A stretch of 64,000 nt of DNA from Nitrospira sp. (GTDB taxonomy: Bacteria; Nitrospirota; Nitrospiria; Nitrospirales; Nitrospiraceae), in the NCBI GenBank assembly GCA_009594995.1, contig VOPR01000005.1, positions 124,001 to 188,000 on the forward strand, read 5' to 3'. Shown here one piece after another: positions 1 to 64,000 of the stretch (the stretch's first letter is position 1; each line of letters opens with the position of its first letter). The notes below the pieces were generated by a model. It saw nothing but the letters and a program-made list of their open reading frames with translations, made no database searches and was not told where the DNA came from. The position numbers were made by a program, and so were the translations under genes.

Positions 1-712
1 GGTAGGCACGCACAGAGGCCGGCTGTGGCGCAAAGGTGGCGGCGAGCCGGCTCGCCGGCACGAGAAACTCATAGGCATCCAGCGAGTTGTATTCGAACTG
101 GCAGGGGCCGAAAGCGTCGGGCCAGGAACAAAAGAACGGAGTCGCCGGGTCCGCCGGGGTCAGCACCAGGTTGCCCTTATCCACCGATGTTTCCACCGGC
201 AGATCCAACGTGGCAATCGCGTCGAGAAAGATCGCCCGCCGCTCATCCACCCACTCGATCCGCCGCGCGTCCTCACGGGTTTCCCCCGGCGTCACTACTT
301 CCTGCGTATGCAGGCGGACTCGAATGAAGGCGTGGTTGTGCCGGAAACCCAGCCAAAACATAGCACTGGGGTGGTGAAACCGCAGGCCGGGTTTGGTGCG
401 CCAGGGATGACTGATCGAACAGTAGGTCCCGACGTCCTGAAATCGTTGATAAACGGTGTGGTAGCCGCCGGCAAGCAGAAAGAAATCACCTTGCCAGCCT
501 TCACGGATGTGCAGAAGCGTGACATCTTCCGTGGCCCAATGATCGAGCTGGTCGAAGGCCTCGGGAGACTCGACCGCCCAATCCTCGACGTAGCAGATCA
601 CGTCCTTGGCGGGGTGGGCCGGCTTGAGGCCTAAGGTCCCCAGGCGCTCGCCGACCGCCAACACCTCTTGGAAGGTCAACCGGCCTGCGGTCTCCCAGCG
701 CCGTTCACGCAC
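1..712 (-). CDS. Hypothetical protein, 3' part cut by window edge
   Basis: An open frame runs from a GTG at 710-712 to the left edge with no stop, so at least 237 codons are visible and the C-terminus is missing. A strong ribosome binding site (GGAGGAG) sits six bases before the GTG. The product begins VRERRWETAGRL and is rich in aromatic residues (for example FFLLAGGYHTVYQRF, HHPSAMFWLGF). It has no signal peptide and no motif I recognise. It reads like a soluble conserved protein, and I cannot assign a function. Confidence 0.6.
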   Translation of the reverse strand, partial: MRERRWETAGRLTFQEVLAVGERLGTLGLKPAHPAKDVICYVEDWAVESPEAFDQLDHWATEDVTLLHIREGWQGDFFLLAGGYHTVYQRFQDVGTYCSISHPWRTKPGLRFHHPSAMFWLGFRHNHAFIRVRLHTQEVVTPGETREDARRIEWVDERRAIFLDAIATLDLPVETSVDKGNLVLTPADPATPFFCSWPDAFGPCQFEYNSLDAYEFLVPASRLAATFAPQPASVRAY

Positions 713-757
713 AACGCTCCTCCGCAGTTCCCGTGCCGCTATACAATCCGGCCCGCC

Positions 758-1408
758 TCACTTGGCTGACTTTAGCGTACGGCCCTCGATTTTCGTGTCA
801 GCAATGAACCGCTCGATGCCATCCTGCAGCAATCCCGACATGAGGGTCTCGACGTCCTCACTGGTAAACCAGAACACCAGCTTGCTCTGCTCGCCCTGGA
901 TATTCCGCTGCGTGCTGCTGTCGTCGGCGGCGTTCTTTGCCTTAATCACCAGACGGCTCTCGCCCGTCAATTTCGTGTTGAACACGCGGCTCTTGGCGTT
1001 GGCCGAAAAGTCCCGGATTTCCCCGCTGATGACGATATCGGCACCCGAGACGCCCACGCCCGACTGAACGACGCGCGCATCCCATCCGCGACGGTTCCAT
1101 CCCTTCCAGCGCAAGGCTTCGGCCAGGGCTTCGGCGATCGTCACCCCGGGCGATCCTCCGCTGACGTTGAAATTCGTGACCCCTCCGCCCAGATGAGTGC
1201 GTTGGCCGATCTTCGTTTTGTCCGCACGATGGTCCTCAAACGGCTCGATGACAATTTTCAACGGCTCGGGCTGGCCGCTCTGCACGAACGGTTGCTGCGG
1301 TTGCACATTGAGAGACACCATCTCGCCGGTGCCCGCACAGCCCAAGAGCAGCGCTAACCCTACCGCAATACAGACCTGACTCGCGATTCGACATCCCTGT
1401 GCAATCAC
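758..1408 (-). CDS. YajG-like putative lipoprotein
   Basis: This 216-residue protein starts at a GTG preceded by GGGAGG. Residues 1-23 form a signal peptide ending in a lipobox (LLLGC, Cys24), so it should be a lipid-anchored envelope protein. The rest (IVIEPFEDHRADKTKIGQR, then a helix-rich segment and ADIVISGEIRDF) resembles the YajG/Lipoprotein_16 family, whose role is poorly known. It lies 45 bp upstream of the GTG-started hypothetical gene on the same strand and may be cotranscribed with it. The family call is by pattern only. Confidence 0.75.
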   Translation of the reverse strand: MIAQGCRIASQVCIAVGLALLLGCAGTGEMVSLNVQPQQPFVQSGQPEPLKIVIEPFEDHRADKTKIGQRTHLGGGVTNFNVSGGSPGVTIAEALAEALRWKGWNRRGWDARVVQSGVGVSGADIVISGEIRDFSANAKSRVFNTKLTGESRLVIKAKNAADDSSTQRNIQGEQSKLVFWFTSEDVETLMSGLLQDGIERFIADTKIEGRTLKSAK

Positions 1409-1560
1409 ACATGCCTCCCTGTCAGTATGTGGCCTTACTAAAACGGGCCCAGTCTACCCAACTCGCAGCCGGATGACAAACGGGAAGGGCCCTGGCGAAA
1501 GGAAAATTCATTGCCGACTCTGGAACATTCTCCACAGCGGGACCAGATCGACCCGGCTGA

Positions 1561-2190
1561 TCAGGGGGTGAGGAGGGGCAAGAGGCTCCGAAAGGTGTCG
1601 CGACCCATCTCGGGCAATCGGCCCTCTCGCAACACCGGAGAATCCAGCGGCACAAAGCGGGCGATCTTGAACCAGGCCCTGCCCGACAGCACTGCCGCCA
1701 ACTGAGCCTTCCGGTCATGCGTGATCGGCAGGGTATACCCTTCCCCGCGCTTCCATTCCCAGAGCGTGGGGGCCAGAGACAGCTCCAAGCCCTGGCCGGC
1801 CAGTTGGTGAAACCGGTCGAAGAAGTTCTTTTTGCACTGCTTCACCTGCCCGCCGTCGACGATCATCGCGAAGACAACATGGTGGCCCCACCAACACAAC
1901 GACCGAAAGGTAAACTTATCGTCGCCCAGAAAATGTTTCGGATAATCCAGGTATTGGTAGGGGCATAGTTCAAGCCGTTCCCCCTTCACGGCTTGAACTT
2001 TGGCCGGATCAAACCCCGGTGGCACCAGCAGCGTGGTCTGACTCAGGTCTTCTTGCAACCCTGCTTGAAGGCTAGCCAACAGCTCCTGCACTTTCACGAT
2101 GATGCGTTCTTTGGAGCGGAACAGATCCCGATCCGCCAATAGCGTTAGTTCAGCAGGAGTCAGCGACCGGTCATGGGAAGCAAGAGGCAT
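1561..2190 (-). CDS. Hypothetical protein (209 aa)
   Basis: The frame is intact from an ATG at 2190. The protein has no signal peptide or transmembrane segment. It begins with a charged helical part (residues 8-55) followed by a region with Cys and Trp (LCWWGHHVVFAM) and a KKNFFDRFHQLAGQG helix. I do not recognise a family. It is flanked on both sides by same-strand hypothetical genes with gaps of about 100-150 bp. Confidence 0.6.
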   Translation of the reverse strand: MPLASHDRSLTPAELTLLADRDLFRSKERIIVKVQELLASLQAGLQEDLSQTTLLVPPGFDPAKVQAVKGERLELCPYQYLDYPKHFLGDDKFTFRSLCWWGHHVVFAMIVDGGQVKQCKKNFFDRFHQLAGQGLELSLAPTLWEWKRGEGYTLPITHDRKAQLAAVLSGRAWFKIARFVPLDSPVLREGRLPEMGRDTFRSLLPLLTP

Positions 2191-2260
2191 GTTACCCGAT
2201 CACCCTGAGCCTACCCGGACAGGCCCTGGTTTTCCGCGGAGTACATGATGGTCCGAACGA

Positions 2261-2301
2261 CGCGAGAAGGCTGCTGGCGGACTTTTTCAGCATCCGACTA
2301 G
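2261..2301. repeat. Partial copy of interspersed palindromic repeat family 1
   Basis: The segment GCTGGCGGACTTTTTCAGC then ATCCGACTAG matches one arm of larger elements at 11.2, 12.2, 17.5 and 28.8 kb. Its CTA at 2298-2300 is the TAG stop codon of the neighbouring minus-strand gene. Confidence 0.7.
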
Positions 2302-2672
2302 GACTTCTGGTGGGATTCGAACACCGACACTTGCAAATCAAACATCCGCCGGCATTCGCCGCAACGCAGGCCGACATTGTCGCGGATCACATCCAATTCT
2401 CGAATCGTGACCGCCACCGGATGCGTCCGCAGGCAGGTTTCCAGCAACTCCCTCGCCGTGGGCGTCGCCGTGGCGCTGGTCACTTCTCCGCTCAGCGGCA
2501 CCGCCGCCACCCGCGCCACGACCTGGCCCGTCGTCATCAGATGCATCATGCGGCAGGAGGTACAGGCGATCACCAGCCGCCCGTCTTCATCGATTCGCTT
2601 CAACGAGAGACAGAGGGGATGGACGGCGAAACACTGTTGCACGAAGGCGCCACTTTGAAATCGCTGTGCCAT
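2298..2672 (-). CDS. Small protein with two CxxC pairs (zinc ribbon-like)
   Basis: The 124-residue product carries CTSC at residues 37-40 and CGEC at 104-107. Each lies in a similar context (a conserved helix, then CxxCRxM), so the two halves look like a duplicated zinc-ribbon unit. There is no signal peptide, which suggests a cytoplasmic metal-binding or nucleic-acid-binding protein. The stop codon is formed by the border of an interspersed repeat. The family is not recognised. Confidence 0.6.
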   Translation of the reverse strand: MAQRFQSGAFVQQCFAVHPLCLSLKRIDEDGRLVIACTSCRMMHLMTTGQVVARVAAVPLSGEVTSATATPTARELLETCLRTHPVAVTIRELDVIRDNVGLRCGECRRMFDLQVSVFESHQKS

Positions 2673-2706
2673 AGCTACCTATTGAGGAACCACGAGACGG
2701 GCGTTG

Positions 2707-3042
2707 CTACAGTTTGGCCAACCCCAGTGTCAGGAGGACTCCGAGAGCATAGGGAATCATACAGGAATACACAACGGCATTGAACGCCCGATCGGGAGTA
2801 TTCGATTGAATGGTGCGATCCTTGTAAATGAATTCGTAGGCGAGAATGAGCAGAGTCAGGGTCAACACGAACACGCGGCTGGTCCGAGGCCAGGTGTAAT
2901 GCCCACTCACGATGAAATCGGCCGTAGAAAGCCCCGCGTAGAGGAACAGCAGCGGCGCAAGCACATAGCGAAGCGTGTGGGAAAAGTAGACGTGCCAGAC
3001 AGGTCTGGTTGAGCGCTGCTGCGGATCCAGTAAGAGGGTCAT
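2707..3042 (-). CDS. Small integral membrane protein, three TM helices
   Basis: The 111-residue product has three hydrophobic stretches (YVLAPLLFLYAGLSTADFIV; VFVLTLTLLILAYEF; VVYSCMIPYALGVLLTLGL). Its ATG overlaps the stop of the upstream finger-protein gene by four bases (ATGA at 3039-3042), so the two are probably translationally coupled. No family is recognised. Confidence 0.65.
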   Translation of the reverse strand: MTLLLDPQQRSTRPVWHVYFSHTLRYVLAPLLFLYAGLSTADFIVSGHYTWPRTSRVFVLTLTLLILAYEFIYKDRTIQSNTPDRAFNAVVYSCMIPYALGVLLTLGLAKL

Positions 3043-3332
3043 GACCCGACGGGTGCGGGTTGGCCGGCCGGAGACGAAGGGACTTGCTTGGCCTGCTCCG
3101 CGGCGGTTCTGCAGGTTTTACAGATACGCGGACGCTGCTTGAGGAAGCTGATTTTTCCACTCGCAAGGCAACTATAGTGGACGAATTCATCGCACACCGC
3201 GCAGCGCGACCATCCGCCGCGGAGCATCGTCTTGTCGCGATAGAGCCCCTGGTTACACACCTTGCAGTTCCGGGGCTCAATCCCCAGCAGCATCGGCTCC
3301 CAGTCGCCACCGCCATTGCGAAGAATATTCAT
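3039..3332 (-). CDS. PHD/RING-like C4HC3 zinc-finger protein
   Basis: The ATG at 3330-3332 gives 97 residues; the frame stays open upstream but that part is low-complexity and lacks a start with a good ribosome site. The protein has cysteines at 23/26 (CKVC), 44/47 (CAVC), His52-Cys55 (HYSC) and 71/74 (CKTC). This is exactly the Cys4-His-Cys3 cross-brace order of PHD fingers, including the CxxC-x4-H-x2-C core. PHD-type fingers are mainly eukaryotic, so a treble-clef look-alike is possible. It is coupled to a three-TM protein by a 4-bp overlap. Confidence 0.6.
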   Translation of the reverse strand: MNILRNGGGDWEPMLLGIEPRNCKVCNQGLYRDKTMLRGGWSRCAVCDEFVHYSCLASGKISFLKQRPRICKTCRTAAEQAKQVPSSPAGQPAPVGS

Positions 3333-3394
3333 GGGGCCGAAGTATAACGAAGGGGGCGAAGAAAAAACAAGGAGGGAAGGGAGGGAGGGTCGGC

Positions 3395-3485
3395 CTGGTG
3401 ATCCCCCATGCTCGCGCAACGCGCGGCCTCAGAAGCCCCTCGTTGGACGCGCGCAGTTAGGGGAACCACCAGGCCACCCTCCCGA
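3395..3485. repeat. Interspersed repeat family 2, degenerate copy
   Basis: On the minus strand this intergenic stretch contains CTGCGCGCGTCCAACG and GAGGGGCTTCTGAGGCC, close to segments near 16.0-16.15 kb (CTGCGCGC and GAGGGCCTTCTGAGGCC). It lies between the orphan antitoxin and the zinc-finger gene and has no coding potential that I can see. Confidence 0.4.
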
Positions 3486-3525
3486 GGGAAATAGGGGGGA
3501 TGGGAAACACTAGAAGATCACTAGG

Positions 3526-3759
3526 TTATGGGTGGAGTCTCTTGCGGATATCGCGCAACGACTTGGCGACCGAAAGCGGCTTGGTAAGCTTTCGCTTCCA
3601 GGCGGAAAATCGTTGTTCTGCCTCTGCGACCCAGGCTTCGTCCACTGAGGTCAGGCGTTCGCCGGTCATCCCCGCCATGAGTCGCTCAGCCAACTGTTCA
3701 CGCTCAGTCGGCGAAAGCTTCCGGGCCTGTTTTTCAATAGTCAGGGCAAGGGTCGTCAT
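3526..3759 (-). CDS. Orphan addiction-module component (antitoxin-like)
   Basis: The ATG at 3757-3759 follows AAGGAGTGGAACC and gives 77 residues. The pattern (IEKQARKLSPTEREQLAERL, then SVDEAWVAEAEQRF and a basic tail) is that of the putative addiction module component family (TIGR02574/Unstab_antitox). These short helical antitoxins usually precede a RelE/ParE toxin. No toxin frame follows within the 100 bp before the next gene and none precedes it, so this copy appears to be solitary. Confidence 0.7.
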   Translation of the reverse strand: MTTLALTIEKQARKLSPTEREQLAERLMAGMTGERLTSVDEAWVAEAEQRFSAWKRKLTKPLSVAKSLRDIRKRLHP

Positions 3760-3874
3760 CGGTTCCACTCCTTGAAAATGTCTCAGAAGCCCTACGCTGC
3801 TTTGGGAAACTCTACAACCTGCTGGAATTCTCTGCAACCCATGACCCTCCTGAGACCGGTATCGTGATCAGGGT

Positions 3875-6553
3875 TTATGCGCCCAGCATCTTACGAATCG
3901 TTGAAAAATCGCCGTCCGTCGGCATCACGAAGAGACAGCGGCCACCGCTCCGGGAGGCCCAAACCTCTCCAACCGCTCGTTTATCTTCGGCGTCGAGACC
4001 GTCGAAGAGATGTTTTCCCTTATATTCGACCGCCAGCGTACGGCCGTCCGTCAGTAGACACAGAAAATCAGGATAGAACCAGTCCTTGGATGTTTGCAGT
4101 CGGAAAGAAGTGGGTTTGCGTGCAAGATTTCTCACCCAGAATCTCACCTGCGGCAGTCCATCGAGAAACTGCGCACACTGAAACTCTTCTGTGATCCGCC
4201 CTTCGGCCGTCTTTTCCGTCAACTCACCGGGCTTGGGTCCGAAGTAATGCTTCTGAAACTGAAAGCCGCCTTCGTAGAGACGACTTGGCTCATAGCCCAT
4301 AGTCTTGAAATTAATCGTGCGCTCTTCGGTCACAGTGAGCGGTGAGTCGGAAAGAAGCAGCATCTGAAAAGATGCCTTCCGCTCACCCTCTCGATGGTCC
4401 TGAATACGCGCCGCAATTTCATCGCGGAGCCGGAATCGATCGAGCGCCAGAGCACCGATGTCTGCAATCCCATACTTTGCCATCAGTCCACGAATAACCT
4501 TCCGAAGAAACTCTGCCGATTCCCCGACGGGAATGTCGTAGTGATCGATTTCCCGATCCAGCCATGCGACAAGCCTTTCTAAGGACCAGTCGTTTTGACC
4601 GCTGAATTGAAACATCTGTTGGTGCAGCGTGCCGACAAAATCGGCATCGCCTGTATCGCCCAGCAGCGTCGTCCGGACGTCGCCCTTCTGTCCGACATCG
4701 ATCACCCCAACCTTCCCATACGGACGAACCAGCGGGTTATACTCCGCAGGCAACGACGCATCTTTCTCGCTCAGTTTCCAGGTGTGGTCGAGCAAAAAGG
4801 TGCTTTCGAACTCGTACAGCATGCCGCTCTCGACAAAGCAGAGCAGCGGCACAAGAAAGTCCAACTGCTGCTCGTACGGCGACGGCTTTCTCGGCTTTCC
4901 GCTTCCGCCGAAGGCTTGCTCCGCCTGACGTACCATCTCCGTGGCTTCCGCGAGCCTGGCTTTGGCGCCCGGAGTCGTGACACAGCTTTGCACCCTTTCC
5001 AGGTCATCGTGGTCGAGCGGCACGACTATGGTGATGGCGCCGCTGGCGGCATCGATCCGCACCTTTCCGCCAAGCGCGGGCTCCTGGACCTGGACGACTG
5101 TGGGATCGATCTCGTCAGGACCAACGGTCACAGTCTGCGGTTGCACACCGAGCGGCAGCGTGCCTTGCGGCACGGAAAGAATGATCCGTTCGGCCTCTGC
5201 CTTCGTAAACCCATTGTGTTCCAACGCCTCGCGCAGCTCCGCCAATACCGCTGTAATCGAATCCGAGACAGAGAAGGCATAGGCGCAATTCAGATCAGGA
5301 TGTTGCTTCGCCTTGGCGTTCGGCAACCGGAGGATGCGCCCGACAATTTGCTCAATCGCCGTGGCCGACCAGGTTTCTTTCAAGCTGCAGAGCACATAGG
5401 CAAAGGGGCAATCCCATCCCTCCCGAAGTTTCTCCACCGTGATGATCACCCGAACCGGGCACTTCGTCGAAGCGATATCCTTCACCCCTTTGAGTTCATC
5501 GAGCCTGCCGACGGAGATCTTCACCTCGTCGTTTGAAAGCCCGAACTCGCGCACCAACCGCTCACGCAGCGGTTCACAGGCATCGACCCGCTCAGCCTGA
5601 ATCAAGAGAATGGGACGGATATATTCGGTTGTCTGCTGCCCTTCCAGGGCGGCGAGCCTTTCCAGATCGGCCCGAAGCGTGAGGGCTTCCGCCAGCAGTT
5701 GGTCCCGCTGACTCGGGTGTCTGGTGACCACCCGCAATGGCAACTTGACCATCTGCGCCGTTTTTAATTCCGCCGCCGAGACACGATGCAGCACGTTGGA
5801 CGGAGTCTTTTCGCGTGCCGGCGTCGCCGTAAACTCGACGATGCACGAGGGCAGGACGTTGCCGAGCGTCGCAAAGGACAGGTCGGTCCGGGCATTGTGC
5901 GCCTCATCCACGATCACGATCGGCCGCCGAAGCCGCAGCGCGTTGACCAACGATGGTTTGGGCTTTCCGTCCGCACCGGGGAATAGGTCCCCAAGGCGGT
6001 CAGGAGGCACATTCATCACATGTTCGGAAAACGCGCCGTTCTGGTCATAGACCCTGCGCCCGGTCGTGTCCTCGACGCGAAACGATTGAATGGTGGACAC
6101 GATCACCACCGTTTGCCCGTCGACAGCTGCACGCGACAAACGCAATGCCTCGTCGATAGTCATCACTTCGACCGCCCCGCACGCCAATTCCAGCGCACGG
6201 CGGTACGGATGGCGTGGATCGCGTAACGCATCCGCCGTTTGATCCAGAATCGTATTGCTCGGCACCAACCAGAGCACCACCGCTCGCTCGGCCCGCATGA
6301 ACTGGCGCTGAGCCAATCCAGCCGCATAACAGGCGAGCAAGGTCTTGCCGCCCCCGGTCGGTACGCGCAAACAGACATAGGGCATGTCCGGCCCAAGCCC
6401 TGCAGCCGAGACCGGAAAGTAGGGCGCTGCCTCACCGAATCGGCGCGTGACTTCCCGAAAGGCGACCTCCGGATTTTTGGTCTGGGCAGTGAGGCGAAAG
6501 AAGTCGCCTAACGACTCTAATACCCGCTCCTGATAGTCTTTGAGCGTAATCAC
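3875..6553 (-). CDS. res: Type III restriction endonuclease, Res subunit (SF2 helicase)
   Basis: I place the start at the GTG of a GTGA overlap with the preceding gene (6550-6553), giving 892 residues; the longer frame to 6877 only overlaps that gene. The protein has an SF2 helicase core with Walker A (VPTGGGKTLL, about residues 64-73), a DEAH box (VDEAHNA, 214-220), TATP (about 241-244) and a REGWDCPFA segment. The C-terminus has a PD-(D/E)xK-like nuclease motif (FYPDFLCLL then VEYKGKH). With Mod it should cut DNA after ATP-driven sliding between unmethylated sites. It is the last gene of the mod-ORF6N-res operon. Confidence 0.88.
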   Translation of the reverse strand: MITLKDYQERVLESLGDFFRLTAQTKNPEVAFREVTRRFGEAAPYFPVSAAGLGPDMPYVCLRVPTGGGKTLLACYAAGLAQRQFMRAERAVVLWLVPSNTILDQTADALRDPRHPYRRALELACGAVEVMTIDEALRLSRAAVDGQTVVIVSTIQSFRVEDTTGRRVYDQNGAFSEHVMNVPPDRLGDLFPGADGKPKPSLVNALRLRRPIVIVDEAHNARTDLSFATLGNVLPSCIVEFTATPAREKTPSNVLHRVSAAELKTAQMVKLPLRVVTRHPSQRDQLLAEALTLRADLERLAALEGQQTTEYIRPILLIQAERVDACEPLRERLVREFGLSNDEVKISVGRLDELKGVKDIASTKCPVRVIITVEKLREGWDCPFAYVLCSLKETWSATAIEQIVGRILRLPNAKAKQHPDLNCAYAFSVSDSITAVLAELREALEHNGFTKAEAERIILSVPQGTLPLGVQPQTVTVGPDEIDPTVVQVQEPALGGKVRIDAASGAITIVVPLDHDDLERVQSCVTTPGAKARLAEATEMVRQAEQAFGGSGKPRKPSPYEQQLDFLVPLLCFVESGMLYEFESTFLLDHTWKLSEKDASLPAEYNPLVRPYGKVGVIDVGQKGDVRTTLLGDTGDADFVGTLHQQMFQFSGQNDWSLERLVAWLDREIDHYDIPVGESAEFLRKVIRGLMAKYGIADIGALALDRFRLRDEIAARIQDHREGERKASFQMLLLSDSPLTVTEERTINFKTMGYEPSRLYEGGFQFQKHYFGPKPGELTEKTAEGRITEEFQCAQFLDGLPQVRFWVRNLARKPTSFRLQTSKDWFYPDFLCLLTDGRTLAVEYKGKHLFDGLDAEDKRAVGEVWASRSGGRCLFVMPTDGDFSTIRKMLGA

Positions 6554-7143
6554 GCCTTGCCCTTCGACTGAAAGCCAATGCGGCGTGTGGGAGCATCCGG
6601 AGGCGGCTGCAACAGTGGCAACAGCTTCTCGTAGACATCCAGCAAGGCCGTGTCGTGCTCTAGCAACGTGCGATCGATTTCGGCCAAACGTTTCAGAATG
6701 GCGTGATTCGCGGCAACATGCTCGCGCAGGCGGACGAACGCCCGCACCACAAACACACTCATCTGGACCGCCCGTTCGCTGCGAAGAATGTTCGCGGCCA
6801 TCACGGCACCATGTTCCGTGAAAGCCCAGGGGCAATACCGACGCCCGCCGTGGGAGGTGGTCACAATCTGTGACCACCTCGGATGAACCTCCGTCGATTC
6901 AGCATGTTGCAAACTTGAGGTCGCAAATTGCGACCTCAAGTCGCCGAACTCAGTAGTCGTCAGTTGAAAGGCGAAATCATGCGGGAACCGCTGTCGGTTC
7001 CGTTTGAATGCCTCATTGAATCGTTTTGTCGTTACTCCATAGAGGCGAGCCAAGTCTGCATCAAGAATCACGCGCTGATTCCTGATGACAAGAATCAACG
7101 GTTCCAGGGAACCAGGAGGGGGCGATTTCTTGCGAGTAGCCAT
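6550..7143 (-). CDS. ORF6N-domain DNA-binding protein inside the R-M operon
   Basis: The 197-residue product has an N-terminal ORF6N domain (LVIRNQRVILDADLARLYGV, then FNEAFKRNRQRFPHDFAF). This domain is known from phage antirepressor-like and KilA-N-type proteins. The middle carries WAFTEHGAVMAANIL and SVFVVRAFVRLRE, typical of the family, and a helical C-terminus follows. It starts three bases after the mod stop and its stop overlaps the res GTG by four bases, so mod, this gene and res are one tight transcription unit. A regulatory role in restriction is inference. Confidence 0.85.
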   Translation of the reverse strand: MATRKKSPPPGSLEPLILVIRNQRVILDADLARLYGVTTKRFNEAFKRNRQRFPHDFAFQLTTTEFGDLRSQFATSSLQHAESTEVHPRWSQIVTTSHGGRRYCPWAFTEHGAVMAANILRSERAVQMSVFVVRAFVRLREHVAANHAILKRLAEIDRTLLEHDTALLDVYEKLLPLLQPPPDAPTRRIGFQSKGKA

Positions 7144-7146
7144 GCG

Positions 7147-8766
7147 TCAACTCACCTTGATCTCGTAGGGCGTCTGCCGGACCAGAATCCGCTCCGCCTG
7201 CAGGCGGTCTTTCCCCAACAGGCACCCGGCACAATAGATCACTTTCTGCCCGTCAAACGTCGGGAGCTGTGCCAAGACAGAACGCGTGAGCACGTTGCCG
7301 CCATTCGCCGTCTTGTCGTTCAGTATGCCGTTGTAGAGCAGATAGACCCCCACGCCGCGACACTCACCCAGGAACGGCGACTTGGTCACACGCCCACGCG
7401 GCAAGGGCTCGCCTGTTTCGGTGAAATAGACATGCCTTGCCAAATCGGCAAAGCTCACAGTCTCACGGATCTTGCCGCTCTCATCGAACAGCGGCTCTCC
7501 TAACTCGCAGTAGCGGAACCCGCCGCCGAGGCCTTCCACCTTGCCACCATTCGTATTTGCATAGCCGGACGCAGCGCGGCGCACACGCTCAGTAGTAACT
7601 TGTCTTGCGATCTTTGCTTCTATCTCGACGAGGATAAAGCGGCGCGGCGCCTGATCCAACATGGCTTGATTAAGCTTCAGAACTGCATGGCCGGTTGTGC
7701 CGGAACCAGCGAAGGAGTCGAGGACCAAATCTCCTGGGCTTGTGGCAATTTGGACTATTCGTTCGATCAAACGAGTTGGTTTTGGTGTCACAAAAACAGA
7801 TTCTGAATCAGGAAACTCGACGACTTGCAACAACTCCTTCTTTGCATCCTGGGTGTGGCCGACATCACCATAAAACCACATCGTCTGTGGCACAACGCCT
7901 TGCTTTACTTCGGACAAGAATCTCTTTAGTTGAGGAATAGAGTTGCCCGTCTTGCCCCACCAAATTCGCTTATCGCGGTCAAGCTCAACGAACTTCTCCT
8001 TTGAAACCCGCCAATACATTCCCTTCGGGGGATGGGGAATAACACGACCAGACGGACAATCAATTTCGTACGTTCCTTGGCTATAGTAATTTCTGGCTGA
8101 AAGATCGCTGGTCTTCCAAGCCCCTCGTGGATCATTGTCTCGGTTTTTGTATGCAGAATCCTGGTCTTCGCTTCGAGGTACCAGGTTAGGTTTCCACACT
8201 TCTGCTTTCTTAGCGTAAACGACTATATAGTCGTGATCTTCGGAGAAGTGACGCGCCGAATTCTTCGGGGAATACACCTTCTGCCACAACACGGTAGTGA
8301 TGAAGTTGTCAGGACCAAAGACTTCATCCATTGCATAGCGCAACGCATGAATCTCGTTGTCGTCGAGACTGATAAAAATCGCGCCATCTTCTCGAAGAAA
8401 CTGCCTCAGCAGCGCGAGCCTCGGATACATCATGCAGAGCCAGCGGTCGTGCCGGTCGAGTGTCTCGCCCTCCTTGCCGACAACCTTGCCGAGCCACTCT
8501 CGCATTAACGGGCTGTTCACGTTGTCGTTGTAGACCCAGTTCTCGTTGCCAGTGTTGTACGGCGGGTCGATGTAGATGCACTTCACCTGGCCCGCGTAAT
8601 AGGGTAGGAGCGCCTTGAGCGCCACAAGGTTATCGCCCTGCACAATAAGGTTGCCCTCACCCGGCTCGCCGCACGCGAGACCCGGCACATCCTTCAGCAG
8701 GTGAAACGGTACCTGCCGGTGGTGGTTGACCACCGCCTCTTTTCCGATCCAATTCAATGTGGGCAT
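7147..8766 (-). CDS. mod: Type III adenine-specific DNA methyltransferase, Mod subunit
   Basis: The 539-residue protein has the beta-class order of amino-methyltransferases: DPPYN at residues 67-71 first, then the S-adenosylmethionine loop FAGSG at 352-356 (VLDSFAGSGTTGHAV). The central part between them is the likely target-recognition region. Type III Mod proteins methylate one adenine in an asymmetric site and give Res its specificity. The start MPTLNWIGKEAVVNHH is typical of the family. It heads the operon. Confidence 0.88.
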   Translation of the reverse strand: MPTLNWIGKEAVVNHHRQVPFHLLKDVPGLACGEPGEGNLIVQGDNLVALKALLPYYAGQVKCIYIDPPYNTGNENWVYNDNVNSPLMREWLGKVVGKEGETLDRHDRWLCMMYPRLALLRQFLREDGAIFISLDDNEIHALRYAMDEVFGPDNFITTVLWQKVYSPKNSARHFSEDHDYIVVYAKKAEVWKPNLVPRSEDQDSAYKNRDNDPRGAWKTSDLSARNYYSQGTYEIDCPSGRVIPHPPKGMYWRVSKEKFVELDRDKRIWWGKTGNSIPQLKRFLSEVKQGVVPQTMWFYGDVGHTQDAKKELLQVVEFPDSESVFVTPKPTRLIERIVQIATSPGDLVLDSFAGSGTTGHAVLKLNQAMLDQAPRRFILVEIEAKIARQVTTERVRRAASGYANTNGGKVEGLGGGFRYCELGEPLFDESGKIRETVSFADLARHVYFTETGEPLPRGRVTKSPFLGECRGVGVYLLYNGILNDKTANGGNVLTRSVLAQLPTFDGQKVIYCAGCLLGKDRLQAERILVRQTPYEIKVS

Positions 8767-9106
8767 GCACCAATCCTCTGAGCCTAAGCCGCTGAGGGAT
8801 ACCCCTTTCCCATCGGGAAATCAACCAAGCCCGCTATCAATGCAAATGCATCTCCTTTTCATTCATCCAACTCATCTGAATGGTCCCTCCACGCATGCCC
8901 ATGATCTATCCGTCGGGCGGGCGACCAACTTATGTGATGCTCCTTCCAAGTTTGCTGGCTTTCCCTCTGGGGATTGTGGTCTGATTGGTCTCCAACTGCG
9001 CGCCATCGACCGAGCACATTTTCTTTTATGCTCCTTCCAAACTCGCTGGTGTTCTCGATTCCTTCAGGAAGGGGCACCGGGCGCCCCTTCCTCCCCCCTT
9101 CTTCGT
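8767..9106. repeat. Gene-free region with repeat family 2 copy and internal repeats
   Basis: I see no gene between mod and the IspA-like gene. The segment ATGCTCCTTCCAA followed by CTCGCTGG-like sequence occurs twice (about 8938-8960 and 9030-9052). Between them, TCCAACTGCGCGC then CCGAGCACATT (about 8992-9024) matches the palindromic element at 16.12-16.19 kb. Confidence 0.5.
9067..9091. terminator. GC-rich hairpin before ispA promoter
   Basis: GGAAGGGGC and GCCCCTTCC form a nine-pair stem with a seven-base loop. No clear T-run follows on either strand, so it may be a weak terminator or only a structured repeat end. Confidence 0.3.
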
Positions 9107-9136
9107 TTGACACTCCCCAAACCCCTTTGTTACTCT
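9107..9136 (+). promoter_or_regulatory. Sigma70-like promoter for ispA-like gene
   Basis: A perfect -35 (TTGACA, 9107-9112) is followed after 18 bp by TACTCT (9131-9136). The predicted transcript starts about 35 bases before the ATG at 9178. Confidence 0.5.
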
Positions 9137-9177
9137 CTCGCGCACATGACAACGTACAGCTTCCGAGTGACGTCCGC

Positions 9178-10101
9178 ATGAGCCCCACGAGCCAACTTTC
9201 TCCGACCGGCCTGGATATCCGTCAGTACCTTGAACGGAAACGCGAGGAGGTGGATCAGTACCTCCAAACGGTGATCCCGAGCGCCGAGACCATGCCTACG
9301 ACGCTCCACGAGAGCATGCGGTACAGCCTCTTCGCGGGCGGAAAACGAGTTCGGCCGATTCTGGCCATTGCCGCGGCGGAAGCCATCGGCACGGCTGGAC
9401 AAGCGGTGTTGCCGGTAGCCTCTTCGCTGGAGCTGATTCATACCTACTCGCTCATCCACGATGATCTCCCGGCAATGGACAACGATGATTTCCGCCGCGG
9501 GAAACCGACGAACCATAAAGTCTACGGCGAAGCGATGGCGATTTTAGCCGGAGACGCGTTGCTCACCATGGCTTTTGAGCTTTGTACCCGCGCGAATGCT
9601 CAGCACGGGCTTGATGCCGCCAGGCAGGTCCGGCTGATTCAGGAACTCGCGGTCGGGTCCGGCAATGTCGGCATGGTCGGCGGACAGGTCCTGGATATTC
9701 AGGCGGAAAACAAGGACATCGACCTGGCGACGCTGCAATCCATCCATAAACACAAGACCGGCATGTTGATTCGCGCGGCTGTGCGGATGGGCGCCATCAC
9801 CGCCGGTGCGACCCCGGCGCAACTTGATGACCTGACTGTATATGCCGAGAACATCGGCCTCGCCTTTCAAATTGCCGACGATGTCTTGAACGTCACGGGA
9901 ACACGCGAGGAACTCGGCAAAAATCCCAACACCGACGCGCAGCGGGGCAAGAAAACCTACCCCACATTTTATGGCGTCGAGGGAGCCAGAAAACTGGCCG
10001 ACGACTGCGTCACCCGCGCCAACGACCGGCTTGCCTCCTTCGGCACCAAGGCCGATCCACTCCGCGAGCTGGCCCGCTACATCACCTCGCGAAAGAACTG
10101 A
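9178..10101 (+). CDS. ispA: Polyprenyl synthetase, farnesyl diphosphate synthase type
   Basis: I start at the ATG at 9178, which gives 307 residues, the normal IspA length; the upstream in-frame extension covers the promoter. The first aspartate-rich motif is DDLPAMDND (about residues 95-103), with GGKRVRP before it and the second aspartate motif at FQIADDVLNVTG. The enzyme condenses isopentenyl diphosphate with allylic diphosphates to make farnesyl (or geranylgeranyl) diphosphate. It stands next to hopanoid and carotenoid genes that use these products. Chain length cannot be fixed by eye. Confidence 0.88.
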   Translation: MSPTSQLSPTGLDIRQYLERKREEVDQYLQTVIPSAETMPTTLHESMRYSLFAGGKRVRPILAIAAAEAIGTAGQAVLPVASSLELIHTYSLIHDDLPAMDNDDFRRGKPTNHKVYGEAMAILAGDALLTMAFELCTRANAQHGLDAARQVRLIQELAVGSGNVGMVGGQVLDIQAENKDIDLATLQSIHKHKTGMLIRAAVRMGAITAGATPAQLDDLTVYAENIGLAFQIADDVLNVTGTREELGKNPNTDAQRGKKTYPTFYGVEGARKLADDCVTRANDRLASFGTKADPLRELARYITSRKN

Positions 10102-10203
10102 CGCGAGGCGTGAGCCGTAAGACGTGAAACGTCTCGTCTGTCACTATCACCATTCCCGTCTCATCCGTTCCATGCGCTGCTCGTTTTACACGTCACCATT
10201 CAC
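10102..10203. repeat. Degenerate CGTGA/ACGTC-rich intergenic stretch
   Basis: Short motifs such as GACGTGAAACGTC and ACACGTCACC recur here. A similar stretch (CTCGTCAC, CGCGTCACGAG) lies at about 31934-32000, upstream of the copper ATPase gene. It is non-coding and its function is unknown. Confidence 0.3.
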
Positions 10204-10215
10204 ATGGCTGTCTGC

Positions 10216-11199
10216 ATGAAAGCGCTTGTCACCGGGGCAACGGGATTTGTCGGCGGGGCCGTGGCGCGCGCCCTAGTCAAGGCCGGAGTCGAGGTCCGGG
10301 TGCTCTCCCGCAAGGGCGCGGACCTGCAGAACCTGGCCGGGCTTCCCGTGGAACAGGTCAACGGGGATCTGCGCGACCCCGATTCGCTTCGCCGGGCCTT
10401 AACCGGCTGCAGGCAGCTCTATCACGTCGCGGCGCATTACGCCCTGTGGGCCAAAGATCCTGCCATCTTCTACGACATCAACGTGACCGGCACACGAACC
10501 CTGCTGGAGGCGGCCCGCGATGTCGGCATCGAACGCACCGTCTATTGCAGCACCATCGGCGCGATCGGACTGCCGCCGGGCGGGGGATTGGGAACCGAGG
10601 AGACCCCCGTCTCGCTGGAACAGATGGCCGGCCATTACAAACGTTCCAAATATCTTGCCGAGCAGGAAGTGCTGAAACTCGCGCGCGAAGGCCTGCCGGT
10701 TGTGATCGTAAACCCGAGCGCACCGGTCGGCGAGGCGGACGTGAAACCGACACCTACCGGCCAGATCATCGTGGATTTCATGAAGGGCCGCATGCCCGCT
10801 TACATTGAAACCGGCATGAATCTGATCGACGTGGACGATGTAGCGCAAGGCCACCTGCTGGCCATGCAGAAGGGACGGCAGGGCGAACGCTACATTCTCG
10901 GCAACAAGAACCTTCTCCTCAACGAAGTGTTCCAGATCCTCAGCCGGATCACGGGCGTCAAAGCTCCGACGGTCAAACTACCGCGACTGGCCATTCTCCC
11001 ATTAGCCTATGCGAATCAGTGGATCTCCAACCTGACCGGCATACCGCCTCGAATCCCGCTCGAAGGGGTGAAGATGGCCAAGTACAAGATGCACTACGAC
11101 TGCAGCAAGGCGATCCGGGAACTCGGGCTGCCCCAAACGCCCGTCGAGGTTGCCTTGGAAAAAGCGGTGCGATGGTTCCGTTCACATGGCTACGCCTGA
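10216..11199 (+). CDS. hpnA: Hopanoid-associated NAD-dependent sugar epimerase
   Basis: The product is an extended short-chain dehydrogenase with the Rossmann glycine motif GATGFVGGAVA at its N-terminus and a YKRSKYLAE active-site segment (YxxxK). The middle and end (NPSAPVGEADVKPTPTGQ, FMKGRMPAYIETGMNLIDV) match the HpnA family, implicated in adding or modifying the hopanoid side chain. I chose MKALVTGATG (10216) as the start because it fits the family; an ATG four codons earlier (10204) is also possible. The neighbouring ispA-like gene fits triterpenoid synthesis. Confidence 0.85.
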   Translation: MKALVTGATGFVGGAVARALVKAGVEVRVLSRKGADLQNLAGLPVEQVNGDLRDPDSLRRALTGCRQLYHVAAHYALWAKDPAIFYDINVTGTRTLLEAARDVGIERTVYCSTIGAIGLPPGGGLGTEETPVSLEQMAGHYKRSKYLAEQEVLKLAREGLPVVIVNPSAPVGEADVKPTPTGQIIVDFMKGRMPAYIETGMNLIDVDDVAQGHLLAMQKGRQGERYILGNKNLLLNEVFQILSRITGVKAPTVKLPRLAILPLAYANQWISNLTGIPPRIPLEGVKMAKYKMHYDCSKAIRELGLPQTPVEVALEKAVRWFRSHGYA

Positions 11200-11200
11200 T

Positions 11201-11334
11201 CGGATGCTGGAAAAGGCTTTCACCTGCGTTCTAGGCTCGACAAGATCCTCAACGTACCCCAAAGGGTACGCCTCCGATCTTTCCGGTGCCTGCGGCATTG
11301 CCGGCTCGATTTTTTGATCATCCGCAGGATCTAG
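11201..11334. repeat. Interspersed palindromic repeat family 1, full copy
   Basis: The element starts CGGATGCTGGAAAAGGC and ends GATCATCCGCAGG. Its centre is a smaller palindrome, CTCAACGTAC then GGGTACGCCTC. It fills the gap between hpnA and the CruF-like gene. Confidence 0.75.
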
Positions 11335-11340
11335 GTTGGA

Positions 11341-12153
11341 ATGGAATTTCTCGTTCTCTTGGCAAAGACCGTCTTCTTCCGTCCCTACGTCTTTGCTTTC
11401 CTGGCCGCCTTTTTGTTGTCGGCGATTCTCTTAATCGGCTGGCCCCGCACCTGGCGTTTCTGGGTGATTAGTTGGGTCACGGCCTTCCTCTGCGAATACT
11501 CTTCCACGCGCAACGGCATCCCCTTCGGCTGGTACCACTACAACGGTTCGACGGTCGGACAAGAACTGTACATTTCCAACATTCCGTTCATGGACTCGAT
11601 CTCGTTTTCGTTCCTGCTGTTCGCGAGTTATTGCGTGGCCATGCTGTTGCTCTTGCCGATCCGGCCAGGCTCCCATGCCGATCCCACTCCGCGGCTTCCC
11701 GTCCTGCAGTTCGATCTGCCGCTCCGGACAAGTTGGCCGGTCTTTGCCTTGACCGTGCTGCTCTTCGCGTTCATCGACATGGTGATCGACCCGGTTGCGT
11801 TGCGCGGCGATCGCTGGTTTCTCGGCAAGATTTACTACTACCCGGACCCCGGCGTGCACTACGGCGTCCCTCTGGCCAACTATGCCGGCTGGGCGGTGGT
11901 CGGAATCATTTCCCTCCTGCTGTATTTCCCGCTTGAGCGGCGGCTCGATGCGCCCTTGCCCGCGCACCGCCCTTCAACCACCCATCGCCTGCTGCTAGGA
12001 GGCGGACTGTACTATGGCGTGCTGGCCTTTAATCTGGCCATGACGTTCTGGATCGGCGAGACCCTTCAAGGCACCACGGGCCTCCTGATGTTTGTGCCGG
12101 TGACGGCTATCCTGCTGCTACGCTTGCTCACGCCTGCGACACAATCTGCGTAG
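11341..12153 (+). CDS. Carotenoid biosynthesis membrane protein (CruF-like)
   Basis: The 270-residue, strongly hydrophobic protein has about seven transmembrane helices. It carries the FCEYSSTRNGIPFGWYHY and LFAFIDMVIDPVA signatures of the carotenoid biosynthesis family PF04240, which includes the CruF hydratase and bisanhydrobacterioruberin hydratase. These enzymes add water to the psi end of acyclic or monocyclic carotenoids. Location beside ispA and hpnA supports isoprenoid metabolism. The TAG stop lies on the edge of a family-1 repeat. The exact substrate is unknown. Confidence 0.75.
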   Translation: MEFLVLLAKTVFFRPYVFAFLAAFLLSAILLIGWPRTWRFWVISWVTAFLCEYSSTRNGIPFGWYHYNGSTVGQELYISNIPFMDSISFSFLLFASYCVAMLLLLPIRPGSHADPTPRLPVLQFDLPLRTSWPVFALTVLLFAFIDMVIDPVALRGDRWFLGKIYYYPDPGVHYGVPLANYAGWAVVGIISLLLYFPLERRLDAPLPAHRPSTTHRLLLGGGLYYGVLAFNLAMTFWIGETLQGTTGLLMFVPVTAILLLRLLTPATQSA

Positions 12154-12279
12154 CAGAATGCTGAAAAAGTCCGCCGGCTTCGTTCTCGCATCGCTCAGAG
12201 ACTCAACGTACGGCACAGAGTACGCTTCGCCTCTTCGTTCGCTGCGGCCTTGCTGGACGGCCTTTTTGAGCATCCTGCG
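12151..12279. repeat. Interspersed palindromic repeat family 1, full copy
   Basis: Terminal inverted arms are ATGCTGAAAAAGTCCG and its partner CGGCCTTTTTGAGCAT. The centre is CTCAACGTAC with GTACGCTTCG. The first three bases are the stop codon of the CruF-like gene. Confidence 0.8.
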
Positions 12280-12324
12280 TGGCTACTCGTTGCCGTCTGA
12301 GACTTCGCTGCCCGTCCGGTGTGA

Positions 12325-12354
12325 TTGGCATTCATTCGATCGAGACTGTATAGT
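12325..12354 (+). promoter_or_regulatory. Sigma70-like promoter for cytochrome c gene
   Basis: TTGGCA (12325-12330) and TATAGT (12349-12354) are separated by 18 bp. A start near 12361 rules out the ATG at 12356 and supports translation from 12395. Confidence 0.55.
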
Positions 12355-12394
12355 GATGAAGGGCGTGACGCCTGCACTGGAAGGCTTGTCTCTC

Positions 12395-13012
12395 ATGAAG
12401 AAATTCTGTGCGCTGCTGCTACTTGGGTTCCTGGCCGGCCTAGGATTACTGGGGTGGTTCGGGTACCAATCCTACACGACAGGATTTAGCGCCAAAGCCG
12501 AACCGAACGAATTGGAAGTGTTGATCGCCAGACAGGTTCGCCACCTGGCCATTCCCTATGAGAATCGGCGGCTCCGTAATCCCCTGCCGCTGACTCAGGA
12601 GCTGCTCAAGGAAGCTCGTGCGCATTTCGCCGACCATTGCGCATCCTGTCATGCCAACAACGGGAACGGGGATACGGTGATCGGCAAGAATGTCTACCCG
12701 AAGGCGCCGGATCTCCGCCTGCCGGACACCCAGACCATGTCCGATGGAGAATTATTCTTCATCATTCAAAACGGCATTCGCTTTACCGCCATGCCCGGCT
12801 GGGGAACCGGCGATCCGGCCAAGGACGGCGGGAGTTGGCAACTCGTGCATTTCATTCGCCACCTGCCCAGCATCACCGAGGAAGAATTGCAGGAGATGGC
12901 GACCTTAAATCCAAAGACCAAAAAAGACTTGCAAGAAGAAGCCCTGATCGACCAGTTTCTGGGCGGAGACGATGCCGCCGCCTCCAAGGCCGCCGGTTCG
13001 CATCATCATTAA
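12395..13012 (+). CDS. Membrane-anchored monoheme cytochrome c
   Basis: Starting at the ATG at 12395 (GGAAGG upstream) the product has 205 residues. Residues 1-24 are a hydrophobic N-terminal anchor or signal. One heme c site CASCH lies at residues 82-86, and TAMPGWG supplies a likely Met ligand at 133. This is a class I c-type cytochrome facing the periplasm. The tail is charged and ends GSHHH. The longer frame to 12158 runs through a repeat and the promoter and is not used. The electron partner is unknown. Confidence 0.85.
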   Translation: MKKFCALLLLGFLAGLGLLGWFGYQSYTTGFSAKAEPNELEVLIARQVRHLAIPYENRRLRNPLPLTQELLKEARAHFADHCASCHANNGNGDTVIGKNVYPKAPDLRLPDTQTMSDGELFFIIQNGIRFTAMPGWGTGDPAKDGGSWQLVHFIRHLPSITEEELQEMATLNPKTKKDLQEEALIDQFLGGDDAAASKAAGSHHH

Positions 13013-13034
13013 TTCGTCAACGAAAGGACGACCC

Positions 13035-13355
13035 GTGACATTCCTTCGACTCTTCATTGCCGCGTTCCTCTTGATCTGCGCCCCGGCCGTTGTGGCCGCC
13101 CACGGGAGCGGGCAGCATGTGCTCGGCGTCGTCTCCGCAATCGACGCCACCCACATCGAAGTCAAAACTCCCAAGGGCCAGATCGTGTCGGTGCGAATCA
13201 CGGACAAGACCCAGTACAAGGTGCGGAACCTGCGCCGCCCGAAGAGTCCGCCGCAGGTCGGAGACCGCGTGGTAGTCGAAGCCGAGAAGGGAACCGATGG
13301 TCTGACCGCGACCGAAGTGCACTACTCTGACTCTCAACCGAAAGCAGCCCAGTAG
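13035..13355 (+). CDS. Secreted small OB-fold-like protein (DUF5666-like)
   Basis: A GTG at 13035 follows AAAGGACGACCC and gives 106 residues with a clear signal peptide (VTFLRLFIAAFLLICAPAVVAA). The mature part (GVVSAIDATHIEVKTPKGQIVSVRI, cut here into a small beta-barrel pattern) resembles DUF5666 domains. It lies 22 bp after the cytochrome c stop and 7 bp before the next gene, so these three are probably one operon. The role is unknown. Confidence 0.7.
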   Translation: MTFLRLFIAAFLLICAPAVVAAHGSGQHVLGVVSAIDATHIEVKTPKGQIVSVRITDKTQYKVRNLRRPKSPPQVGDRVVVEAEKGTDGLTATEVHYSDSQPKAAQ

Positions 13356-13362
13356 ATCACTC

Positions 13363-13821
13363 ATGCGCGTCTTTCAGATTCAAGGACAGCAGACCGGAAC
13401 TGGCGGCGATAGCCTTCGACCCATTGTCATGCGGGTCCTGGTGATGGGTCTCGCCGTCTTTCTAGCGGTGACCATCGTGCCCGGCATCGAGTCGGACAGC
13501 CTCGGGGCCGGGGTAGCGGCGGTGCTCGTCCTGACGCTCCTGAACACGCTGATCCGTCCGCTCTTGTATCTGCTGGCGATGCCACTGATTGTCGTGTCGC
13601 TCGGCCTGTTCATGGTGGTCATCAATGCCCTGCTCTTGCAACTCACCGCAGCCTTGGTCAAAGGCTTTACCGTGACCGGATTCGGCGCCTCCTTGTGGGG
13701 TGCACTCGTTATCAGCCTCGTGAGCAGCCTCCTCAACATGATGCTGGTGATCGAACATAGCCGGGTCGGCACGAACGACCACCGCCCGCATCGCCCGCCG
13801 ACCATCATCAACCCCGACTAG
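13363..13821 (+). CDS. Phage holin family protein (YvlD type, four TM)
   Basis: The 152-residue protein has four hydrophobic helices and the TLLNTLIRPLLYLLAMPL signature of PF04020, which contains YvlD-like membrane proteins of unknown function. Despite the family name nothing nearby suggests a prophage. It follows the small secreted protein gene with a 7-bp gap. The tail after the last helix is polar and His-rich (NDHRPHRPP). Confidence 0.8.
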   Translation: MRVFQIQGQQTGTGGDSLRPIVMRVLVMGLAVFLAVTIVPGIESDSLGAGVAAVLVLTLLNTLIRPLLYLLAMPLIVVSLGLFMVVINALLLQLTAALVKGFTVTGFGASLWGALVISLVSSLLNMMLVIEHSRVGTNDHRPHRPPTIINPD

Positions 13822-13851
13822 CCGGACAGCCCTTGCGCGTTGCGTCTTTCC

Positions 13852-13880
13852 TTGAGTTAGTCTGATATGACTGTTACAAT
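13852..13880 (+). promoter_or_regulatory. Sigma70-like promoter for GAF kinase gene
   Basis: TTGAGT (13852-13857) and TACAAT (13875-13880) have the ideal 17-bp spacer. The resulting leader before the ATG at 14038 would be about 150 bases. Confidence 0.55.
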
Positions 13881-14037
13881 GCGCTCCGACGCTCGATTTT
13901 CACCGCAGAGAGCGCACAACCTATAACGAGCATTGTGTTTCGAACATGCTGCGGGTCCTGGCTCTCGATCGCGCCATCAGCGCCGGTCGACAATCGGTAA
14001 CCCCCTGCATGCTCGAGAGCATCCTGCATAGAGGTCG

Positions 14038-15867
14038 ATGAGTCCTCCAGTCGAACCAGCGAAAGCCACAGCCGAAACCCATCTTCAACGCACCCTGACC
14101 TCCGTCCTCAACGGATTACCGGCCGATGCCGCCCTGGTCGCAATTTTCCACCAGGAACAGGGCCCGTTGACCACGCAGGTGCATCGCGGGTTTACGCCAC
14201 GCGACGTCCAGTCGATCGCTCGCACGCTCTCCTCGCAGAAAGTCCTGACCGCCGTTCCCGTCGGCAATGATCCCGAAGCCTCGCGTACCATGCGCCTGCG
14301 CCTGATCACGCCGGGCGCCAAGTCGCTCCTCGGGGTACCGCTTCGCCACCGCAACCGCACGTATGGGTTTTTGGTCATCGGCCGGAAAGACAACGCCGTC
14401 TATGCCAAAAAAGACAAGACGATGTTGGAGCAGACCGGCGACGACATTACCAAAGCCCTCGAACGCGACAGCCTTTTCGATCTCAATGTGCTGCTCAGCC
14501 GCCCGCTGGTGGTGCAGGAACCGCAGCCGGTCATTGCCGCGCCGGACGTCTACAACGCGCCGACCTCCCACGCGACACCGGAAATCCAGGGCAAGATCGT
14601 CGTCCTCCTCAATGAGTTGAGCCAGACCCTGGCATTCGATCGCGCCTGGATCGGCGCCTATGACCCGCTGGCCGGCAACGTAGAAGTGCTCGGAATCGCC
14701 GGGGAACAAAAGACCGATCCGAAAGACCAGAAAAAAGATCTCAAAGCGGGCCAACGCCTCACCCTCGATGCCTCCGCCGCCGGATGGGTGGTGCGCCACC
14801 GAAAGCCCCGGGTCGATCATGACCTGGCCTCGACACAAGGCCGCTTCCTCGATCACAAGCACCTGTACAAAGACCGCTTCCAGTCGTCCTTGGTCCTGCC
14901 CTTCTTTTTGCGCGGCCAAGTCGGCGGCACTATCACGCTGGCCTCGAAAGAAGCCGATCGATATGCGGTGACCGATGCCCGCCTGCTCGAACCGATCAAC
15001 CTCAAACTGGTGGATCTCCTCCAGGCTGCGCCCCCGGCGGCGGCAGGGGCCGTCAAAGCTGAAGGCGCACCCGATTCCGAGGCCGGGTCAGCGGCGCTGA
15101 TTTCGGCCGAGCCGGTGATCAGAAAACAAGAGCGGCAGGCTGCTATCGGAGAGTTCAGCGCCTTCCTCGCCACGGAAATCAGGGAACCGTTGGGCTCCAT
15201 TCGTGCGCAGTTGGAAGAGGTGACGGCGGAGGGGATCCTCGACTTCGACCCGCAGACCCGTGTCGAGAACGCCATGCGGGATTTGATCCGCATCGAAGCG
15301 ATCCTCAACGAAATCCTCGACTTCGCCAAACCGTTGGACCTCAATCGCCGGCTCTGCCGCGTCCCAGAAATGGTAGAGAACGCGCTGACCGTCGTAGCCA
15401 CGGAGCTGGAAGCCACCCGCATTCAAGTGGTCAAAGAATATCCTGGACTGCTCGCACCGGTGCGGGCCGACGAAGCCAAGATGCAGCAGGTCTTCCTCAG
15501 TATTTTCAAGAATGCGATCGAGGCCATGACCCCGGGCGGCATCCTTACCATCACGATGAGCAACCAGCGCGCAGGAAAACACCTGGAAGTCCAGATCCTC
15601 ATCAAGAACAACGGAGCGCCGATCCCACCCGAACACATCGACAAAGTATTCGAGCCATTCTTCACGACCAAGCGCTCGGGCACCGGTCTGGGTCTCGCTA
15701 CGGTGAAAAAGATCGTAGAAGAACACCAGGGCAGCATCGGCATTTCCGGTACCCCCGGCGAAGGCACCACCGTGACCATTCGCCTACCCGGCGTCAGCCG
15801 TGGTCCCGCACATCGTTATCGAGGACGGGGACGCCGCCCACCGCGCCGCCCCACCGCCGCGTCCTAA
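14038..15867 (+). CDS. GAF-domain sensor kinase homologue lacking the phospho-acceptor His
   Basis: The 609-residue soluble protein has two GAF-like regions (about 15-150 and 180-330), a dimerisation helix and a HATPase_c domain. The H box, normally HEIRNPL, here reads TEIREPL with Thr379 in place of the histidine. The G1 aspartate is also changed (IKNNG, Asn524). The N box (IFKNAIEAM), F box (FEPFFTTK) and G2 (GTGLGLATV) remain. It may therefore bind ATP but cannot autophosphorylate in the usual way. AGAGG precedes the ATG. No response regulator is adjacent. Confidence 0.85.
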   Translation: MSPPVEPAKATAETHLQRTLTSVLNGLPADAALVAIFHQEQGPLTTQVHRGFTPRDVQSIARTLSSQKVLTAVPVGNDPEASRTMRLRLITPGAKSLLGVPLRHRNRTYGFLVIGRKDNAVYAKKDKTMLEQTGDDITKALERDSLFDLNVLLSRPLVVQEPQPVIAAPDVYNAPTSHATPEIQGKIVVLLNELSQTLAFDRAWIGAYDPLAGNVEVLGIAGEQKTDPKDQKKDLKAGQRLTLDASAAGWVVRHRKPRVDHDLASTQGRFLDHKHLYKDRFQSSLVLPFFLRGQVGGTITLASKEADRYAVTDARLLEPINLKLVDLLQAAPPAAAGAVKAEGAPDSEAGSAALISAEPVIRKQERQAAIGEFSAFLATEIREPLGSIRAQLEEVTAEGILDFDPQTRVENAMRDLIRIEAILNEILDFAKPLDLNRRLCRVPEMVENALTVVATELEATRIQVVKEYPGLLAPVRADEAKMQQVFLSIFKNAIEAMTPGGILTITMSNQRAGKHLEVQILIKNNGAPIPPEHIDKVFEPFFTTKRSGTGLGLATVKKIVEEHQGSIGISGTPGEGTTVTIRLPGVSRGPAHRYRGRGRRPPRRPTAAS

Positions 15868-16117
15868 TTCCGATTTCGCCCTTCAAAGGTCCAAGGCGCA
15901 ACCCGCTCCTGACTACGCACATTGGATTGTTCCAACCTCTTCTCGCTTCCTTTGCCTTGCTGAGCGAGGCTGTCCATCTGCGCGCTTCGGAAGAATGCGC
16001 TCTACCCTCCACCTTCAACAGACAGGCGGGGTGAGCCTCCTCCTGCACACGCCCAAAGAGGGCCTTCTGAGGCCAGCGTCTCCGAACCAATCGCTATCGA
16101 CACCTGAGGGTGGTCAT
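15868..16117. other. Gene-free region with repeat fragments
   Basis: I see no gene here. Fragments such as CCATCTGCGCGCTTCGG (about 15978) and GAGGGCCTTCTGAGGCC (about 16066) resemble repeat family 2 segments at 3.4 and 9.0 kb. Confidence 0.4.
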
Positions 16118-16192
16118 TGAGGCCGTCCAACTGCGCGCATCTGCCGAGCACATTCCGATTGTGCGCGGTCTGCGAGCAACTGGATGGCCTCA
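16118..16192. repeat. Palindromic element of repeat family 2
   Basis: The 75-bp element has 16-bp inverted ends, TGAGGCCGTCCAACTG and CAACTGGATGGCCTCA. An inner GAGCACA and TGTGCGC pair strengthens the fold. Its inner segment reappears near 9.0 kb. Confidence 0.65.
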
Positions 16193-16223
16193 TGACCACC
16201 CGCTCCCCCTCCCCCCTTTATTC

Positions 16224-16252
16224 TTGACACGGCCTCTTCAGGAAGCTAAGAT
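16224..16252 (+). promoter_or_regulatory. Consensus sigma70 promoter
   Basis: TTGACA (16224-16229), a 17-bp spacer and TAAGAT (16247-16252) precede the small secreted-protein gene by about 75 bases. This is the best sigma70-type match in the window. Confidence 0.7.
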
Positions 16253-16327
16253 TCCGGCACTCTTAAGGCTTTTAACGTCTATATACTCGACCACCATACT
16301 TTCACATTCTTTCAAAGGAGTAGGGGT

Positions 16328-16696
16328 ATGAAACTCGTGATCGGCAGCGTCGCGACCCTTGCAGGTGTTTTGTTTATGATTTCGATGGCCTCCGCCAACC
16401 CGGCGCTGTTGCCGAAGCACGAAGGTTATCCGATGAAGAACGATGGCAGCCCGGTGACCGGACAGCCGACAGCCAATGACCCTGGACAGAGCGACGCACG
16501 CGGGGAATCCACCCTGCTCAAGTCTGCCAATTCGTCCTCCAAGCATGCCGAGCAGAAGTTGACCAAGTCGGACAACGCGCGGATCACCGAAGGTCAGGGC
16601 GCCGGTCGGTTGCCGAACGTGCAGGGCCCGCAGATCAAGATCGAGCCACCGGTGACCTCGGCCACGAAGATCACTGGCGAGCGCAAAATCGACTAG
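16328..16696 (+). CDS. Small secreted hypothetical protein
   Basis: The 122-residue product starts at an ATG preceded by AAAGGAG. It has a clear signal peptide (residues 1-23, ending ASA). The mature part is polar and low in hydrophobics (many Ser, Lys, Gly, Asn and Pro) and looks disordered. It sits behind a strong promoter and ahead of a strong terminator, so it is a monocistronic and probably highly expressed gene. No family is recognised. Confidence 0.7.
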   Translation: MKLVIGSVATLAGVLFMISMASANPALLPKHEGYPMKNDGSPVTGQPTANDPGQSDARGESTLLKSANSSSKHAEQKLTKSDNARITEGQGAGRLPNVQGPQIKIEPPVTSATKITGERKID

Positions 16697-16726
16697 TTCC
16701 TGATTCTGTCGATACAGTTCCTCGAA

Positions 16727-16753
16727 GGGGAAGCCAACCGGCTTCCCCTTTTT
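16727..16753. terminator. Intrinsic terminator between convergent genes
   Basis: GGGGAAGCC, loop AACC, GGCTTCCCC and then TTTTT form a classic rho-independent terminator for the plus-strand gene ending at 16696. The preceding bases (GAA upstream of the stem) give little support for use on the minus strand. Confidence 0.85.
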
Positions 16754-17327
16754 ATTTCTTGGGGAGAGGTTGTCTGACGGCGGTACGGCGGGGCTTGGGT
16801 GACTGCGTCGTCAGACGAAACCGCCACGGCTTGTGGGCCCACTCCCCGGCATAATCCACACCGATTCGCGGATGGGTATTCAGCACGTCGGTCGAGATGA
16901 CCTCGCCGCGATCCTCAAACCACAGAGACTGACCGAGCGTCAGATCAAAACGATTCAAGCGGCGGTCGATGTCGAAGGCGCGAGTCAGCCGCCCAGGCCC
17001 ATCGATTAACCTGCCTTCGCATTCCACTGCCCGCAGAAGGATCGCCGCCGGAAATCCCTCCTGTTCCGTCACCACGTTCAGCATTTCATACATGCCGTAA
17101 CACAGATACACGTAAGCATGTCCCGGCGGCCCGAACAACACGTCTGTCCGTGCCGTCCGCCCCTTCGAGGCATGGCAGGCCTTATCCTCCTGGCCGATAT
17201 AGGCCTCGACTTCGATGATGCGTCCGGAGATAAGTACGTCGCTCTTCTCTCGCACGAGATACTTCCCAACCAGAGAACGAGCCACATCGAGAGTCGGCCG
17301 ATTGAAATAGTCACGAGGAAGGATCAT
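16752..17327 (-). CDS. DNA-3-methyladenine glycosylase (AAG/MPG family)
   Basis: The 191-residue protein matches the MPG fold family: LVGKYLVRE, then the catalytic segment IIEVEAYIGQEDKACHAS with the general-base Glu, followed by VYLCYGMYEMLNVV. These enzymes remove alkylated purines and hypoxanthine in base-excision repair. The usual family length is about 190-200 residues, so this is complete. It is convergent with the small secreted protein gene. Confidence 0.88.
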   Translation of the reverse strand: MILPRDYFNRPTLDVARSLVGKYLVREKSDVLISGRIIEVEAYIGQEDKACHASKGRTARTDVLFGPPGHAYVYLCYGMYEMLNVVTEQEGFPAAILLRAVECEGRLIDGPGRLTRAFDIDRRLNRFDLTLGQSLWFEDRGEVISTDVLNTHPRIGVDYAGEWAHKPWRFRLTTQSPKPRRTAVRQPLPKK

Positions 17328-17446
17328 GGCCGCTCCAAACTAAGGTGACCGCACAGTCCCAAATGGTACATGGCGACAATGCATAGGTTCAATTGATGCA
17401 GAAGCGCCGCAGACGAGGGCAACACCGGAGTTCCGATCGCTCCCCT

Positions 17447-17574
17447 GAGGCCGCTCAAAACGGCTTACCAACAAGGCCGCAGGCGAGAAAATACCGCAAG
17501 CGTACCCTTGCGGTACGTTGAGAATATTTTCGAACCGAGAACGCCGTTGGAAGTCGTTTTCAGCGGTCGACTAG
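17447..17574. repeat. Interspersed palindromic repeat family 1, divergent copy
   Basis: CCGCTCAAAACGGC at one end pairs with GTCGTTTTCAGCGG at the other. The centre is ACCGCAAGCGTACCC with TTGCGGTACGTTGAG. The right border CTA is the stop codon of the TonB receptor gene. It fills most of the gap between mpg and that gene. Confidence 0.7.
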
Positions 17575-19616
17575 AAGTACCAGGCGAGGCCAGCCATCAC
17601 AAACCGTGGACTCCCCGGCACGAAATGCGTGTCGGCCACACCGGCGGCTTCGTTTCGTAGGCGCGAATCGAAAAAGAAGGTCGCCTGTTCCCATTTCGCA
17701 TTGAGCAGGTTCTGCACGAAGAAGAAGGCCTCCAGCCGACCATGAGCTAATTTGATCGGAAGTTGATACCGTTCGGAAAGGTCGAACGTCGTCCAGGACG
17801 GCGCCTTCGCACTACGATCTTCAACCAACGGCCGCACGCCGAGGTAAGTCGCCTGGAGTTGTGAGGTCAGCCCTTCCGGCCAACGCAACAGCAAGGCACC
17901 GTATGCCGTAACTTCCGGCGCCAGGGGAATCGCGTCTCCGTTGGTGAATTCCGCCTTCGTCCAGGTCACACTGCCGTTGAAGTACAGCGGTCCCCAGAGC
18001 TGGCCGCGCGCGGCGACTTCCATCCCACGCCGACGCGAAGCGCCACGAATCTCCGTCGTCCCCGCATCTCCCACGAAGACGAGTTCCTGTTTCAAATCCA
18101 GTGCCCAGAGGGTGGCGATCAGTTCAACTCCATCGGGGCCCCAGGGTGTCGACCGGACCCCGACCTCATAATTCCTCGCCCGCGCCAAGGGTGACGCAGC
18201 TTGTGCCACGGCTGAACGAGCATCGTTGCTGTGATAGCCCTCACCGTAGTTGGCAAAGAATTCCGTCCTGAACCAGGGCCCCAGGATCACGTTCATCTTC
18301 GGCAGCACCAGCCCTGAGCTGGTATTGCCGGCAGGCTGATCCGTGCAGGTCGCACAGCGGTTCCGTACGTCGAAGGTAAAGACCTCCGTGCGGACGCCCC
18401 CGGCCAGCCGCAACCAGGGCGTCGGCTGGAGCTCCAGTTTGAGGAAGGGCGCATAAGAAGCTTCGTACATGCTGCTGTCCACGGTCGTCCCCAGCGGCGC
18501 CCGTTTCACTTGCGGCCCCAGGCGCGCATGAATATCGTCGATCCTCGCCTGTACACCAACCGTTGCCGCAGCATCCATGTCGAAGACACGGCCGCTGTGA
18601 CGATAGTCCAGGTCGCCGCCATAGACGATCCGCCGGTCCGACTGTTGAAACCCGTCGCCATTGACCGGGTCGTTCAGAAAGAAGGTAAAGTTCGTAAACA
18701 GATCGAATCGGTAGTACTGAGCATAGGCATTGGCGAAGAAGCGGCCGCCCGACGGCGTGTCGTAATGGTAGTTGATCCGTCCCGTGCTGCGGAGCGTCTT
18801 GCCGCCCTCGCTCGGATCGATGGAGCCAAACCGATCGAGCGAGCCATCCTGCACCGCCCGCAACGGAATTTCGCCGGAACCGTTCCACTGCGACTTTTGA
18901 AATGTGCCGGTGATGACCAGCTCATCGCGTCCGAGCGGGTTCATCGTTGCTTTGCCCAACAGGTTTCCGCGGACGTAGCGGTTGTCGTTCTGGAACGGCC
19001 CGTCCGTGTAGTAGCCCTCGGCGGCGAAGAGTGTCCGCACCGTATCCTTGGTGGGTGAGAACATCAGGAGATGGCGCTGGGTGTTGAACTGTCCGCCGGC
19101 AGACTGGACGAGACCTTCTTTCACCACCTCCCGCGTGCGAAAGTTGACCGCGCCCGCTGTGGCGAAGTCGCCATACTCGGGCAGGTACGCCCCTTTGTAG
19201 ACATCCACGCCTTCGATGGTTTCAGGAATGATGAAGTTGAGGTCGGTATAGCCCTGCCCGTGGGCATGGCTCCGAAAGTTGATCGGCATCCCGTCGGCAA
19301 AAAAGGCCACGTCGGTGCCGTGGTCGGCGTCAAACCCGCGGAGGAAATACTGGTCGGCCTTCCCCGCTCCGCCGGAATGTTCCACCGCGATAAAGCCGGG
19401 GATCAGCCGTAACACCTGGGCCGGTCGCCCTTGCGGCTGCATCAGATACTCTTTATCGGGAATGAATTGCTGCGAGGAAGCCGCCACGAGCCGATCGGCA
19501 GACACTTCGACCTCCGGCACTTCAAGATCCAACGCGTCCGGATCATGGGCGCCAAGAGGCGCAGTCCAGAGCATCATCCCGAACGCCACCGCGAAGACAC
19601 GAACCGCACCGGTCAC
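17571..19616 (-). CDS. TonB-dependent outer membrane receptor, probable nickel uptake
   Basis: The 681-residue protein starts at a GTG (GGTGAG upstream) with a signal peptide ending APLGA. A plug domain follows (VLRLIPGFIAVEHSGGAGKADQYFLRGFDADHG) broken from a C-terminal barrel ending in Phe (LAWYF), the usual BAM signal. It imports a substrate using TonB energy. The gene starts 7 bp after nikR, which points to nickel, although the ligand is inferred from context only. The TAG stop is on a repeat border. Confidence 0.85.
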   Translation of the reverse strand: MTGAVRVFAVAFGMMLWTAPLGAHDPDALDLEVPEVEVSADRLVAASSQQFIPDKEYLMQPQGRPAQVLRLIPGFIAVEHSGGAGKADQYFLRGFDADHGTDVAFFADGMPINFRSHAHGQGYTDLNFIIPETIEGVDVYKGAYLPEYGDFATAGAVNFRTREVVKEGLVQSAGGQFNTQRHLLMFSPTKDTVRTLFAAEGYYTDGPFQNDNRYVRGNLLGKATMNPLGRDELVITGTFQKSQWNGSGEIPLRAVQDGSLDRFGSIDPSEGGKTLRSTGRINYHYDTPSGGRFFANAYAQYYRFDLFTNFTFFLNDPVNGDGFQQSDRRIVYGGDLDYRHSGRVFDMDAAATVGVQARIDDIHARLGPQVKRAPLGTTVDSSMYEASYAPFLKLELQPTPWLRLAGGVRTEVFTFDVRNRCATCTDQPAGNTSSGLVLPKMNVILGPWFRTEFFANYGEGYHSNDARSAVAQAASPLARARNYEVGVRSTPWGPDGVELIATLWALDLKQELVFVGDAGTTEIRGASRRRGMEVAARGQLWGPLYFNGSVTWTKAEFTNGDAIPLAPEVTAYGALLLRWPEGLTSQLQATYLGVRPLVEDRSAKAPSWTTFDLSERYQLPIKLAHGRLEAFFFVQNLLNAKWEQATFFFDSRLRNEAAGVADTHFVPGSPRFVMAGLAWYF

Positions 19617-19623
19617 CGGCAGC

Positions 19624-20040
19624 TCACCGCAGCCCTTTGCCGGTCGTCGTCATCGTCAACTTGCCATGTTTGACGCCTTTGACGCTCAGCAACGCGTCAG
19701 CAACCTTGCGAATGGCGGCCCCTTTACCTTTGGCGACCAGCACTTCAAGGCAGTGATCGTGATCCAGATGCACGTGCATCCCCGCCATGATGTGGCCCTG
19801 GAAGTCATGCTGAATATGGGTGAGTTTCCGTGAGAGGTCCGGCACGTGATGGTCATAGACAAACGTGATGGTGGCGATCGTCTCCTTGTTCTCATCCCAC
19901 TCCTGCCCGACCAGACTATCTCGAATCAGGTCGCGGATGGCCTCGGAGCGGTTGGTATATTTTCGCCGCTCGATCAGGCGATCGAAGTCCACAAGGAGAT
20001 GCTGGTCGAGTGAGACGCCGAACCGGACAAGCTTTTTCAT
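19624..20040 (-). CDS. nikR: Nickel-responsive transcriptional regulator NikR
   Basis: The 138-residue protein has the N-terminal ribbon-helix-helix (VRFGVSLDQHLLVDFD, RSEAIRDLIRDSL) and C-terminal ACT-like metal domain. High-affinity nickel ligands are present with the exact family spacing: His78, His89, His91 and Cys97. NikR-Ni represses nickel uptake genes in other bacteria. Here it is the first gene of an operon with a TonB-dependent receptor, so it likely controls its own operon. Confidence 0.92.
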   Translation of the reverse strand: MKKLVRFGVSLDQHLLVDFDRLIERRKYTNRSEAIRDLIRDSLVGQEWDENKETIATITFVYDHHVPDLSRKLTHIQHDFQGHIMAGMHVHLDHDHCLEVLVAKGKGAAIRKVADALLSVKGVKHGKLTMTTTGKGLR

Positions 20041-20072
20041 GCCGCTTCAATCATCGTGCCACGAAAATTAAT

Positions 20073-20102
20073 TGTGTAGCACTACCATGCCACATGCGTC
20101 AA
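20073..20102 (-). promoter_or_regulatory. Candidate promoter of nikR operon
   Basis: On the minus strand TTGACG (20097-20102) and TACACA (20073-20078) are 18 bp apart, about 30 bases before the nikR ATG. The inverted half-sites GTAG and CTAC in between could be part of an operator, but I cannot match a known NikR box. Confidence 0.35.
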
Positions 20103-20166
20103 TGCGTTCGACTGCCAGGGAATGGAGACTGGATGAGATCGGGGAGACGAAGAATCGGCTGGGATT

Positions 20167-21090
20167 CTAAACCCGGGGCGATTGCTGGCTGACCGTGCGC
20201 AACAACACGGCCCAGTAAGCTTTCCAGCGCTCGAGAAGCGAGATGTCACCACTGCCTGAGCGGATAGTGATAACCGATATTTCCGGCGGGACACGAAACC
20301 GAACCGGCAGGATACTGGTGCCGATGCCCGAGCTCACAAACAAATGCCGCCCTCCTTCGACAATGTGGCCGACGGCATAACGCTCCCCGAATTGGGAGGG
20401 CACGACAGGTCGGCCCCAGCCGGGCACGGCAACCTGCCCGCCGTGCGTATGTCCGGCGATCGTGAGCGCCACCCGGTCCGGGATCTCGGGAAACACATCC
20501 GGGTTGTGCGTAACAAGGATCACGGGACTTTCTGCATCGACGCCTTTCAAGGCTTGTCGAACATCATGGGCGGCTTCCCAAAAATCGCTCACGCCTGCCA
20601 GCCAAAACACCATCTGGTTAAACGTCAGGGGGATGGCGCGATCCTCCAGCACCGGAATGGCCTCCCCTTCAAGGGCCTTTCGCACCCGCGCGCCGTCAAA
20701 CCACCAATCGTGGTTCCCCAAGACCGCGTACACACCCAGCGGCGCCTGCAGCGATCGCAGCACCCGTGCACTCGCCTCCGGCTCGACAAAGCTTCCACCA
20801 ACCACACCATGAATCACAAAGTCTCCGGCAAGCAGAATGAGATCCGGCTTAGCCAGATTCGTCGCGCGCACCACCTCATGCAATTTTTCGAGATCGTTAT
20901 GAGGAGAACCGGTGTGCAGATCAGCCAGCACGGCGATGCGAAGTTCGCGGGCTGAGGCGGGCCATCCGGGCAGCGCGAGATCGTATTCTCTCGTGAAAAG
21001 GGAGGCCGGCTCCCACCAGAATCCCCAGGCCGCCAGCGCAACCAACAACCCTCCGAGGAGATGCCCTGCGATACGGTATTTTCCGCTCAT
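20167..21090 (-). CDS. Membrane-anchored metallophosphoesterase (YkuE-like)
   Basis: From the ATG at 21090 the protein has 307 residues. One N-terminal transmembrane helix (LLGGLLVALAAWGFWW) precedes a calcineurin-like domain with all motifs: ADLHTG, GDFV, GNHDWWF, THNPD and GHTHGGQ. The catalytic domain should face the periplasm. It is related to YkuE and UDP-diacylglucosamine hydrolase-type phosphoesterases; the substrate is unknown. An in-frame start 14 codons upstream has no better ribosome site. Confidence 0.85.
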   Translation of the reverse strand: MSGKYRIAGHLLGGLLVALAAWGFWWEPASLFTREYDLALPGWPASARELRIAVLADLHTGSPHNDLEKLHEVVRATNLAKPDLILLAGDFVIHGVVGGSFVEPEASARVLRSLQAPLGVYAVLGNHDWWFDGARVRKALEGEAIPVLEDRAIPLTFNQMVFWLAGVSDFWEAAHDVRQALKGVDAESPVILVTHNPDVFPEIPDRVALTIAGHTHGGQVAVPGWGRPVVPSQFGERYAVGHIVEGGRHLFVSSGIGTSILPVRFRVPPEISVITIRSGSGDISLLERWKAYWAVLLRTVSQQSPRV

Positions 21091-21280
21091 GATGTGTATC
21101 TCAACCCCGACAACGGGCGCGCGGCACAACATGTTGCAGGCCGTGTGCCTACCACGAGACGGAATGTTCGGAGTCGAGGATTGTCAGCGGATGAATCCGT
21201 AGTTGCCGAAACGGGCATGGAGTGGAGGCTGTCCCCACACGTTGTGAGTCAGCGCATCAGGTAATCAGGAGTGGCGGGCG

Positions 21281-22354
21281 TTACGCAAACAGTTGCACGG
21301 CTGTGGCATTGGCCATGAGCGCTTCGCCTTCGCGGTCGATGAGCTTGAGAAACAACTGGCTCAGCTCCGGATCGAACTGCTTGCCGGCTTGTCGCTCTAT
21401 TTCTACCCTGGCCTCGCTCAATGTCAGCGAGGCTTTGTAGGAACAGGCATGCGTCATCACATCGAACGCATCCGCCAGAGCGACGATGCGTCCCGGTAGC
21501 GGGGTCTGCAATTCTTTCAGGCGGTGATACCCCGTTCCGTCCCACCGTTCATGGTGCGTCAGCGCGATTTCGCGCGCCATGATCAAGAGGGGAGCCCGGC
21601 TGTCAGAGAGCAGCTTGGAGCCGATTTTGGTATGCAGCTTCATGGCCTCCCAATCACTCTCATCATAGGCTCCCACCTTCATAATCACTGAATCAAGCAA
21701 GCCGATTTTTCCCACATCATGCAGTGGAGCGGTTTTCTTGAGCATATCCACTTGGTCCGGCGGCAGCCCCTTCATCTCCGCGAGGAGCATGGAGACGCGT
21801 CCGACGCGCCACGCATGGGCGCCGGTCACGTCATGCCGATACTCGGACGCCAGCACCAGACGATTCAGCAGATCCAGCTGGGTTTGCTCCACGACTTTGG
21901 TGCGAAGCCGCACCTGCGCTTCCAAGTGCTGGTTGTGCATTCGGACTTGTTGGTGGAGGCGCCTGGTCTCCAGCTGATTTTTGATCCGGAGCACGACTTC
22001 CGTCCCATCCACCGGCTTATTGATGAAATCGTTGGCGCCTTCCGCCAGCGCCTTATGTTTCGTCGGCGCGTCCAACTCGCCGGTAATGATCAATATCGGC
22101 ACATAGTCGTCATTCGGAATCATCGGCTTCAATTGCCGCATGACTTCGAACCCGTCCATATGGGGCATGCGCATGTCGAGCGCCACCAGATCGGGCTTGA
22201 TCTCTTGAAACAACTGCGCCGCCTGCCGGGCGTCATTCGTCGCCGTTATCCGGCTATACCCGGCCTGCTTGAGCAGTGCCTCCATCAATTTGGTGCAGTG
22301 GGCTTCGTCGTCTACTAGAAGTATTTTGATGCTGCTTAGGTCAAGGTCCTGCAT
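21281..22354 (-). CDS. Response regulator with HD-GYP phosphodiesterase domain
   Basis: The 357-residue protein joins a receiver domain (DLVALDMRMPHMDG with the phospho-acceptor Asp, about residues 1-125), a coiled-coil linker and an HD-GYP domain (HDVTGAHAWRVGR, HDVGKIG, HHERWDGTGYH). The final GYP motif reads GYH, a minor change. HD-GYP domains hydrolyse cyclic di-GMP. It follows a hybrid sensor kinase gene on the same strand with a gap of 54 bp and is the likely output partner. Confidence 0.88.
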   Translation of the reverse strand: MQDLDLSSIKILLVDDEAHCTKLMEALLKQAGYSRITATNDARQAAQLFQEIKPDLVALDMRMPHMDGFEVMRQLKPMIPNDDYVPILIITGELDAPTKHKALAEGANDFINKPVDGTEVVLRIKNQLETRRLHQQVRMHNQHLEAQVRLRTKVVEQTQLDLLNRLVLASEYRHDVTGAHAWRVGRVSMLLAEMKGLPPDQVDMLKKTAPLHDVGKIGLLDSVIMKVGAYDESDWEAMKLHTKIGSKLLSDSRAPLLIMAREIALTHHERWDGTGYHRLKELQTPLPGRIVALADAFDVMTHACSYKASLTLSEARVEIERQAGKQFDPELSQLFLKLIDREGEALMANATAVQLFA

Positions 22355-22408
22355 CGATGTCCCGTCGCTCCTGTAACTGAGTCTCCGCTACGGACTAGAC
22401 TAGCACCC

Positions 22409-25165
22409 TCATGCCGCATCACCAATTTCTTTCTGGCTCTTCGCAGAGACTGACGCAGGGAATCGCAACGTGGACAACACCCGCTGAAGCGCTGCCATGG
22501 TCAGCGGCTTGCTCAGCTCCGCATCGACGGCCGCCGAAGCCTGGCTCTCCTCCTCGATCTGGTCGCCGCCCGTCAACAGAACCACCGGCGTGTCAGGCGA
22601 CACGTTCTTGATGACTTCGGCCAATTGTCGGCCAGTCATATGCGGCATCCCGTGGTCGGTCACGACCAGATGCGTCCGTTCGGGATTAAACCGCTTGATG
22701 GCCTCAGCCGCACTCCCCACGACCTCCACCTGATGTCCGGCCACCCGCAAATACTCGCCCGTAACCCGGCCCACGAGAAGATCGTCATCCACGACCAATA
22801 CGCGCAACTGCACGCCGGCCAGATTGTTGCCTTCCTGTGCCGTGTCCGCTTCCTGCTCGGATTGAATCGGCAGCCGGATGCTGAAGGTCGTGCCTACTCC
22901 GAGCTTGCTGGTAATGTCGATGGTCCCGCGCAACCGACGGATGATCCCGTACACCATCGCCAGGCCGAGCCCGGACCCCTTTTCCCCCTTCGTGGAAAAG
23001 AACGGTTCCAGACATCGCTGGCGCACCTCCTCGGTCATACCCGTACCGGTGTCGGTGACCTCCAGGCGCACGTGATCCCCATCGGTCTTAGTCCTGAGCG
23101 TAATCGACCCGCTCGTCGGCATCGCATCGACGGCGTTAAATACCAAATTAGTCAGCACCTCGCGCAACTCGGACTCATGTCCGGCCACCGACGGCACCGA
23201 TGCCAGCTCTGTTTTGATCTCAATGGCGACTCCGTTCGCCAGAGCCTGGTCTTTCCACTTCGGCTGGCTCAGCTTCACGCTTTGCTCGACCAGACGATTC
23301 AGATCGACGATGCCGGCAAGGTCCGCCTCAAGACGGGGGCGATAGAACTCCCGCAGACGGCTGACGACCTTGGCAGCATCCTTCGCAGCCATATTGATGG
23401 TCTGCAGATATTCTTTCAGCTGCACAGGATCCTGCGACATCTGTGGAGCAATGAGGAGCAATTCGCTGAATCCCATTATCGGCGACAGGGTATTGTTGAA
23501 GTCGTGGGCAATGCCGCTCGCCATTTGGCCGAGGGCGCGGAGCCGCTCCTGCTGCACCATCTGCTGCTGCGCCGTCTGCAGCTCGGTCAGCGCCTGCTCC
23601 AGTCGTGTATTGCTCTCGCGAAGTGAGGCTTCTGCTCGCTTGCGCTCCGCGAGATCCGAGGCATTACTCAAGGCCACTGCCACCTGATCCGCCAATTGAC
23701 GCAACTGCGCCAGCCGCTCATCGTTCATGTCGGGGGCGCGCCGATAACTCAAGGCAATCCCGCCCAGCAGGTCTTGCCCCCGAAACAACGGGAAGACCAG
23801 CAGAGACGCCACGCCAGGCCCACAGAGAGGCCCAAACACCCCGCCCGCCGCCGGGCTGTTCAACAGTGCGCTGCCCTGGTGAGCCGCGAGCATCCGGCGT
23901 TCATCCTCGCTCACCGCCACCCCTGCCATGCTGGTCTCCGCGCCGGTTGACCCGACGCGGGCATAGAACCATCCGCGGGCAGCATCCGCAGGATCGATCA
24001 GCAGAACCGCAATCCCTTCGCAAGGCGAGACTTCGCGCAAGCGCGCCAAGACGGTATCCACGATGCGGCTGGGATCGAGCACCGACAACACGGAGCGGTC
24101 GATTTCGTGAATCGTCGCCAGTTGGGTGAACTGTTGATGCAGTCGATTCGCCATGGCATTAAAGGAGCCGGCCAGTTCCTCGAACTCATCGCCACTCTTG
24201 ACCTGCACCGGCTGCGAGAAATTTCTCGCCGCGACACGTCTGGTGCCTTCGCCGAGTTTTTCCAGCGGCACCATGAACTTTCGAATCTGACTCACACTGA
24301 GCAGGGCCGCGGCAAACACCGCGACGACGACGATCAGGATGAACCGATAGCGGAAACTCCCCAGAGGCGCCAACGACGAACTCCGGGGCTCGCTCAGCAC
24401 GACCGTCCACGGAGCCGTCAGGAATTGAAATCGCAGCGGGATCGCCCAGGAACCAGCCAGATACACATCCTGCTCGTCTTGCCACTCAAAGAGCCCGGCG
24501 TTGCCGCCGCCCTGCGCCGACCACTGTTGGGTCAACCCTGCCGACGCCGCATGACTGCAATACAGGACGGTGCGCTCCTGGCCGAAGACACACATCGAGG
24601 TATCGGCCGGCAACGTCATACTCCCGCCCAAGTCCCATAAATACTCGTGATTGAGTTCCGCCACCACCACGCGCCCGTCGACATCCGAGAGCCGGGAGAG
24701 AAAGAACCGGGACCGTTCCGGACTGGTCGGCTCGACGATGAGCAACGTCTTGTTCTGACGAAGCAGCGCCCGCTGCGCCTGGGACAAGGCCGGGACAACC
24801 CGCAGCTCACCGAGGAACACGGCAGCTTCGTCATCCTCGGCCACCGAAGCCATGCCGACAAAGCCTGGAAGGCTCGGCAACACCTGCGACGGCACATCCC
24901 CTGGCTGCGCTGCCAGTCCCGTCCGTTGTTGTGCGATGGTGGAAAGGAATTCCGCCTCCAGGAGCAACAGCCGTTGATACACCGCCATGCCCATGGCCTT
25001 ACTTTCCTGCCTCACTCGGCGCTCGGCCTGCTGCGTGAGCTGGCTGGTTACGCCGGTCAGCGACACCAGGCTCAACGCGCCGACAGGCAAGAGGGCACAG
25101 AGGATGAAGAGAACAAACACGCGGCGGGCGACACGACTGCGGAGAAAGGAGTATTCGATCTGCAC
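22409..25165 (-). CDS. Hybrid sensor histidine kinase (HAMP-GAF-HisKA-HATPase-REC)
   Basis: I start at a GTG (VQIEYSFLRSR) with GAGG five bases upstream, giving 918 residues; the longer frame begins at a TTG without support. Order: N-terminal TM helix, periplasmic sensor region, second TM, HAMP (about 300-350), GAF (about 375-515), coiled coil, H box GIAHDFNNTLSP, HATPase (KGEKGSGLGLAMVYG) and a C-terminal receiver (HLVVTDHGMPHM). It likely passes phosphate to the HD-GYP regulator next to it. The signal is unknown. Confidence 0.88.
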   Translation of the reverse strand: MQIEYSFLRSRVARRVFVLFILCALLPVGALSLVSLTGVTSQLTQQAERRVRQESKAMGMAVYQRLLLLEAEFLSTIAQQRTGLAAQPGDVPSQVLPSLPGFVGMASVAEDDEAAVFLGELRVVPALSQAQRALLRQNKTLLIVEPTSPERSRFFLSRLSDVDGRVVVAELNHEYLWDLGGSMTLPADTSMCVFGQERTVLYCSHAASAGLTQQWSAQGGGNAGLFEWQDEQDVYLAGSWAIPLRFQFLTAPWTVVLSEPRSSSLAPLGSFRYRFILIVVVAVFAAALLSVSQIRKFMVPLEKLGEGTRRVAARNFSQPVQVKSGDEFEELAGSFNAMANRLHQQFTQLATIHEIDRSVLSVLDPSRIVDTVLARLREVSPCEGIAVLLIDPADAARGWFYARVGSTGAETSMAGVAVSEDERRMLAAHQGSALLNSPAAGGVFGPLCGPGVASLLVFPLFRGQDLLGGIALSYRRAPDMNDERLAQLRQLADQVAVALSNASDLAERKRAEASLRESNTRLEQALTELQTAQQQMVQQERLRALGQMASGIAHDFNNTLSPIMGFSELLLIAPQMSQDPVQLKEYLQTINMAAKDAAKVVSRLREFYRPRLEADLAGIVDLNRLVEQSVKLSQPKWKDQALANGVAIEIKTELASVPSVAGHESELREVLTNLVFNAVDAMPTSGSITLRTKTDGDHVRLEVTDTGTGMTEEVRQRCLEPFFSTKGEKGSGLGLAMVYGIIRRLRGTIDITSKLGVGTTFSIRLPIQSEQEADTAQEGNNLAGVQLRVLVVDDDLLVGRVTGEYLRVAGHQVEVVGSAAEAIKRFNPERTHLVVTDHGMPHMTGRQLAEVIKNVSPDTPVVLLTGGDQIEEESQASAAVDAELSKPLTMAALQRVLSTLRFPASVSAKSQKEIGDAA

Positions 25166-25259
25166 GAGGCCTCGTTCTACTAAAAGGCTGCGGGAATACT
25201 CATCTGAGGAGTGATGTGTGAGCAGCAACTACACGTGCGGTATTGCATCAGGACCCACC

Positions 25260-25278
25260 TTGGAATGGCATCCTGCTA
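25260..25278. repeat. Border fragment of repeat family 1
   Basis: GGCATCCTGCTA is identical to the end of the full element at 28.97 kb except for one base (GCATCCTGCTA shared). Its final CTA is the stop codon of the pseudopilin gene. Confidence 0.5.
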
Positions 25279-26079
25279 AAACTCGACGGCCAAGCCGACG
25301 AAGCTGCCGTCGTTCGCACGGATCACGTCGTCGTGGCTTTTCTTTGCCGTGAGCGGCTCCACGCTTTCCCCATCCTTGCCCATGCTGTAGAGATCGTAGT
25401 CGGAATTGATCGGGTGCAGGAAGCGTTCCTTGCGCGGTTTGCCTTTGCTCGCATTACCTGATCCGTTGCCATTCCCGTTTCCACTTCCGGCCGCGTAGGC
25501 CTCATCGGGAAGAATCCACTGCCATGCTCCATTCTTCCCACCGCCTCCGCCGTTTCCATTGCCGCCACCATTCCCGTTGGTGCTGGGCGTGGTTGTCGCG
25601 TTCGGGGTCACACTTCCACCACCGCTACTAGCCCCGTTACTTCCGCCGCCCCCATTCCCACCGGCATTGCCTCCGCCGCCTCCATTGCCGCCCGCGTTTC
25701 CGTTCCCACCCGCATTTCCGCCGCCATTTCCGTTGCCACCAGCATTCCCACCACCGTTTCCGTTGCCGCCCCCGTTCCCGGGCAAACTGAGCGCCGCAAT
25801 ATTCAGATACTCATAGAGATTGCCCCAGGGGTCGACGATGTCGCCTGCCCCCGCTTCGGCCAGCGTGTCCGGAAAAACGTCATAGGCAGCTTTATACGAA
25901 TCGACGGCGCGCGAAATGTAACGAATCTCGGCGATACAGCGGGCGAGCCTGGCCTTGTCCAAATACCCCAAGTAGGTCGGAACAGCCAGTCCGGCCAAGG
26001 CGCCGACAATCACCATCACAATCGCCAGTTCGACGATCGTAAATCCCTGCTGTCGGCGATCAACTGCGGCGTGAGGCAT
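25276..26079 (-). CDS. GspG-like pseudopilin with a Gly/Asn-rich insert
   Basis: From the ATG at 26079 the protein has 267 residues. A prepilin signal GFTIVELAIVMVIVG (Gly12, Glu17) leads a hydrophobic helix, then a pseudopilin domain with DPWGNLYEY and a C-terminal calcium-loop-like part (DYDLYSMGKDGE, DDVIRANDG). Between them residues 101-183 and 199-209 are almost only Gly and Asn in short tandem units. Ordinary GspG has about 140 residues without this. It is the third gene of an operon after a lipoprotein and a HAMP protein. Confidence 0.82.
   Translation of the reverse strand: MPHAAVDRRQQGFTIVELAIVMVIVGALAGLAVPTYLGYLDKARLARCIAEIRYISRAVDSYKAAYDVFPDTLAEAGAGDIVDPWGNLYEYLNIAALSLPGNGGGNGNGGGNAGGNGNGGGNAGGNGNAGGNGGGGGNAGGNGGGGSNGASSGGGSVTPNATTTPSTNGNGGGNGNGGGGGKNGAWQWILPDEAYAAGSGNGNGNGSGNASKGKPRKERFLHPINSDYDLYSMGKDGESVEPLTAKKSHDDVIRANDGSFVGLAVEF
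25520..25790. repeat. Tandem GGNGN-type coding repeats
   Basis: Within the pseudopilin gene, units such as CCGTTTCCGTTGCCGCC (plus strand) recur in imperfect tandem and encode the Gly/Asn-rich insert. Unit number is likely to vary between strains through slippage. Confidence 0.75.
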
Positions 26080-26086
26080 ATGGGGC

Positions 26087-26722
26087 CTAGAATCCTGCGG
26101 CGGCAGGCAGTGGAGCGGGTGTTGTCTCACGTGAGTGCGTCTTGGTCTGGAACGGTTCCATGTCCTGCGCCAATTGTTCGACGGTCGCGCGCAATCGATC
26201 TGCTTCCTGCTCCACTTCGCGCATCGCACCCCGTGCGGCGGCCGCCTTCAGCCGTTCCAATTGTGGAGTCATGTCGGCATGGTGTGCCTCGATCCGGCTG
26301 ATCTTCTCTCGTAACGCACTGACCATCTCCCCCAGACATTGCGCTTCGACATGCAGATAGTCGCTCTTCCGAATCGACGTGCGCACGGTCAAATCCCCGT
26401 TCGCCACGGAGTGAAAAATGCTGCGAAAGCGATAGAGCGGGCCAGCGATCCGGTGCGTAAAAAATACTCCGTGCACGATGAGCAGCACCGACACGACAGC
26501 GACGGCCGGCCAGAACCGGCTATGCAAGAGTTCAAACTGATCGGCCACCCGCTGCGCCTCTACCGAGGACAGGGGCAGGTGATCCAATTGCAGCATAAGA
26601 GGCAGAAACAACGCGCCGGAGACAGCGGCAATCACCACCACCACATACAGAAGGCTCAGCCCCAGGAACCGCGGCTGGACGGTATCCCACAAGAAATGCC
26701 GTCTGAATCGTGGTCGACTCAT
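26087..26722 (-). CDS. Membrane protein with HAMP domain and coiled coil
   Basis: The ATG at 26722 overlaps the upstream lipoprotein stop (ATGA) and gives 211 residues. Two TM helices (LSLLYVVVVIAAVSGALFLP; FWPAVAVVSVLLIVHGVFF) are followed by a HAMP region (HRIAGPLYRFRSIF to DLTVRTSIRKSD) and a long coiled coil. There is no kinase or methyl-accepting part. The pseudopilin gene starts 7 bp later, so a role in the same secretion or pilus-like system is inferred. No close family name is offered. Confidence 0.75.
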   Translation of the reverse strand: MSRPRFRRHFLWDTVQPRFLGLSLLYVVVVIAAVSGALFLPLMLQLDHLPLSSVEAQRVADQFELLHSRFWPAVAVVSVLLIVHGVFFTHRIAGPLYRFRSIFHSVANGDLTVRTSIRKSDYLHVEAQCLGEMVSALREKISRIEAHHADMTPQLERLKAAAARGAMREVEQEADRLRATVEQLAQDMEPFQTKTHSRETTPAPLPAAAGF

Positions 26723-27093
26723 GTGGTCGCCGCCCTTTTTGTCCATGTCAAATGGCCCTGATTCTTAAACGTGATTCGTCCGCCACCGGCCGGTTCATAG
26801 AAGAACGCCAATTGATACTTGGCCTGTTCGGCATCCTGGTACGACACGACGAACAGCGTCTTGTTGTTTTCCCGGCTTTCTTCGACTTTTGTAATCACAT
26901 ATCCGTCCGCGTCCAGCGAGCTGGTTCCAAAGCCGATCCTGGTCTGGTCGATAAACATATGCTGGTCCGCATACCCTTCAGTCCTGGTCTCCCAGACCCC
27001 GACGAGGTAGGGCGGCGCCTGGATCGCTTCAGATGAACAGGCGGCACAAAGCCACACCGCAAGCAGACAACTGAGCCGTGAGATCGTCCACAC
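26719..27093 (-). CDS. Small lipoprotein (hypothetical)
   Basis: A GTG at 27093 (AGGTG upstream) gives 124 residues with signal peptide VWTISRLSCLLAVWLCAAC and a lipobox Cys at about 19. The mature part (PPYLVGVWETRTEGYADQ, YVITKVEESRENNKTLF) looks like a small beta-sheet lipocalin-type domain. It is coupled by a 4-bp overlap to the HAMP protein gene. The longer frame to 27240 has no good start. Function unknown. Confidence 0.65.
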   Translation of the reverse strand: MWTISRLSCLLAVWLCAACSSEAIQAPPYLVGVWETRTEGYADQHMFIDQTRIGFGTSSLDADGYVITKVEESRENNKTLFVVSYQDAEQAKYQLAFFYEPAGGGRITFKNQGHLTWTKRAATT

Positions 27094-27263
27094 CGGACAC
27101 CTCTTGAGGTGGAGTTTCCTACCGTTACGCAATTCAGCTATCAGTATGCCGCAGCCGCGCACAAATACAATTTCTTTGGAATTTTTGACAGGGAGAGAAG
27201 GACAGGACCGAGCAGGCCATAGGGCCGTGGACGAGAGCACATGCGCGTGCCGTCGAGCGCCCG

Positions 27264-28709
27264 CTATTCGCTCTGGATCGGAATATAGAGCAGACTGCCC
27301 TGGCGATTGATGAGCAACAGCGCAAGGTCGGTGGAACGGAGCGGCTCGGCGAGCCGTTGAAACGTGGCAAAGTTGGGGATCGGCTGGCGATTGAGTTCCA
27401 AGAGCAGGTCGCCGGGTTGAAGGCCGGAGACTTCGGCCAGACTGCCGTCTTCAATGTCCGTGACCACGAGCCCGGAGTTGACGGACAAATCCATCTGCCG
27501 CGCCAAGGCCGGAGTGATTTCATCCACGATTACGCCCGACAGGGGGTGTGCCGTGGGACTCGCGGTATCGGCCGTCTGCGTTTTCTTCTGCCGCTCGCGC
27601 GGGGCTTCCTGCACAGTGAGGTCCGTCTGCATCAACCGGGCATCGCGAAGCAACTCGATCCGATGTTTGCTGCCGATGGCCGCCGCCGCCATCAGATTCC
27701 GCAAATGGCCGCTGTCCATCACATCGCGCCCGTCGAACCGCACCACCACATCACCGCGCTTCAACCCGGCGCGTTCGGCAGATCCCTTGGCCTGCAAGTC
27801 GGTGATGATTGAGCCCTTCACATCCGGCAGATGGAAAATCTTGGCGAGGAGCGGCGTCACATCTTGCGTGGAAGCCCCCAGGAACCCCCGCACCACGCGG
27901 CCGGTCTTGAGGAGGCTCTGCATGGCGGTTCTCGCCATGTTGCTGGGAATGGCGAACCCCACGCCGACGCTGCCGCCCGTGGGACTGGCGATGGCCGTAT
28001 TGATGCCGACCAGTTCACCGTTGGTATTCACGAGGGCTCCGCCGGAGTTCCCCGGATTGATCGGTGCATCGGTCTGAATAAAGTCTTCCACATCCGCCAC
28101 GCCGACATCGGCGCGCCCGACTGCGCTGACGATCCCGAAGGTGACGGTGCGACTCAGGCCCAGAGGATTACCGATGGCGAGCACAAAATCACCGACGGCG
28201 AGGGCACTGGAATCGCCCCAGGCCGCGGTGGGAAGCCCCGTGGCATTGATCTTTACGACAGCGACATCGGTTTTGGGATCAGTCGCCACCACGCGGCCCT
28301 TGAACTGCCGCCGGTCGGCGAGGATCACTTCCACATCCACTGCATCCGCCACGACGTGGTTGTTGGTGATGATGTACCCATCGGAGGAGACGATCACGCC
28401 GGAACCTTGGCCATATTGGCGGCGGGGCGGTACATCTTTAAACATGCCGAAGGGAAGTCCTTCGTCGCTGAACGCCTGATCATGCACCATGACCGTCGAC
28501 GCGATGCTGACGACGGCGGGCAGCACCTTGGCTGCGGTGGCACGCACCTGCGCCTGCAAATCTCCGGTCGTGCTGACACGCGACGGGCGCGCTTGCACCA
28601 GATCAGCGGCCGACGCAGCCCCATTCAACCAACAACCCAGCAGGGCGCCCATGATTCCCAGAGCCAACAGGCCCGTTTGTGATCCACGTAACGACATGGT
28701 GTGAAACAT
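27264..28709 (-). CDS. Periplasmic serine protease, DegP/HtrA family
   Basis: The 481-residue protein has an N-terminal signal, a trypsin-like domain with the triad His118 (NNHVV), Asp148 (TDVAV) and Ser222 (GNSGGAL), and two PDZ domains (about 290-380 and 400-475). It degrades or refolds misfolded envelope proteins. An alternative start four codons in (MSLRG, 28697) is possible. It is monocistronic between the lipoprotein operon and a repeat-filled gap. Confidence 0.9.
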   Translation of the reverse strand: MFHTMSLRGSQTGLLALGIMGALLGCWLNGAASAADLVQARPSRVSTTGDLQAQVRATAAKVLPAVVSIASTVMVHDQAFSDEGLPFGMFKDVPPRRQYGQGSGVIVSSDGYIITNNHVVADAVDVEVILADRRQFKGRVVATDPKTDVAVVKINATGLPTAAWGDSSALAVGDFVLAIGNPLGLSRTVTFGIVSAVGRADVGVADVEDFIQTDAPINPGNSGGALVNTNGELVGINTAIASPTGGSVGVGFAIPSNMARTAMQSLLKTGRVVRGFLGASTQDVTPLLAKIFHLPDVKGSIITDLQAKGSAERAGLKRGDVVVRFDGRDVMDSGHLRNLMAAAAIGSKHRIELLRDARLMQTDLTVQEAPRERQKKTQTADTASPTAHPLSGVIVDEITPALARQMDLSVNSGLVVTDIEDGSLAEVSGLQPGDLLLELNRQPIPNFATFQRLAEPLRSTDLALLLINRQGSLLYIPIQSE

Positions 28710-28788
28710 CCCTAGAAGGCTGCGGAAAAACTAGTCTGTTGCATAGTAGCCCGCGTTGAGCTCCGTTCTGTCTCGCGTCAAAACAAAC

Positions 28789-28982
28789 GCAGGATGCGCA
28801 AAAAGGCCGTCCAGCAAGGCCGCAACGAGCGAGGAGGCGAATCGTACTCTCGCAGTACGGTGAGCCTTTGAGGTTCACGACGCGCGGAATAACGCGCGTC
28901 ACGCTTGTGAACGCCGCCGAGCCGGTGAGGCGGCCGTGTCTCGTGAGAACGCCGCTGGCGGACTTTTTCCGCATCCTGCTAG
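28789..28982. repeat. Interspersed palindromic repeat family 1 with internal insertion
   Basis: Ends are GGATGCGCAAAAAGGCCG and CGGACTTTTTCCGCATCC. Inside lies the usual centre (CGTACTCTCGCAGTACG) plus an extra palindrome at 28874-28912 (GACGCGCG, CGCGCGTC arms). The whole 28710-29032 gap between degP and the copper ATPase holds no gene. Confidence 0.75.
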
Positions 28983-29032
28983 AAACGGCAGGCCACAGCC
29001 TATCACGCGGTGAACGCTTGCACACCTAGAAG

Positions 29033-31927
29033 TCATAAATCGGCATGCCGGAGGCGGAGCGCGTTCGAAATCACCGACAGGGAACTAAACGTCATGGCCG
29101 CGCTGGCTAACATCGGGCTGAGGAGCAGGCCGAAGAATGGATACAACAGTCCCGCCGCCACCGGCACCCCGATAATATTGTACACAAAGGCGAAGAAGAG
29201 ATTCTGGCGGATATTGCGCATCGTGGCCTTGCTCAGGCGGTGCGCCCGGACAATCCCTCGCAAATCGCCCTTCACCAGCGTCACTCCGGCATTCTCCATC
29301 GCCACATCCGTGCCGGTTCCCATGGCGATGCCCACATCGGCCTGCGCCAGTGCCGGTGCGTCATTGACGCCATCCCCCGCCATTGCCACCACCCGGCCCT
29401 GCTGCTGAAGGTCCTGCACGATCCGGCTCTTTTCATCCGGTTTCACACCGGCCCGAACCTCGTCTAACCCTAACTCCTTGGCGACCGCCTGCGCCGTGAC
29501 CGCATGGTCACCGGTCACCATCACGAGGCGAATCCCCTCTTGCCGCAATAACCGCAAGGCTTCGGGCGTCGAAGCCTTGATCGGATCGGCCACACCCAGC
29601 AACCCGATTGCACGGCCGTCGACCGCGACGAACATCACGGTTTGTCCGGTCTGCCGCATCAGTGCTGCGGTGGCTTCCAACGTCGCCAGGGTCTTGTCAT
29701 CACCGATGTTCAGCGACTGCATCAGATCGAGCGTACCGACGGCCACCCGCCTGGTTCCCACCGTCGCGGCAACGCCTTTTCCCGTGGTCGAGGCAAAGCC
29801 GGAGACCGACTCCAGTTGTACACCGCGCGCTTCCGCGCCGCTGACAATTGCGGCGGCCACCGGATGCTCACTCCCCTGCTCCACCGATGCCGCCAACCGC
29901 AACAGGTCCGCCTCGGACCAGGGGGGTAACGCACTCACGACACGAAGTTTCGGCTTGCCCTCAGTCAGCGTGCCGGTCTTGTCGAACACCAGCGTATCGA
30001 CTTTTTCGATTGTCTCCAATGCTTCGGCCTTCTTGAACAACACCCCGGCCGCAGCCCCACGCCCGGTGCCCACCATAATGGACATCGGCGTGGCGAGACC
30101 CAGCGCACAGGGACAGGCGATGATCAACACCGCCACGGCATTCAACAGGGCATGGGCCAGGCGCGGTTCCGGCCCCAGCAGAGCCCATACCAGACCGGTC
30201 AGAATGGCGACACCCACAACAATAGGGACAAAGTACCCGGCAACGACATCGGCCGTGCGCTGAATGGGAGCCCGGCTGCGTTGCGCCTCCGCCACCATTT
30301 GAACAATATGCGCCAACAGTGTGTCTGCGCCCACCCGATCCGCTTGCATCAAGAACCCGCCGGAGCCGTTGATCGTGCCGCCCGTCACCCGATCCCCCGT
30401 GACTTTCTCCACCGGCAGGGATTCGCCGGTAATCATCGACTCATCGACCGCGGTCGATCCTTCCAGCACCAGGCCATCCACCGGCACTCGTTCACCGGGC
30501 CGCACACGCAGGCGATTCCCGACCTGCACCTGCTCAAGCGGCACATCTACTTCACGCCCATCCTCGCGGAACAGCCGCGCGGTCTTCGGGGCCAGTCCCA
30601 GCAAGGCCCGGATCGCGCCGGTCGTGCGACTTCTGGCGCGCAACTCCAACACCTGGCCGAGCAGGACCAACACCGTGATCACCGCTGCCGCTTCGAAGTA
30701 GACCGGCACGGCCCCGCTCTCGAGGTGGAACGATTGCGGAATGAGCGAGGGGAACAATGTGGCAAAGACGCTGTAGAGGTAGGCCGTGCCGGTCCCGATC
30801 GCGATCAATGTGAACATATTCGGGCTGCGATGTACGATCGACGCCCAGCCGCGCTGAAAAAACGGCCACCCGGCCCAGAGCACCACCGGGGTGCTGAGCA
30901 CGAACTGTATCCAGGCCGATTGGGTGTCGGACAGGAGATGGTGCAGCGGATTGCCGGGAATCATATGCGACATGGCTAGCAGGAACACGCCCCCCGCCGG
31001 GCCCAGTCCCAACCAGAACCGCCGGGCCATATCGACCAACTCGGGATTCAGCTCCTCCTCGACCGTCACCGTCCTTGGTTCCAGGGCCATCCCGCACTGG
31101 GGACAGGCTCCCGGTTCTGCCTGCACCACGTCCGGATGCATCGGACAGACGTACTCCGTCCTGGTCGGCAGCGGTTGCACGGAATCCGGTTCCAAGGCCA
31201 TGCCGCATTTCGGACAAGGAACCGGCTTCTCCTCCAACACTTCAGGGCACATGGGACAGACGTACTTAGTCCCGGGAGGAGCCGGTGCGGCGGGCATCGT
31301 CTCCTTGGCTGCGCCTGGCTCAAGGTATGTTTGAGGATTCGCTCGAAACTTCGTGAGACAAGATAGGCAACAGAAGAAGTAGGTCGTGCCCTGGTGGGCA
31401 AACGATCCTGCTGCAGTCGCCGGCTCCACTGTCATACCGCAGACGGGATCGATCACGCCGACAGTCGCCTCGGCGGCCGGCGTCGAGGCCAGCATGGGAA
31501 GGGCCTTTCCTCCGAACTGACGCAGCGCTTTCGTTGGCGCGGCGGTGGCAGGCGATAGATACCGGGCCGGATCGGCCCGGAATTTGTCGAGACAACCAAG
31601 GCAGCAGAAGTAGTAATTTTTCTGTTCGTGGGTGTGGGACCCCGCCGCCGTCGCCGGTTGCACCGTCATGCCACACACGGGATCACGTTCGCCGCCCGCC
31701 GGCGGATCCTGCACGGGCATCGGTTGCATCATCGGCAGGGGGCGGCGGCCTGCCGTCGGCACAGCCGCACCCACGAGGGAAGCTGTCTTCACATATTGAT
31801 TCGGCGCAGCACGAAACCGGTCGAGACAGCGGGTGCTGCAGAAATAATACGTTTCGCCGTCATGGTCGAAACGGCCTGCCGCCGTCGCCGGCTCCACCGT
31901 CATGCCGCAGATCGGATCAATCGCCAT
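29033..31927 (-). CDS. Copper-translocating P-type ATPase with three YHS and two metal-binding domains
   Basis: The 964-residue P1B ATPase begins with three YHS domains ([30 protein letters not shown], each followed by YFC..C), then two heavy-metal binding units ([18 protein letters not shown] with CGMALEP). The ATPase core has the CPC motif ([11 protein letters not shown]), [15 protein letters not shown] and GDGVNDAP. It exports copper or silver from the cytoplasm. The plain HMA domains of common CopA are absent. A DsbA-like gene lies upstream on the same strand. Confidence 0.88.
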
Positions 31928-32005
31928 GAATTCGCACCTCGTTTCTCGTCACTCGTATCCCGCGCGGGACGAGGGACACATCACGCGTCACGAGACACGA
32001 TCCCA

Positions 32006-32650
32006 TTACCGCTTGCCGTCGCCGTCCAGGATGCTTTGAATGACCAGCTTCAAATTCTCCGGGTCAATTTGTTCGACCTTGATGTTCCCGTCGAGCAACA
32101 CGGTCGGGGTCTGCTGAATCTTGATGCGATCACCCCATTTCCTGCCATCCTCAAACGCCTTCGCCGGTTTGGCACTGGCCAGCCCTTCCTCGAACGCCGC
32201 CGGGTTCAGCCCGACTTCGCGAATCAGCACTTCGCGAATCGCTTTGTCGATGATGCCGATCTTGTCCTTGTGGATGGTCCGGAACAAAGCCCGCTTCATT
32301 TCGTTGCCTTTGCCCATGGTCTTGGCCTGCTCGTACATATCGAACGCCGTCGGGAGTTTCCCCGGAATCACCGGATATCCGACCATGACCGCTTCGATTT
32401 TGTTCCCGAATTCCTTTTCCAGGATCATCAGCCCTTCGCCGTCAAACCGGTGGCAATGGGGGCAATAGAAATCGGCGAACTCCACCAATTGCACTTTCCC
32501 CGGCTTGTGCGTCGATTTCTCCTCGCTCAATATCTGGAAGTTGCCCTTGAGTTCAGGCTTCCCTGCCTGCGCAAATCCTGCCCATCCCAGGATTGCCATG
32601 ATCATCAGGCCTACGAACACACCACCGTGCCATACTCGACGCTTCACCAT
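32006..32650 (-). CDS. DsbA-like periplasmic thiol oxidoreductase
   Basis: From the ATG at 32650 (AAGGAG upstream) the product has 214 residues with a signal peptide ending FAQA. The thioredoxin-fold active site is CPHC (residues 63-66, FADFYCPHCHRF), the DsbA type, with a cis-proline segment TPTVLLDG near the C-terminus. It should introduce or isomerise disulfides in periplasmic proteins. It precedes the copper ATPase gene on the same strand, with about 80 bp between them. Confidence 0.85.
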   Translation of the reverse strand: MVKRRVWHGGVFVGLMIMAILGWAGFAQAGKPELKGNFQILSEEKSTHKPGKVQLVEFADFYCPHCHRFDGEGLMILEKEFGNKIEAVMVGYPVIPGKLPTAFDMYEQAKTMGKGNEMKRALFRTIHKDKIGIIDKAIREVLIREVGLNPAAFEEGLASAKPAKAFEDGRKWGDRIKIQQTPTVLLDGNIKVEQIDPENLKLVIQSILDGDGKR

Positions 32651-32730
32651 ACGCTGCACTCCTTTTTCATACATGATTCGTTTCAACGGGCTCGTCGGCA
32701 TTATAAACAATGCTCGGGCTCTTATGCGTC

Positions 32731-32739
32731 TGTTATAAT
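32731..32739 (+). promoter_or_regulatory. Extended -10 promoter of slp-like gene
   Basis: TGTTATAAT is a perfect extended -10 (TGnTATAAT) with no clear -35. It predicts transcription from about 32746, directly at the ATG at 32747. Confidence 0.5.
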
Positions 32740-32746
32740 GCCAACG

Positions 32747-33298
32747 ATGCGGGGCAAACTTCTACAGGGGATCGGCATTTTGTGGATGGCTGCGATCCTG
32801 ACGGCCTGCGCCACCTCCGCCGACCAGCGCGAAGCCTCCGACGGCGGACCGCCGACCCCGCAATTTTCACAGATCAAAGCCGCGCCGGAATCGTTCAAGG
32901 GGCAGACCCTGGTGCTTGGCGGGCAGGTTCTCTCGGCCCGACGGCTGAAAGACGGCACACGAATCGAAGTGCTCCAGCTGCCGCTCAACGAAGCCCAGCA
33001 ACCGTCGCTGGACCTCACGAAATCGCAAGGACGGTTCGTCGCCATCCAACGGGAATTTCTGGACCCTGCGACCGTGCCCCAGGGCACCTTCCTTACTATC
33101 ACCGGCGAACTGACCGGCTCTGTCACCCTGCCGCTGGATGAAACCGACTACACCTATCCGATGCTCGACATCAAATCGTTTCGCACCTGGATTCCTCAAC
33201 AGGACTCAAACCAACTCCGGTACCGCCCCTATCCCTACTACAGTCCGTTCTGGCATCCCTACTGGGGGCCGTACGGGCGCTTCCCCTATTACTGGTAA
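32747..33298 (+). CDS. Slp family outer membrane lipoprotein
   Basis: Starting at the ATG at 32747 the protein has 183 residues. The signal ends in lipobox LTAC. The domain (FSQIKAAPESFKGQTLVLGG, IEVLQLPLN, GRFVAIQREFLDPA) matches the Slp/YeaY starvation-lipoprotein family. The tail is rich in Tyr, Pro and Trp (YPYYSPFWHPYWGPYG), as in many such lipoproteins. An ATG three codons earlier lies inside the predicted -10. It is divergent from the DsbA-like gene. Confidence 0.8.
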   Translation: MRGKLLQGIGILWMAAILTACATSADQREASDGGPPTPQFSQIKAAPESFKGQTLVLGGQVLSARRLKDGTRIEVLQLPLNEAQQPSLDLTKSQGRFVAIQREFLDPATVPQGTFLTITGELTGSVTLPLDETDYTYPMLDIKSFRTWIPQQDSNQLRYRPYPYYSPFWHPYWGPYGRFPYYW

Positions 33299-33383
33299 CC
33301 TCAAGCACACGTTCCTCGACATTGCTGCTGAAGCCGGTTCTTCCCTGCGCTGAAACAGCCACGCCCTGCGCCATCAATAGCAA

Positions 33384-33415
33384 CGCCCCGTCCATCCGTG
33401 AGGATGAACGGGGCG
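33384..33415. terminator. Strong hairpin between convergent genes
   Basis: CGCCCCGTCCATCC and GGATGAACGGGGCG form a 14-pair stem with one mismatch and a four-base loop, between slp and the minus-strand cupredoxin-like gene. There is no T-run, so termination is likely but not certain. Confidence 0.5.
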
Positions 33416-33442
33416 TCGCGACGTCCACAGCCTGTGGAACGA

Positions 33443-33922
33443 TTACTTAATCATGATCAACTTGCCGCCGGGCTGCTTCGGATTGAGCTGGTCCCGATAG
33501 CTCAGGGTGTTGCCCTGGGTCGCGTTGAACAAATCGCTGGTCGGCACACCGATGTACTTGGTTTCACCGGGCTTCAAGACCACTTCCGCCTTCAACACAA
33601 AGGGCGACGCCGCGTTGACCGGATCGGTCATCTGGAAACCCCGTTCGGTGGCGGTGGTATTCGTCACCTTGATCAACAGCGGACGGCCGGGCCGAACTTT
33701 GAAATCGATCACAGTGGTCGGCGGATACCACGCCTTCAAGCCGCCCAACTCAACCGCATACAACTGCACATCGACTTCCAGCTCTTTGAACGGCTGGCCC
33801 ACGACTGAACCGGTCTCGAGATCGCCCACTTCGACGCCACCGGCCTGCAGTGCCAACGCCGATGTTGCACTCGACATGACGCCCAATACACCCAGAAAAA
33901 AAATCGCGCTCCTGCTCAACAT
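33443..33922 (-). CDS. Secreted cupredoxin-like protein
   Basis: The ATG at 33922 lies six bases after GGAGG and gives 159 residues with a signal peptide (LSRSAIFFLGVLGVMSS). The mature part (IDFKVRPGRPLLIKVTNTT, ERGFQM, VVLKPGETKYIGV) has the strand pattern of a cupredoxin fold, but no Cys-His copper site is seen, so it may not bind copper in the classic way. It starts 18 bp after the preceding secreted-protein gene, and both follow the shared promoter box at 34.3 kb. Confidence 0.65.
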   Translation of the reverse strand: MLSRSAIFFLGVLGVMSSATSALALQAGGVEVGDLETGSVVGQPFKELEVDVQLYAVELGGLKAWYPPTTVIDFKVRPGRPLLIKVTNTTATERGFQMTDPVNAASPFVLKAEVVLKPGETKYIGVPTSDLFNATQGNTLSYRDQLNPKQPGGKLIMIK

Positions 33923-33940
33923 ACACAACCTCCTGTCAGG

Positions 33941-34285
33941 TTAAAGAGATGAGGACGGACGATGCTCCGGCGCCAGGCACGGTGGAAGACCGGTGCCTTC
34001 CAAGACCTGACCGCCGACAATGTGACCATCAACGATCAAGAACAAAACTTTCATGCGCTTGATATTATCTGAAAACTTTCCACTTGCCGTCGCCAACACT
34101 TCGTGTGACCCGTCGGGCTGCGGCTGATCGGCTTCGATCTTCACGTAATAGGTATCAAACCCTTCGAACTCCCGGTTGAACGCCTGTGCCCGCAACAGTC
34201 GCTCCAGCGACTCGTCGGCAGCCCATGCCGCCGTTCCGGCAACCAGTACCAGAACATGGATCATGGCCCTGAAGACAGTTCGCAT
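33941..34285 (-). CDS. Small secreted hypothetical protein, first gene after promoter box
   Basis: The ATG at 34285 follows GGGAGGAAG and gives 114 residues with a signal peptide ending AWA. The mature part begins with ADESLERLLRAQAFNREFEG and shows a short beta-rich region with one cysteine (LPPCLAPEHRP). No family is recognised. It is the first gene of the operon that follows the promoter box with an extra repeat unit. Confidence 0.65.
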   Translation of the reverse strand: MRTVFRAMIHVLVLVAGTAAWAADESLERLLRAQAFNREFEGFDTYYVKIEADQPQPDGSHEVLATASGKFSDNIKRMKVLFLIVDGHIVGGQVLEGTGLPPCLAPEHRPSSSL

Positions 34286-34310
34286 GAGGGCTTCCTCCCT
34301 AGGGTGAGGA

Positions 34311-34374
34311 GTTATAGCCCCGACACACCCGGTCGTCTACAGATGCCCGCTCACGGATGCCTACGGATGCTACA
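34311..34374 (-). promoter_or_regulatory. Shared promoter box, copy a (one extra 10-bp repeat)
   Basis: Reading the minus strand: TGTAGCATCC, GTAGGCATCC, GTGAGCGGGC and ATCTGTAGAC lie end to end (34374 down to 34335). TAGACG serves as -35, followed after 17 bp by TATAAC (34311-34316). The start codon is 49 bases after the box. Confidence 0.7.
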
Positions 34375-34510
34375 GGATCGTATCCCGTGGTATCGGCGGC
34401 ATAACTGAGCTGAGTCGAGGTGGCCGGGAACGTCTCACCAGGAAGTGATCAGGCGGGAAACCAGGGGAAGAGCCGTATCGTCAGGGCGCCCCCCTGGCGC
34501 ACTCATCACC

Positions 34511-34813
34511 CTACTTGCTCTTCCCCTTGCCCTTCTTGCTCGAAGCCTGTTCCGCATGCGCCAGCGACTCTTCCGCATGTTTGACGGCTTCCTTGGCATG
34601 CTCCAGCGCTTCCTTCGCATGGGGATCATTGCTGCCCTTCACCGCTTCTTCCAAATGCTTGATGGCTTCCTTCTCGTGCTCAACACCTTCTTTGGCATGC
34701 TTGATCGTTTCTTTCACATGCCCGCCGCCGTCGGCCAACGCATACCCAGCAGGCACCACCGCCACAAACGCAACCAGAGAACAAGCCACGACTCCTGAAC
34801 GTAACCAATTCAT
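34511..34813 (-). CDS. SmbP-like small metal-binding protein
   Basis: The ATG at 34813 has AGGAGGAG upstream and gives 100 residues. After a signal peptide (ending YALA) the mature protein is a repeated helical pattern with His every seven to ten residues (HAKEGVEHEKEAIKHLEEAV, HAKEALEHAKEAVKHAEESL). This closely follows SmbP of Nitrosomonas europaea, a periplasmic copper-binding protein with four-helix folds. The tail is Lys-rich. It likely buffers copper or other metals in the periplasm. Confidence 0.82.
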   Translation of the reverse strand: MNWLRSGVVACSLVAFVAVVPAGYALADGGGHVKETIKHAKEGVEHEKEAIKHLEEAVKGSNDPHAKEALEHAKEAVKHAEESLAHAEQASSKKGKGKSK

Positions 34814-34861
34814 ATCAACTCCTCCTGTGTAATAAATGGGCACCGCCATCCCAGGGACGGC

Positions 34862-34890
34862 ATTCTACAGCATTTCACGATCATTGTTGA
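34862..34890 (-). promoter_or_regulatory. Candidate promoter of the SmbP-like gene
   Basis: TCAACA (34885-34890) and TAGAAT (34862-34867) are 17 bp apart on the minus strand, about 50 bases before the ATG. The direct-repeat box of the neighbouring genes is absent. Confidence 0.45.
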
Positions 34891-35028
34891 GAGACTGAAA
34901 CCGGGCGGGTGTTCAACCCAACAGCAAGGAAGAAGGTGGGAGAGGGAAGCGTATGGGCGTACGCTTCCCTCATCGGAGCTCACTGCGTGGTCAGCGCAGT
35001 CCAACCGTCGAGCCCCGTCCACCGATCA

Positions 35029-35553
35029 TCAGACATGTGCCGGCGTCAGCCACGGCAAACGGCAGATTCCACAACGTTCTGGGTCCGCCGTCGCCTGGAG
35101 GCCGGCAGGATCCCAACTGGCGTAGATCCATGATTCACACTGCTTGCTCCCTCCGTCATTCATCGTCATTCCGGCACACTTCTCCATCACAAAGACAGAT
35201 GGCTGAGCGCCCTGCGCTCCAGGTTGCACCGGACAAGGTTCGGATTCCACGACGAACACCGTCCCCACGGGGAACGACTCATAGTCCGGCGTGAGCAAGG
35301 CCTTGGGAGACACATAGAACCGCAGTTGCTGCGAGCCGGTTCGCGCCTCCACCAGCGACGTCAGACTCGGCCAGTCTCGATACCCGAACGGAACCAACAG
35401 CCCGGCGGCAGAGGGAGCCGGTGACCAGCCCCCGCTGATATCCAGGGCCAATGCCAACAGTCGCACCACGGCCACGTTCAATCCCGTCTGGTCTTGAGGC
35501 TTCCTGGCGATCGTGGTTCGTTGATGAGACGGCGCTGCAACGCTGACCGGCAT
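35029..35553 (-). CDS. Cytochrome P460-like protein with altered heme motif
   Basis: The ATG at 35553 (AAGGAAGG upstream) gives 174 residues. FGYRDWPSL, LRFYVSPKAL, FPVGTVFVVE and ESWIYASWDPAG follow the order of the cytochrome P460 domain. At the place of the usual heme c site CxxCH the sequence is CGICR (about residues 157-161), so the proximal His is replaced by Arg. No signal peptide is evident. It may not bind heme or may bind something else. It follows a TPR gene in the same operon. Confidence 0.6.
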   Translation of the reverse strand: MPVSVAAPSHQRTTIARKPQDQTGLNVAVVRLLALALDISGGWSPAPSAAGLLVPFGYRDWPSLTSLVEARTGSQQLRFYVSPKALLTPDYESFPVGTVFVVESEPCPVQPGAQGAQPSVFVMEKCAGMTMNDGGSKQCESWIYASWDPAGLQATADPERCGICRLPWLTPAHV

Positions 35554-35583
35554 GGAACACCTTCCTTTCTGATCCCGCACAGG

Positions 35584-36744
35584 TTATCGGGTGACGTCAC
35601 CGACTGCCGCCCCGAGACGAGGGGCCATCCCCTGTCTCACCGCGCCCGACTGGAACCGCGCGCGAATGGATGCAGCGCGCGCCGCGAACAACCCCGCTTC
35701 CACCGGCTGACCAAGCGTATCGAGTACCAGGGCATACCGTTCCACCAACAACCCGACCGTTGGATGATGTAACCCGAGCTGCTGCTGTTGAATCACCAGC
35801 GCCCGCTGGTACAGAAGCTGCGATTGGGTGAGCAACCCCTGTTGATCGGCAAGAAACGCCATGTTGCCGACGATCGTCCCGGCCAGGGCGCTCTGCGGGC
35901 CGGATACCCGTTCAGCAATCGCCAACGCCTCGTCGAAGTATCGTTGCGCCGAGGCATAGAGCCCCTCCGCCTGATAGAGACACCCGGCATTGTTCAAACT
36001 CATCGCCACGGCGGGATGGTTGTCCCCGAATCGAACACGCCGTACCTTCAACGCGCGCAGATAAAAGGGTTCCGCCCAGGCATACAACCCACGCCCCTTG
36101 TACAACACCGCCAGGTTGTTCAGGACCGGTCCCAGATCCGGATGATCGGCGCCGTGCGCTCCCTCCATGAGGATGAGCGCCAGGTGATACATGGATTCGG
36201 CTTCCGTCTCCCGCCCCTGCTTGCGATAGAGTTCGGCTAGATTGTTGAGGGTGACGGCCACATCAGGGTGCGCCGCGCCAAGCACTTTGCGCTCGATCGC
36301 CAACACGCGCTCGTAGAGCGGCTCGGCTTCCGCAAAGTCACCTTGGGCATGGGCGATTTCCGCCAGATTGTTTAACGCCGCGGCGACATCTTCGTGCTCC
36401 GGACCCAGTTGGGACTCCCATATGCCGAGAGCACGCCGGTAGAACGATTCGGCCTCGTCGAGCCGCCCCTGGTCGTGATACAGCAACCCCAAATGGTTCG
36501 CAGCCAGCGCCACTCGAGCATCGTCGGCGCGAACCTGCTCGGCTTCCCGCAAGGCCTGCGCCAGGAGTGGCTCGGCTTCGGCATAACGCGCGGCTTCCCG
36601 AGCCTGTACGCCTGCCTCGAAACGCTGCATCCACGCATCCGGCTCAGCGGCACCGAGCCCGCTCGTTTTGCCGAACAGCGTCAACGCAAGCAAGCTGACA
36701 AACCCCAGGCGACACCACCGCTGCTGATTCATCCGATTGCCCAT
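35584..36744 (-). CDS. Secreted tetratricopeptide-repeat protein
   Basis: From the ATG at 36744 (GGAGG upstream) the protein has 386 residues with a signal peptide (FVSLLALTLFGKTSG). It consists of about seven 42-residue TPR units of the kinesin-light-chain type, each with a core like ALNNLAEIAHAQGDFAEAEP. Such repeats bind other proteins. It is followed after 30 bp by the P460-like gene and preceded by a twin HTH regulator gene. The partner is unknown. Confidence 0.8.
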   Translation of the reverse strand: MGNRMNQQRWCRLGFVSLLALTLFGKTSGLGAAEPDAWMQRFEAGVQAREAARYAEAEPLLAQALREAEQVRADDARVALAANHLGLLYHDQGRLDEAESFYRRALGIWESQLGPEHEDVAAALNNLAEIAHAQGDFAEAEPLYERVLAIERKVLGAAHPDVAVTLNNLAELYRKQGRETEAESMYHLALILMEGAHGADHPDLGPVLNNLAVLYKGRGLYAWAEPFYLRALKVRRVRFGDNHPAVAMSLNNAGCLYQAEGLYASAQRYFDEALAIAERVSGPQSALAGTIVGNMAFLADQQGLLTQSQLLYQRALVIQQQQLGLHHPTVGLLVERYALVLDTLGQPVEAGLFAARAASIRARFQSGAVRQGMAPRLGAAVGDVTR

Positions 36745-36923
36745 GATGGTCGTTTCCTCCACACCCTCGATCGACTTTCGTTCATCCTGCCTGCCTCTCC
36801 GGCTTGATTGCTCCGAGGTCGCAGCCCCCCGAGGGGCCGGGGTGGAGGGGGAGGCCGTCCCACTCACCCCGGGAGGCAGATCCTGAAGAAGGGTGCACAA
36901 CCCCAGGATCCGTCATGACTGAC

Positions 36924-37169
36924 CTATCGCTTGGCCGATCGACGCCCGCTCAACGGCACCATCTTCAACTGCGGCGAGGAATCACCCGGTCGCGGATCGG
37001 TGCGATTTCCGTCGACCAAGGCATTCACCGAGCGACGAAAGATGCGCAGGCTTCCCCCGCCGATCTTCGTGGCCTCAAGTCGCCCTTCGTCGATCCAACG
37101 GTAGATGGTCCACTTGCTCACCTGAAGCAACTGCGCGGCTTCCTTGACGCGTAAGAGCGGCTGATCCAT
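36924..37169 (-). CDS. Excisionase-type MerR-like HTH regulator (twin 1)
   Basis: The ATG at 37169 after GGAGTGAAGGTG gives 81 residues. Residues 1-55 are a winged helix of the excisionase/BldC type (LLRVKEAAQLLQVSKWTIY then RWIDEGRLEATKIG). A basic tail follows. It is about two-thirds identical over this domain to the twin at 55 kb. Such short proteins regulate transcription or recombination; no integrase is near, so regulation is more likely. A GC hairpin lies just upstream. Confidence 0.75.
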   Translation of the reverse strand: MDQPLLRVKEAAQLLQVSKWTIYRWIDEGRLEATKIGGGSLRIFRRSVNALVDGNRTDPRPGDSSPQLKMVPLSGRRSAKR

Positions 37170-37534
37170 CACCTTCACTCCTTCAACGTTTGGCGGTGGA
37201 CAGGAGCGGTTGCGACACCGCTCCTCCCCGGCTGCACAGGGGGGACGAGCCTCCCGATCAACCGGGTCCACCATGCACGACACCATCACACACGTGACCA
37301 CTGATGAGTGGGAACCGGCAGCGGAGGTCACAGGGAAGGCGCCTGCGCTGCCGGTTATTCCGGGGTAGAGGGCAATCCAACCCCGGACTCACAGGCATTG
37401 AGTGAAATAGCTCGGGCCGAACGCCCGGAGACGGCGGATTACAGGGCCGACATCATTCCCGCCAGTGGCGCGTGCCACCACGGAAGCACAGATTGCGAAC
37501 GCTGTAATGAAAGGCGACGTGCGCCCCGCCCGAA
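37170..37534. other. Gene-free leader with hairpins upstream of twin HTH 1
   Basis: I see no gene here. Stem-loops include GGAGCGGT/ACCGCTCC (37203-37224) and CCGGGGT/ACCCCGG (about 37360-37386). The first is 33 bases before the HTH start codon, in a similar place to a hairpin before the twin at 55.2 kb. Confidence 0.4.
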
Positions 37535-37867
37535 CTATCCCCTCGCGGGGACGGGCGGCGCACGAGCGTGAAGGGACGAGGGGTCCCCGGAGGTCAGGAG
37601 GAGCGGAGAGGAGATTAACGGTTGCGTTTGCGCAACCCAGGCTGTACCTACATCGCCCTGAGCAATCGGGCCGACATCCGATGTCGCCTGGCAGGCCCAG
37701 GAACAGAGGGTGGAATGGGACTCCGTGCCTGAATGCTGATGATGACTGTCCAACGGCGCGGCGTGGGCAAAAGAACAGCCCGGCGCCACGAGCGCCAGCA
37801 CCATATACACCCAGACGATTCCGAGTGCGAGGCCGGCGACAGTGGTTTGAGAGATCCGTCGAATCAT
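37535..37867 (-). CDS. Small His/Cys membrane protein, DUF2946-like (member 1)
   Basis: The 110-residue protein has an N-terminal TM helix (VAGLALGIVWVYMVLALVA), a His-rich loop (HHQHSG), CSWACQA, a second hydrophobic stretch and a C-terminal RAPPV. The set HxxH, C-x-WAC and RxPP recurs in four other genes of this island and resembles DUF2946, a family often seen beside copper-linked TonB receptors. It probably binds metal at the periplasmic face. It is the first gene after promoter box b. Confidence 0.65.
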   Translation of the reverse strand: MIRRISQTTVAGLALGIVWVYMVLALVAPGCSFAHAAPLDSHHQHSGTESHSTLCSWACQATSDVGPIAQGDVGTAWVAQTQPLISSPLLLTSGDPSSLHARAPPVPARG

Positions 37868-37893
37868 GGTCTGATCGTTCTCACCTGGCGTAT

Positions 37894-37947
37894 CAATTAC
37901 GCCGTTCCGCAGAAGTTGTCTACCGACGCGTGCTCACGCCTGCTACA
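37894..37947 (-). promoter_or_regulatory. Shared promoter box, copy b
   Basis: Minus strand: TGTAGCAGGC, GTGAGCACGC and GTCGGTAGAC (37947 down to 37918). TAGACA (37917-37922) is the -35 and TAATTG (37894-37899) the -10, spacer 17 bp. The ATG is 50 bases after the box. Confidence 0.7.
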
Positions 37948-37973
37948 AATTCTCCGGGCCGTCCGGTCATCAC

Positions 37974-39143
37974 CTACACCGTCCGCTGACCGAGCGCGTG
38001 GACGATCTCGATGCGGGCTGCCCGTGCGGCGGGCACGAGCCCCCCGATGATTCCCATGCCGGCGGCAAACAACAATCCTTCACCGACCATAGTGGGCGTG
38101 AGATGAAATGCGAAGGCCAACTCGGCGCCGGTATCCCAGTTCACAGTGGAAATCGTCACAGAATTGAGCAAGGCCGCGCCGGCCACACCCAGCAACCCAC
38201 CGGCGAGGCCCAGCAGAATCGATTCGAGGAGAAAGGCTTGCAGAATGTGGCTGCGCGTAAATCCCAAGGTGCGAAGCGTGCCGATTTCGGTCGTGCGATG
38301 TGCAACGGACGCGGACATGGTCATCGTCGCTCCGAGAATGGCCCCGACGCTGAACACCACGGTCAGAAATAACCCAGTCACACGAATCAACCTGGCCAAC
38401 CCTTCAGCCTTCCCTTCGTAATAGTCCGGCTCGCGCTTCACGGACACTTTGAACCGGGGATCACGCTCCATCCGCGCCTTGAATGCGGGGAGCACGGTCG
38501 GATCGGCCAGCCGTACGGTCATCGACGAGAAGACCGTCCGGTGAAACGTGGCCATCATCTGCTCCGCATCGCCCCAGACCTCGGAATCGAACCCGCTGCC
38601 CTCCGCCTCGAAAATCCCGACCACCGTCCACTCCCGCCGCCCGAACCGCAGCGTTTCAGATAGACGGGCCTCAGGAAACTGCTTCGCCACCTGAGTACCG
38701 ACAATCACCTCTGTCGTACCCGGCTGCCACAGGCGGCCTTGGACGATGTGCACCAGAGGACGCATGGCGAAAGCATCGGGCGACGAGCCACGCAATGAGA
38801 GACTGGCCAGGCTCCCTCCTGCCTGTTTGCGCAAGGTGAGTTGCAGCGCGATCTCCCGCACCACCGCGGCTTGGTGATCTGCCAGGGTGACGACCTCCGG
38901 CTGTGCCGCCAGCACCCCGGTCTGCTCGCGCGACAAGCTGCTTTCGATTTCGGAGAGCGCCCCCTTGCTCATCACGATTGCGTTGGCAGGATCCCCGGTC
39001 CTGCCCATCGTTCGCTCCAAGCCATGCGCCAGCATCAGAATGGCCACGAACACGAAGACCACGAGCCCGAGCCCCAACAGCGTGAGCAGCGTTGTGACGC
39101 GGCGCGCCCAAAGATTCCGCAGACTGTATGCGCTCCACAACAC
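37974..39143 (-). CDS. ABC transporter permease, FtsX/MacB type (second permease)
   Basis: The GTG at 39143 gives 389 residues: one N-terminal TM, a large periplasmic domain and three C-terminal TM helices, ending with the FtsX signature (RTTEIGTLRTLGFTRSHILQ). The frame continues upstream but that part overlaps the previous gene. It is the last gene of an adaptor-ATPase-permease-permease operon. Such transporters drive efflux or lipoprotein-like extraction across the envelope; the substrate is unknown. Confidence 0.82.
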   Translation of the reverse strand: MLWSAYSLRNLWARRVTTLLTLLGLGLVVFVFVAILMLAHGLERTMGRTGDPANAIVMSKGALSEIESSLSREQTGVLAAQPEVVTLADHQAAVVREIALQLTLRKQAGGSLASLSLRGSSPDAFAMRPLVHIVQGRLWQPGTTEVIVGTQVAKQFPEARLSETLRFGRREWTVVGIFEAEGSGFDSEVWGDAEQMMATFHRTVFSSMTVRLADPTVLPAFKARMERDPRFKVSVKREPDYYEGKAEGLARLIRVTGLFLTVVFSVGAILGATMTMSASVAHRTTEIGTLRTLGFTRSHILQAFLLESILLGLAGGLLGVAGAALLNSVTISTVNWDTGAELAFAFHLTPTMVGEGLLFAAGMGIIGGLVPAARAARIEIVHALGQRTV

Positions 39144-39160
39144 AGGCCGACCTCGCGATG

Positions 39161-40327
39161 TTATCCCCTGTGACGCAACCCTTCTAAAGTTGTCATGCGG
39201 CTGAGACGCACCGCGGGCCAGAGGGCGGCCAGGAGACCGACCAGCCCCATCACGCCGAGACACATTCCAATCGTCTCGGAGGTGATCTCGTAAGCGCCCA
39301 CCGTTTTTCCGCCGGCGACCATGACCGCATAGAGCCGCGCTGCCGGGTACAACAATCCCAACCCGGCCAGGGCGCCGCCCAACGCCACCAGCAGCGATTC
39401 CCCCAGGACCAGCGCGATCAAATGGCGCGGCTGGAAACCCAGGGTCTTCATCACCCCATATTCCCTGGTCCGCTCGCGCACAGCCATCGCTAGCGCATTC
39501 ACCAGGACCAGGGCCGCGATACCATTCATCACGCCGGACAACCAATCCAACGCATCGAGCAACGCGCCCGAGCGCGCGACCCAGCCGGCGATATAGGCTT
39601 GTTCCCGTTCCGTCCTGGTTTCGGCAAATGAGTTGGCAAAGGTGGCATCGATCGCGGCTACCACCGTGCGGGGATTCACGCCCGAAGCCGTCGTGGTGAC
39701 ATACCAACCCACTTGGTCGGCACGGTCCGGTGCCGTGGCTCTCAACCGCTCATTGGCAAACTCCCAATGCACATAGACTTCCCCTTCGCCCATGATGCCA
39801 GGGCTGCTGCTGCGGAAGATGCCGCGTACGACCAGGTCCCAATTCCCGGGATGGGTCGTACCCTTGAGCGGGATCACGTCACCGACCTTCCAACCAAATC
39901 GGGCGGCGAGTTTCTGTCCGATGAGGCATCCGCCCCGATCCTTCAGAAACGCCAGCCGGTCTCCTTCGTTCAAGATGACTTCCGGGTAGGTCTCGAAGAA
40001 CGTGCTCATTTGCTCCGCAAACGCCCCGAACGATTCCTTCGCATCTCGGTACTCAACGCCAAACACGTTGCCGTAATGCACCACCTGCACACCGGGGACC
40101 ACCGCCATCCGCTCCCGATACGACAACGGCAGAAGCAAGGAGTCGGACATGGCATGGACGGTGATCAAGCGATTGTTGGCCGCCGCCTTGACACCGCTGT
40201 GCCATTCATCCAGCGTCAGCCGCAGCAATCCGAAGGCCAGCACGACCATCGCCAGGCCGCCGACCGTCAGCGCCAGACGCACCGGTCGCCGGATCGTGTT
40301 CCGCAGCATCAAGCGCATCAGCGGCAT
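39161..40327 (-). CDS. ABC transporter permease, FtsX/MacB type (first permease)
   Basis: The 388-residue protein has an N-terminal TM, a periplasmic domain of about 220 residues (residues 40-250) and an FtsX-type three-helix end ([20 protein letters not shown]). Its start overlaps the ATPase gene by ten bases, so they are translationally coupled. With the second permease it likely forms a heterodimeric channel. Ligand unknown. Confidence 0.85.
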
Positions 40328-41007
40328 GGCGGCATCTCCAACACTCCCTTTTCGAGATGCCTGATCATCTGTGCGCGTTCGGCCGCGCGGGGGTCGTGGG
40401 TGACCATCACGATGGTCTTGCCCAATTCCCTGTTCAACCGGGCCAACAACGTCAGAATGTCGTCGGCGGATTCGCGGTCGAGGTTTCCGGTCGGCTCGTC
40501 CGCGAGGATCATGGTCGGGTCGCTGACGATGGCGCGCGCCACGCCCACCCGCTGCTCCTGTCCACCGGACAGTTGCCGGGGATAGTGATCCATACGATCG
40601 CCCAGCCCGACCAGCCGCAGCGCGGTCTTCACATGGTCAGCACGCTCCCGGCGTGTGAGATGCGTCAGCGCCAACGGCAGTTCCACATTCTCCGCCGCCG
40701 TCAGCACCGGGATAAGGTTGTAGGTCTGAAACACATAGCCGATGTGGCGCGCGCGCCACCGCGCCATTTCACCCTCCGACAAGCCGTCCAGCCTGGTCCC
40801 GGCCACGACCACCGATCCGCCCGTCGGCCGATCGATCCCGGCCATCACGTTCAGCAACGTGCTCTTGCCGGACCCGGACGGCCCCATGATCGCGAGAAAG
40901 GTGCCGGCCGGAATGTCGAAGGACAAATCCCGCAGGACCGACACCTCGGTGCCAGCACGGCTGTAGCTCTTCGTGATCTTCTGGAGACTGACGACCGGAT
41001 CAACCAT
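40318..41007 (-). CDS. ABC transporter ATP-binding protein (MacB/LolD type)
   Basis: The 229-residue ATPase has Walker A (GPSGSGKST), the Q loop, the signature [14 protein letters not shown], Walker B ([12 protein letters not shown]) and the H loop ([12 protein letters not shown]). It sits between an adaptor gene and two FtsX permeases, the usual arrangement of MacAB-like transport. It powers the complex by ATP hydrolysis in the cytoplasm. Confidence 0.92.
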
Positions 41008-41018
41008 GGGTGAACTCG

Positions 41019-42287
41019 TTACGAGGCACGACGGAAGACTGACACCGTGCTGCCGGAACGAATATGTTCGGTCGGTGCAACTATCACCTCATCGGTCTGC
41101 GACAAAGGTCCATGCACAGGGACCATCCCGGCCGCGGGAGTCCCGACTTGCACCACCGCTTCCGCCACGATTCCCGTGCGCACGACCAAGACCACCGGTC
41201 GCCCTTCGCGCGTCACCACGGCGGTGGACGGCACGCCCCAATCTTCCCCTGGCTCTGTCTGTGTTCCTGGAACAGGACCGAACGTCACCTTGGCGCTCAG
41301 CTCAGGCCGCACCCGATCATCCAGGTCACGAAATCGAATGCGCGTCAGCACCGTCCCCTTGGCGCGATCCGCGATCGGCATCACCTGCTGCACCTCGCCC
41401 TGATATCGGTGCCCCGGCACCGAATCGAGTTGAATCTCCGCCGGCTGCCCGGCCCGCACGCGGTGAATCATCGCTTCCGACACTTCGGCATCGACTGTCA
41501 CCGACAAGGGGTCGACCATGTTCACCACGGACCCGCCGGAACGGACGGTGGCCGTGAAGGGAGAGACAACCTCGCCGATCTCGGCCAGTTTTTTCACGAT
41601 GACCCCGTCGAACGGCGCGTGGATGCTCGTATTGTCAAGTTGGACCGTGGCGTTTTGACGTTCCGCCTCCGCCGCGGTGACTGCGGCTTCAGCCGATTTC
41701 ACGGCAGCGGCGGCACGACGCAGACGGGCCGAGGCCATGTCATACTCCGACTTGGTGACAAAGGACTGTTCCAGGAGCGTCTTCACCCGCTCGAAACTCA
41801 GTGTCGCCTCTTCGAGCTCCGGTTTGGCCGCTCCCAGTTGCGCCCGCGCCACACCCAACCGGGCCAAGGCCTGCCGATACAACGCGTCCATATCGTCATG
41901 TTCGATCCGCGCGATCAGTTGGCCCGCCTTCACCCGATCGCCGACGTTGACACCGAAATAGATCAATCGTCCGGTGCCCTTGGATGCAATGGACGCCTGT
42001 CGCTGTGCGACCACATACCCGGTCGCCGCCAGGCCTGCCCCGCTCCCCGACGGCATGCGAATCACCGGAGCCACCTCAACCCGTTGATCCGGTCGCAGCC
42101 AGGCGCTGCTCCAGGCTAATCCGGCCGCAACCAACAGAACGGCCAACGTCAGCCAGATCCACCGGCTCCGGCCGGCAGGCGAAGACTCACCGGGAGCGGG
42201 ACGACGAATCGCCAACCCGTCCAAATCGGCGTCGTGAATGCCGGATTTGCCAGGCTCAGGACGATCAGGTGATTGATGAGCAGACAC
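41019..42287 (-). CDS. Periplasmic adaptor protein (MacA/HlyD type)
   Basis: The 422-residue protein starts at a GTG (GGAGGAGG upstream). One TM helix ([17 protein letters not shown]) is followed by a lipoyl-like half ([20 protein letters not shown]), a long alpha hairpin with Ala/Glu-rich helices and a beta-barrel domain ([20 protein letters not shown]). It links the inner-membrane ABC complex to an outer-membrane exit. The gene lies 10 bp before the ATPase gene and after the PepSY gene. Confidence 0.88.
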
Positions 42288-42365
42288 GGTACCTCCTCCA
42301 TCGAACGGCCACGAGTTGCGCCGCTCTCATCTCATCTCATGTCATTCGAACTGCCGGAGCGCGGG

Positions 42366-43679
42366 TTATGACGCCGGCACAACCGACCGCCGCTCTCGCC
42401 CACGCCGCTTGCGCCACCACATGAGGAAGCCGGTGGCATAGATGACCGGACAGGCCAGGCCACTTGCACACACGAGCAGGCGGCCGGGCATCCCGAACGC
42501 CTGTCCCGAATGCAGCGGCCATTGCCAATCGATAAACGTTTCGCCGGCGCTCCGCCTCGTATCGGGAGCCCGCACGTCGAGAATCGCGCCACTGTATTGA
42601 TCGACGCTCACGATCCGTTCCGACCAAAACGCGCTCAATCCCGGCACGCCTTCCCGCCCGACCTGATAGACGCCTTTCGCATCTTCCGGCATGGAGATCG
42701 ACCTCAGTCGCCCCTCCGGATATCGAGCCGCCGCCAGTGCCACCGCCTGCGCCGGGCTGATCGGATGCCCACCGGCAAGGGAGGTGGAATGAGGGGCCTC
42801 CGCAGGCCCACGTGTTGCCGGAGACATGAGCTGTGTCACCCAGACGATGGGATCTGCCCAGTTCATATAGGCACCCGACAACAAGATCGCTCCGATCGCA
42901 AGACAGAGATACAGCGCGACCGTCTTATGCAGATCAAACAGGAGGCGGAACGGTGTGGCCGGCCGCCTGATGACCAACGCCTGCCGCCACTGGCCGTTCA
43001 CAGGCCACCAGACGATCACGCCCGTGATCAACGAGAGGATCAGGAGCCACGCCACAATCGCCGCCAGCGTCACGCCGTTCACACCCGCCAAGAGTTGAAA
43101 ATGCAGCGAAAAGACGGCATCCATGAAATACCGTGGAACCCACTCGCCAGCTCCGTAGCTGCGCACCCCCGTGACCTGGGCCCGATAGGGATCGACAAAG
43201 ATTCGCTGCCAGGCCGTCGAAGGCTGCTCGACATATACGGCCACGACACGTTCACGAGTCGGCGCGCCATACACCTGGGTGATGCGGCTCCCCGGCGCCG
43301 CCGCCCGCTCCGCCGCCGTCAAGATCTCACCCACCGGCCGATACTCATCCTGCCCTGGCGCCGGAACCTCTACTGTCAGGAGTGTTGGATTCAGCCACTC
43401 GTCGATCTCCTGAAAGAAGACGAGGATGCTTCCCGTCACCCCAAAAACCACCAGCAGAGCTCCGACAAACAACCCCAAATATAAATGCACCTGCACCCAA
43501 AGGGCGCGCCACGCGCGTATTCGATTGCGCCTGACCGCCCCCCCTGCCGTGGAGACGACGGAGTGCGGTACCGAGTCGGCGCTCAGGGCATCCTGGGACA
43601 TGCGATCGAGGCTCCATTCCGCTGCGCGAGACAGATTCCGGATGAGCCGAATGCAGTGGCTCCGCCATTGACCCGACAT
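42366..43679 (-). CDS. PepSY-associated TM protein (PiuB-like)
   Basis: The ATG at 43679 after GGGGAAAGACC gives 437 residues. The protein has four TM segments in the PepSY_TM arrangement (VHLYLGLFVGALLVVFGVTG and RLLFDLHKTVALYLCLAIGA), with large periplasmic PepSY loops. Relatives act with TonB receptors and are thought to reduce or release metals from siderophores. It follows promoter box c through a small His/Cys protein gene. Confidence 0.82.
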   Translation of the reverse strand: MSGQWRSHCIRLIRNLSRAAEWSLDRMSQDALSADSVPHSVVSTAGGAVRRNRIRAWRALWVQVHLYLGLFVGALLVVFGVTGSILVFFQEIDEWLNPTLLTVEVPAPGQDEYRPVGEILTAAERAAAPGSRITQVYGAPTRERVVAVYVEQPSTAWQRIFVDPYRAQVTGVRSYGAGEWVPRYFMDAVFSLHFQLLAGVNGVTLAAIVAWLLILSLITGVIVWWPVNGQWRQALVIRRPATPFRLLFDLHKTVALYLCLAIGAILLSGAYMNWADPIVWVTQLMSPATRGPAEAPHSTSLAGGHPISPAQAVALAAARYPEGRLRSISMPEDAKGVYQVGREGVPGLSAFWSERIVSVDQYSGAILDVRAPDTRRSAGETFIDWQWPLHSGQAFGMPGRLLVCASGLACPVIYATGFLMWWRKRRGRERRSVVPAS

Positions 43680-43789
43680 GGTCTTTCCCCGAATGGGAAA
43701 ACACACGCCGACGGAGCAGGTCACCACCGATGCCACACCAATGGTCTGGCACCCGGCTCTGCTTGAATCAGTACGTACTCGTGACGAAT

Positions 43790-44188
43790 TTAGTTGGAGA
43801 AGGCAGGAGGACCGCGGCCATGAGCCACCACCAGCGGGCGGCCACCGAAGGAGAGAGCCAGAACCGTGAGGGACACGAAGAGGGAGACGAGCAATGGTAA
43901 TCGAGGGATCTCAGGAAGAATGAATGCCGTCTCATCCTGTGTGACCGTACAGGCCCAAGTGATGAGCGGACTCGCCTCCGCCTGTCCATGGTGACAGGGT
44001 TCATGATCTCCTCCGGCATGGAGGTGAAAACTTCTGGAGGTCGGCTTCTCGAAATCAATGAAGCAGGTGTGACACAGAAACCCGGCAACCACCCGGATGG
44101 CGATCAGCAGACAGGCGACGGCCACCGCCGCGTGAGGCGCCAGGCCGGATCGACGATGCGGGAAGAGTACAGTCTGCGGTGTCGTCAT
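43790..44188 (-). CDS. Small His/Cys membrane protein, DUF2946-like (member 2)
   Basis: From the ATG at 44188 the protein has 132 residues. TM helix 1 ends in CHTC, then the loop has HLHAGGDHEPCHHG and ITWACTVTQDE. TM helix 2 precedes the end GRGPPAF. It is a close relative of member 3 (CATC, HLHGGGDREPCHRG, VNWACSVNQDD). An alternative ATG at 44233 would add 15 residues. It is the first gene of the PepSY-ABC block. Confidence 0.65.
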   Translation of the reverse strand: MTTPQTVLFPHRRSGLAPHAAVAVACLLIAIRVVAGFLCHTCFIDFEKPTSRSFHLHAGGDHEPCHHGQAEASPLITWACTVTQDETAFILPEIPRLPLLVSLFVSLTVLALSFGGRPLVVAHGRGPPAFSN

Positions 44189-44218
44189 CGAGGCTTCCAC
44201 GCGGTGGAGAACGACTTT

Positions 44219-44273
44219 ACCATACGCAACCATCCCTTCTCTTGTCCAGCAACGGTTGCTCACGGATGCTACA
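44219..44273 (-). promoter_or_regulatory. Shared promoter box, copy c
   Basis: Minus strand: TGTAGCATCC, GTGAGCAACC and GTTGCTGGAC (44273 down to 44244). TGGACA (44243-44248) is the -35 and TATGGT (44219-44224) the -10, spacer 18 bp. The ATG at 44188 is 55 bases after the box. Confidence 0.65.
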
Positions 44274-44346
44274 CACGGGAGAACGGACAGGCACCGGCAC
44301 GGCAGAACAAACCTACCGTGCCGGTGTTCACCCCAGACGAACGAGA

Positions 44347-46563
44347 TCAATAGTAGATCGAATAGCCGATGCTGGCTGTCGTCCCGCGCCCCGCAAAATA
44401 GAAGCTGTTGGTGAAGGAAATCTGGTTGAACGGCGTTGCGTACTGTTTGTTCAGCAGATTCTCTACCCCGAACCGGAGCGTGCCCGGCCCTGCTTTGACG
44501 GTGCTGATCAGATCGACCAGGAAGTATTCCGTCTGGCTGAAGGGATCCGCGGTGGGATCGATGCCCGAATTGAACGCCGTCAGCGAGCGCGAGCGGCTGC
44601 CCGAATAGAGCACCTGAATCCGGTTGCGCCATTCCCACTCCGGCACCGTCAGGTGTTCGAGGTAGGCGGTGATCTTCTGCGGTGCAATGGAGAAGCCGTT
44701 CAACGGCACGCGCACATCGGGATTAAACCCGATGGTCTGATCACCTTCCACAAAGGTGTACGTCCCGCCCAGGCGAACGCGTTCGATCGGCTGCACATCG
44801 AGCGTGGCTTCCACGCCGTAGATGGTTTGCGGCGCACGCCGGAGTGAATTCGTGAACTGGTCAAAGTTGAGACCCAGCGACGACTTGGAAATGTATCCGG
44901 ACACCGAAGCCTGGACCTTGCTCCATTTGCCACGCAACCCAAGTTCATAGTTATTCACGCGCTGTGGCTGCAACCGCTGGAGCGAAATGGCGGTCCCCGG
45001 CGGCACGTTGCCCAACGCATTATCGATCGATCCGACCGGCACGTTGAACCCCTGACTAAAATTGAAAAACAGGTCCAGCGGTTCCAGCAAGTGGTACACA
45101 AATCCCGCGTTGAACACCGTCGTGTCGAACTCGATGGCACTCGCCGGTAGGAAGGACCCGTTGCCGGTGAAGTCGCTACTCGTCACCTTCACACGCTCGT
45201 ACCGAACCCCACCGCGCAAGACCAACGCGGCAAGCGGAGTCCACTCGCCCTGCGCAAACACTGCGGTGCTGTTGAACACGCGCGAAGGAGAGGAGGCCAC
45301 CTCACCGTTCTTGCTGAACACCCGTCCACCGGACCCATCGAAGACGGACTGATCGTAGAGCGTTGACGACTGGGCACCGTGTTGGCTGGAGAAGTCCATG
45401 CCCCACACGATTTCCGGTTTTCCGTAGAGCGGGATAGGCGTGGTGATGTCGAGCCTGGTTCCCAACACGTCGCTTTGGTTATAGCCCTGCAGCACTTCCG
45501 TGCCGCCGAACAGCCGACTGTCAAAGGTGGGAAAGCGCGTTTGCTGCGCGCGGTAATAGCCTTGCAAATGGACGCGGCTGTCGAGAAACAGATGGGGATG
45601 AGTGTAGTCGGCGCTGATCTGCGTGTTCGTCAGCTTGGGTTGGTCGGCCAACGACAAGCCGGGTACGTACCGCGCAAACGTCCGTGGCAACGCGTCCACA
45701 TTGGGATCCACCAGGTAGTTCGTATCCTGCCAGGACTGCTTGCGGTTGAAGGTCAGTTGGAACCGGTGGTCGCCGAAGGTCGCCCCGAACTTGCTCATGA
45801 TGTTGTAGTTCTTGGTGTCGGCAAATCCACCGACCGTATTGGTGCCGGGCATGGTGCGGGACCCCTCTGCGTCGAACATCCCGCCCTGGTGGTTGAAGCT
45901 ACCGACGATGTTGTAGTCGAACCAGTCTTTCTTGCCCTGAAAGCCCTGCACCACGGTCCCGCTGAGTCCCCGTAACACCCGGGTCAACGATCCACTGCCC
46001 TGCACGTCCGTGTAGAAAGTCGGTTTGCCCTCGCCCGGCTGTTTCGTAATGATATTGATGAGACCACCCATCGCGCCGTTGCCGTAAATTGCGGTGGAGC
46101 CGCGGATGATTTCGATACGCTCGATGGCGCTGGGATCGATGTGGGCCAGGTCCAACTCCGTGGTCGGGCTGCTCTGTTGCGGGACGCCGTCGATCAGGAT
46201 CGCAATCGACCGCCCTCTGATCTTGAGAGACGTACCGGAATCCATCGACTGGTCGTTCTGCGACAGACCGGGCACCAGTTTTGTCAGAACCTGCGTAATG
46301 CTCCGGTTTGGCGAGGCGGCCAGCTGCTGGCGCAATTGTTCTTCCGACACAATGGTGACCGCCTGGTTCACGCTACCCATTGAGGTCGGAGTGCGAGTGG
46401 CCGAGATCAAGACATCCGGGGCATTCACCACCGGAATTTCTTCTGCCGCTTCCCGGGATTCCGGTTCGGCCGCCCATCCTGTCAGGCTCGAACAGAAGAC
46501 AACGGCCCCAAGAACAAGCGCGATTCGAGTGCTGAGTGTCAATGTGAGACGACGCATCTTCAT
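44347..46563 (-). CDS. TonB-dependent receptor (box-d operon)
   Basis: The ATG at 46563 with AAGGAAG upstream gives 738 residues. A signal peptide (MKMRRLTLTLSTRIALVLG onwards) leads a plug with VLISATRTPTSMGSVNQAV, IRGRSIAILIDGVPQQ and IEIIRGSTAIYGNGAMGG; the barrel ends YSIYY. It should import a metal complex with TonB energy. It follows member 3 of the small His/Cys family, and its leader is strongly structured. The plug resembles FepA/PfeA-type siderophore receptors; the ligand is unknown. Confidence 0.88.
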   Translation of the reverse strand: MKMRRLTLTLSTRIALVLGAVVFCSSLTGWAAEPESREAAEEIPVVNAPDVLISATRTPTSMGSVNQAVTIVSEEQLRQQLAASPNRSITQVLTKLVPGLSQNDQSMDSGTSLKIRGRSIAILIDGVPQQSSPTTELDLAHIDPSAIERIEIIRGSTAIYGNGAMGGLINIITKQPGEGKPTFYTDVQGSGSLTRVLRGLSGTVVQGFQGKKDWFDYNIVGSFNHQGGMFDAEGSRTMPGTNTVGGFADTKNYNIMSKFGATFGDHRFQLTFNRKQSWQDTNYLVDPNVDALPRTFARYVPGLSLADQPKLTNTQISADYTHPHLFLDSRVHLQGYYRAQQTRFPTFDSRLFGGTEVLQGYNQSDVLGTRLDITTPIPLYGKPEIVWGMDFSSQHGAQSSTLYDQSVFDGSGGRVFSKNGEVASSPSRVFNSTAVFAQGEWTPLAALVLRGGVRYERVKVTSSDFTGNGSFLPASAIEFDTTVFNAGFVYHLLEPLDLFFNFSQGFNVPVGSIDNALGNVPPGTAISLQRLQPQRVNNYELGLRGKWSKVQASVSGYISKSSLGLNFDQFTNSLRRAPQTIYGVEATLDVQPIERVRLGGTYTFVEGDQTIGFNPDVRVPLNGFSIAPQKITAYLEHLTVPEWEWRNRIQVLYSGSRSRSLTAFNSGIDPTADPFSQTEYFLVDLISTVKAGPGTLRFGVENLLNKQYATPFNQISFTNSFYFAGRGTTASIGYSIYY

Positions 46564-46740
46564 GACGGCACAACTTCCTTTCATTCCCGGCACGGGCCGT
46601 CTGTTCGAGAACAGACAACGGACGCCGAGCCCGACGCATTGCCTGCGGCGGAGGAAGAGACAGGACCGGTTCACAGTCCGGTCCGGCTCGCCGCCAGGCG
46701 AATCCATGCGCATGGCGCAGGCAGCATCGGGCCTCGGGAG
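46564..46740 (-). promoter_or_regulatory. Highly structured 5' leader of TonB receptor
   Basis: Arms at 46630-46647 and 46716-46731 can pair over 16 bp (CCCGATGCTGCCTGCG and its partner, two-base bulge). Inside are GGACCGG/CCGGTCC (46663-46684) and GGCGG/CCGCC. Outside lies GTCTGTTC/GAACAGAC (46599-46616). It could be a cis-regulatory RNA; no known riboswitch core is seen. Confidence 0.5.
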
Positions 46741-46780
46741 GCCCGGCTCGAGACGCTTCAGTGATGATGTTGATGGTGCG

Positions 46781-47185
46781 TTAGCAGGCGCGGACGGAAA
46801 GCGGAGGACTGCGGCCGGTGGCCGAAATCAGTAGAAGACTGCGATAAGAGACCAGCCACACCACCAGCGGGACAAACAGTACGACCACGACCGGCAGGCG
46901 CGGAATGTCCGGCAAGATGAAGGCGTTGTCATCCTGATTGACCGAACAGGCCCAGTTGACCAGTGGCTTGGCTTCGGCCTGCCCGCGGTGACAGGGCTCC
47001 CGGTCACCGCCGCCATGAAGATGGAAGTTGCGGGTCGCCGGCGTTTCCAGTTCGGTAAAACAGGTCGCGCAGACGATGGCGGCAGCAAGGCGGATCGCAA
47101 TGAGCGCGCAGACGAGGGATACCGCCAGGAGCGGACCTCGTGTCGTCTGTCGAGCCCCATGCATGGAGCGCCATACGCCGTTCAT
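46781..47185 (-). CDS. Small His/Cys membrane protein, DUF2946-like (member 3)
   Basis: The ATG at 47185 follows AAGGGG and gives 134 residues. TM helix 1 ends CATC, the loop carries HLHGGGDREPCHRG, then VNWACSVNQDD and TM helix 2; the end has GRSPP. It is nearly collinear with member 2. It precedes the TonB receptor gene by 217 bp, and both lie behind promoter box d. Confidence 0.65.
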   Translation of the reverse strand: MNGVWRSMHGARQTTRGPLLAVSLVCALIAIRLAAAIVCATCFTELETPATRNFHLHGGGDREPCHRGQAEAKPLVNWACSVNQDDNAFILPDIPRLPVVVVLFVPLVVWLVSYRSLLLISATGRSPPLSVRAC

Positions 47186-47214
47186 ACGCCATCCCCTTCG
47201 ATTCGAAGGCGCTC

Positions 47215-47269
47215 ATGCTACGAAACCGACGAGAAATTCGTCTACCGACGATTGCTCACACTTGCTACA
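47215..47269 (-). promoter_or_regulatory. Shared promoter box, copy d
   Basis: Minus strand: TGTAGCAAGT, GTGAGCAATC and GTCGGTAGAC (47269 down to 47240). TAGACG (47239-47244) is the -35 and TAGCAT (47215-47220) the -10, spacer 18 bp. The ATG is 54 bases after the box. Confidence 0.7.
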
Positions 47270-47386
47270 GTTTGCAGCTATTGCACCACTTTCCTGCATC
47301 TTCTTACGTGTTGACCACATGGCGACTGCCCGCTAGTATTCAGCCACCCGACCACCGCCCGCCCACTGTGTTGAAGGAGACCGCCT

Positions 47387-47896
47387 ATGCCACCTCGCGT
47401 CGATCGGCGCACCGTCGATCTGTCCGCCTATCCTGACCTCGTCGTGATTTACCTGGGCATGCGGGTCAACCGGCTGACCGGACTCAAAACCCTGTTCGGC
47501 TTCGGGCCGAAAATCGCCCAGTCGGTCGAGGCTCAACCGGACGGACTGCTGCTGCACGAAAACCTGCTGTGGTCTCTTCTCCCGCCGCACGTCGGGATGC
47601 GTCAGTATTGGAGAGACTTCGCCTCGCTGGAACGGTGGGCGCGATCCGATCCGCACCGCGAGTGGTGGCAGAGGTTTTTGAAAGATTCGGGAGGAACCGG
47701 TTTCTGGCACGAAACCTATTTCATGCGCGGAGGGATGGAAGCGGTCTACGATGACATGGCGAATGATCTGGGCTTTCTGCGGTTCGCGCCCCAGCAACCG
47801 GCACGCGGGCCGATGTATTCGGCGCGGGATCGAGCACGACAGACTGGGGAACCCACCGCGCCGCTACCCGTGGATGAACGCGGTTACTACTCCTGA
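47387..47896 (+). CDS. DUF4188 family protein
   Basis: The 169-residue protein starts at an ATG with AAGGAGA upstream. DLVVIYLGMRVNRLTGLKTL, then a LERWARSDPHREWWQRF segment and GFWHETYFMRGGMEAVY match DUF4188, a ferredoxin-like monooxygenase-type family (relatives are called phenylacetaldoxime dehydratase-like). It is the only plus-strand gene in the 33-64 kb block, and is convergent with exbD (8-bp gap). Confidence 0.75.
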   Translation: MPPRVDRRTVDLSAYPDLVVIYLGMRVNRLTGLKTLFGFGPKIAQSVEAQPDGLLLHENLLWSLLPPHVGMRQYWRDFASLERWARSDPHREWWQRFLKDSGGTGFWHETYFMRGGMEAVYDDMANDLGFLRFAPQQPARGPMYSARDRARQTGEPTAPLPVDERGYYS

Positions 47897-47903
47897 ATAC
47901 GAG

Positions 47904-48278
47904 TTACAGCCTGACCACTTCTAAACTCACCTGCTGGAACCCGAGACTCCGAACCTCATCGACGACTCCGACGAACTGTTCAAGCAATGTCACACGGTCG
48001 GCGCGGACCACCACCGCCGACCCTTTCTTGTAAGATTGCAATTGCGCGGGCAAGCCGCCCCCCGGCACCGGATGATCGTTGAGAAACAACTGCCCGCCGG
48101 CCGTAAGGGTGATCACCACCGGCACGTCTTTCCGCTCATCTGTCTCCTTGGCCTTGGCTAGCTCCACGGGCACCTGGCCTGTGGATATGAAGGTCGCGGT
48201 CGTCAGCACAATCACCAGCAGGACCAACATCACATCCACCAGGGGGATGACATTGATCTGATTGACCTCACGCTCCAT
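47904..48278 (-). CDS. exbD: Biopolymer transport protein ExbD/TolR
   Basis: The 124-residue protein has one N-terminal TM helix with the conserved membrane aspartate (INVIPLVDVMLVLLVIVL) and a periplasmic domain ending in a VSLEVVRL strand, as in ExbD. With ExbB it couples the proton gradient to TonB. Its start overlaps the exbB stop by 11 bases. The operon lies behind promoter box e. Confidence 0.9.
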   Translation of the reverse strand: MEREVNQINVIPLVDVMLVLLVIVLTTATFISTGQVPVELAKAKETDERKDVPVVITLTAGGQLFLNDHPVPGGGLPAQLQSYKKGSAVVVRADRVTLLEQFVGVVDEVRSLGFQQVSLEVVRL

Positions 48279-48693
48279 GTTGCACCTGATAGGTCGTCAA
48301 TAATTCAGCCACCCGGCGGCGCAGAATGTTGTTCATAACGACGCAGGGAATCGCCACCACTAGTCCGACGGCGGTTGCTTTCAACGCCAGACTGAGGCCG
48401 ACCATGATGCTGCTCACCGCCATCGCACCCAAAGTCCCCATGGTGTGGAACGTCATCATAATGCCCAACACGGTGCCCAGCAGACCGATATAGGGCGCAT
48501 TGGCCGCCACGGTCCCGATGACCACCAGTCGCTTAGTGAGCGCCATCTCACACATTTGAATGTCTGCAAATTGCGCCAGGCTCACGCGTCGATAGTAGAA
48601 CCACCGCTCAACCGCAACCGCCATCGACCAGATGCTCAACGCAACCAACAGCCCGATCACTCCGTACTCCACTCCGAATTTCAGCGACTCCAT
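48268..48693 (-). CDS. exbB: MotA/TolQ/ExbB proton channel protein (short)
   Basis: I start at the ATG at 48693 (GGGAAG upstream), giving 141 residues and three TM helices. NAPYIGLLGTVLGIMMTF and LALKATAVGLVVAIP are the conserved ExbB/TolQ channel segments. The protein lacks the long cytoplasmic region of enteric ExbB (about 240 residues). A longer frame to 48807 exists without a ribosome site. It energises TonB together with ExbD. Confidence 0.88.
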   Translation of the reverse strand: MESLKFGVEYGVIGLLVALSIWSMAVAVERWFYYRRVSLAQFADIQMCEMALTKRLVVIGTVAANAPYIGLLGTVLGIMMTFHTMGTLGAMAVSSIMVGLSLALKATAVGLVVAIPCVVMNNILRRRVAELLTTYQVQHGA

Positions 48694-48820
48694 CTTCCCG
48701 TCGTCCTCCACCATTGTAAAAGTGTTCTTCCTCTCGCCGCATAAAACGGCCTCCGGCGGCAAAATTCGCATTCTGGCCATAGCCGGCACCGGTACGGGGA
48801 GACACATTTGCCAAGGGAAG

Positions 48821-48874
48821 AGCTAACGCTGTCCGGCCGAATTTGTCTACCGACGGGTGCCGTCGGATGCTACA
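48821..48874 (-). promoter_or_regulatory. Shared promoter box, copy e (before exbB-exbD)
   Basis: Minus strand: TGTAGCATCC, GACGGCACCC and GTCGGTAGAC (48874 down to 48845). TAGACA (48844-48849) is the -35 and TTAGCT (48821-48826) the -10, spacer 17 bp. The exbB ATG is 151 bases after the box, further than in the other copies. Confidence 0.65.
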
Positions 48875-48969
48875 GCCGGCGGCTGCAGGAGCCTGCGGAA
48901 GGCAGACCTAGAACAGGTACAGGTCTGAAAAATGTCAGCACGCTGTTCTCTTGAAGGGGGAGAGGCGGA

Positions 48970-50943
48970 TTATTCGAGGTGCCTGGTGAGAAACTGTTCC
49001 AACTCTGAGAACACCTGCAGGCGATCTTCTTGTCGGCTGAGGGTTTCATCTGCCAGAGGCAATTCAACGTAGCGGTAGGTGGTCACCTTAGCCGCCTTCA
49101 ACGCATCAGCCATCGTGCGTCCCTGCGACACCGGTACCGCACGATCCATGGCGCCATGCATGAGCAAGAGTGGCATGCGAATCTCCTGCGCGTGAAAAAC
49201 GGGCGAAGTTTCAAGCAGGCGTTCGCGATCACTCCACCAGACACCAGCGCGCACCTCGCCTCCCTGCTGCTGGTTCAAATACCAGCGGCTGTCCAGTGCG
49301 AGCTGAGAGAGGTCCGTCACCCCGCCCAGGCTGACGGCGCAGCGGTACAGATCCGGCGTCTTCACCACACCCATCAAGGCCGCGTATCCTCCGAACCCGG
49401 ATCCGACGATACAGATCCGGCCGGCATTCGCTATGTCGGACCGAATGACCCATCGCACCACATCGGTGATATCATCCTGCAGTTCCAAGCCACGCCGCTG
49501 AAATCCGGCCCGGAGAAATTCCTCGCCATACCCTTCCGTTCCGCGAAAGCGCACTTCCATCACGGCCCACCCTCGGCTGACAAACCACTGCGTCCAATGG
49601 TTGAATCCATCCGCCATACGAGAGGCAGGTCCGCCATGAGGAAAGACAATCATGGGGAGTCGCTGGGCGTCGCGATTCTTTGGCAGGGTCAGGAATACAG
49701 AAAGTTCCTTGCCGTCGCGTGCCGTGACGAACGTGGTCCTGGGAAAGGCCAACGCGGTGGCGTCCAGATCGGAGTATGCCTTGCCGAGTGGGCTTAGACG
49801 ACCATCTTGCTCGTCGAAGAGCGACCATTGCAGCGGATGCACTGCGCCGCTCGATTGCACGACATGCAATCGGCCGTCGTCGCTGCTGCTGTGAATGATG
49901 TTGACGTACCCGGGCATCGCTCGATCAATACGAGCCTGCAGCCGCTGTGCGTCGAAGTCCCAGAAGAGAACTCGCTGATCCGCCGCGCTGTAGCGGACGC
50001 CAACTACCTTTTTGCGTCCCGGTGCATAGACCAGGTCCCCCATGAGATCAAACCTCGGATCGGCGGCGACCAGGACGCGGTCCGCAGCTCGGTCCACAAT
50101 GTTCACCTTGAAGATCGCGGTCTTGCCCCGGTGTTGGTCCCTCACATAGAGCCAGGCAGGGTCGGCATCGAACGCTAACGGCACCAATCCGGTGTCCTTC
50201 GTCAGATCATACATCGCCAGCTCGCGCCAGAGATTGGACTCCGGCTGCTTGAAGATCACATGGACCATGGTCTGAAATTGCCCCACGCCGACCCGCACCT
50301 TGCCTTCGCGGTCGGCGATCCACTGAGCGATTGTATTCTGCCCGGACTGCGGACCAGGATTTGCCTGCACCAACTGCCGCTCGCCAGAATAAATATCCAC
50401 GTTGTACACGTCCGGAGACAGCGGATGCTCCAAATCGAGCGCGATGAGTACATGTCGGGGATCGCCGGGAATGGTCCCTACGATCTGATCGCGAATCTGG
50501 GGCACATGTTTCTTTCCAAAGAGGGAAGACAACGGCCCCTGCTTGAACAGGCTGGAGATCTGCTGTGTTCCATCTCGATTGACGGCCAGCAGCCTGGTTT
50601 CGGCAGACTCGACCGTCTCGCCCGCCGCCGGGACACGCAGGCCGACCAACAATCGCTCGTCGTTCACCCACCGGAACCAGGTAATGATGTATTCGCGATT
50701 GTCCGTCGAGACGACGCGGTGTACGTCCTCTCCCACCACGGTTTGGGTATCGAGGAACGTCTGTCCTTCATGGTTCCGGAGCACGGCCAGATGCCGACCG
50801 GAAGGGGACAGTTGAATGGATTCGATGCGGGGCAGTGAAACGAACGCCGCGGTGGGCGGCGGGGCGGAGCCGGACTCGGCGTAAGCCGGTGACAAGCTCA
50901 GAACCAAGACAAGAAGAGTAAAAAGTCCGTACATGGCCGGCAC
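48970..50943 (-). CDS. S9 prolyl-oligopeptidase family protein, predicted inactive
   Basis: The 657-residue secreted protein (signal LFTLLVLVLSLSPAYA) has a beta-propeller-like N-terminal part and an alpha/beta-hydrolase domain. In the nucleophile elbow GxSxGGY the sequence is GSGFGGY, with Gly516 at the serine position. The Asp is kept (HGAMDRAVP, Asp600). The usual His (DH) is Glu633 (LADETLSRQEDR). Spacing of the three sites fits DPP4-type enzymes. It is likely a binding protein rather than a peptidase, coded between a TonB receptor and exbBD. Confidence 0.8.
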   Translation of the reverse strand: MPAMYGLFTLLVLVLSLSPAYAESGSAPPPTAAFVSLPRIESIQLSPSGRHLAVLRNHEGQTFLDTQTVVGEDVHRVVSTDNREYIITWFRWVNDERLLVGLRVPAAGETVESAETRLLAVNRDGTQQISSLFKQGPLSSLFGKKHVPQIRDQIVGTIPGDPRHVLIALDLEHPLSPDVYNVDIYSGERQLVQANPGPQSGQNTIAQWIADREGKVRVGVGQFQTMVHVIFKQPESNLWRELAMYDLTKDTGLVPLAFDADPAWLYVRDQHRGKTAIFKVNIVDRAADRVLVAADPRFDLMGDLVYAPGRKKVVGVRYSAADQRVLFWDFDAQRLQARIDRAMPGYVNIIHSSSDDGRLHVVQSSGAVHPLQWSLFDEQDGRLSPLGKAYSDLDATALAFPRTTFVTARDGKELSVFLTLPKNRDAQRLPMIVFPHGGPASRMADGFNHWTQWFVSRGWAVMEVRFRGTEGYGEEFLRAGFQRRGLELQDDITDVVRWVIRSDIANAGRICIVGSGFGGYAALMGVVKTPDLYRCAVSLGGVTDLSQLALDSRWYLNQQQGGEVRAGVWWSDRERLLETSPVFHAQEIRMPLLLMHGAMDRAVPVSQGRTMADALKAAKVTTYRYVELPLADETLSRQEDRLQVFSELEQFLTRHLE

Positions 50944-51153
50944 GGTCTATCCCTACAGTTACCAGGACATGCCCATCCGGGACATTCGACGGCTTTATTT
51001 ATCACATGATCAGACGACGGCAGTCCATCCCATTTTTCACGCAGGGGGTAGCGCCAGGCCTTACCGGTAGCCGCAGGACCGTCCGCTCAGCACTTATTTC
51101 AATGCGGAGGCTCACCTGATGATGAGCCCCCGCACCGGCAAGATGCACCCAAA

Positions 51154-53412
51154 CTAAAACTTGTACTCCACTCCGCCGAAGGCGCTGATCCCGAATCCGG
51201 GGTTGGCGAAACGATTCAACGAGTCGTTCACGACCACCGCTCCGGCGTAGGTCTTGTTCGTGAGGTTCCGGCCCTCGGCGAACAATGTCCAATGCTCATC
51301 AATGTTCCATCCGGACCGCATGTTGATCAACGCATAGGACGGGTTCTTGATCGTGTTGTTGTAGTCCGTATAGAAGCCGGACAGCGACCATTCGACGTTC
51401 GGCGCGATCCACCAACCGGACGGATGATCGTACCGTGCTTCAACATTCAGGCTGTGCTCCGGCGCGCCGGCCACCGTGTTGCCGTCCTTGGCAATCAAGA
51501 CATTGGGGCCGCCGATGCCACCGCCCCGCACATCGTCCGTGAACTTGAAGCGCGACCAGGTATAGGCCACCCGCGTCTGCAAGCTGTCTTCCTTGCCCGC
51601 TCCGCCCTGCGCGAAGAGGCCCTTCTTCAAGACCATGCCGCCGCCGGCCTCCACGCCGGTGTGGCGCGTGCCGTTGGCATTTTGGAAGGTGCCGGTGTTG
51701 TTGATGTTGGAGGCCAGGATCTCCTTCTGCATCTCGAGATTGTACACAGTCACATCCCAACTGTAGCGCTTATCCGCGGAGGTTCCGCGATGCCCCAACT
51801 CCAACTGCCAGGCCCGTTGCGCATCCAGATTCAAGAAACCGGTATTGGCCGAACCGTTGGCATTGATCGCCGAGAGCAACTCGACGTTGAGCGGTGCTTC
51901 ATACGAGCGGCTGGCATTGAAGTATAGTTGCGAGGTCGGCGTCGTGCGGTACACGAACCCGACCTTCGGACTGATGGCCCCGAAATGTTGCAACGGCTTT
52001 TGTGTGCCGCTCGGCGTTGATGGCGTATTGGGGTTGAAAGGATTCCCCGCCGGACCGAAGTTGTCCACGGTGGCCTCGCGTCCCGTGTAGTCCCATCGAC
52101 CGCCGATCACAATCGTGAAGTCCTTCGTGGCATCGAAGGCATCTTCGGCATAAGCGCCGAAATACGTGGTCTTCGCCGTGTAGTTCTGTGTCATCGCCCC
52201 GATGTTACCGTTGATGTTCACAAACCGTTGTTGCCGCTGATTGCCATAGCGAGGTTGAAATCCGGCGACGAAGGAGTTGTTCTTCCCGAACAGGGTGTTC
52301 GAATTCACGTACCGGAACTCGCCGCCGACGTTGTTATTCTCCTGCCGGATCGTCTGAAAAATTGGATGGTCCACATATTGGTTCGAGAAGTAGGGAATGA
52401 TCTCGAAGAACTGATTCGGCGCGAACTCGTTGTGGTACGCGATGCCGATCCGCTGCAGCGTGTAGTACCGGCCCCAGTTACAGGCCTGGTTGCTCGACAC
52501 ACAAGCGAAGAACGGCGGCGCTCCGGCAGGGCTCTGGCCGCCAGTTTGCTGCCGGTTGAAGAACATCTGCTCATTGGTCAGCGAACCGGGAATCCGTTCC
52601 GCCACATTCGCCTGCAGGAAGTAGGCGCGGATCTCCTGATGGTTGCCGAGTTGCAAGCCGATGTTGGCATTGATGCGTTCACGGGCCTGCTGACTATTGT
52701 CCTGGAACCCGTCCTGCCGGTTCCCGGATACGCTGATGTAATAGTCCATCGTGGCGCTCATGCTGCCCACCTGGAACGGCTGCAGGACTTTGCCGCTCGA
52801 CACCTGCCCGCTCACCATCCCGAAACTGCCGCCGAGCATGCGCATTTGCAGCGTCGAGGCGCTGTAGCCGGTGCGCGGCACGAAGTTGATTGCGCCGCCG
52901 ATGCTGTTGGCGCCGTACCGCAAGGCGTTCGCGCCCTTGTAGACTTCGATACGCTCGTAGGCCAGGAGGTCGATCGACTCGAAGTCTGAGAACCCGTCGG
53001 CATCGCCGAAAAAGATACCGTTGATGAGAATATTGATGCCGCGATGATGGAAATTGTTGCGTAAGGACGTGCCGCGAATTTGAAACTGCCCCTCATCGGC
53101 CCCGAAACGCGACTGGAACCGCACCCCCGGAGCGAACTGCAAGACATCCTGCAAATTCAACGCGCGTGATTCGGTAATCTGCTTCTCTTCAATGAGGATG
53201 TTGCTGCCGGGACGACGCGCAAATTCCCGCTTCACATCCTCGACGTTCTCGATACGTTTGCCGCTCACTTCCACCGGGTCCACCGCCACCACCGGCGCCT
53301 CTTGATCAACCGGCTCCTCAGCCGCGCGCGCAACAACCAAGCCGATGCCCGTTTCCACAACAAGAGCTGCCAGGCAACCCAGCGCGAACACACTCCACCC
53401 CCTCCGCTCCAT
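51154..53412 (-). CDS. TonB-dependent receptor (FecA-like plug)
   Basis: The ATG at 53412 after GGAGAGAGGGA gives 752 residues with a signal peptide ending ARA. The plug has FQIRGTSLRNNFHHRGINIL and IEVYKGANALRYGANSIGG; the barrel ends GVEYKF. The sequence style is that of ferric-citrate and xenosiderophore receptors. The gene is followed by the S9-family gene and preceded by an amidohydrolase gene. Ligand unknown. Confidence 0.88.
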   Translation of the reverse strand: MERRGWSVFALGCLAALVVETGIGLVVARAAEEPVDQEAPVVAVDPVEVSGKRIENVEDVKREFARRPGSNILIEEKQITESRALNLQDVLQFAPGVRFQSRFGADEGQFQIRGTSLRNNFHHRGINILINGIFFGDADGFSDFESIDLLAYERIEVYKGANALRYGANSIGGAINFVPRTGYSASTLQMRMLGGSFGMVSGQVSSGKVLQPFQVGSMSATMDYYISVSGNRQDGFQDNSQQARERINANIGLQLGNHQEIRAYFLQANVAERIPGSLTNEQMFFNRQQTGGQSPAGAPPFFACVSSNQACNWGRYYTLQRIGIAYHNEFAPNQFFEIIPYFSNQYVDHPIFQTIRQENNNVGGEFRYVNSNTLFGKNNSFVAGFQPRYGNQRQQRFVNINGNIGAMTQNYTAKTTYFGAYAEDAFDATKDFTIVIGGRWDYTGREATVDNFGPAGNPFNPNTPSTPSGTQKPLQHFGAISPKVGFVYRTTPTSQLYFNASRSYEAPLNVELLSAINANGSANTGFLNLDAQRAWQLELGHRGTSADKRYSWDVTVYNLEMQKEILASNINNTGTFQNANGTRHTGVEAGGGMVLKKGLFAQGGAGKEDSLQTRVAYTWSRFKFTDDVRGGGIGGPNVLIAKDGNTVAGAPEHSLNVEARYDHPSGWWIAPNVEWSLSGFYTDYNNTIKNPSYALINMRSGWNIDEHWTLFAEGRNLTNKTYAGAVVVNDSLNRFANPGFGISAFGGVEYKF

Positions 53413-53482
53413 TCCCTCTCTCCTTTTCACGCCCAGACCGATTGTGAGATGACGACTCGACGCTGGTTGTGAGCGTCGGATT

Positions 53483-54892
53483 TTAATGCCCCAGGTGAAT
53501 CGCTGCTGACGAGGCAGCGCCAGAACCGACTGAATCACCCAGAAACACACCCTGTTTGAATCTTCGACGGATAGCCTGCACCTGTGAAAAATCTTCGATT
53601 GGATTCCCTGCAAGCGCCAAGAAACTGGCCTCATACCCCTCGGCGAACCGTCCGATCTTGCGAGTCGGAAAGATCGCGGCCGGAGTCGCCTCACACCACA
53701 TCTTGAGCAACGTGAGGTTGTCGAAAAGACCCAACGAGTGCAGGTGCAGCACTTCGGCCAGCGACGTGTCGGCATGATCGCTGCCGATCACCAGCGGTAC
53801 GCCCGCGCGATGAAGCAGGCTAAGATTATCTTTTAAGACCTGCTCAACGGGCTCATCGGCTGACGAAGCGTGATGTTCATTCGACTTGGAGGCAGGGCCC
53901 TCGTGATGGCCATGCCCATGATGCCCGCCGATGGACGGCATGGCGCGTCCTGCCACGCTGGTGGTGACGACACGCACCCTTCGCGCCGTCGCGAGCTGTC
54001 CATCCCCCTCCGTCAATCTGGCGCGTTCCGCGTCATCCGCTCCGCTCACCAGCCAGCCAGGCACGTGGGCAAGCTCATCCACTCCCGCACGAACCGCATG
54101 GCGAAAATCAGCCGCCGTTTCGACGTGGGCCGTCACTTGCAGGCCGGCTGCATGGGCCTTGGCGACAACGCGAGGCACCAATGCAGGATGCAGCCCATGC
54201 CGTCGCGGATTGCGTCCGCTCGTTCCATGCACCTCGCCGTCCTCGGAATGCACGAGATACACCTTCACGAAGTCCGGCTGCCCGCTGGTGATCAAGGCCC
54301 ACTTCTGCTCGATGTCCGCTTCTGTCTCGACCACGACGTACGCCCGATTCTCGAACCATCCCCGTTCAAGGGGCCCGAGCGCCGGCTCATATCTCCCCAC
54401 TCGCAACACATCTTCATACAGAGGGCCGGGATGGCCGCCCGGTCCCGTCAGGCCCGCATGCGCAAAGGTGGCGTCTATGCTTGTCCGCAGATTGACGGCC
54501 GGGCGGATCTGCAGGGCGAAGTCCCGCACATTGTTCGGGTTCTTCACATAAAATACGCCGTCCTTGAGATACCGTTCCGCGACCGACTGCACATTCCATG
54601 GGCCTTCGACATTGTGATTGTGCGCTTCCCCGAACGGCGGGACGATGAAGAGGCCGAAAAGATCCACCGTCCTGACCGGCCCCTGCGGTGGTTGGCGGGT
54701 GAGACGGCCCTGCACCGAATACCAGGTGGTGGCTTGAAATCCCTGTCCGTCAAACCAACGGCCATTGACGAAGGCATACGTCTGAGCTTTCGACGCCTCT
54801 CCGTCAGGCAAGCTCCCCGGAGGAACAGACATCACAGAGGTTCCCGCACAGCCGGCTAACAAGCCAACCAATACCAGCACGACAAGGTTCAT
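53483..54892 (-). CDS. Lipoprotein amidohydrolase with His-rich insert
   Basis: The ATG at 54892 after AGAGGGAAATC gives 469 residues with lipobox LLAGC. The amidohydrolase barrel shows HNH (FGEAHNHN), the carbamylated-Lys candidate in FVKVYLVHS, further His in QVTAHVE and LAHVPG, and Asp in IGSDHAD. A loop rich in His (GGHHGHGHHEG, NEHH) is inserted after about residue 330. It is an imidazolonepropionase-type relative of unknown substrate. The stop of the HTH twin lies about 70 bp upstream. Confidence 0.82.
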   Translation of the reverse strand: MNLVVLVLVGLLAGCAGTSVMSVPPGSLPDGEASKAQTYAFVNGRWFDGQGFQATTWYSVQGRLTRQPPQGPVRTVDLFGLFIVPPFGEAHNHNVEGPWNVQSVAERYLKDGVFYVKNPNNVRDFALQIRPAVNLRTSIDATFAHAGLTGPGGHPGPLYEDVLRVGRYEPALGPLERGWFENRAYVVVETEADIEQKWALITSGQPDFVKVYLVHSEDGEVHGTSGRNPRRHGLHPALVPRVVAKAHAAGLQVTAHVETAADFRHAVRAGVDELAHVPGWLVSGADDAERARLTEGDGQLATARRVRVVTTSVAGRAMPSIGGHHGHGHHEGPASKSNEHHASSADEPVEQVLKDNLSLLHRAGVPLVIGSDHADTSLAEVLHLHSLGLFDNLTLLKMWCEATPAAIFPTRKIGRFAEGYEASFLALAGNPIEDFSQVQAIRRRFKQGVFLGDSVGSGAASSAAIHLGH

Positions 54893-54961
54893 GATTTCCC
54901 TCTGCATGCCGGACGACGCCGGTTGCGCTGTCCGGCACGCAGATCTTTTGCAACCCACACC

Positions 54962-55156
54962 TTAGACCGTCAGATTCAGTTCATGCGTCTTGTTGCGTTG
55001 GACCAACCGATCCAATGACGCACGAAACACCCGGAGGCTTCCGCGGCCGATCTTGGTTCCCTCCAACCGGCCGTCCTCGACCCACCGATAAATCGTCCAC
55101 CGGCTCACCGCCAACACATCCGCCGCTTCCCCGACACGCAAGAGTTGCTTGTTCAT
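54962..55156 (-). CDS. Excisionase-type MerR-like HTH regulator (twin 2)
   Basis: The ATG at 55156 gives 64 residues, nearly all of it a winged helix (LLRVGEAADVLAVSRWTIYR, then VEDGRLEGTKIGRGSLRVF). It closely matches twin 1 at 37 kb but lacks the long tail. It lies between a TonB receptor and the amidohydrolase gene in the same direction and may control the operon. Confidence 0.75.
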   Translation of the reverse strand: MNKQLLRVGEAADVLAVSRWTIYRWVEDGRLEGTKIGRGSLRVFRASLDRLVQRNKTHELNLTV

Positions 55157-55184
55157 GGCAATCTCCTTTTGAGTAAGGGACGTG

Positions 55185-55211
55185 AGCGGCAGCAACCCAC
55201 GCTGCCGCTCG
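55185..55211. promoter_or_regulatory. GC hairpin before twin HTH 2
   Basis: GAGCGGCAGC and GCTGCCGCTC form a perfect ten-pair stem with a seven-base loop, between the TonB receptor stop and the HTH start (28 bases away). Without a T-run it may stabilise or process the operon message. Confidence 0.45.
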
Positions 55212-55221
55212 CGCCACATGG

Positions 55222-57582
55222 TTAAAACAGTCCGAACGTCACGCCGCCGTAAATCGCGCGGCCATACCCTGCGAAAAATGCCTGCTGCCCGGCGGCAGCT
55301 CCGGCGGTTTCGCCGCCGATCACCTGGCCTGATGCGGCGTATTTCTTGTCAGCAATGTTGTCCAGCTCGAGGTAGAACTTCGCAAACCGGAACCACGAAT
55401 TCTTCAGATCGAAGTTCTTGTGCACGTTCACATTGGCAATCATGTAGGAGGGTATGCCGAAGGTGTTGCTGTTGTTCAGGAAGTAACTGTTGTAGTAGCT
55501 CCCCTCGACCCAGGCACCCCAACCGGTCGCCGCATGGTCGTAGGCGACTTTGGTGTTCAGGACATCGGTGGGCACGTTGGGCACCTTGTTGCCGTCCCGC
55601 GTCAGGAAGCCAGCGGCGGTATTCAACCGATCGGCAAAGTTGATGTACTTCGCCTCGATGTGCGTATACGCGCCGGACAATCGCAGACCTTCCACCGGTC
55701 GCCAGTCGTAGAACGCTTCGATGCCCTTGTACTGGGATGAGTCCGCATTGACGGACGCCGTGTTGGTACCCGACACCGCTTGCGTGATGATTTCGTCCTT
55801 GAAGAAGGTCCAGAACCCGACGAGTTGCACGGTGAGGGTCTTCGTCAGTTTCGATTCCGTCCCGATTTCGAAGTTGAGATTTTTTTGCGGCTTCAGATCA
55901 AAGTTGGTGCCAGGCTGCCCGGTCACCGGATTTCTGAGGAGGTTGGTAAACCCCGGAATGCCGTACCCAGTGGATGCCCGCGCCCAATGCCGTTGCGCAT
56001 CGGTCGGCTTCCACGTGACGGACATTTCCGGAGCCCAATTCGTGTATGTGCGATTGGCCCCAGCTCTCGTATTTACGGCGCCTTGTGTACAGGTCACATC
56101 ACCCGGGGCGCAGTAGTTTATTGCTTGCACGCTCAACATCGATTGTTCGAATCCAAGACCGGCTGCCAGTGTGACCTTCGGAATGAATTCCAGTTCCTCC
56201 CGGACTCTGCCGCCGACGTTTCTGATAGTCCCGCGTGAATTCTGAATCAGAGTTCCGCGAGTGCCGAATCCGTCGGCCAGGTTCTGGAAGGTCTGCGCTT
56301 CCTGCTCCATGTTGCTCAGGAAGAACCCGACGTAGCTTCGCAGCGGCATGTCGAAGAGCCGTCCGTCGTGCCGCAGATCGGCATAGTGCTTGTAGTTCGG
56401 ATTGACGTTGTCGCTGATCTGAGAAAACGTCTGATTGATATCCTTCACGTCGTAGTCGGCTTCGATCGTCAGCACCGTGTTGGCATTGATCTGCCGCTCG
56501 TAAATGCCGCCGATGATGGTGCGTCGATCCAGCCGCCGTTGGGCCAGCCGCTCGGCATCGCTACAGGTGTTGGCATTACAGACCACGTTGGTGCCGCCGG
56601 CCTGCCGGTGATCGGCGTTGAACTGCGCCTGCGTCAACCGGGTGGGCACCCGCGCATCGAGCCAGTTCGTGATGGCCTTGAAGTAGAAGTTTTGTTTGTC
56701 GTCGATTTTGAAGCGCAGATTTAAATTGATGGTCTGCGTGCTGTAATTGCTGTTTCGGATGAATCCGTCTTCCCCCACGTTGCTGATGAAGAGGGAGGCA
56801 TCGAGATTCTCGTATTGCTGTCCGACCGCGATCCCCTCCTTGTGATACCCGAATGAACCGCCGCTGAGGAACGTCTCGACACCGTTGATGTCGCTTCCGC
56901 GTCTCGTCCGGAAGTGCACCATGCCGCCGAGCGCGTAGTTGTCATAAAGCGACGAGGATGCGCCCCGGGTGACTTCCACACTGCGCATGAACCAGGGATC
57001 ATGAATATCGAGCCGCGACAACCCGTCGGATTGAGTCTGAATAAATCCATCCTCGTACATCTTGATGTCCCGGACGGCGAAGGTAGTCTTGGCGCCTTGC
57101 CCGCGAATCATCATGCTGAAATCCCGCGGGCCGTTAGCCTGCCGCAACACCACGCCGGGCAACGACTCCATCGACTCCTTCATCGTCCTGGTCGGCTGCG
57201 CTTCCGTCTCCGACTGCTCCGTTGATGACAGGGACAGCCCCTCGGGCCGCCGTTGCACGCGATCGCTCACGATACTGACGTCGGACAGCTCGTATTGCGG
57301 AATCGGCTCGGCGGTCTTCGACTCCGGCACTTCCTTCACAACAGCCGGCCGGGTCTGAGGCGCCGCGGTTCCTGCTGCCGGTTGCTGCTGCAACTCATCC
57401 AACTCGCGAAGAATGTTTTGCAATTGGTCACGCAAGTCGCGCTCGCGCGCGCTCTTCTCGACAACCGCTCCAGCCGCCGTCTCCTCCTGCGCAAACGAGG
57501 TGGCGACGGTCAACGGCATCACCGACAACAAGGCACAATAGATAACGGCATGACATCCGAATGAATGACGACGGGCCCACAT
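55222..57582 (-). CDS. TonB-dependent receptor with N-terminal coiled coil
   Basis: The ATG at 57582, seven bases after GGAGG, gives 786 residues. After the signal (ending SFAQ) there is a short Glu/Gln/Leu coiled-coil part (RDLRDQLQNILRELDELQ) not usual for such receptors, then a plug (SMMIRGQGAKTTFAVRDIK, VEVTRGASSSLYDNYALGG) and a barrel ending GVTFGLF. It follows TlpA and a small His/Cys protein and is followed by HTH twin 2. Ligand unknown. Confidence 0.88.
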   Translation of the reverse strand: MWARRHSFGCHAVIYCALLSVMPLTVATSFAQEETAAGAVVEKSARERDLRDQLQNILRELDELQQQPAAGTAAPQTRPAVVKEVPESKTAEPIPQYELSDVSIVSDRVQRRPEGLSLSSTEQSETEAQPTRTMKESMESLPGVVLRQANGPRDFSMMIRGQGAKTTFAVRDIKMYEDGFIQTQSDGLSRLDIHDPWFMRSVEVTRGASSSLYDNYALGGMVHFRTRRGSDINGVETFLSGGSFGYHKEGIAVGQQYENLDASLFISNVGEDGFIRNSNYSTQTINLNLRFKIDDKQNFYFKAITNWLDARVPTRLTQAQFNADHRQAGGTNVVCNANTCSDAERLAQRRLDRRTIIGGIYERQINANTVLTIEADYDVKDINQTFSQISDNVNPNYKHYADLRHDGRLFDMPLRSYVGFFLSNMEQEAQTFQNLADGFGTRGTLIQNSRGTIRNVGGRVREELEFIPKVTLAAGLGFEQSMLSVQAINYCAPGDVTCTQGAVNTRAGANRTYTNWAPEMSVTWKPTDAQRHWARASTGYGIPGFTNLLRNPVTGQPGTNFDLKPQKNLNFEIGTESKLTKTLTVQLVGFWTFFKDEIITQAVSGTNTASVNADSSQYKGIEAFYDWRPVEGLRLSGAYTHIEAKYINFADRLNTAAGFLTRDGNKVPNVPTDVLNTKVAYDHAATGWGAWVEGSYYNSYFLNNSNTFGIPSYMIANVNVHKNFDLKNSWFRFAKFYLELDNIADKKYAASGQVIGGETAGAAAGQQAFFAGYGRAIYGGVTFGLF

Positions 57583-57698
57583 ACACATCCTCCCGGCACA
57601 ACGGTGCACATGACAGTAGAGATAGCCCCTTCGCGCCCCTGTCTGAACGGACGAGAAGAGAAGCTAGACGACCTAGCGAGATGAAATGGAATTAGAAA

Positions 57699-58019
57699 TT
57701 AGGACTGAACGGGTGGCGCACGAGAGGCGGCGTGAAACCTGACGCCGCCCGAAATGACATCATGGCTGCTCTCGACAAAGAGCGTGGCCACGAGAAACGG
57801 CTGAAGAAACAGCGCGACAGGGCCCGCATCAGACGTGGGATTTGCCTGACAGGCCCAGACACAGAAGCTGGAGTGAGAAACGGTTTCACCGTGGTGGTGG
57901 GCGGCCGGCTTCGCATCGGCATGGTCGAACACACACGTGACGGAAAAGACTGCCAGGATCAGATAGATCCCTGCCAGGGCAGCCGCCAGTCCGATGGAAG
58001 GTTTTGTCACACGACTCAT
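57699..58019 (-). CDS. Small His/Cys membrane protein, DUF2946-like (member 4)
   Basis: The ATG at 58019 overlaps the stop of the TlpA gene (ATGA), so the two are coupled. The 106-residue product has one N-terminal TM helix (GLAAALAGIYLILAVFSV), His-rich AHHHGETVSH, CVWACQA and the end SRAPPVQS, collinear with member 1. It leads to a TonB receptor gene, like member 3. Confidence 0.7.
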   Translation of the reverse strand: MSRVTKPSIGLAAALAGIYLILAVFSVTCVFDHADAKPAAHHHGETVSHSSFCVWACQANPTSDAGPVALFLQPFLVATLFVESSHDVISGGVRFHAASRAPPVQS

Positions 58020-58546
58020 GGCATCAAACTTTGCAATGCGCGCACGGCAGTCGGCGCATCCCACTCGCGCGGCCCGACGGCGCGGCCGATCAGCGTTCCC
58101 TGCTGGTCAATAAACACCGTCGTCGGCAAGGCCCGGACGAGATACGCATGGGAGACGTCCTGATCTTCATCAAACAACACCGGCAACTGCACATGGAGAT
58201 TGGTCAAAAAATGCTTGATGCCCTCCCGCTGCAAGTCGGTCGTAATGGTCAGTAGCGCGAACCGTTCGGGATCCAACTGCTGTCGCAACCGCTCGAAGGC
58301 CGGCATTTCTTCTTTGCAGGGCCCGCACCAGGTGGCCCAGAAATTTACCACGACCACTTTCCCCTTCAACTGCGCGAGTTGCACCGGCAGTCCGTCCAGG
58401 GATTTCAAATCGAACGGCGCCGCTACGGTTCCTGGCGCCACCCGCCCGACTTTCAAAGGGGCCAACCGGTCGTCGGCGAACGCAGGAGCTGCGATCAGCC
58501 CGAGGATCACCGACAGTATGAGACTCTTCACCGATGCCGTTGGCAT
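58016..58546 (-). CDS. TlpA/ResA-type periplasmic thioredoxin (1)
   Basis: The 176-residue protein has a signal peptide ending AFA and a thioredoxin fold with WCGPC at residues 73-77 (NFWATWCGPCKEEMP). TlpA/ResA proteins reduce disulfides for cytochrome c or copper-site assembly. The cis-Pro segment is LPTTVFIDQQG. It overlaps the small His/Cys protein gene by 4 bp and follows the BNR protein gene. Confidence 0.87.
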   Translation of the reverse strand: MPTASVKSLILSVILGLIAAPAFADDRLAPLKVGRVAPGTVAAPFDLKSLDGLPVQLAQLKGKVVVVNFWATWCGPCKEEMPAFERLRQQLDPERFALLTITTDLQREGIKHFLTNLHVQLPVLFDEDQDVSHAYLVRALPTTVFIDQQGTLIGRAVGPREWDAPTAVRALQSLMP

Positions 58547-58564
58547 AATTCAGGCGTTTCCAAA

Positions 58565-59857
58565 CTAGCGGCTCGACTCAGAGGCCACGGTAACGGCCGA
58601 CAGCTTCAGCGTCTGAGTCACGACTTTATGTCCCGGCATGCCATGCTCCATCCAAGCCATGGCAAAGACCCCCTGGGCATTGACTGCCACCACCGGCGTC
58701 TGACTCTTTTTCTCGTTCAATTTGTACGGTGCCGCAAAGGTGGCCCCCCGGTCCGTCGAGACACTCATGACCACATCCCGTTTGACCGGGCCCTGTTCCT
58801 CCCAGATCACGACCAGGCGTCCTTCAGGATCGACCGCGATCTGCGGATGGTCGGGGAAGGTGTTCTTCGATACGTTCAACTGCCGCTTCGGTGAAAACGT
58901 CCGGCCTCGATCATCGGAATAGGCCAGATACACAGCAGGAATCTCGTCCGTCCCTTCGGTGTACCAGACGACGTACAACCGGCCCTGCCGGTCGACACCC
59001 ATGGAGGCCGGACGATGAGGACAGGCCGGAAAAACCCACTTGTCCTGGCCCACGATGACCGAATCCTCAAAGGTCTCACCGTGGTTGGTCGAGCGCGCCA
59101 CCACCGTCTCCCGCACATTGCCCTCGAAGATTTTTCGCCAGGCCACATAGACCATTCCGTCCGGACCGCTGGTGATGGCCGTGCGGCAGCAGACGCACGT
59201 GCCTTCATCCACCTTGGCATTTTTCGTAATCGTCTGCCCCTGATCCAACGATCGCGCGACATAGGTGCCGGGATCTTTCTTGCCCTCGCGGCCATCGATC
59301 CAGGATAGATGCAGGCGACCTTCCGCATCGCGATGCAGCGCATCGAACGTATGTTGAATCACACCCGGGTCGTCGTTGACCAACACCGACGCCTGAAACG
59401 TTTTCCCGCCATCGTTCGAACGGCTCAACCGCAATTCCGTGGCAAAAGGCTGTTGTGGAGTGGCTTTCGGATGGGCCAGTCCCCAGGTGACAAATACGTC
59501 CTCCCCCTGCACGACCAGAGCCGGCGCTTCCTGCCGCCAATAAGGCACGTCTTCAGGACGGTTGATGCGCACCGGCGGTCCCATCGGTCCGCCCGGTTCC
59601 GTGCTGCGGGCGTATAGCACCGACCGCACATCCTTATCCTCTTCCATCCACGACAAGGAAACCCGTCCCTGCTCATCCACCTGCACCGACGGCCCCACCA
59701 GGCTCTTCACCTTATGTTCGGTCATGACCTTGGGACCAAGCTGAAATGTCGCCGGCGACTCGGCGAGTACGGGCGGTGCCGCCAGCACAGCCAGCAGCGC
59801 AATAGACGCCGCGCAGGAAGCGGCACGCGTTTCAGCTATTCTCCGCAGGTGCATCAT
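58565..59857 (-). CDS. Secreted BNR-repeat (sialidase-fold) protein with CVCC motif
   Basis: The 430-residue protein has a signal peptide (ASIALLAVLAAPPVLA) and several Asp-box/BNR motifs (SRSNDGGKTFQ, ARSTNHGETF, SDDRGRTFSP, STDRGATF). These form a six-bladed propeller of the sialidase type. The sequence EGTCVCCRTAI lies in a loop and could bind metal. No sialic acid link is seen; the neighbours are TlpA and a barrel protein. The function is unknown. Confidence 0.8.
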   Translation of the reverse strand: MMHLRRIAETRAASCAASIALLAVLAAPPVLAESPATFQLGPKVMTEHKVKSLVGPSVQVDEQGRVSLSWMEEDKDVRSVLYARSTEPGGPMGPPVRINRPEDVPYWRQEAPALVVQGEDVFVTWGLAHPKATPQQPFATELRLSRSNDGGKTFQASVLVNDDPGVIQHTFDALHRDAEGRLHLSWIDGREGKKDPGTYVARSLDQGQTITKNAKVDEGTCVCCRTAITSGPDGMVYVAWRKIFEGNVRETVVARSTNHGETFEDSVIVGQDKWVFPACPHRPASMGVDRQGRLYVVWYTEGTDEIPAVYLAYSDDRGRTFSPKRQLNVSKNTFPDHPQIAVDPEGRLVVIWEEQGPVKRDVVMSVSTDRGATFAAPYKLNEKKSQTPVVAVNAQGVFAMAWMEHGMPGHKVVTQTLKLSAVTVASESSR

Positions 59858-59878
59858 GAGATCCTTATCCTCTCGCCG

Positions 59879-60997
59879 TTACGCCCCAGAACCGAGCATT
59901 TGGAACGACTTCGACAGGCCGAAGACGAAACTGGTGCCCTGCGCCAGACTGTTATTGGAATCGCGCGCGAACGGGATCTGCGCATAGAAGTACACCGACG
60001 TCATATTGGTCCAGCTCGAGTCGATCAGCTGCCCCAGGTTGAGTTGGAACCCGGGCGAAAACGCATGGTAGGTCGAGCCGGTCGTGGGAACGGCACGGTT
60101 TCTGATCGCCGGATCAACAGGCACCGCCTCGCCCGGAAAGTCCGGCGCATCCGAAGGAACCGCAGAGCGCAACAGCGACGAACTGAAATTATCGTGGACT
60201 AAGTAGCGATAGTTGACCTGTCCGGTGAGAATCAGCCAGGGCGTCGTCACGAGGTTGAGGCCGGCGTTGAGCATATATTCATCGCCGAACTGATACCCGT
60301 TGTTGTTCCGAAACGTATGCCGGTAGCTGGCCGACAGAAACTGATTGAGGCGGTGTGGAATCAATTCATAGGTCTGGTAGATGGTTGGATTCAGCCCGAC
60401 CTGCCCCCGGCCGAGTTGTGCGGGGGATTCCATGAGGGCGCCTGTGCTGTCAGGCGATCCGGTATTGCCGGTCGGCAGATAGACACCGAATCCCAGCACC
60501 ACCATGCTCCGCAAGGTCGGCAACACGTTGTACTTGAGCCCGACCCGCATATCCCCGATGCCGTTGGAGGAAAACCTCGTCGAGTCCCCTTCTCCATTCG
60601 GCCCGTCCTCGCCGATCCCGTCGATATGTTTATGCGTGCGCCACATATACGGGACGGTGATCTGCAAGCCGATCCGTTCAGTCAGACCGTAATTCAGATC
60701 CAGGGTGGCCTGCTGAGTGATCGTCCGGGTTTCCCGGTGATGGTCCAGGATCATTTGACGGCCGGACTGGTCGATTCCCGGAATGACACCCGTCGTCCCG
60801 CCGAGCACTCGCATAGGCGTGAAATTGTAGATTCCATTGATGGTCAACATCCCGGCCTGAGGAACTTGCTGCTGCGAGCCGATGACGACAAAACACGAGA
60901 CCGCCCCACAGGAGGCCTCCGCCCGTGAGATAAAGCCGGTCGACCCGGCAGCCGCGAGAACCACTATCGCTCCGAACACCCGAGACCAAAAACTCAT
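59879..60997 (-). CDS. Outer membrane beta-barrel protein (transporter-like)
   Basis: The 372-residue protein has a signal peptide (ending SRAEA) with two cysteines just after it (SCGAVSC). The rest alternates in amphipathic strands (LNYGLTERIGLQITVPYMWR, YNVLPTLRSMVVLGFGVYL) and looks like a barrel of the phenol-degradation MetA/transporter type. The end is less typical (FGLSKSFQMLGSGA). It lies between TlpA 2 and the BNR protein in the same operon. Confidence 0.7.
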   Translation of the reverse strand: MSFWSRVFGAIVVLAAAGSTGFISRAEASCGAVSCFVVIGSQQQVPQAGMLTINGIYNFTPMRVLGGTTGVIPGIDQSGRQMILDHHRETRTITQQATLDLNYGLTERIGLQITVPYMWRTHKHIDGIGEDGPNGEGDSTRFSSNGIGDMRVGLKYNVLPTLRSMVVLGFGVYLPTGNTGSPDSTGALMESPAQLGRGQVGLNPTIYQTYELIPHRLNQFLSASYRHTFRNNNGYQFGDEYMLNAGLNLVTTPWLILTGQVNYRYLVHDNFSSSLLRSAVPSDAPDFPGEAVPVDPAIRNRAVPTTGSTYHAFSPGFQLNLGQLIDSSWTNMTSVYFYAQIPFARDSNNSLAQGTSFVFGLSKSFQMLGSGA

Positions 60998-61066
60998 CGC
61001 TCACATACTCCTTGACGCCCGACATGACGCCTGTTGGGACACCGCATCCCGCCCGCTCCCAGTTCG

Positions 61067-61648
61067 TTATCGAAGGGCCACTGCTTTGGCGGGCGCGGCA
61101 CTCTGAATCCGGCTGACGATCTCTTGAATCTTACGCTCCGTGAGCAATCCGCCTTTGATGTATTCCTGCACGACGCCCTGCTGGTCGATAAACACGCTGA
61201 CCGGCAGGCCGAACACTCCGTACTGGTTGGCCACCTGATTCTCGCGGTCGAGCAGCACCGGGAACGTATGTTTGTACTGCTGAATGTGCTCGCGTACCTT
61301 GGCCTCGTCCTCCAGCTCATTGACGGCCAGCACGACGAAATCCTTGTCGCGCAACTGGTCATAAACCGTCTGCATCGCCGGCATCTCGGACGTGCAGGGC
61401 TTGCACCAGGTCGCCCAAAAATTTAGCAGCACGATCTTCCCCTTGTATTGCTCCAAGCTGTGCGCCTTACCTTGGAGATCCGTCAGCGAAAACCCGGCGG
61501 CGGGCATGCCGGCGGCGGGTGGCCGTGAGCCCATCGCCAGCGCCGAACCAGCCAGCGTCGACAGGAGCAGAGCCGTCACCATCAATTTCCTGGTGAGGAT
61601 CCGTGTGATGTGCATCGACCTCCGACAAGCCTGCATGCAAGTATCCAT
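61067..61648 (-). CDS. TlpA/ResA-type periplasmic thioredoxin (2)
   Basis: The ATG at 61648 after GGGAGAACCAAC gives 193 residues with a signal region and the active site WCKPC (residues 81-85, FWATWCKPCTSEMP). The cis-Pro segment is LPVSVFIDQQG. It follows the tonB gene by 20 bp. The two TlpA proteins in this operon differ in their CxxC dipeptide (GP and KP), so they may serve different partners. Confidence 0.87.
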   Translation of the reverse strand: MDTCMQACRRSMHITRILTRKLMVTALLLSTLAGSALAMGSRPPAAGMPAAGFSLTDLQGKAHSLEQYKGKIVLLNFWATWCKPCTSEMPAMQTVYDQLRDKDFVVLAVNELEDEAKVREHIQQYKHTFPVLLDRENQVANQYGVFGLPVSVFIDQQGVVQEYIKGGLLTERKIQEIVSRIQSAAPAKAVALR

Positions 61649-61668
61649 GTTGGTTCTCCCGACTCGCC

Positions 61669-62832
61669 TTACCGATTCAAACTGTAACTGACCGGCAGAT
61701 GCAACACGACCATCGGGGCCGTCAGCTCGTGTTTCATGTGCAGGGGACAGGCTCGCCGCACGGCTTCCATCGCCGCTTGATCCAGCGATTCATGCCCTGA
61801 GCTCTTGACCACCTCGACACTCTTGAGCTGCCCGTCATTGCGGATGGACACCTTCAAGACGACTTTGCCTTCCCATCCGTTCAGGCGGGCGGTGCTGGGA
61901 TAGTGCCGCAACTCAATGATGCGGCGATGCAGTGATTCGGCCAACCAACCGTAATCGGCTTTGGCGGCAGGCCTGGCAACAGCGGCCTGAGCGACGACCT
62001 GATGCTCTCGTAATGTGGATGGATCCGGCTCGGACACCGCCGCTGTCGGGGCAGTCGGCACCACGACTGCCTCCACCGGGGCCGGCGGCGCAGCCACCGG
62101 CTCAGTGACAGCAGCGGCTACCTGCTCGACCACGGGCGCGGATTGCGCCGGGGCCGGAGACGCCTCGACCGCTTCCACAGCCGGAGCGGTATGCACCACC
62201 GGTGCGCTGGCAGTCATCACGGGCTCGGGCACCGTTTCCACAACCGCCGGTGCGCTGACGACCGGTTGCGCCTCATACGTCTGAGCGGTAACAGGAGCGG
62301 CTTCCACCACTTGCTGCTCGACCGCCGGAGCCACCTCCCGTTTCACTTCGGCCGGCGTGGCCGCCTGCAGCACTGGTTCCGTCTTCTGAATCTCCTGTGG
62401 TTCGATGGGCTTCGCCTGCATCTGCACCACTTCCTGCTTCGGCTGCACCTGTTCTTGTGGACGGATTGTTTCAACCACCGGCTGGACTTCACGTTGAACC
62501 GCCTGCGGCAGCACCCTGGTTTCCACCTGCCTCTGCACCGGCTGAGGGGGCGGCTCCACCGCACGCACCGGTTGGGGCCGCGGCGTGACCGGGGTCGGCG
62601 TAGGAGGCTGCACCTGCGGCGCAGGCGCCGGCTCTTCCTGCCGAACGACTTCTCGTGGAGGTTCGACGAGGGCGACATCCCACTTGAACGGCTCTTTTTC
62701 CACAATCGTGGCCATCTTCGGCATCAAACCAAACGCCACCAATGCGAGGCAGGCATGGAAGACCAGCGATACCCCCCAACCCTTGACGGATGGTTTCGAT
62801 TGCCACGACTGCGTCACAAGCACGTGTTCCAT
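61669..62832 (-). CDS. tonB: Energy transducer TonB
   Basis: I start at the ATG at 62832 (GGAGGGA upstream), giving 387 residues. One TM helix with the transducing His (VSLVFHACLALVAFGLMP) is followed by a long Pro/Val/Glu-rich spacer (about residues 60-290) and a C-terminal TonB domain (YPSTARLNGWEGKVVLKVSI, ending LPVSYSLNR). It transmits energy from ExbBD to the receptors. It lies about 14 kb from exbB-exbD in this island. Confidence 0.9.
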   Translation of the reverse strand: MEHVLVTQSWQSKPSVKGWGVSLVFHACLALVAFGLMPKMATIVEKEPFKWDVALVEPPREVVRQEEPAPAPQVQPPTPTPVTPRPQPVRAVEPPPQPVQRQVETRVLPQAVQREVQPVVETIRPQEQVQPKQEVVQMQAKPIEPQEIQKTEPVLQAATPAEVKREVAPAVEQQVVEAAPVTAQTYEAQPVVSAPAVVETVPEPVMTASAPVVHTAPAVEAVEASPAPAQSAPVVEQVAAAVTEPVAAPPAPVEAVVVPTAPTAAVSEPDPSTLREHQVVAQAAVARPAAKADYGWLAESLHRRIIELRHYPSTARLNGWEGKVVLKVSIRNDGQLKSVEVVKSSGHESLDQAAMEAVRRACPLHMKHELTAPMVVLHLPVSYSLNR

Positions 62833-62867
62833 TGGACTCGCTCCCTCCGACACGATGCGTCCCGCTG

Positions 62868-63326
62868 CTACTTAAACACGACCTTGGAGACCGATCCGAT
62901 CGGCACTTCGACCTGACCGAAGTCGGACTCGCCCTTGAAGCTGCCGTTCACCGCGGGAGTAAACTCCCCACTCTTGCCGTTGGCCAGGGTGACGGTCATA
63001 CCCGGCATAGCTTTGTCTGCACCGGGCTTCAACTCGATCTGCTTGATCTGGTCGAACTTGATGTTGACCGTCGTCGTGCCGCGTTTGGACGGCACATGCC
63101 GTAACTCATGCGGGACAAACGAGGTTTCACTCATTTTTTCTTCCCAATAGAACACGCCGTTTTTCAGTTCCGTCTCGACGCCTTGCGTATCAGTCACTGC
63201 GATCGTAAACGCCTTCTCAGCCTTCACGTCGGCAGCGGAACCACCCGGCGCCCACAGAAGGACGGCCAGCCCTGCACATCCGAACAAACCAGCCACTCTC
63301 GACCACTGCCCCATCTGCATCTTCAT
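62868..63326 (-). CDS. Small secreted hypothetical protein
   Basis: The 152-residue product has a signal peptide (LFGCAGLAVLLWAPGGSAA). The mature part is a beta-rich domain (FTIAVTDTQGVETELKNGV, VNIKFDQIKQIELKPG, VEVPIGSVSKVVFK), reminiscent of small barrel domains. It lies 35 bp before tonB in the same direction. No family is recognised. Confidence 0.65.
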   Translation of the reverse strand: MKMQMGQWSRVAGLFGCAGLAVLLWAPGGSAADVKAEKAFTIAVTDTQGVETELKNGVFYWEEKMSETSFVPHELRHVPSKRGTTTVNIKFDQIKQIELKPGADKAMPGMTVTLANGKSGEFTPAVNGSFKGESDFGQVEVPIGSVSKVVFK

Positions 63327-63565
63327 GACGCCTCGACTTTCTCCCTCTCTATCGAAAAGGCTTCACATCACGTCTGCACCACCCGATGAAGACGAGATCC
63401 CAGGTCACCCGGGCATACGGGATCTCCATCCGGAATGTGGGTCACGCGTATCGACAATGTGAAGAAGGAATGCACCCACAGCATGCGAGACACCTCGCTA
63501 CACTGTTCACTCAGGCTCTGCGACCTCGAGTCGCGGAGCAGGAATAGGCACAACGTGGACTGGGC

Positions 63566-63871
63566 TTAGATGGAAACGGGTGGAGCGCGAGACTGACAGG
63601 AAGCCGGCAACTGGGGAAGAAGCACCGTGCCGGAAGGGAAGGACACATCGCCGGTCAGGGCGAAGAGATGCGTGCCATGAACAGGAGTGACCACGTGCAC
63701 GCCGGCCGTCGCACACATCCAGGCACAAATGCCGGAGCCATGCATGCCGGCATCGTGGTGCGCCGCATGCTGAAGTTCATGCGCGACCGCGCTACCGGTC
63801 GTCACCGCCAATAGTGCAATGACGGCGAAGGCGACAACCCAGACGATGCTGTGAAAACGAGAACTTCGCAT
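63566..63871 (-). CDS. Small His/Cys membrane protein, DUF2946-like (member 5)
   Basis: The ATG at 63871 gives 101 residues: a TM helix (VVAFAVIALLAVTTGSAVA), HELQHAAHHDAGMHG, CAWMCAT, and the end CQSRAPPVSI. The pattern agrees with the other four members. An in-frame codon at 63907 is another possible start, but the predicted promoter overlaps it. It heads the tonB operon. Confidence 0.65.
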   Translation of the reverse strand: MRSSRFHSIVWVVAFAVIALLAVTTGSAVAHELQHAAHHDAGMHGSGICAWMCATAGVHVVTPVHGTHLFALTGDVSFPSGTVLLPQLPASCQSRAPPVSI

Positions 63872-63897
63872 ACAAAACCAACTCAAACCTGGCGCGC

Positions 63898-63927
63898 ATG
63901 CTAGCAAACTGGCCGATGGAGCGTCAA
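63898..63927 (-). promoter_or_regulatory. Sigma70-like promoter for member 5 and tonB operon
   Basis: TTGACG (63922-63927) and TAGCAT (63898-63903) are 18 bp apart on the minus strand, about 25 bases before the ATG. No direct-repeat box precedes it, unlike members 1-3. Confidence 0.45.
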
Positions 63928-63958
63928 CGCAACTTTTCGCCTCGTGCGGTCGTTACGG

Positions 63959-64000
63959 CTACGGTCCGCCGACGCCGATGATGCGCTCCACGCGCTCATC
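63959..64000 (-). CDS. Possible 3' end of an upstream gene
   Basis: The last 14 codons at the right edge could encode DERVERIIGVGGP followed by TAG. The segment is too short to support a gene with confidence. Confidence 0.25.
   Translation of the reverse strand, partial: DERVERIIGVGGP

Follow-up and report, generated by a model that had tools for sequence, protein, structure and literature searches.

Organization of the locus

The window, i.e., the whole stretch of 64,000 nucleotides of a Nitrospira sp. contig (VOPR01000005.1) that was analysed, contains a run of minus-strand genes extending from 58064 to 39161. In order, this run encodes a small protein with HHHG and CxWACQ motifs, a TonB receptor (55222), an amidohydrolase-like protein, a further TonB receptor (51154) and a homologue of S9 peptidases, followed by ExbB, ExbD, a small protein, another TonB receptor (44347), a small protein, a PepSY-TM protein, an HlyD-like protein, and ABC and MacB-like genes. 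The features that concern us are:

57699..58064 (-), small membrane or secreted protein upstream of the 55222 receptor; HHHG and SHxxxCxWACQ motifs, C-terminal RAPP
55222..57609 (-), second TonB-dependent receptor; closest solved structure PqqU/YncD
53483..54958 (-), amidohydrolase-like protein; PF01979 at 1.7e-5, just under the cut-off
51154..53433 (-), TonB-dependent receptor directly upstream of the S9 gene; Plug and barrel Pfam matches
48970..50943 (-), S9-family homologue, predicted non-peptidase; PF00326 at 9e-33, residues, fold and orthologues
49396..49398 (-), codon 516, GGG (Gly), nucleophile position; residues and orthologue alignment
49144..49146 (-), codon 600, GAT (Asp), triad acid; orthologue alignment
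49045..49047 (-), codon 633, GAA (Glu), His position; orthologue alignment
48268..48807 (-), ExbB; TIGR02805, above cut-off
47904..48278 (-), ExbD-like protein; best match TIGR02804, below cut-off

The S9 gene starts with GTG at 50943, from which the codons above are counted, and encodes 657 amino acids in a frame that is open from end to end. An apparent signal peptide (MPAMYGLFTLLVLVLSLSPAYA) is followed by a beta-propeller (residues about 30-395) and an alpha/beta-hydrolase domain (396-657), and the PF00326 match (114 bits) lies above the cut-off of 22.6. A scan for promoters and terminators around the gene returned nothing exceeding chance.

A peptidase fold with an altered triad

The nucleophile elbow reads IVGSGFGGY, with Ser515 and Gly516, and the HGGP motif is retained. 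Alignments (phmmer) to the solved S9 structures 8wt1 and 5l8s set Gly516 against the nucleophile Ser of GGSYGG and Glu633 against the catalytic His, and the same columns are obtained with the intact Nitrospira paralogues, where the alignment between 516 and 633 is free of gaps, giving spacings of 84 and 33 residues. Of the residues expected in an active S9 enzyme, the Ser of GxSxGG and the catalytic His are thus missing and the catalytic Asp (Asp600) is present, exactly as a sequence-only reading of this DNA had proposed. The same reading had called the spacing DPP4-type and the alignment secure; both spacings and alignment hold, but in sequence and in fold the protein is closest to acylaminoacyl-peptidase/S9C-like enzymes (5l8s, 1ve7, 8wt1), not to DPP4 in particular. 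These share the whole-length fold and give the best sequence matches, yet they carry Ser-Asp-His.

An AlphaFold2 model (pLDDT 80.8, pTM 0.82, with low-confidence stretches at 470-484 and 553-569) reproduces the propeller and the alpha/beta-hydrolase, and in structural comparison it comes closest to acylaminoacyl peptidases and S9 enzymes related to them (5l8s, with Z 28.2 over 571 residues at rmsd 3.7), DPP4 structures ranking somewhat lower (Z about 25-26). Position 516 falls after strand 510-515 and before helix 517-528, position 600 after strand 592-596, and position 633 after strand 623-627; read from this one predicted model, relative to strands and loops, the three residues occupy the canonical places of the triad. 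It is 516, not 515, that sits at the turn between strand and helix, which speaks against a working triad built on Ser515, one of the two outcomes that the earlier reading had named as its own refutation.

Membership in two curated families was rejected: the protein reaches 53.5 bits against a cut-off of 900 for Dpp5 (NF053518) and 25.5 bits against 400 for the lasso peptide isopeptidase (NF033523). The latter (Atxe2/SpI-IsoP) resembles our homologue in being a secreted S9-type protein that is encoded together with TonB receptors, and there is a weak profile match, but it is an active enzyme, unlike the predicted state of the protein described here.

Conservation across Nitrospira

A search of 101 relatives recovered the gene in 27 of the 29 Nitrospira genomes, including some copies that are divided between contigs or truncated where a contig ends. 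One of the two remaining genomes (G009) holds the intact paralogue only, and the other (G017, 84% complete) neither gene nor paralogue. Public relatives of the protein are nearly all labelled Nitrospira. We compared 24 distinct full-length members of this clade, including one from another genus of the family (L061, 58% identical). Position 516 is Gly in 22, Asp in one (L026/L078) and Asn in one (L061); Ser occurs in none, a consistency that neither chance nor an error confined to one sequence would explain. Asp600 is invariant (24/24), position 633 is Gln in 12, Glu in seven, His in four and Tyr in one, and position 515 is Ser, or Ala in seven members. Within the hydrolase domain of the 24 orthologues, no conserved Ser, His or Cys gained by the clade was found. 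The nucleophile is thus gone throughout the clade, with the His site free to vary. The member with Asp at the nucleophile position (L078/L026, genome G004) retains Asp600 and His633 and is formally Asp-Asp-His, a set resembling that of haloalkane dehalogenases; most likely it represents a stage of loss.

Pairwise dN/dS over seven clade pairs was 0.10-0.23, similar to the 0.12-0.18 of intact relatives, and on this basis the gene is under ordinary purifying selection and not decaying. Together with its presence across the genus, this supports the retained non-enzymatic role that the sequence-only reading had suggested. Changes at positions invariant in ten intact homologues affect 7 of 26 positions on the catalytic face, as delimited by us from strand ends of the model, against 4 of 63 in the rest of the domain (Fisher p=0.013; p = 0.06 without the two triad residues), a clustering that we regard as suggestive only. 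Several of the changed positions are fixed anew in the clade (Ala631 in 24/24, Asn448 in 23/24, Gly540 in 22/24).

History of the triad loss

In a tree computed with the triad columns masked, the clade groups with two proteins (50-51% identical) of a different genus in the family: L068, with Ser-Asp-His, and L069, with Gly-Asp-His. The two are mutual closest relatives (support 100/100), and the join of the pair to the clade is less secure (93/89). The next clade out consists of intact Ser-Asp-His paralogues (L047-L053, L064, L076), followed by Alteromonas and then by distant S9s, all intact. L068 has its triad at the same aligned columns and in the same kind of locus, which indicates that the ancestor was intact and the loss came later; the triad has not been relocated, which was the other result that could have overturned the earlier reading.

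The fewest changes on the tree are four at position 516 and eight at position 633, and the simplest reading is that Ser was lost independently at least twice, a single loss followed by regain in L068 being possible but less likely. From the AGC codon of L068, GGC or AAC is one step away and GAC two. His is still present in three Gly516 members and in the Asp516 member, which fits an order in which the nucleophile was lost first and the His later.

Intact Nitrospira paralogues (L047-L053, Ser-Asp-His, 46-47% identical) lie mostly near TonB receptors and ExbBD. They occur alongside the clade gene in five genomes (G004, G015, G018, G023, G025) and alone in G009. The window's own genome (assembly 90% complete) holds no other convincing S9 peptidase, its two other matches being short alpha/beta-hydrolase frames.

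Association with TonB receptors

At every locus whose contig reaches far enough, in three genus-level groups, the gene immediately upstream of the clade S9 gene encodes a TonB receptor. In most cases this receptor is of the 51154 type, which is 84-98% identical and adjoins the S9 gene in most Nitrospira, and elsewhere (L010, L027/L039, L031/L041, L028/L061, L062/L068) it is of the 55222 type, which is also the adjoining receptor in the deepest branches. Since L068, with its intact triad, sits behind a 55222-type receptor, the link to receptors probably predates the loss of Ser. Strict co-occurrence of the S9 gene with one receptor was not found across the relatives: both receptor types are present without a clade S9 in other genera, the amidohydrolase-like gene pairs with the 51154 receptor even where S9 is absent, and Nitrospira G009 retains this pair and has no clade S9. 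Adjacency to ExbBD is variable in the pseudo-peptidase clade and frequent in the active paralogue clade, so that of the receptor-ExbBD locus earlier proposed as the setting of the protein, the receptor part is upheld by synteny and the ExbBD part varies. PQQ is not proposed as a receptor ligand: PqqU/YncD is the nearest structure for both adjacent receptors, yet they score 178 and 126 bits against a PqqU cut-off of 1200.

Proposed function of the S9 homologue

We consider it probable that this protein descends from an active, receptor-associated S9 peptidase, has lost catalysis, and is retained in the periplasm as an accessory or binding protein that serves a TonB-dependent uptake locus without hydrolysis. 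The predicted loss of peptidase activity is strongly supported by sequence; the role as a receptor helper is suggested by the gene neighbourhood, synteny being no proof of interaction, and the protein is presumably periplasmic. The ancestor would have been an active S9 peptidase associated with a TonB receptor, in which the nucleophile codon AGC (Ser) changed to codons for Gly, Asn or Asp. The catalytic His would then have been free to drift, with Asp600, the propeller and the fold kept. The ligand of the propeller and the remodelled pocket could be a peptide, or a metallophore linked to one, that the neighbouring receptor releases, or it could be the receptor itself; the S9 homologue might hold, hand over or gate the cargo, uncut.

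Several other explanations compete with this one. The protein could still be an enzyme, using Ser515 as a shifted nucleophile or some other chemistry with Asp600, given that it retains the fold, Asp600 and the HGGP motif and that a Ser adjoins the old nucleophile; we think this very improbable, as Ser515, rejected as a replacement nucleophile, is Ala in 7/24 orthologues, 20/24 have Gln, Glu or Tyr in place of the His, and within the hydrolase domain no Ser, His or Cys has become conserved anew. That it is a functionless, decaying gene is hardly credible: two triad residues are lost, and the family does suffer losses, as in the intact-type paralogue of G006, but the low dN/dS largely rules out a pseudogene, the full-length copies have intact frames, and the gene is present in 27 of 29 genomes of the genus and in the same place.

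Many S9 enzymes oligomerise and some Nitrospira hold an active paralogue near ExbBD, which would suit a regulator or decoy acting on such a paralogue as a hetero-oligomer or a substrate competitor. This too is very improbable, because the intact paralogue is found in few genomes of the genus, and the window's genome has no other convincing S9 to which the protein could merely be a partner; on the latter ground, pairing with an active S9 as a heteromer within one cell was rejected. An envelope sensor or structural part, for which receptor proximity would reflect nothing but shared regulation, is unlikely, but it would accommodate both the alternation of the receptor partner between two types and the ability of G009 to manage without the clade S9. 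The receptor directly upstream at every testable locus, across the three genus-level groups, argues against it.

Comparison with inactive S9 proteins

Where the role of an inactive S9 homologue has been worked out, it is mainly in animal ion channels, and our homologue is ordinary in the sense that non-peptidase members of S9 are already known. Human DPP10 and DPP6 have Gly and Asp, respectively, at the nucleophile position, both are inactive subunits of Kv4 channels, and attempts to restore activity by reinserting Ser were reported as unsuccessful (PMC4350108). The fly DPP10 is subunit and peptidase at once (PMC4873792), and L068, whose triad is intact and which lies at a receptor locus, may be comparable to it. 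Like the Nitrospira protein, DPP10 and DPP6 (S9B) combine a propeller with an alpha/beta-hydrolase, and both replacements, the Gly of DPP10 (GKGYGG) and the Asp of DPP6, also occur in the Nitrospira clade. DPP6/DPP10 have been shown to associate with a membrane transport protein; for the Nitrospira S9 such an association is proposed from gene adjacency. DPP10 retains the triad His, whereas the Nitrospira clade is mostly without it, and DPP6/DPP10 are membrane-anchored members of S9B, whereas the Nitrospira protein is bacterial, secreted and nearer to acylaminoacyl peptidases. The losses of the nucleophile are independent, in separate lineages, and the proteins are alike in their evolution and perhaps in how they work, without belonging to one group. 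Tentatively, then, the protein could be the equivalent of DPP6/DPP10 in bacteria, a pseudo-peptidase of the S9 family turned dedicated periplasmic subunit or cargo binder of Nitrospira TonB receptors, its nucleophile lost at least twice in the same receptor-linked lineage.

Bacterial S9 pseudoenzymes at TonB loci were not found in the literature searched (mostly without subscription papers). What is unusual is that a whole bacterial genus has the altered protein fixed at TonB loci, and that stages of the loss can still be seen. As active, half-lost and fully lost states coexist at comparable loci of a widespread nitrifier genus, it becomes a testable question how the enzyme served the receptor before cutting ceased. 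Annotation calls for caution, as such genes score well on peptidase profiles and should not be counted as peptidases.

Additional observations

The listed open reading frame of the 51154 receptor (to 53775) is over-long, its first ~115 residues overlapping the amidohydrolase gene and being unmatched in most relatives. The sole opposite-strand gene inside the run (47387-47896, +) encodes a Monooxy_af470-like protein (PF13826, 2.6e-24). Small putative membrane proteins beside the TonB receptors (57699-58064, 46781-47185 and 43790-44200, all on the minus strand) are of two kinds, one with HHHG and SHxxxCxWACQ and the other with CxTCF, FHLH, CHxGQ and WACxV, ending near xPP (RAPP, GRGPP); they have no Pfam match and possibly handle metal. 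In G006, a TAG and a change of frame interrupt the intact-type paralogue (L054:6807-8982), and the Gly516 copy is retained. A C-terminal S9 fragment of about 140 residues in G059 (L055:9295-9807), with its His retained, lies right behind a 55222-type receptor and is a remnant of the receptor-S9 arrangement.
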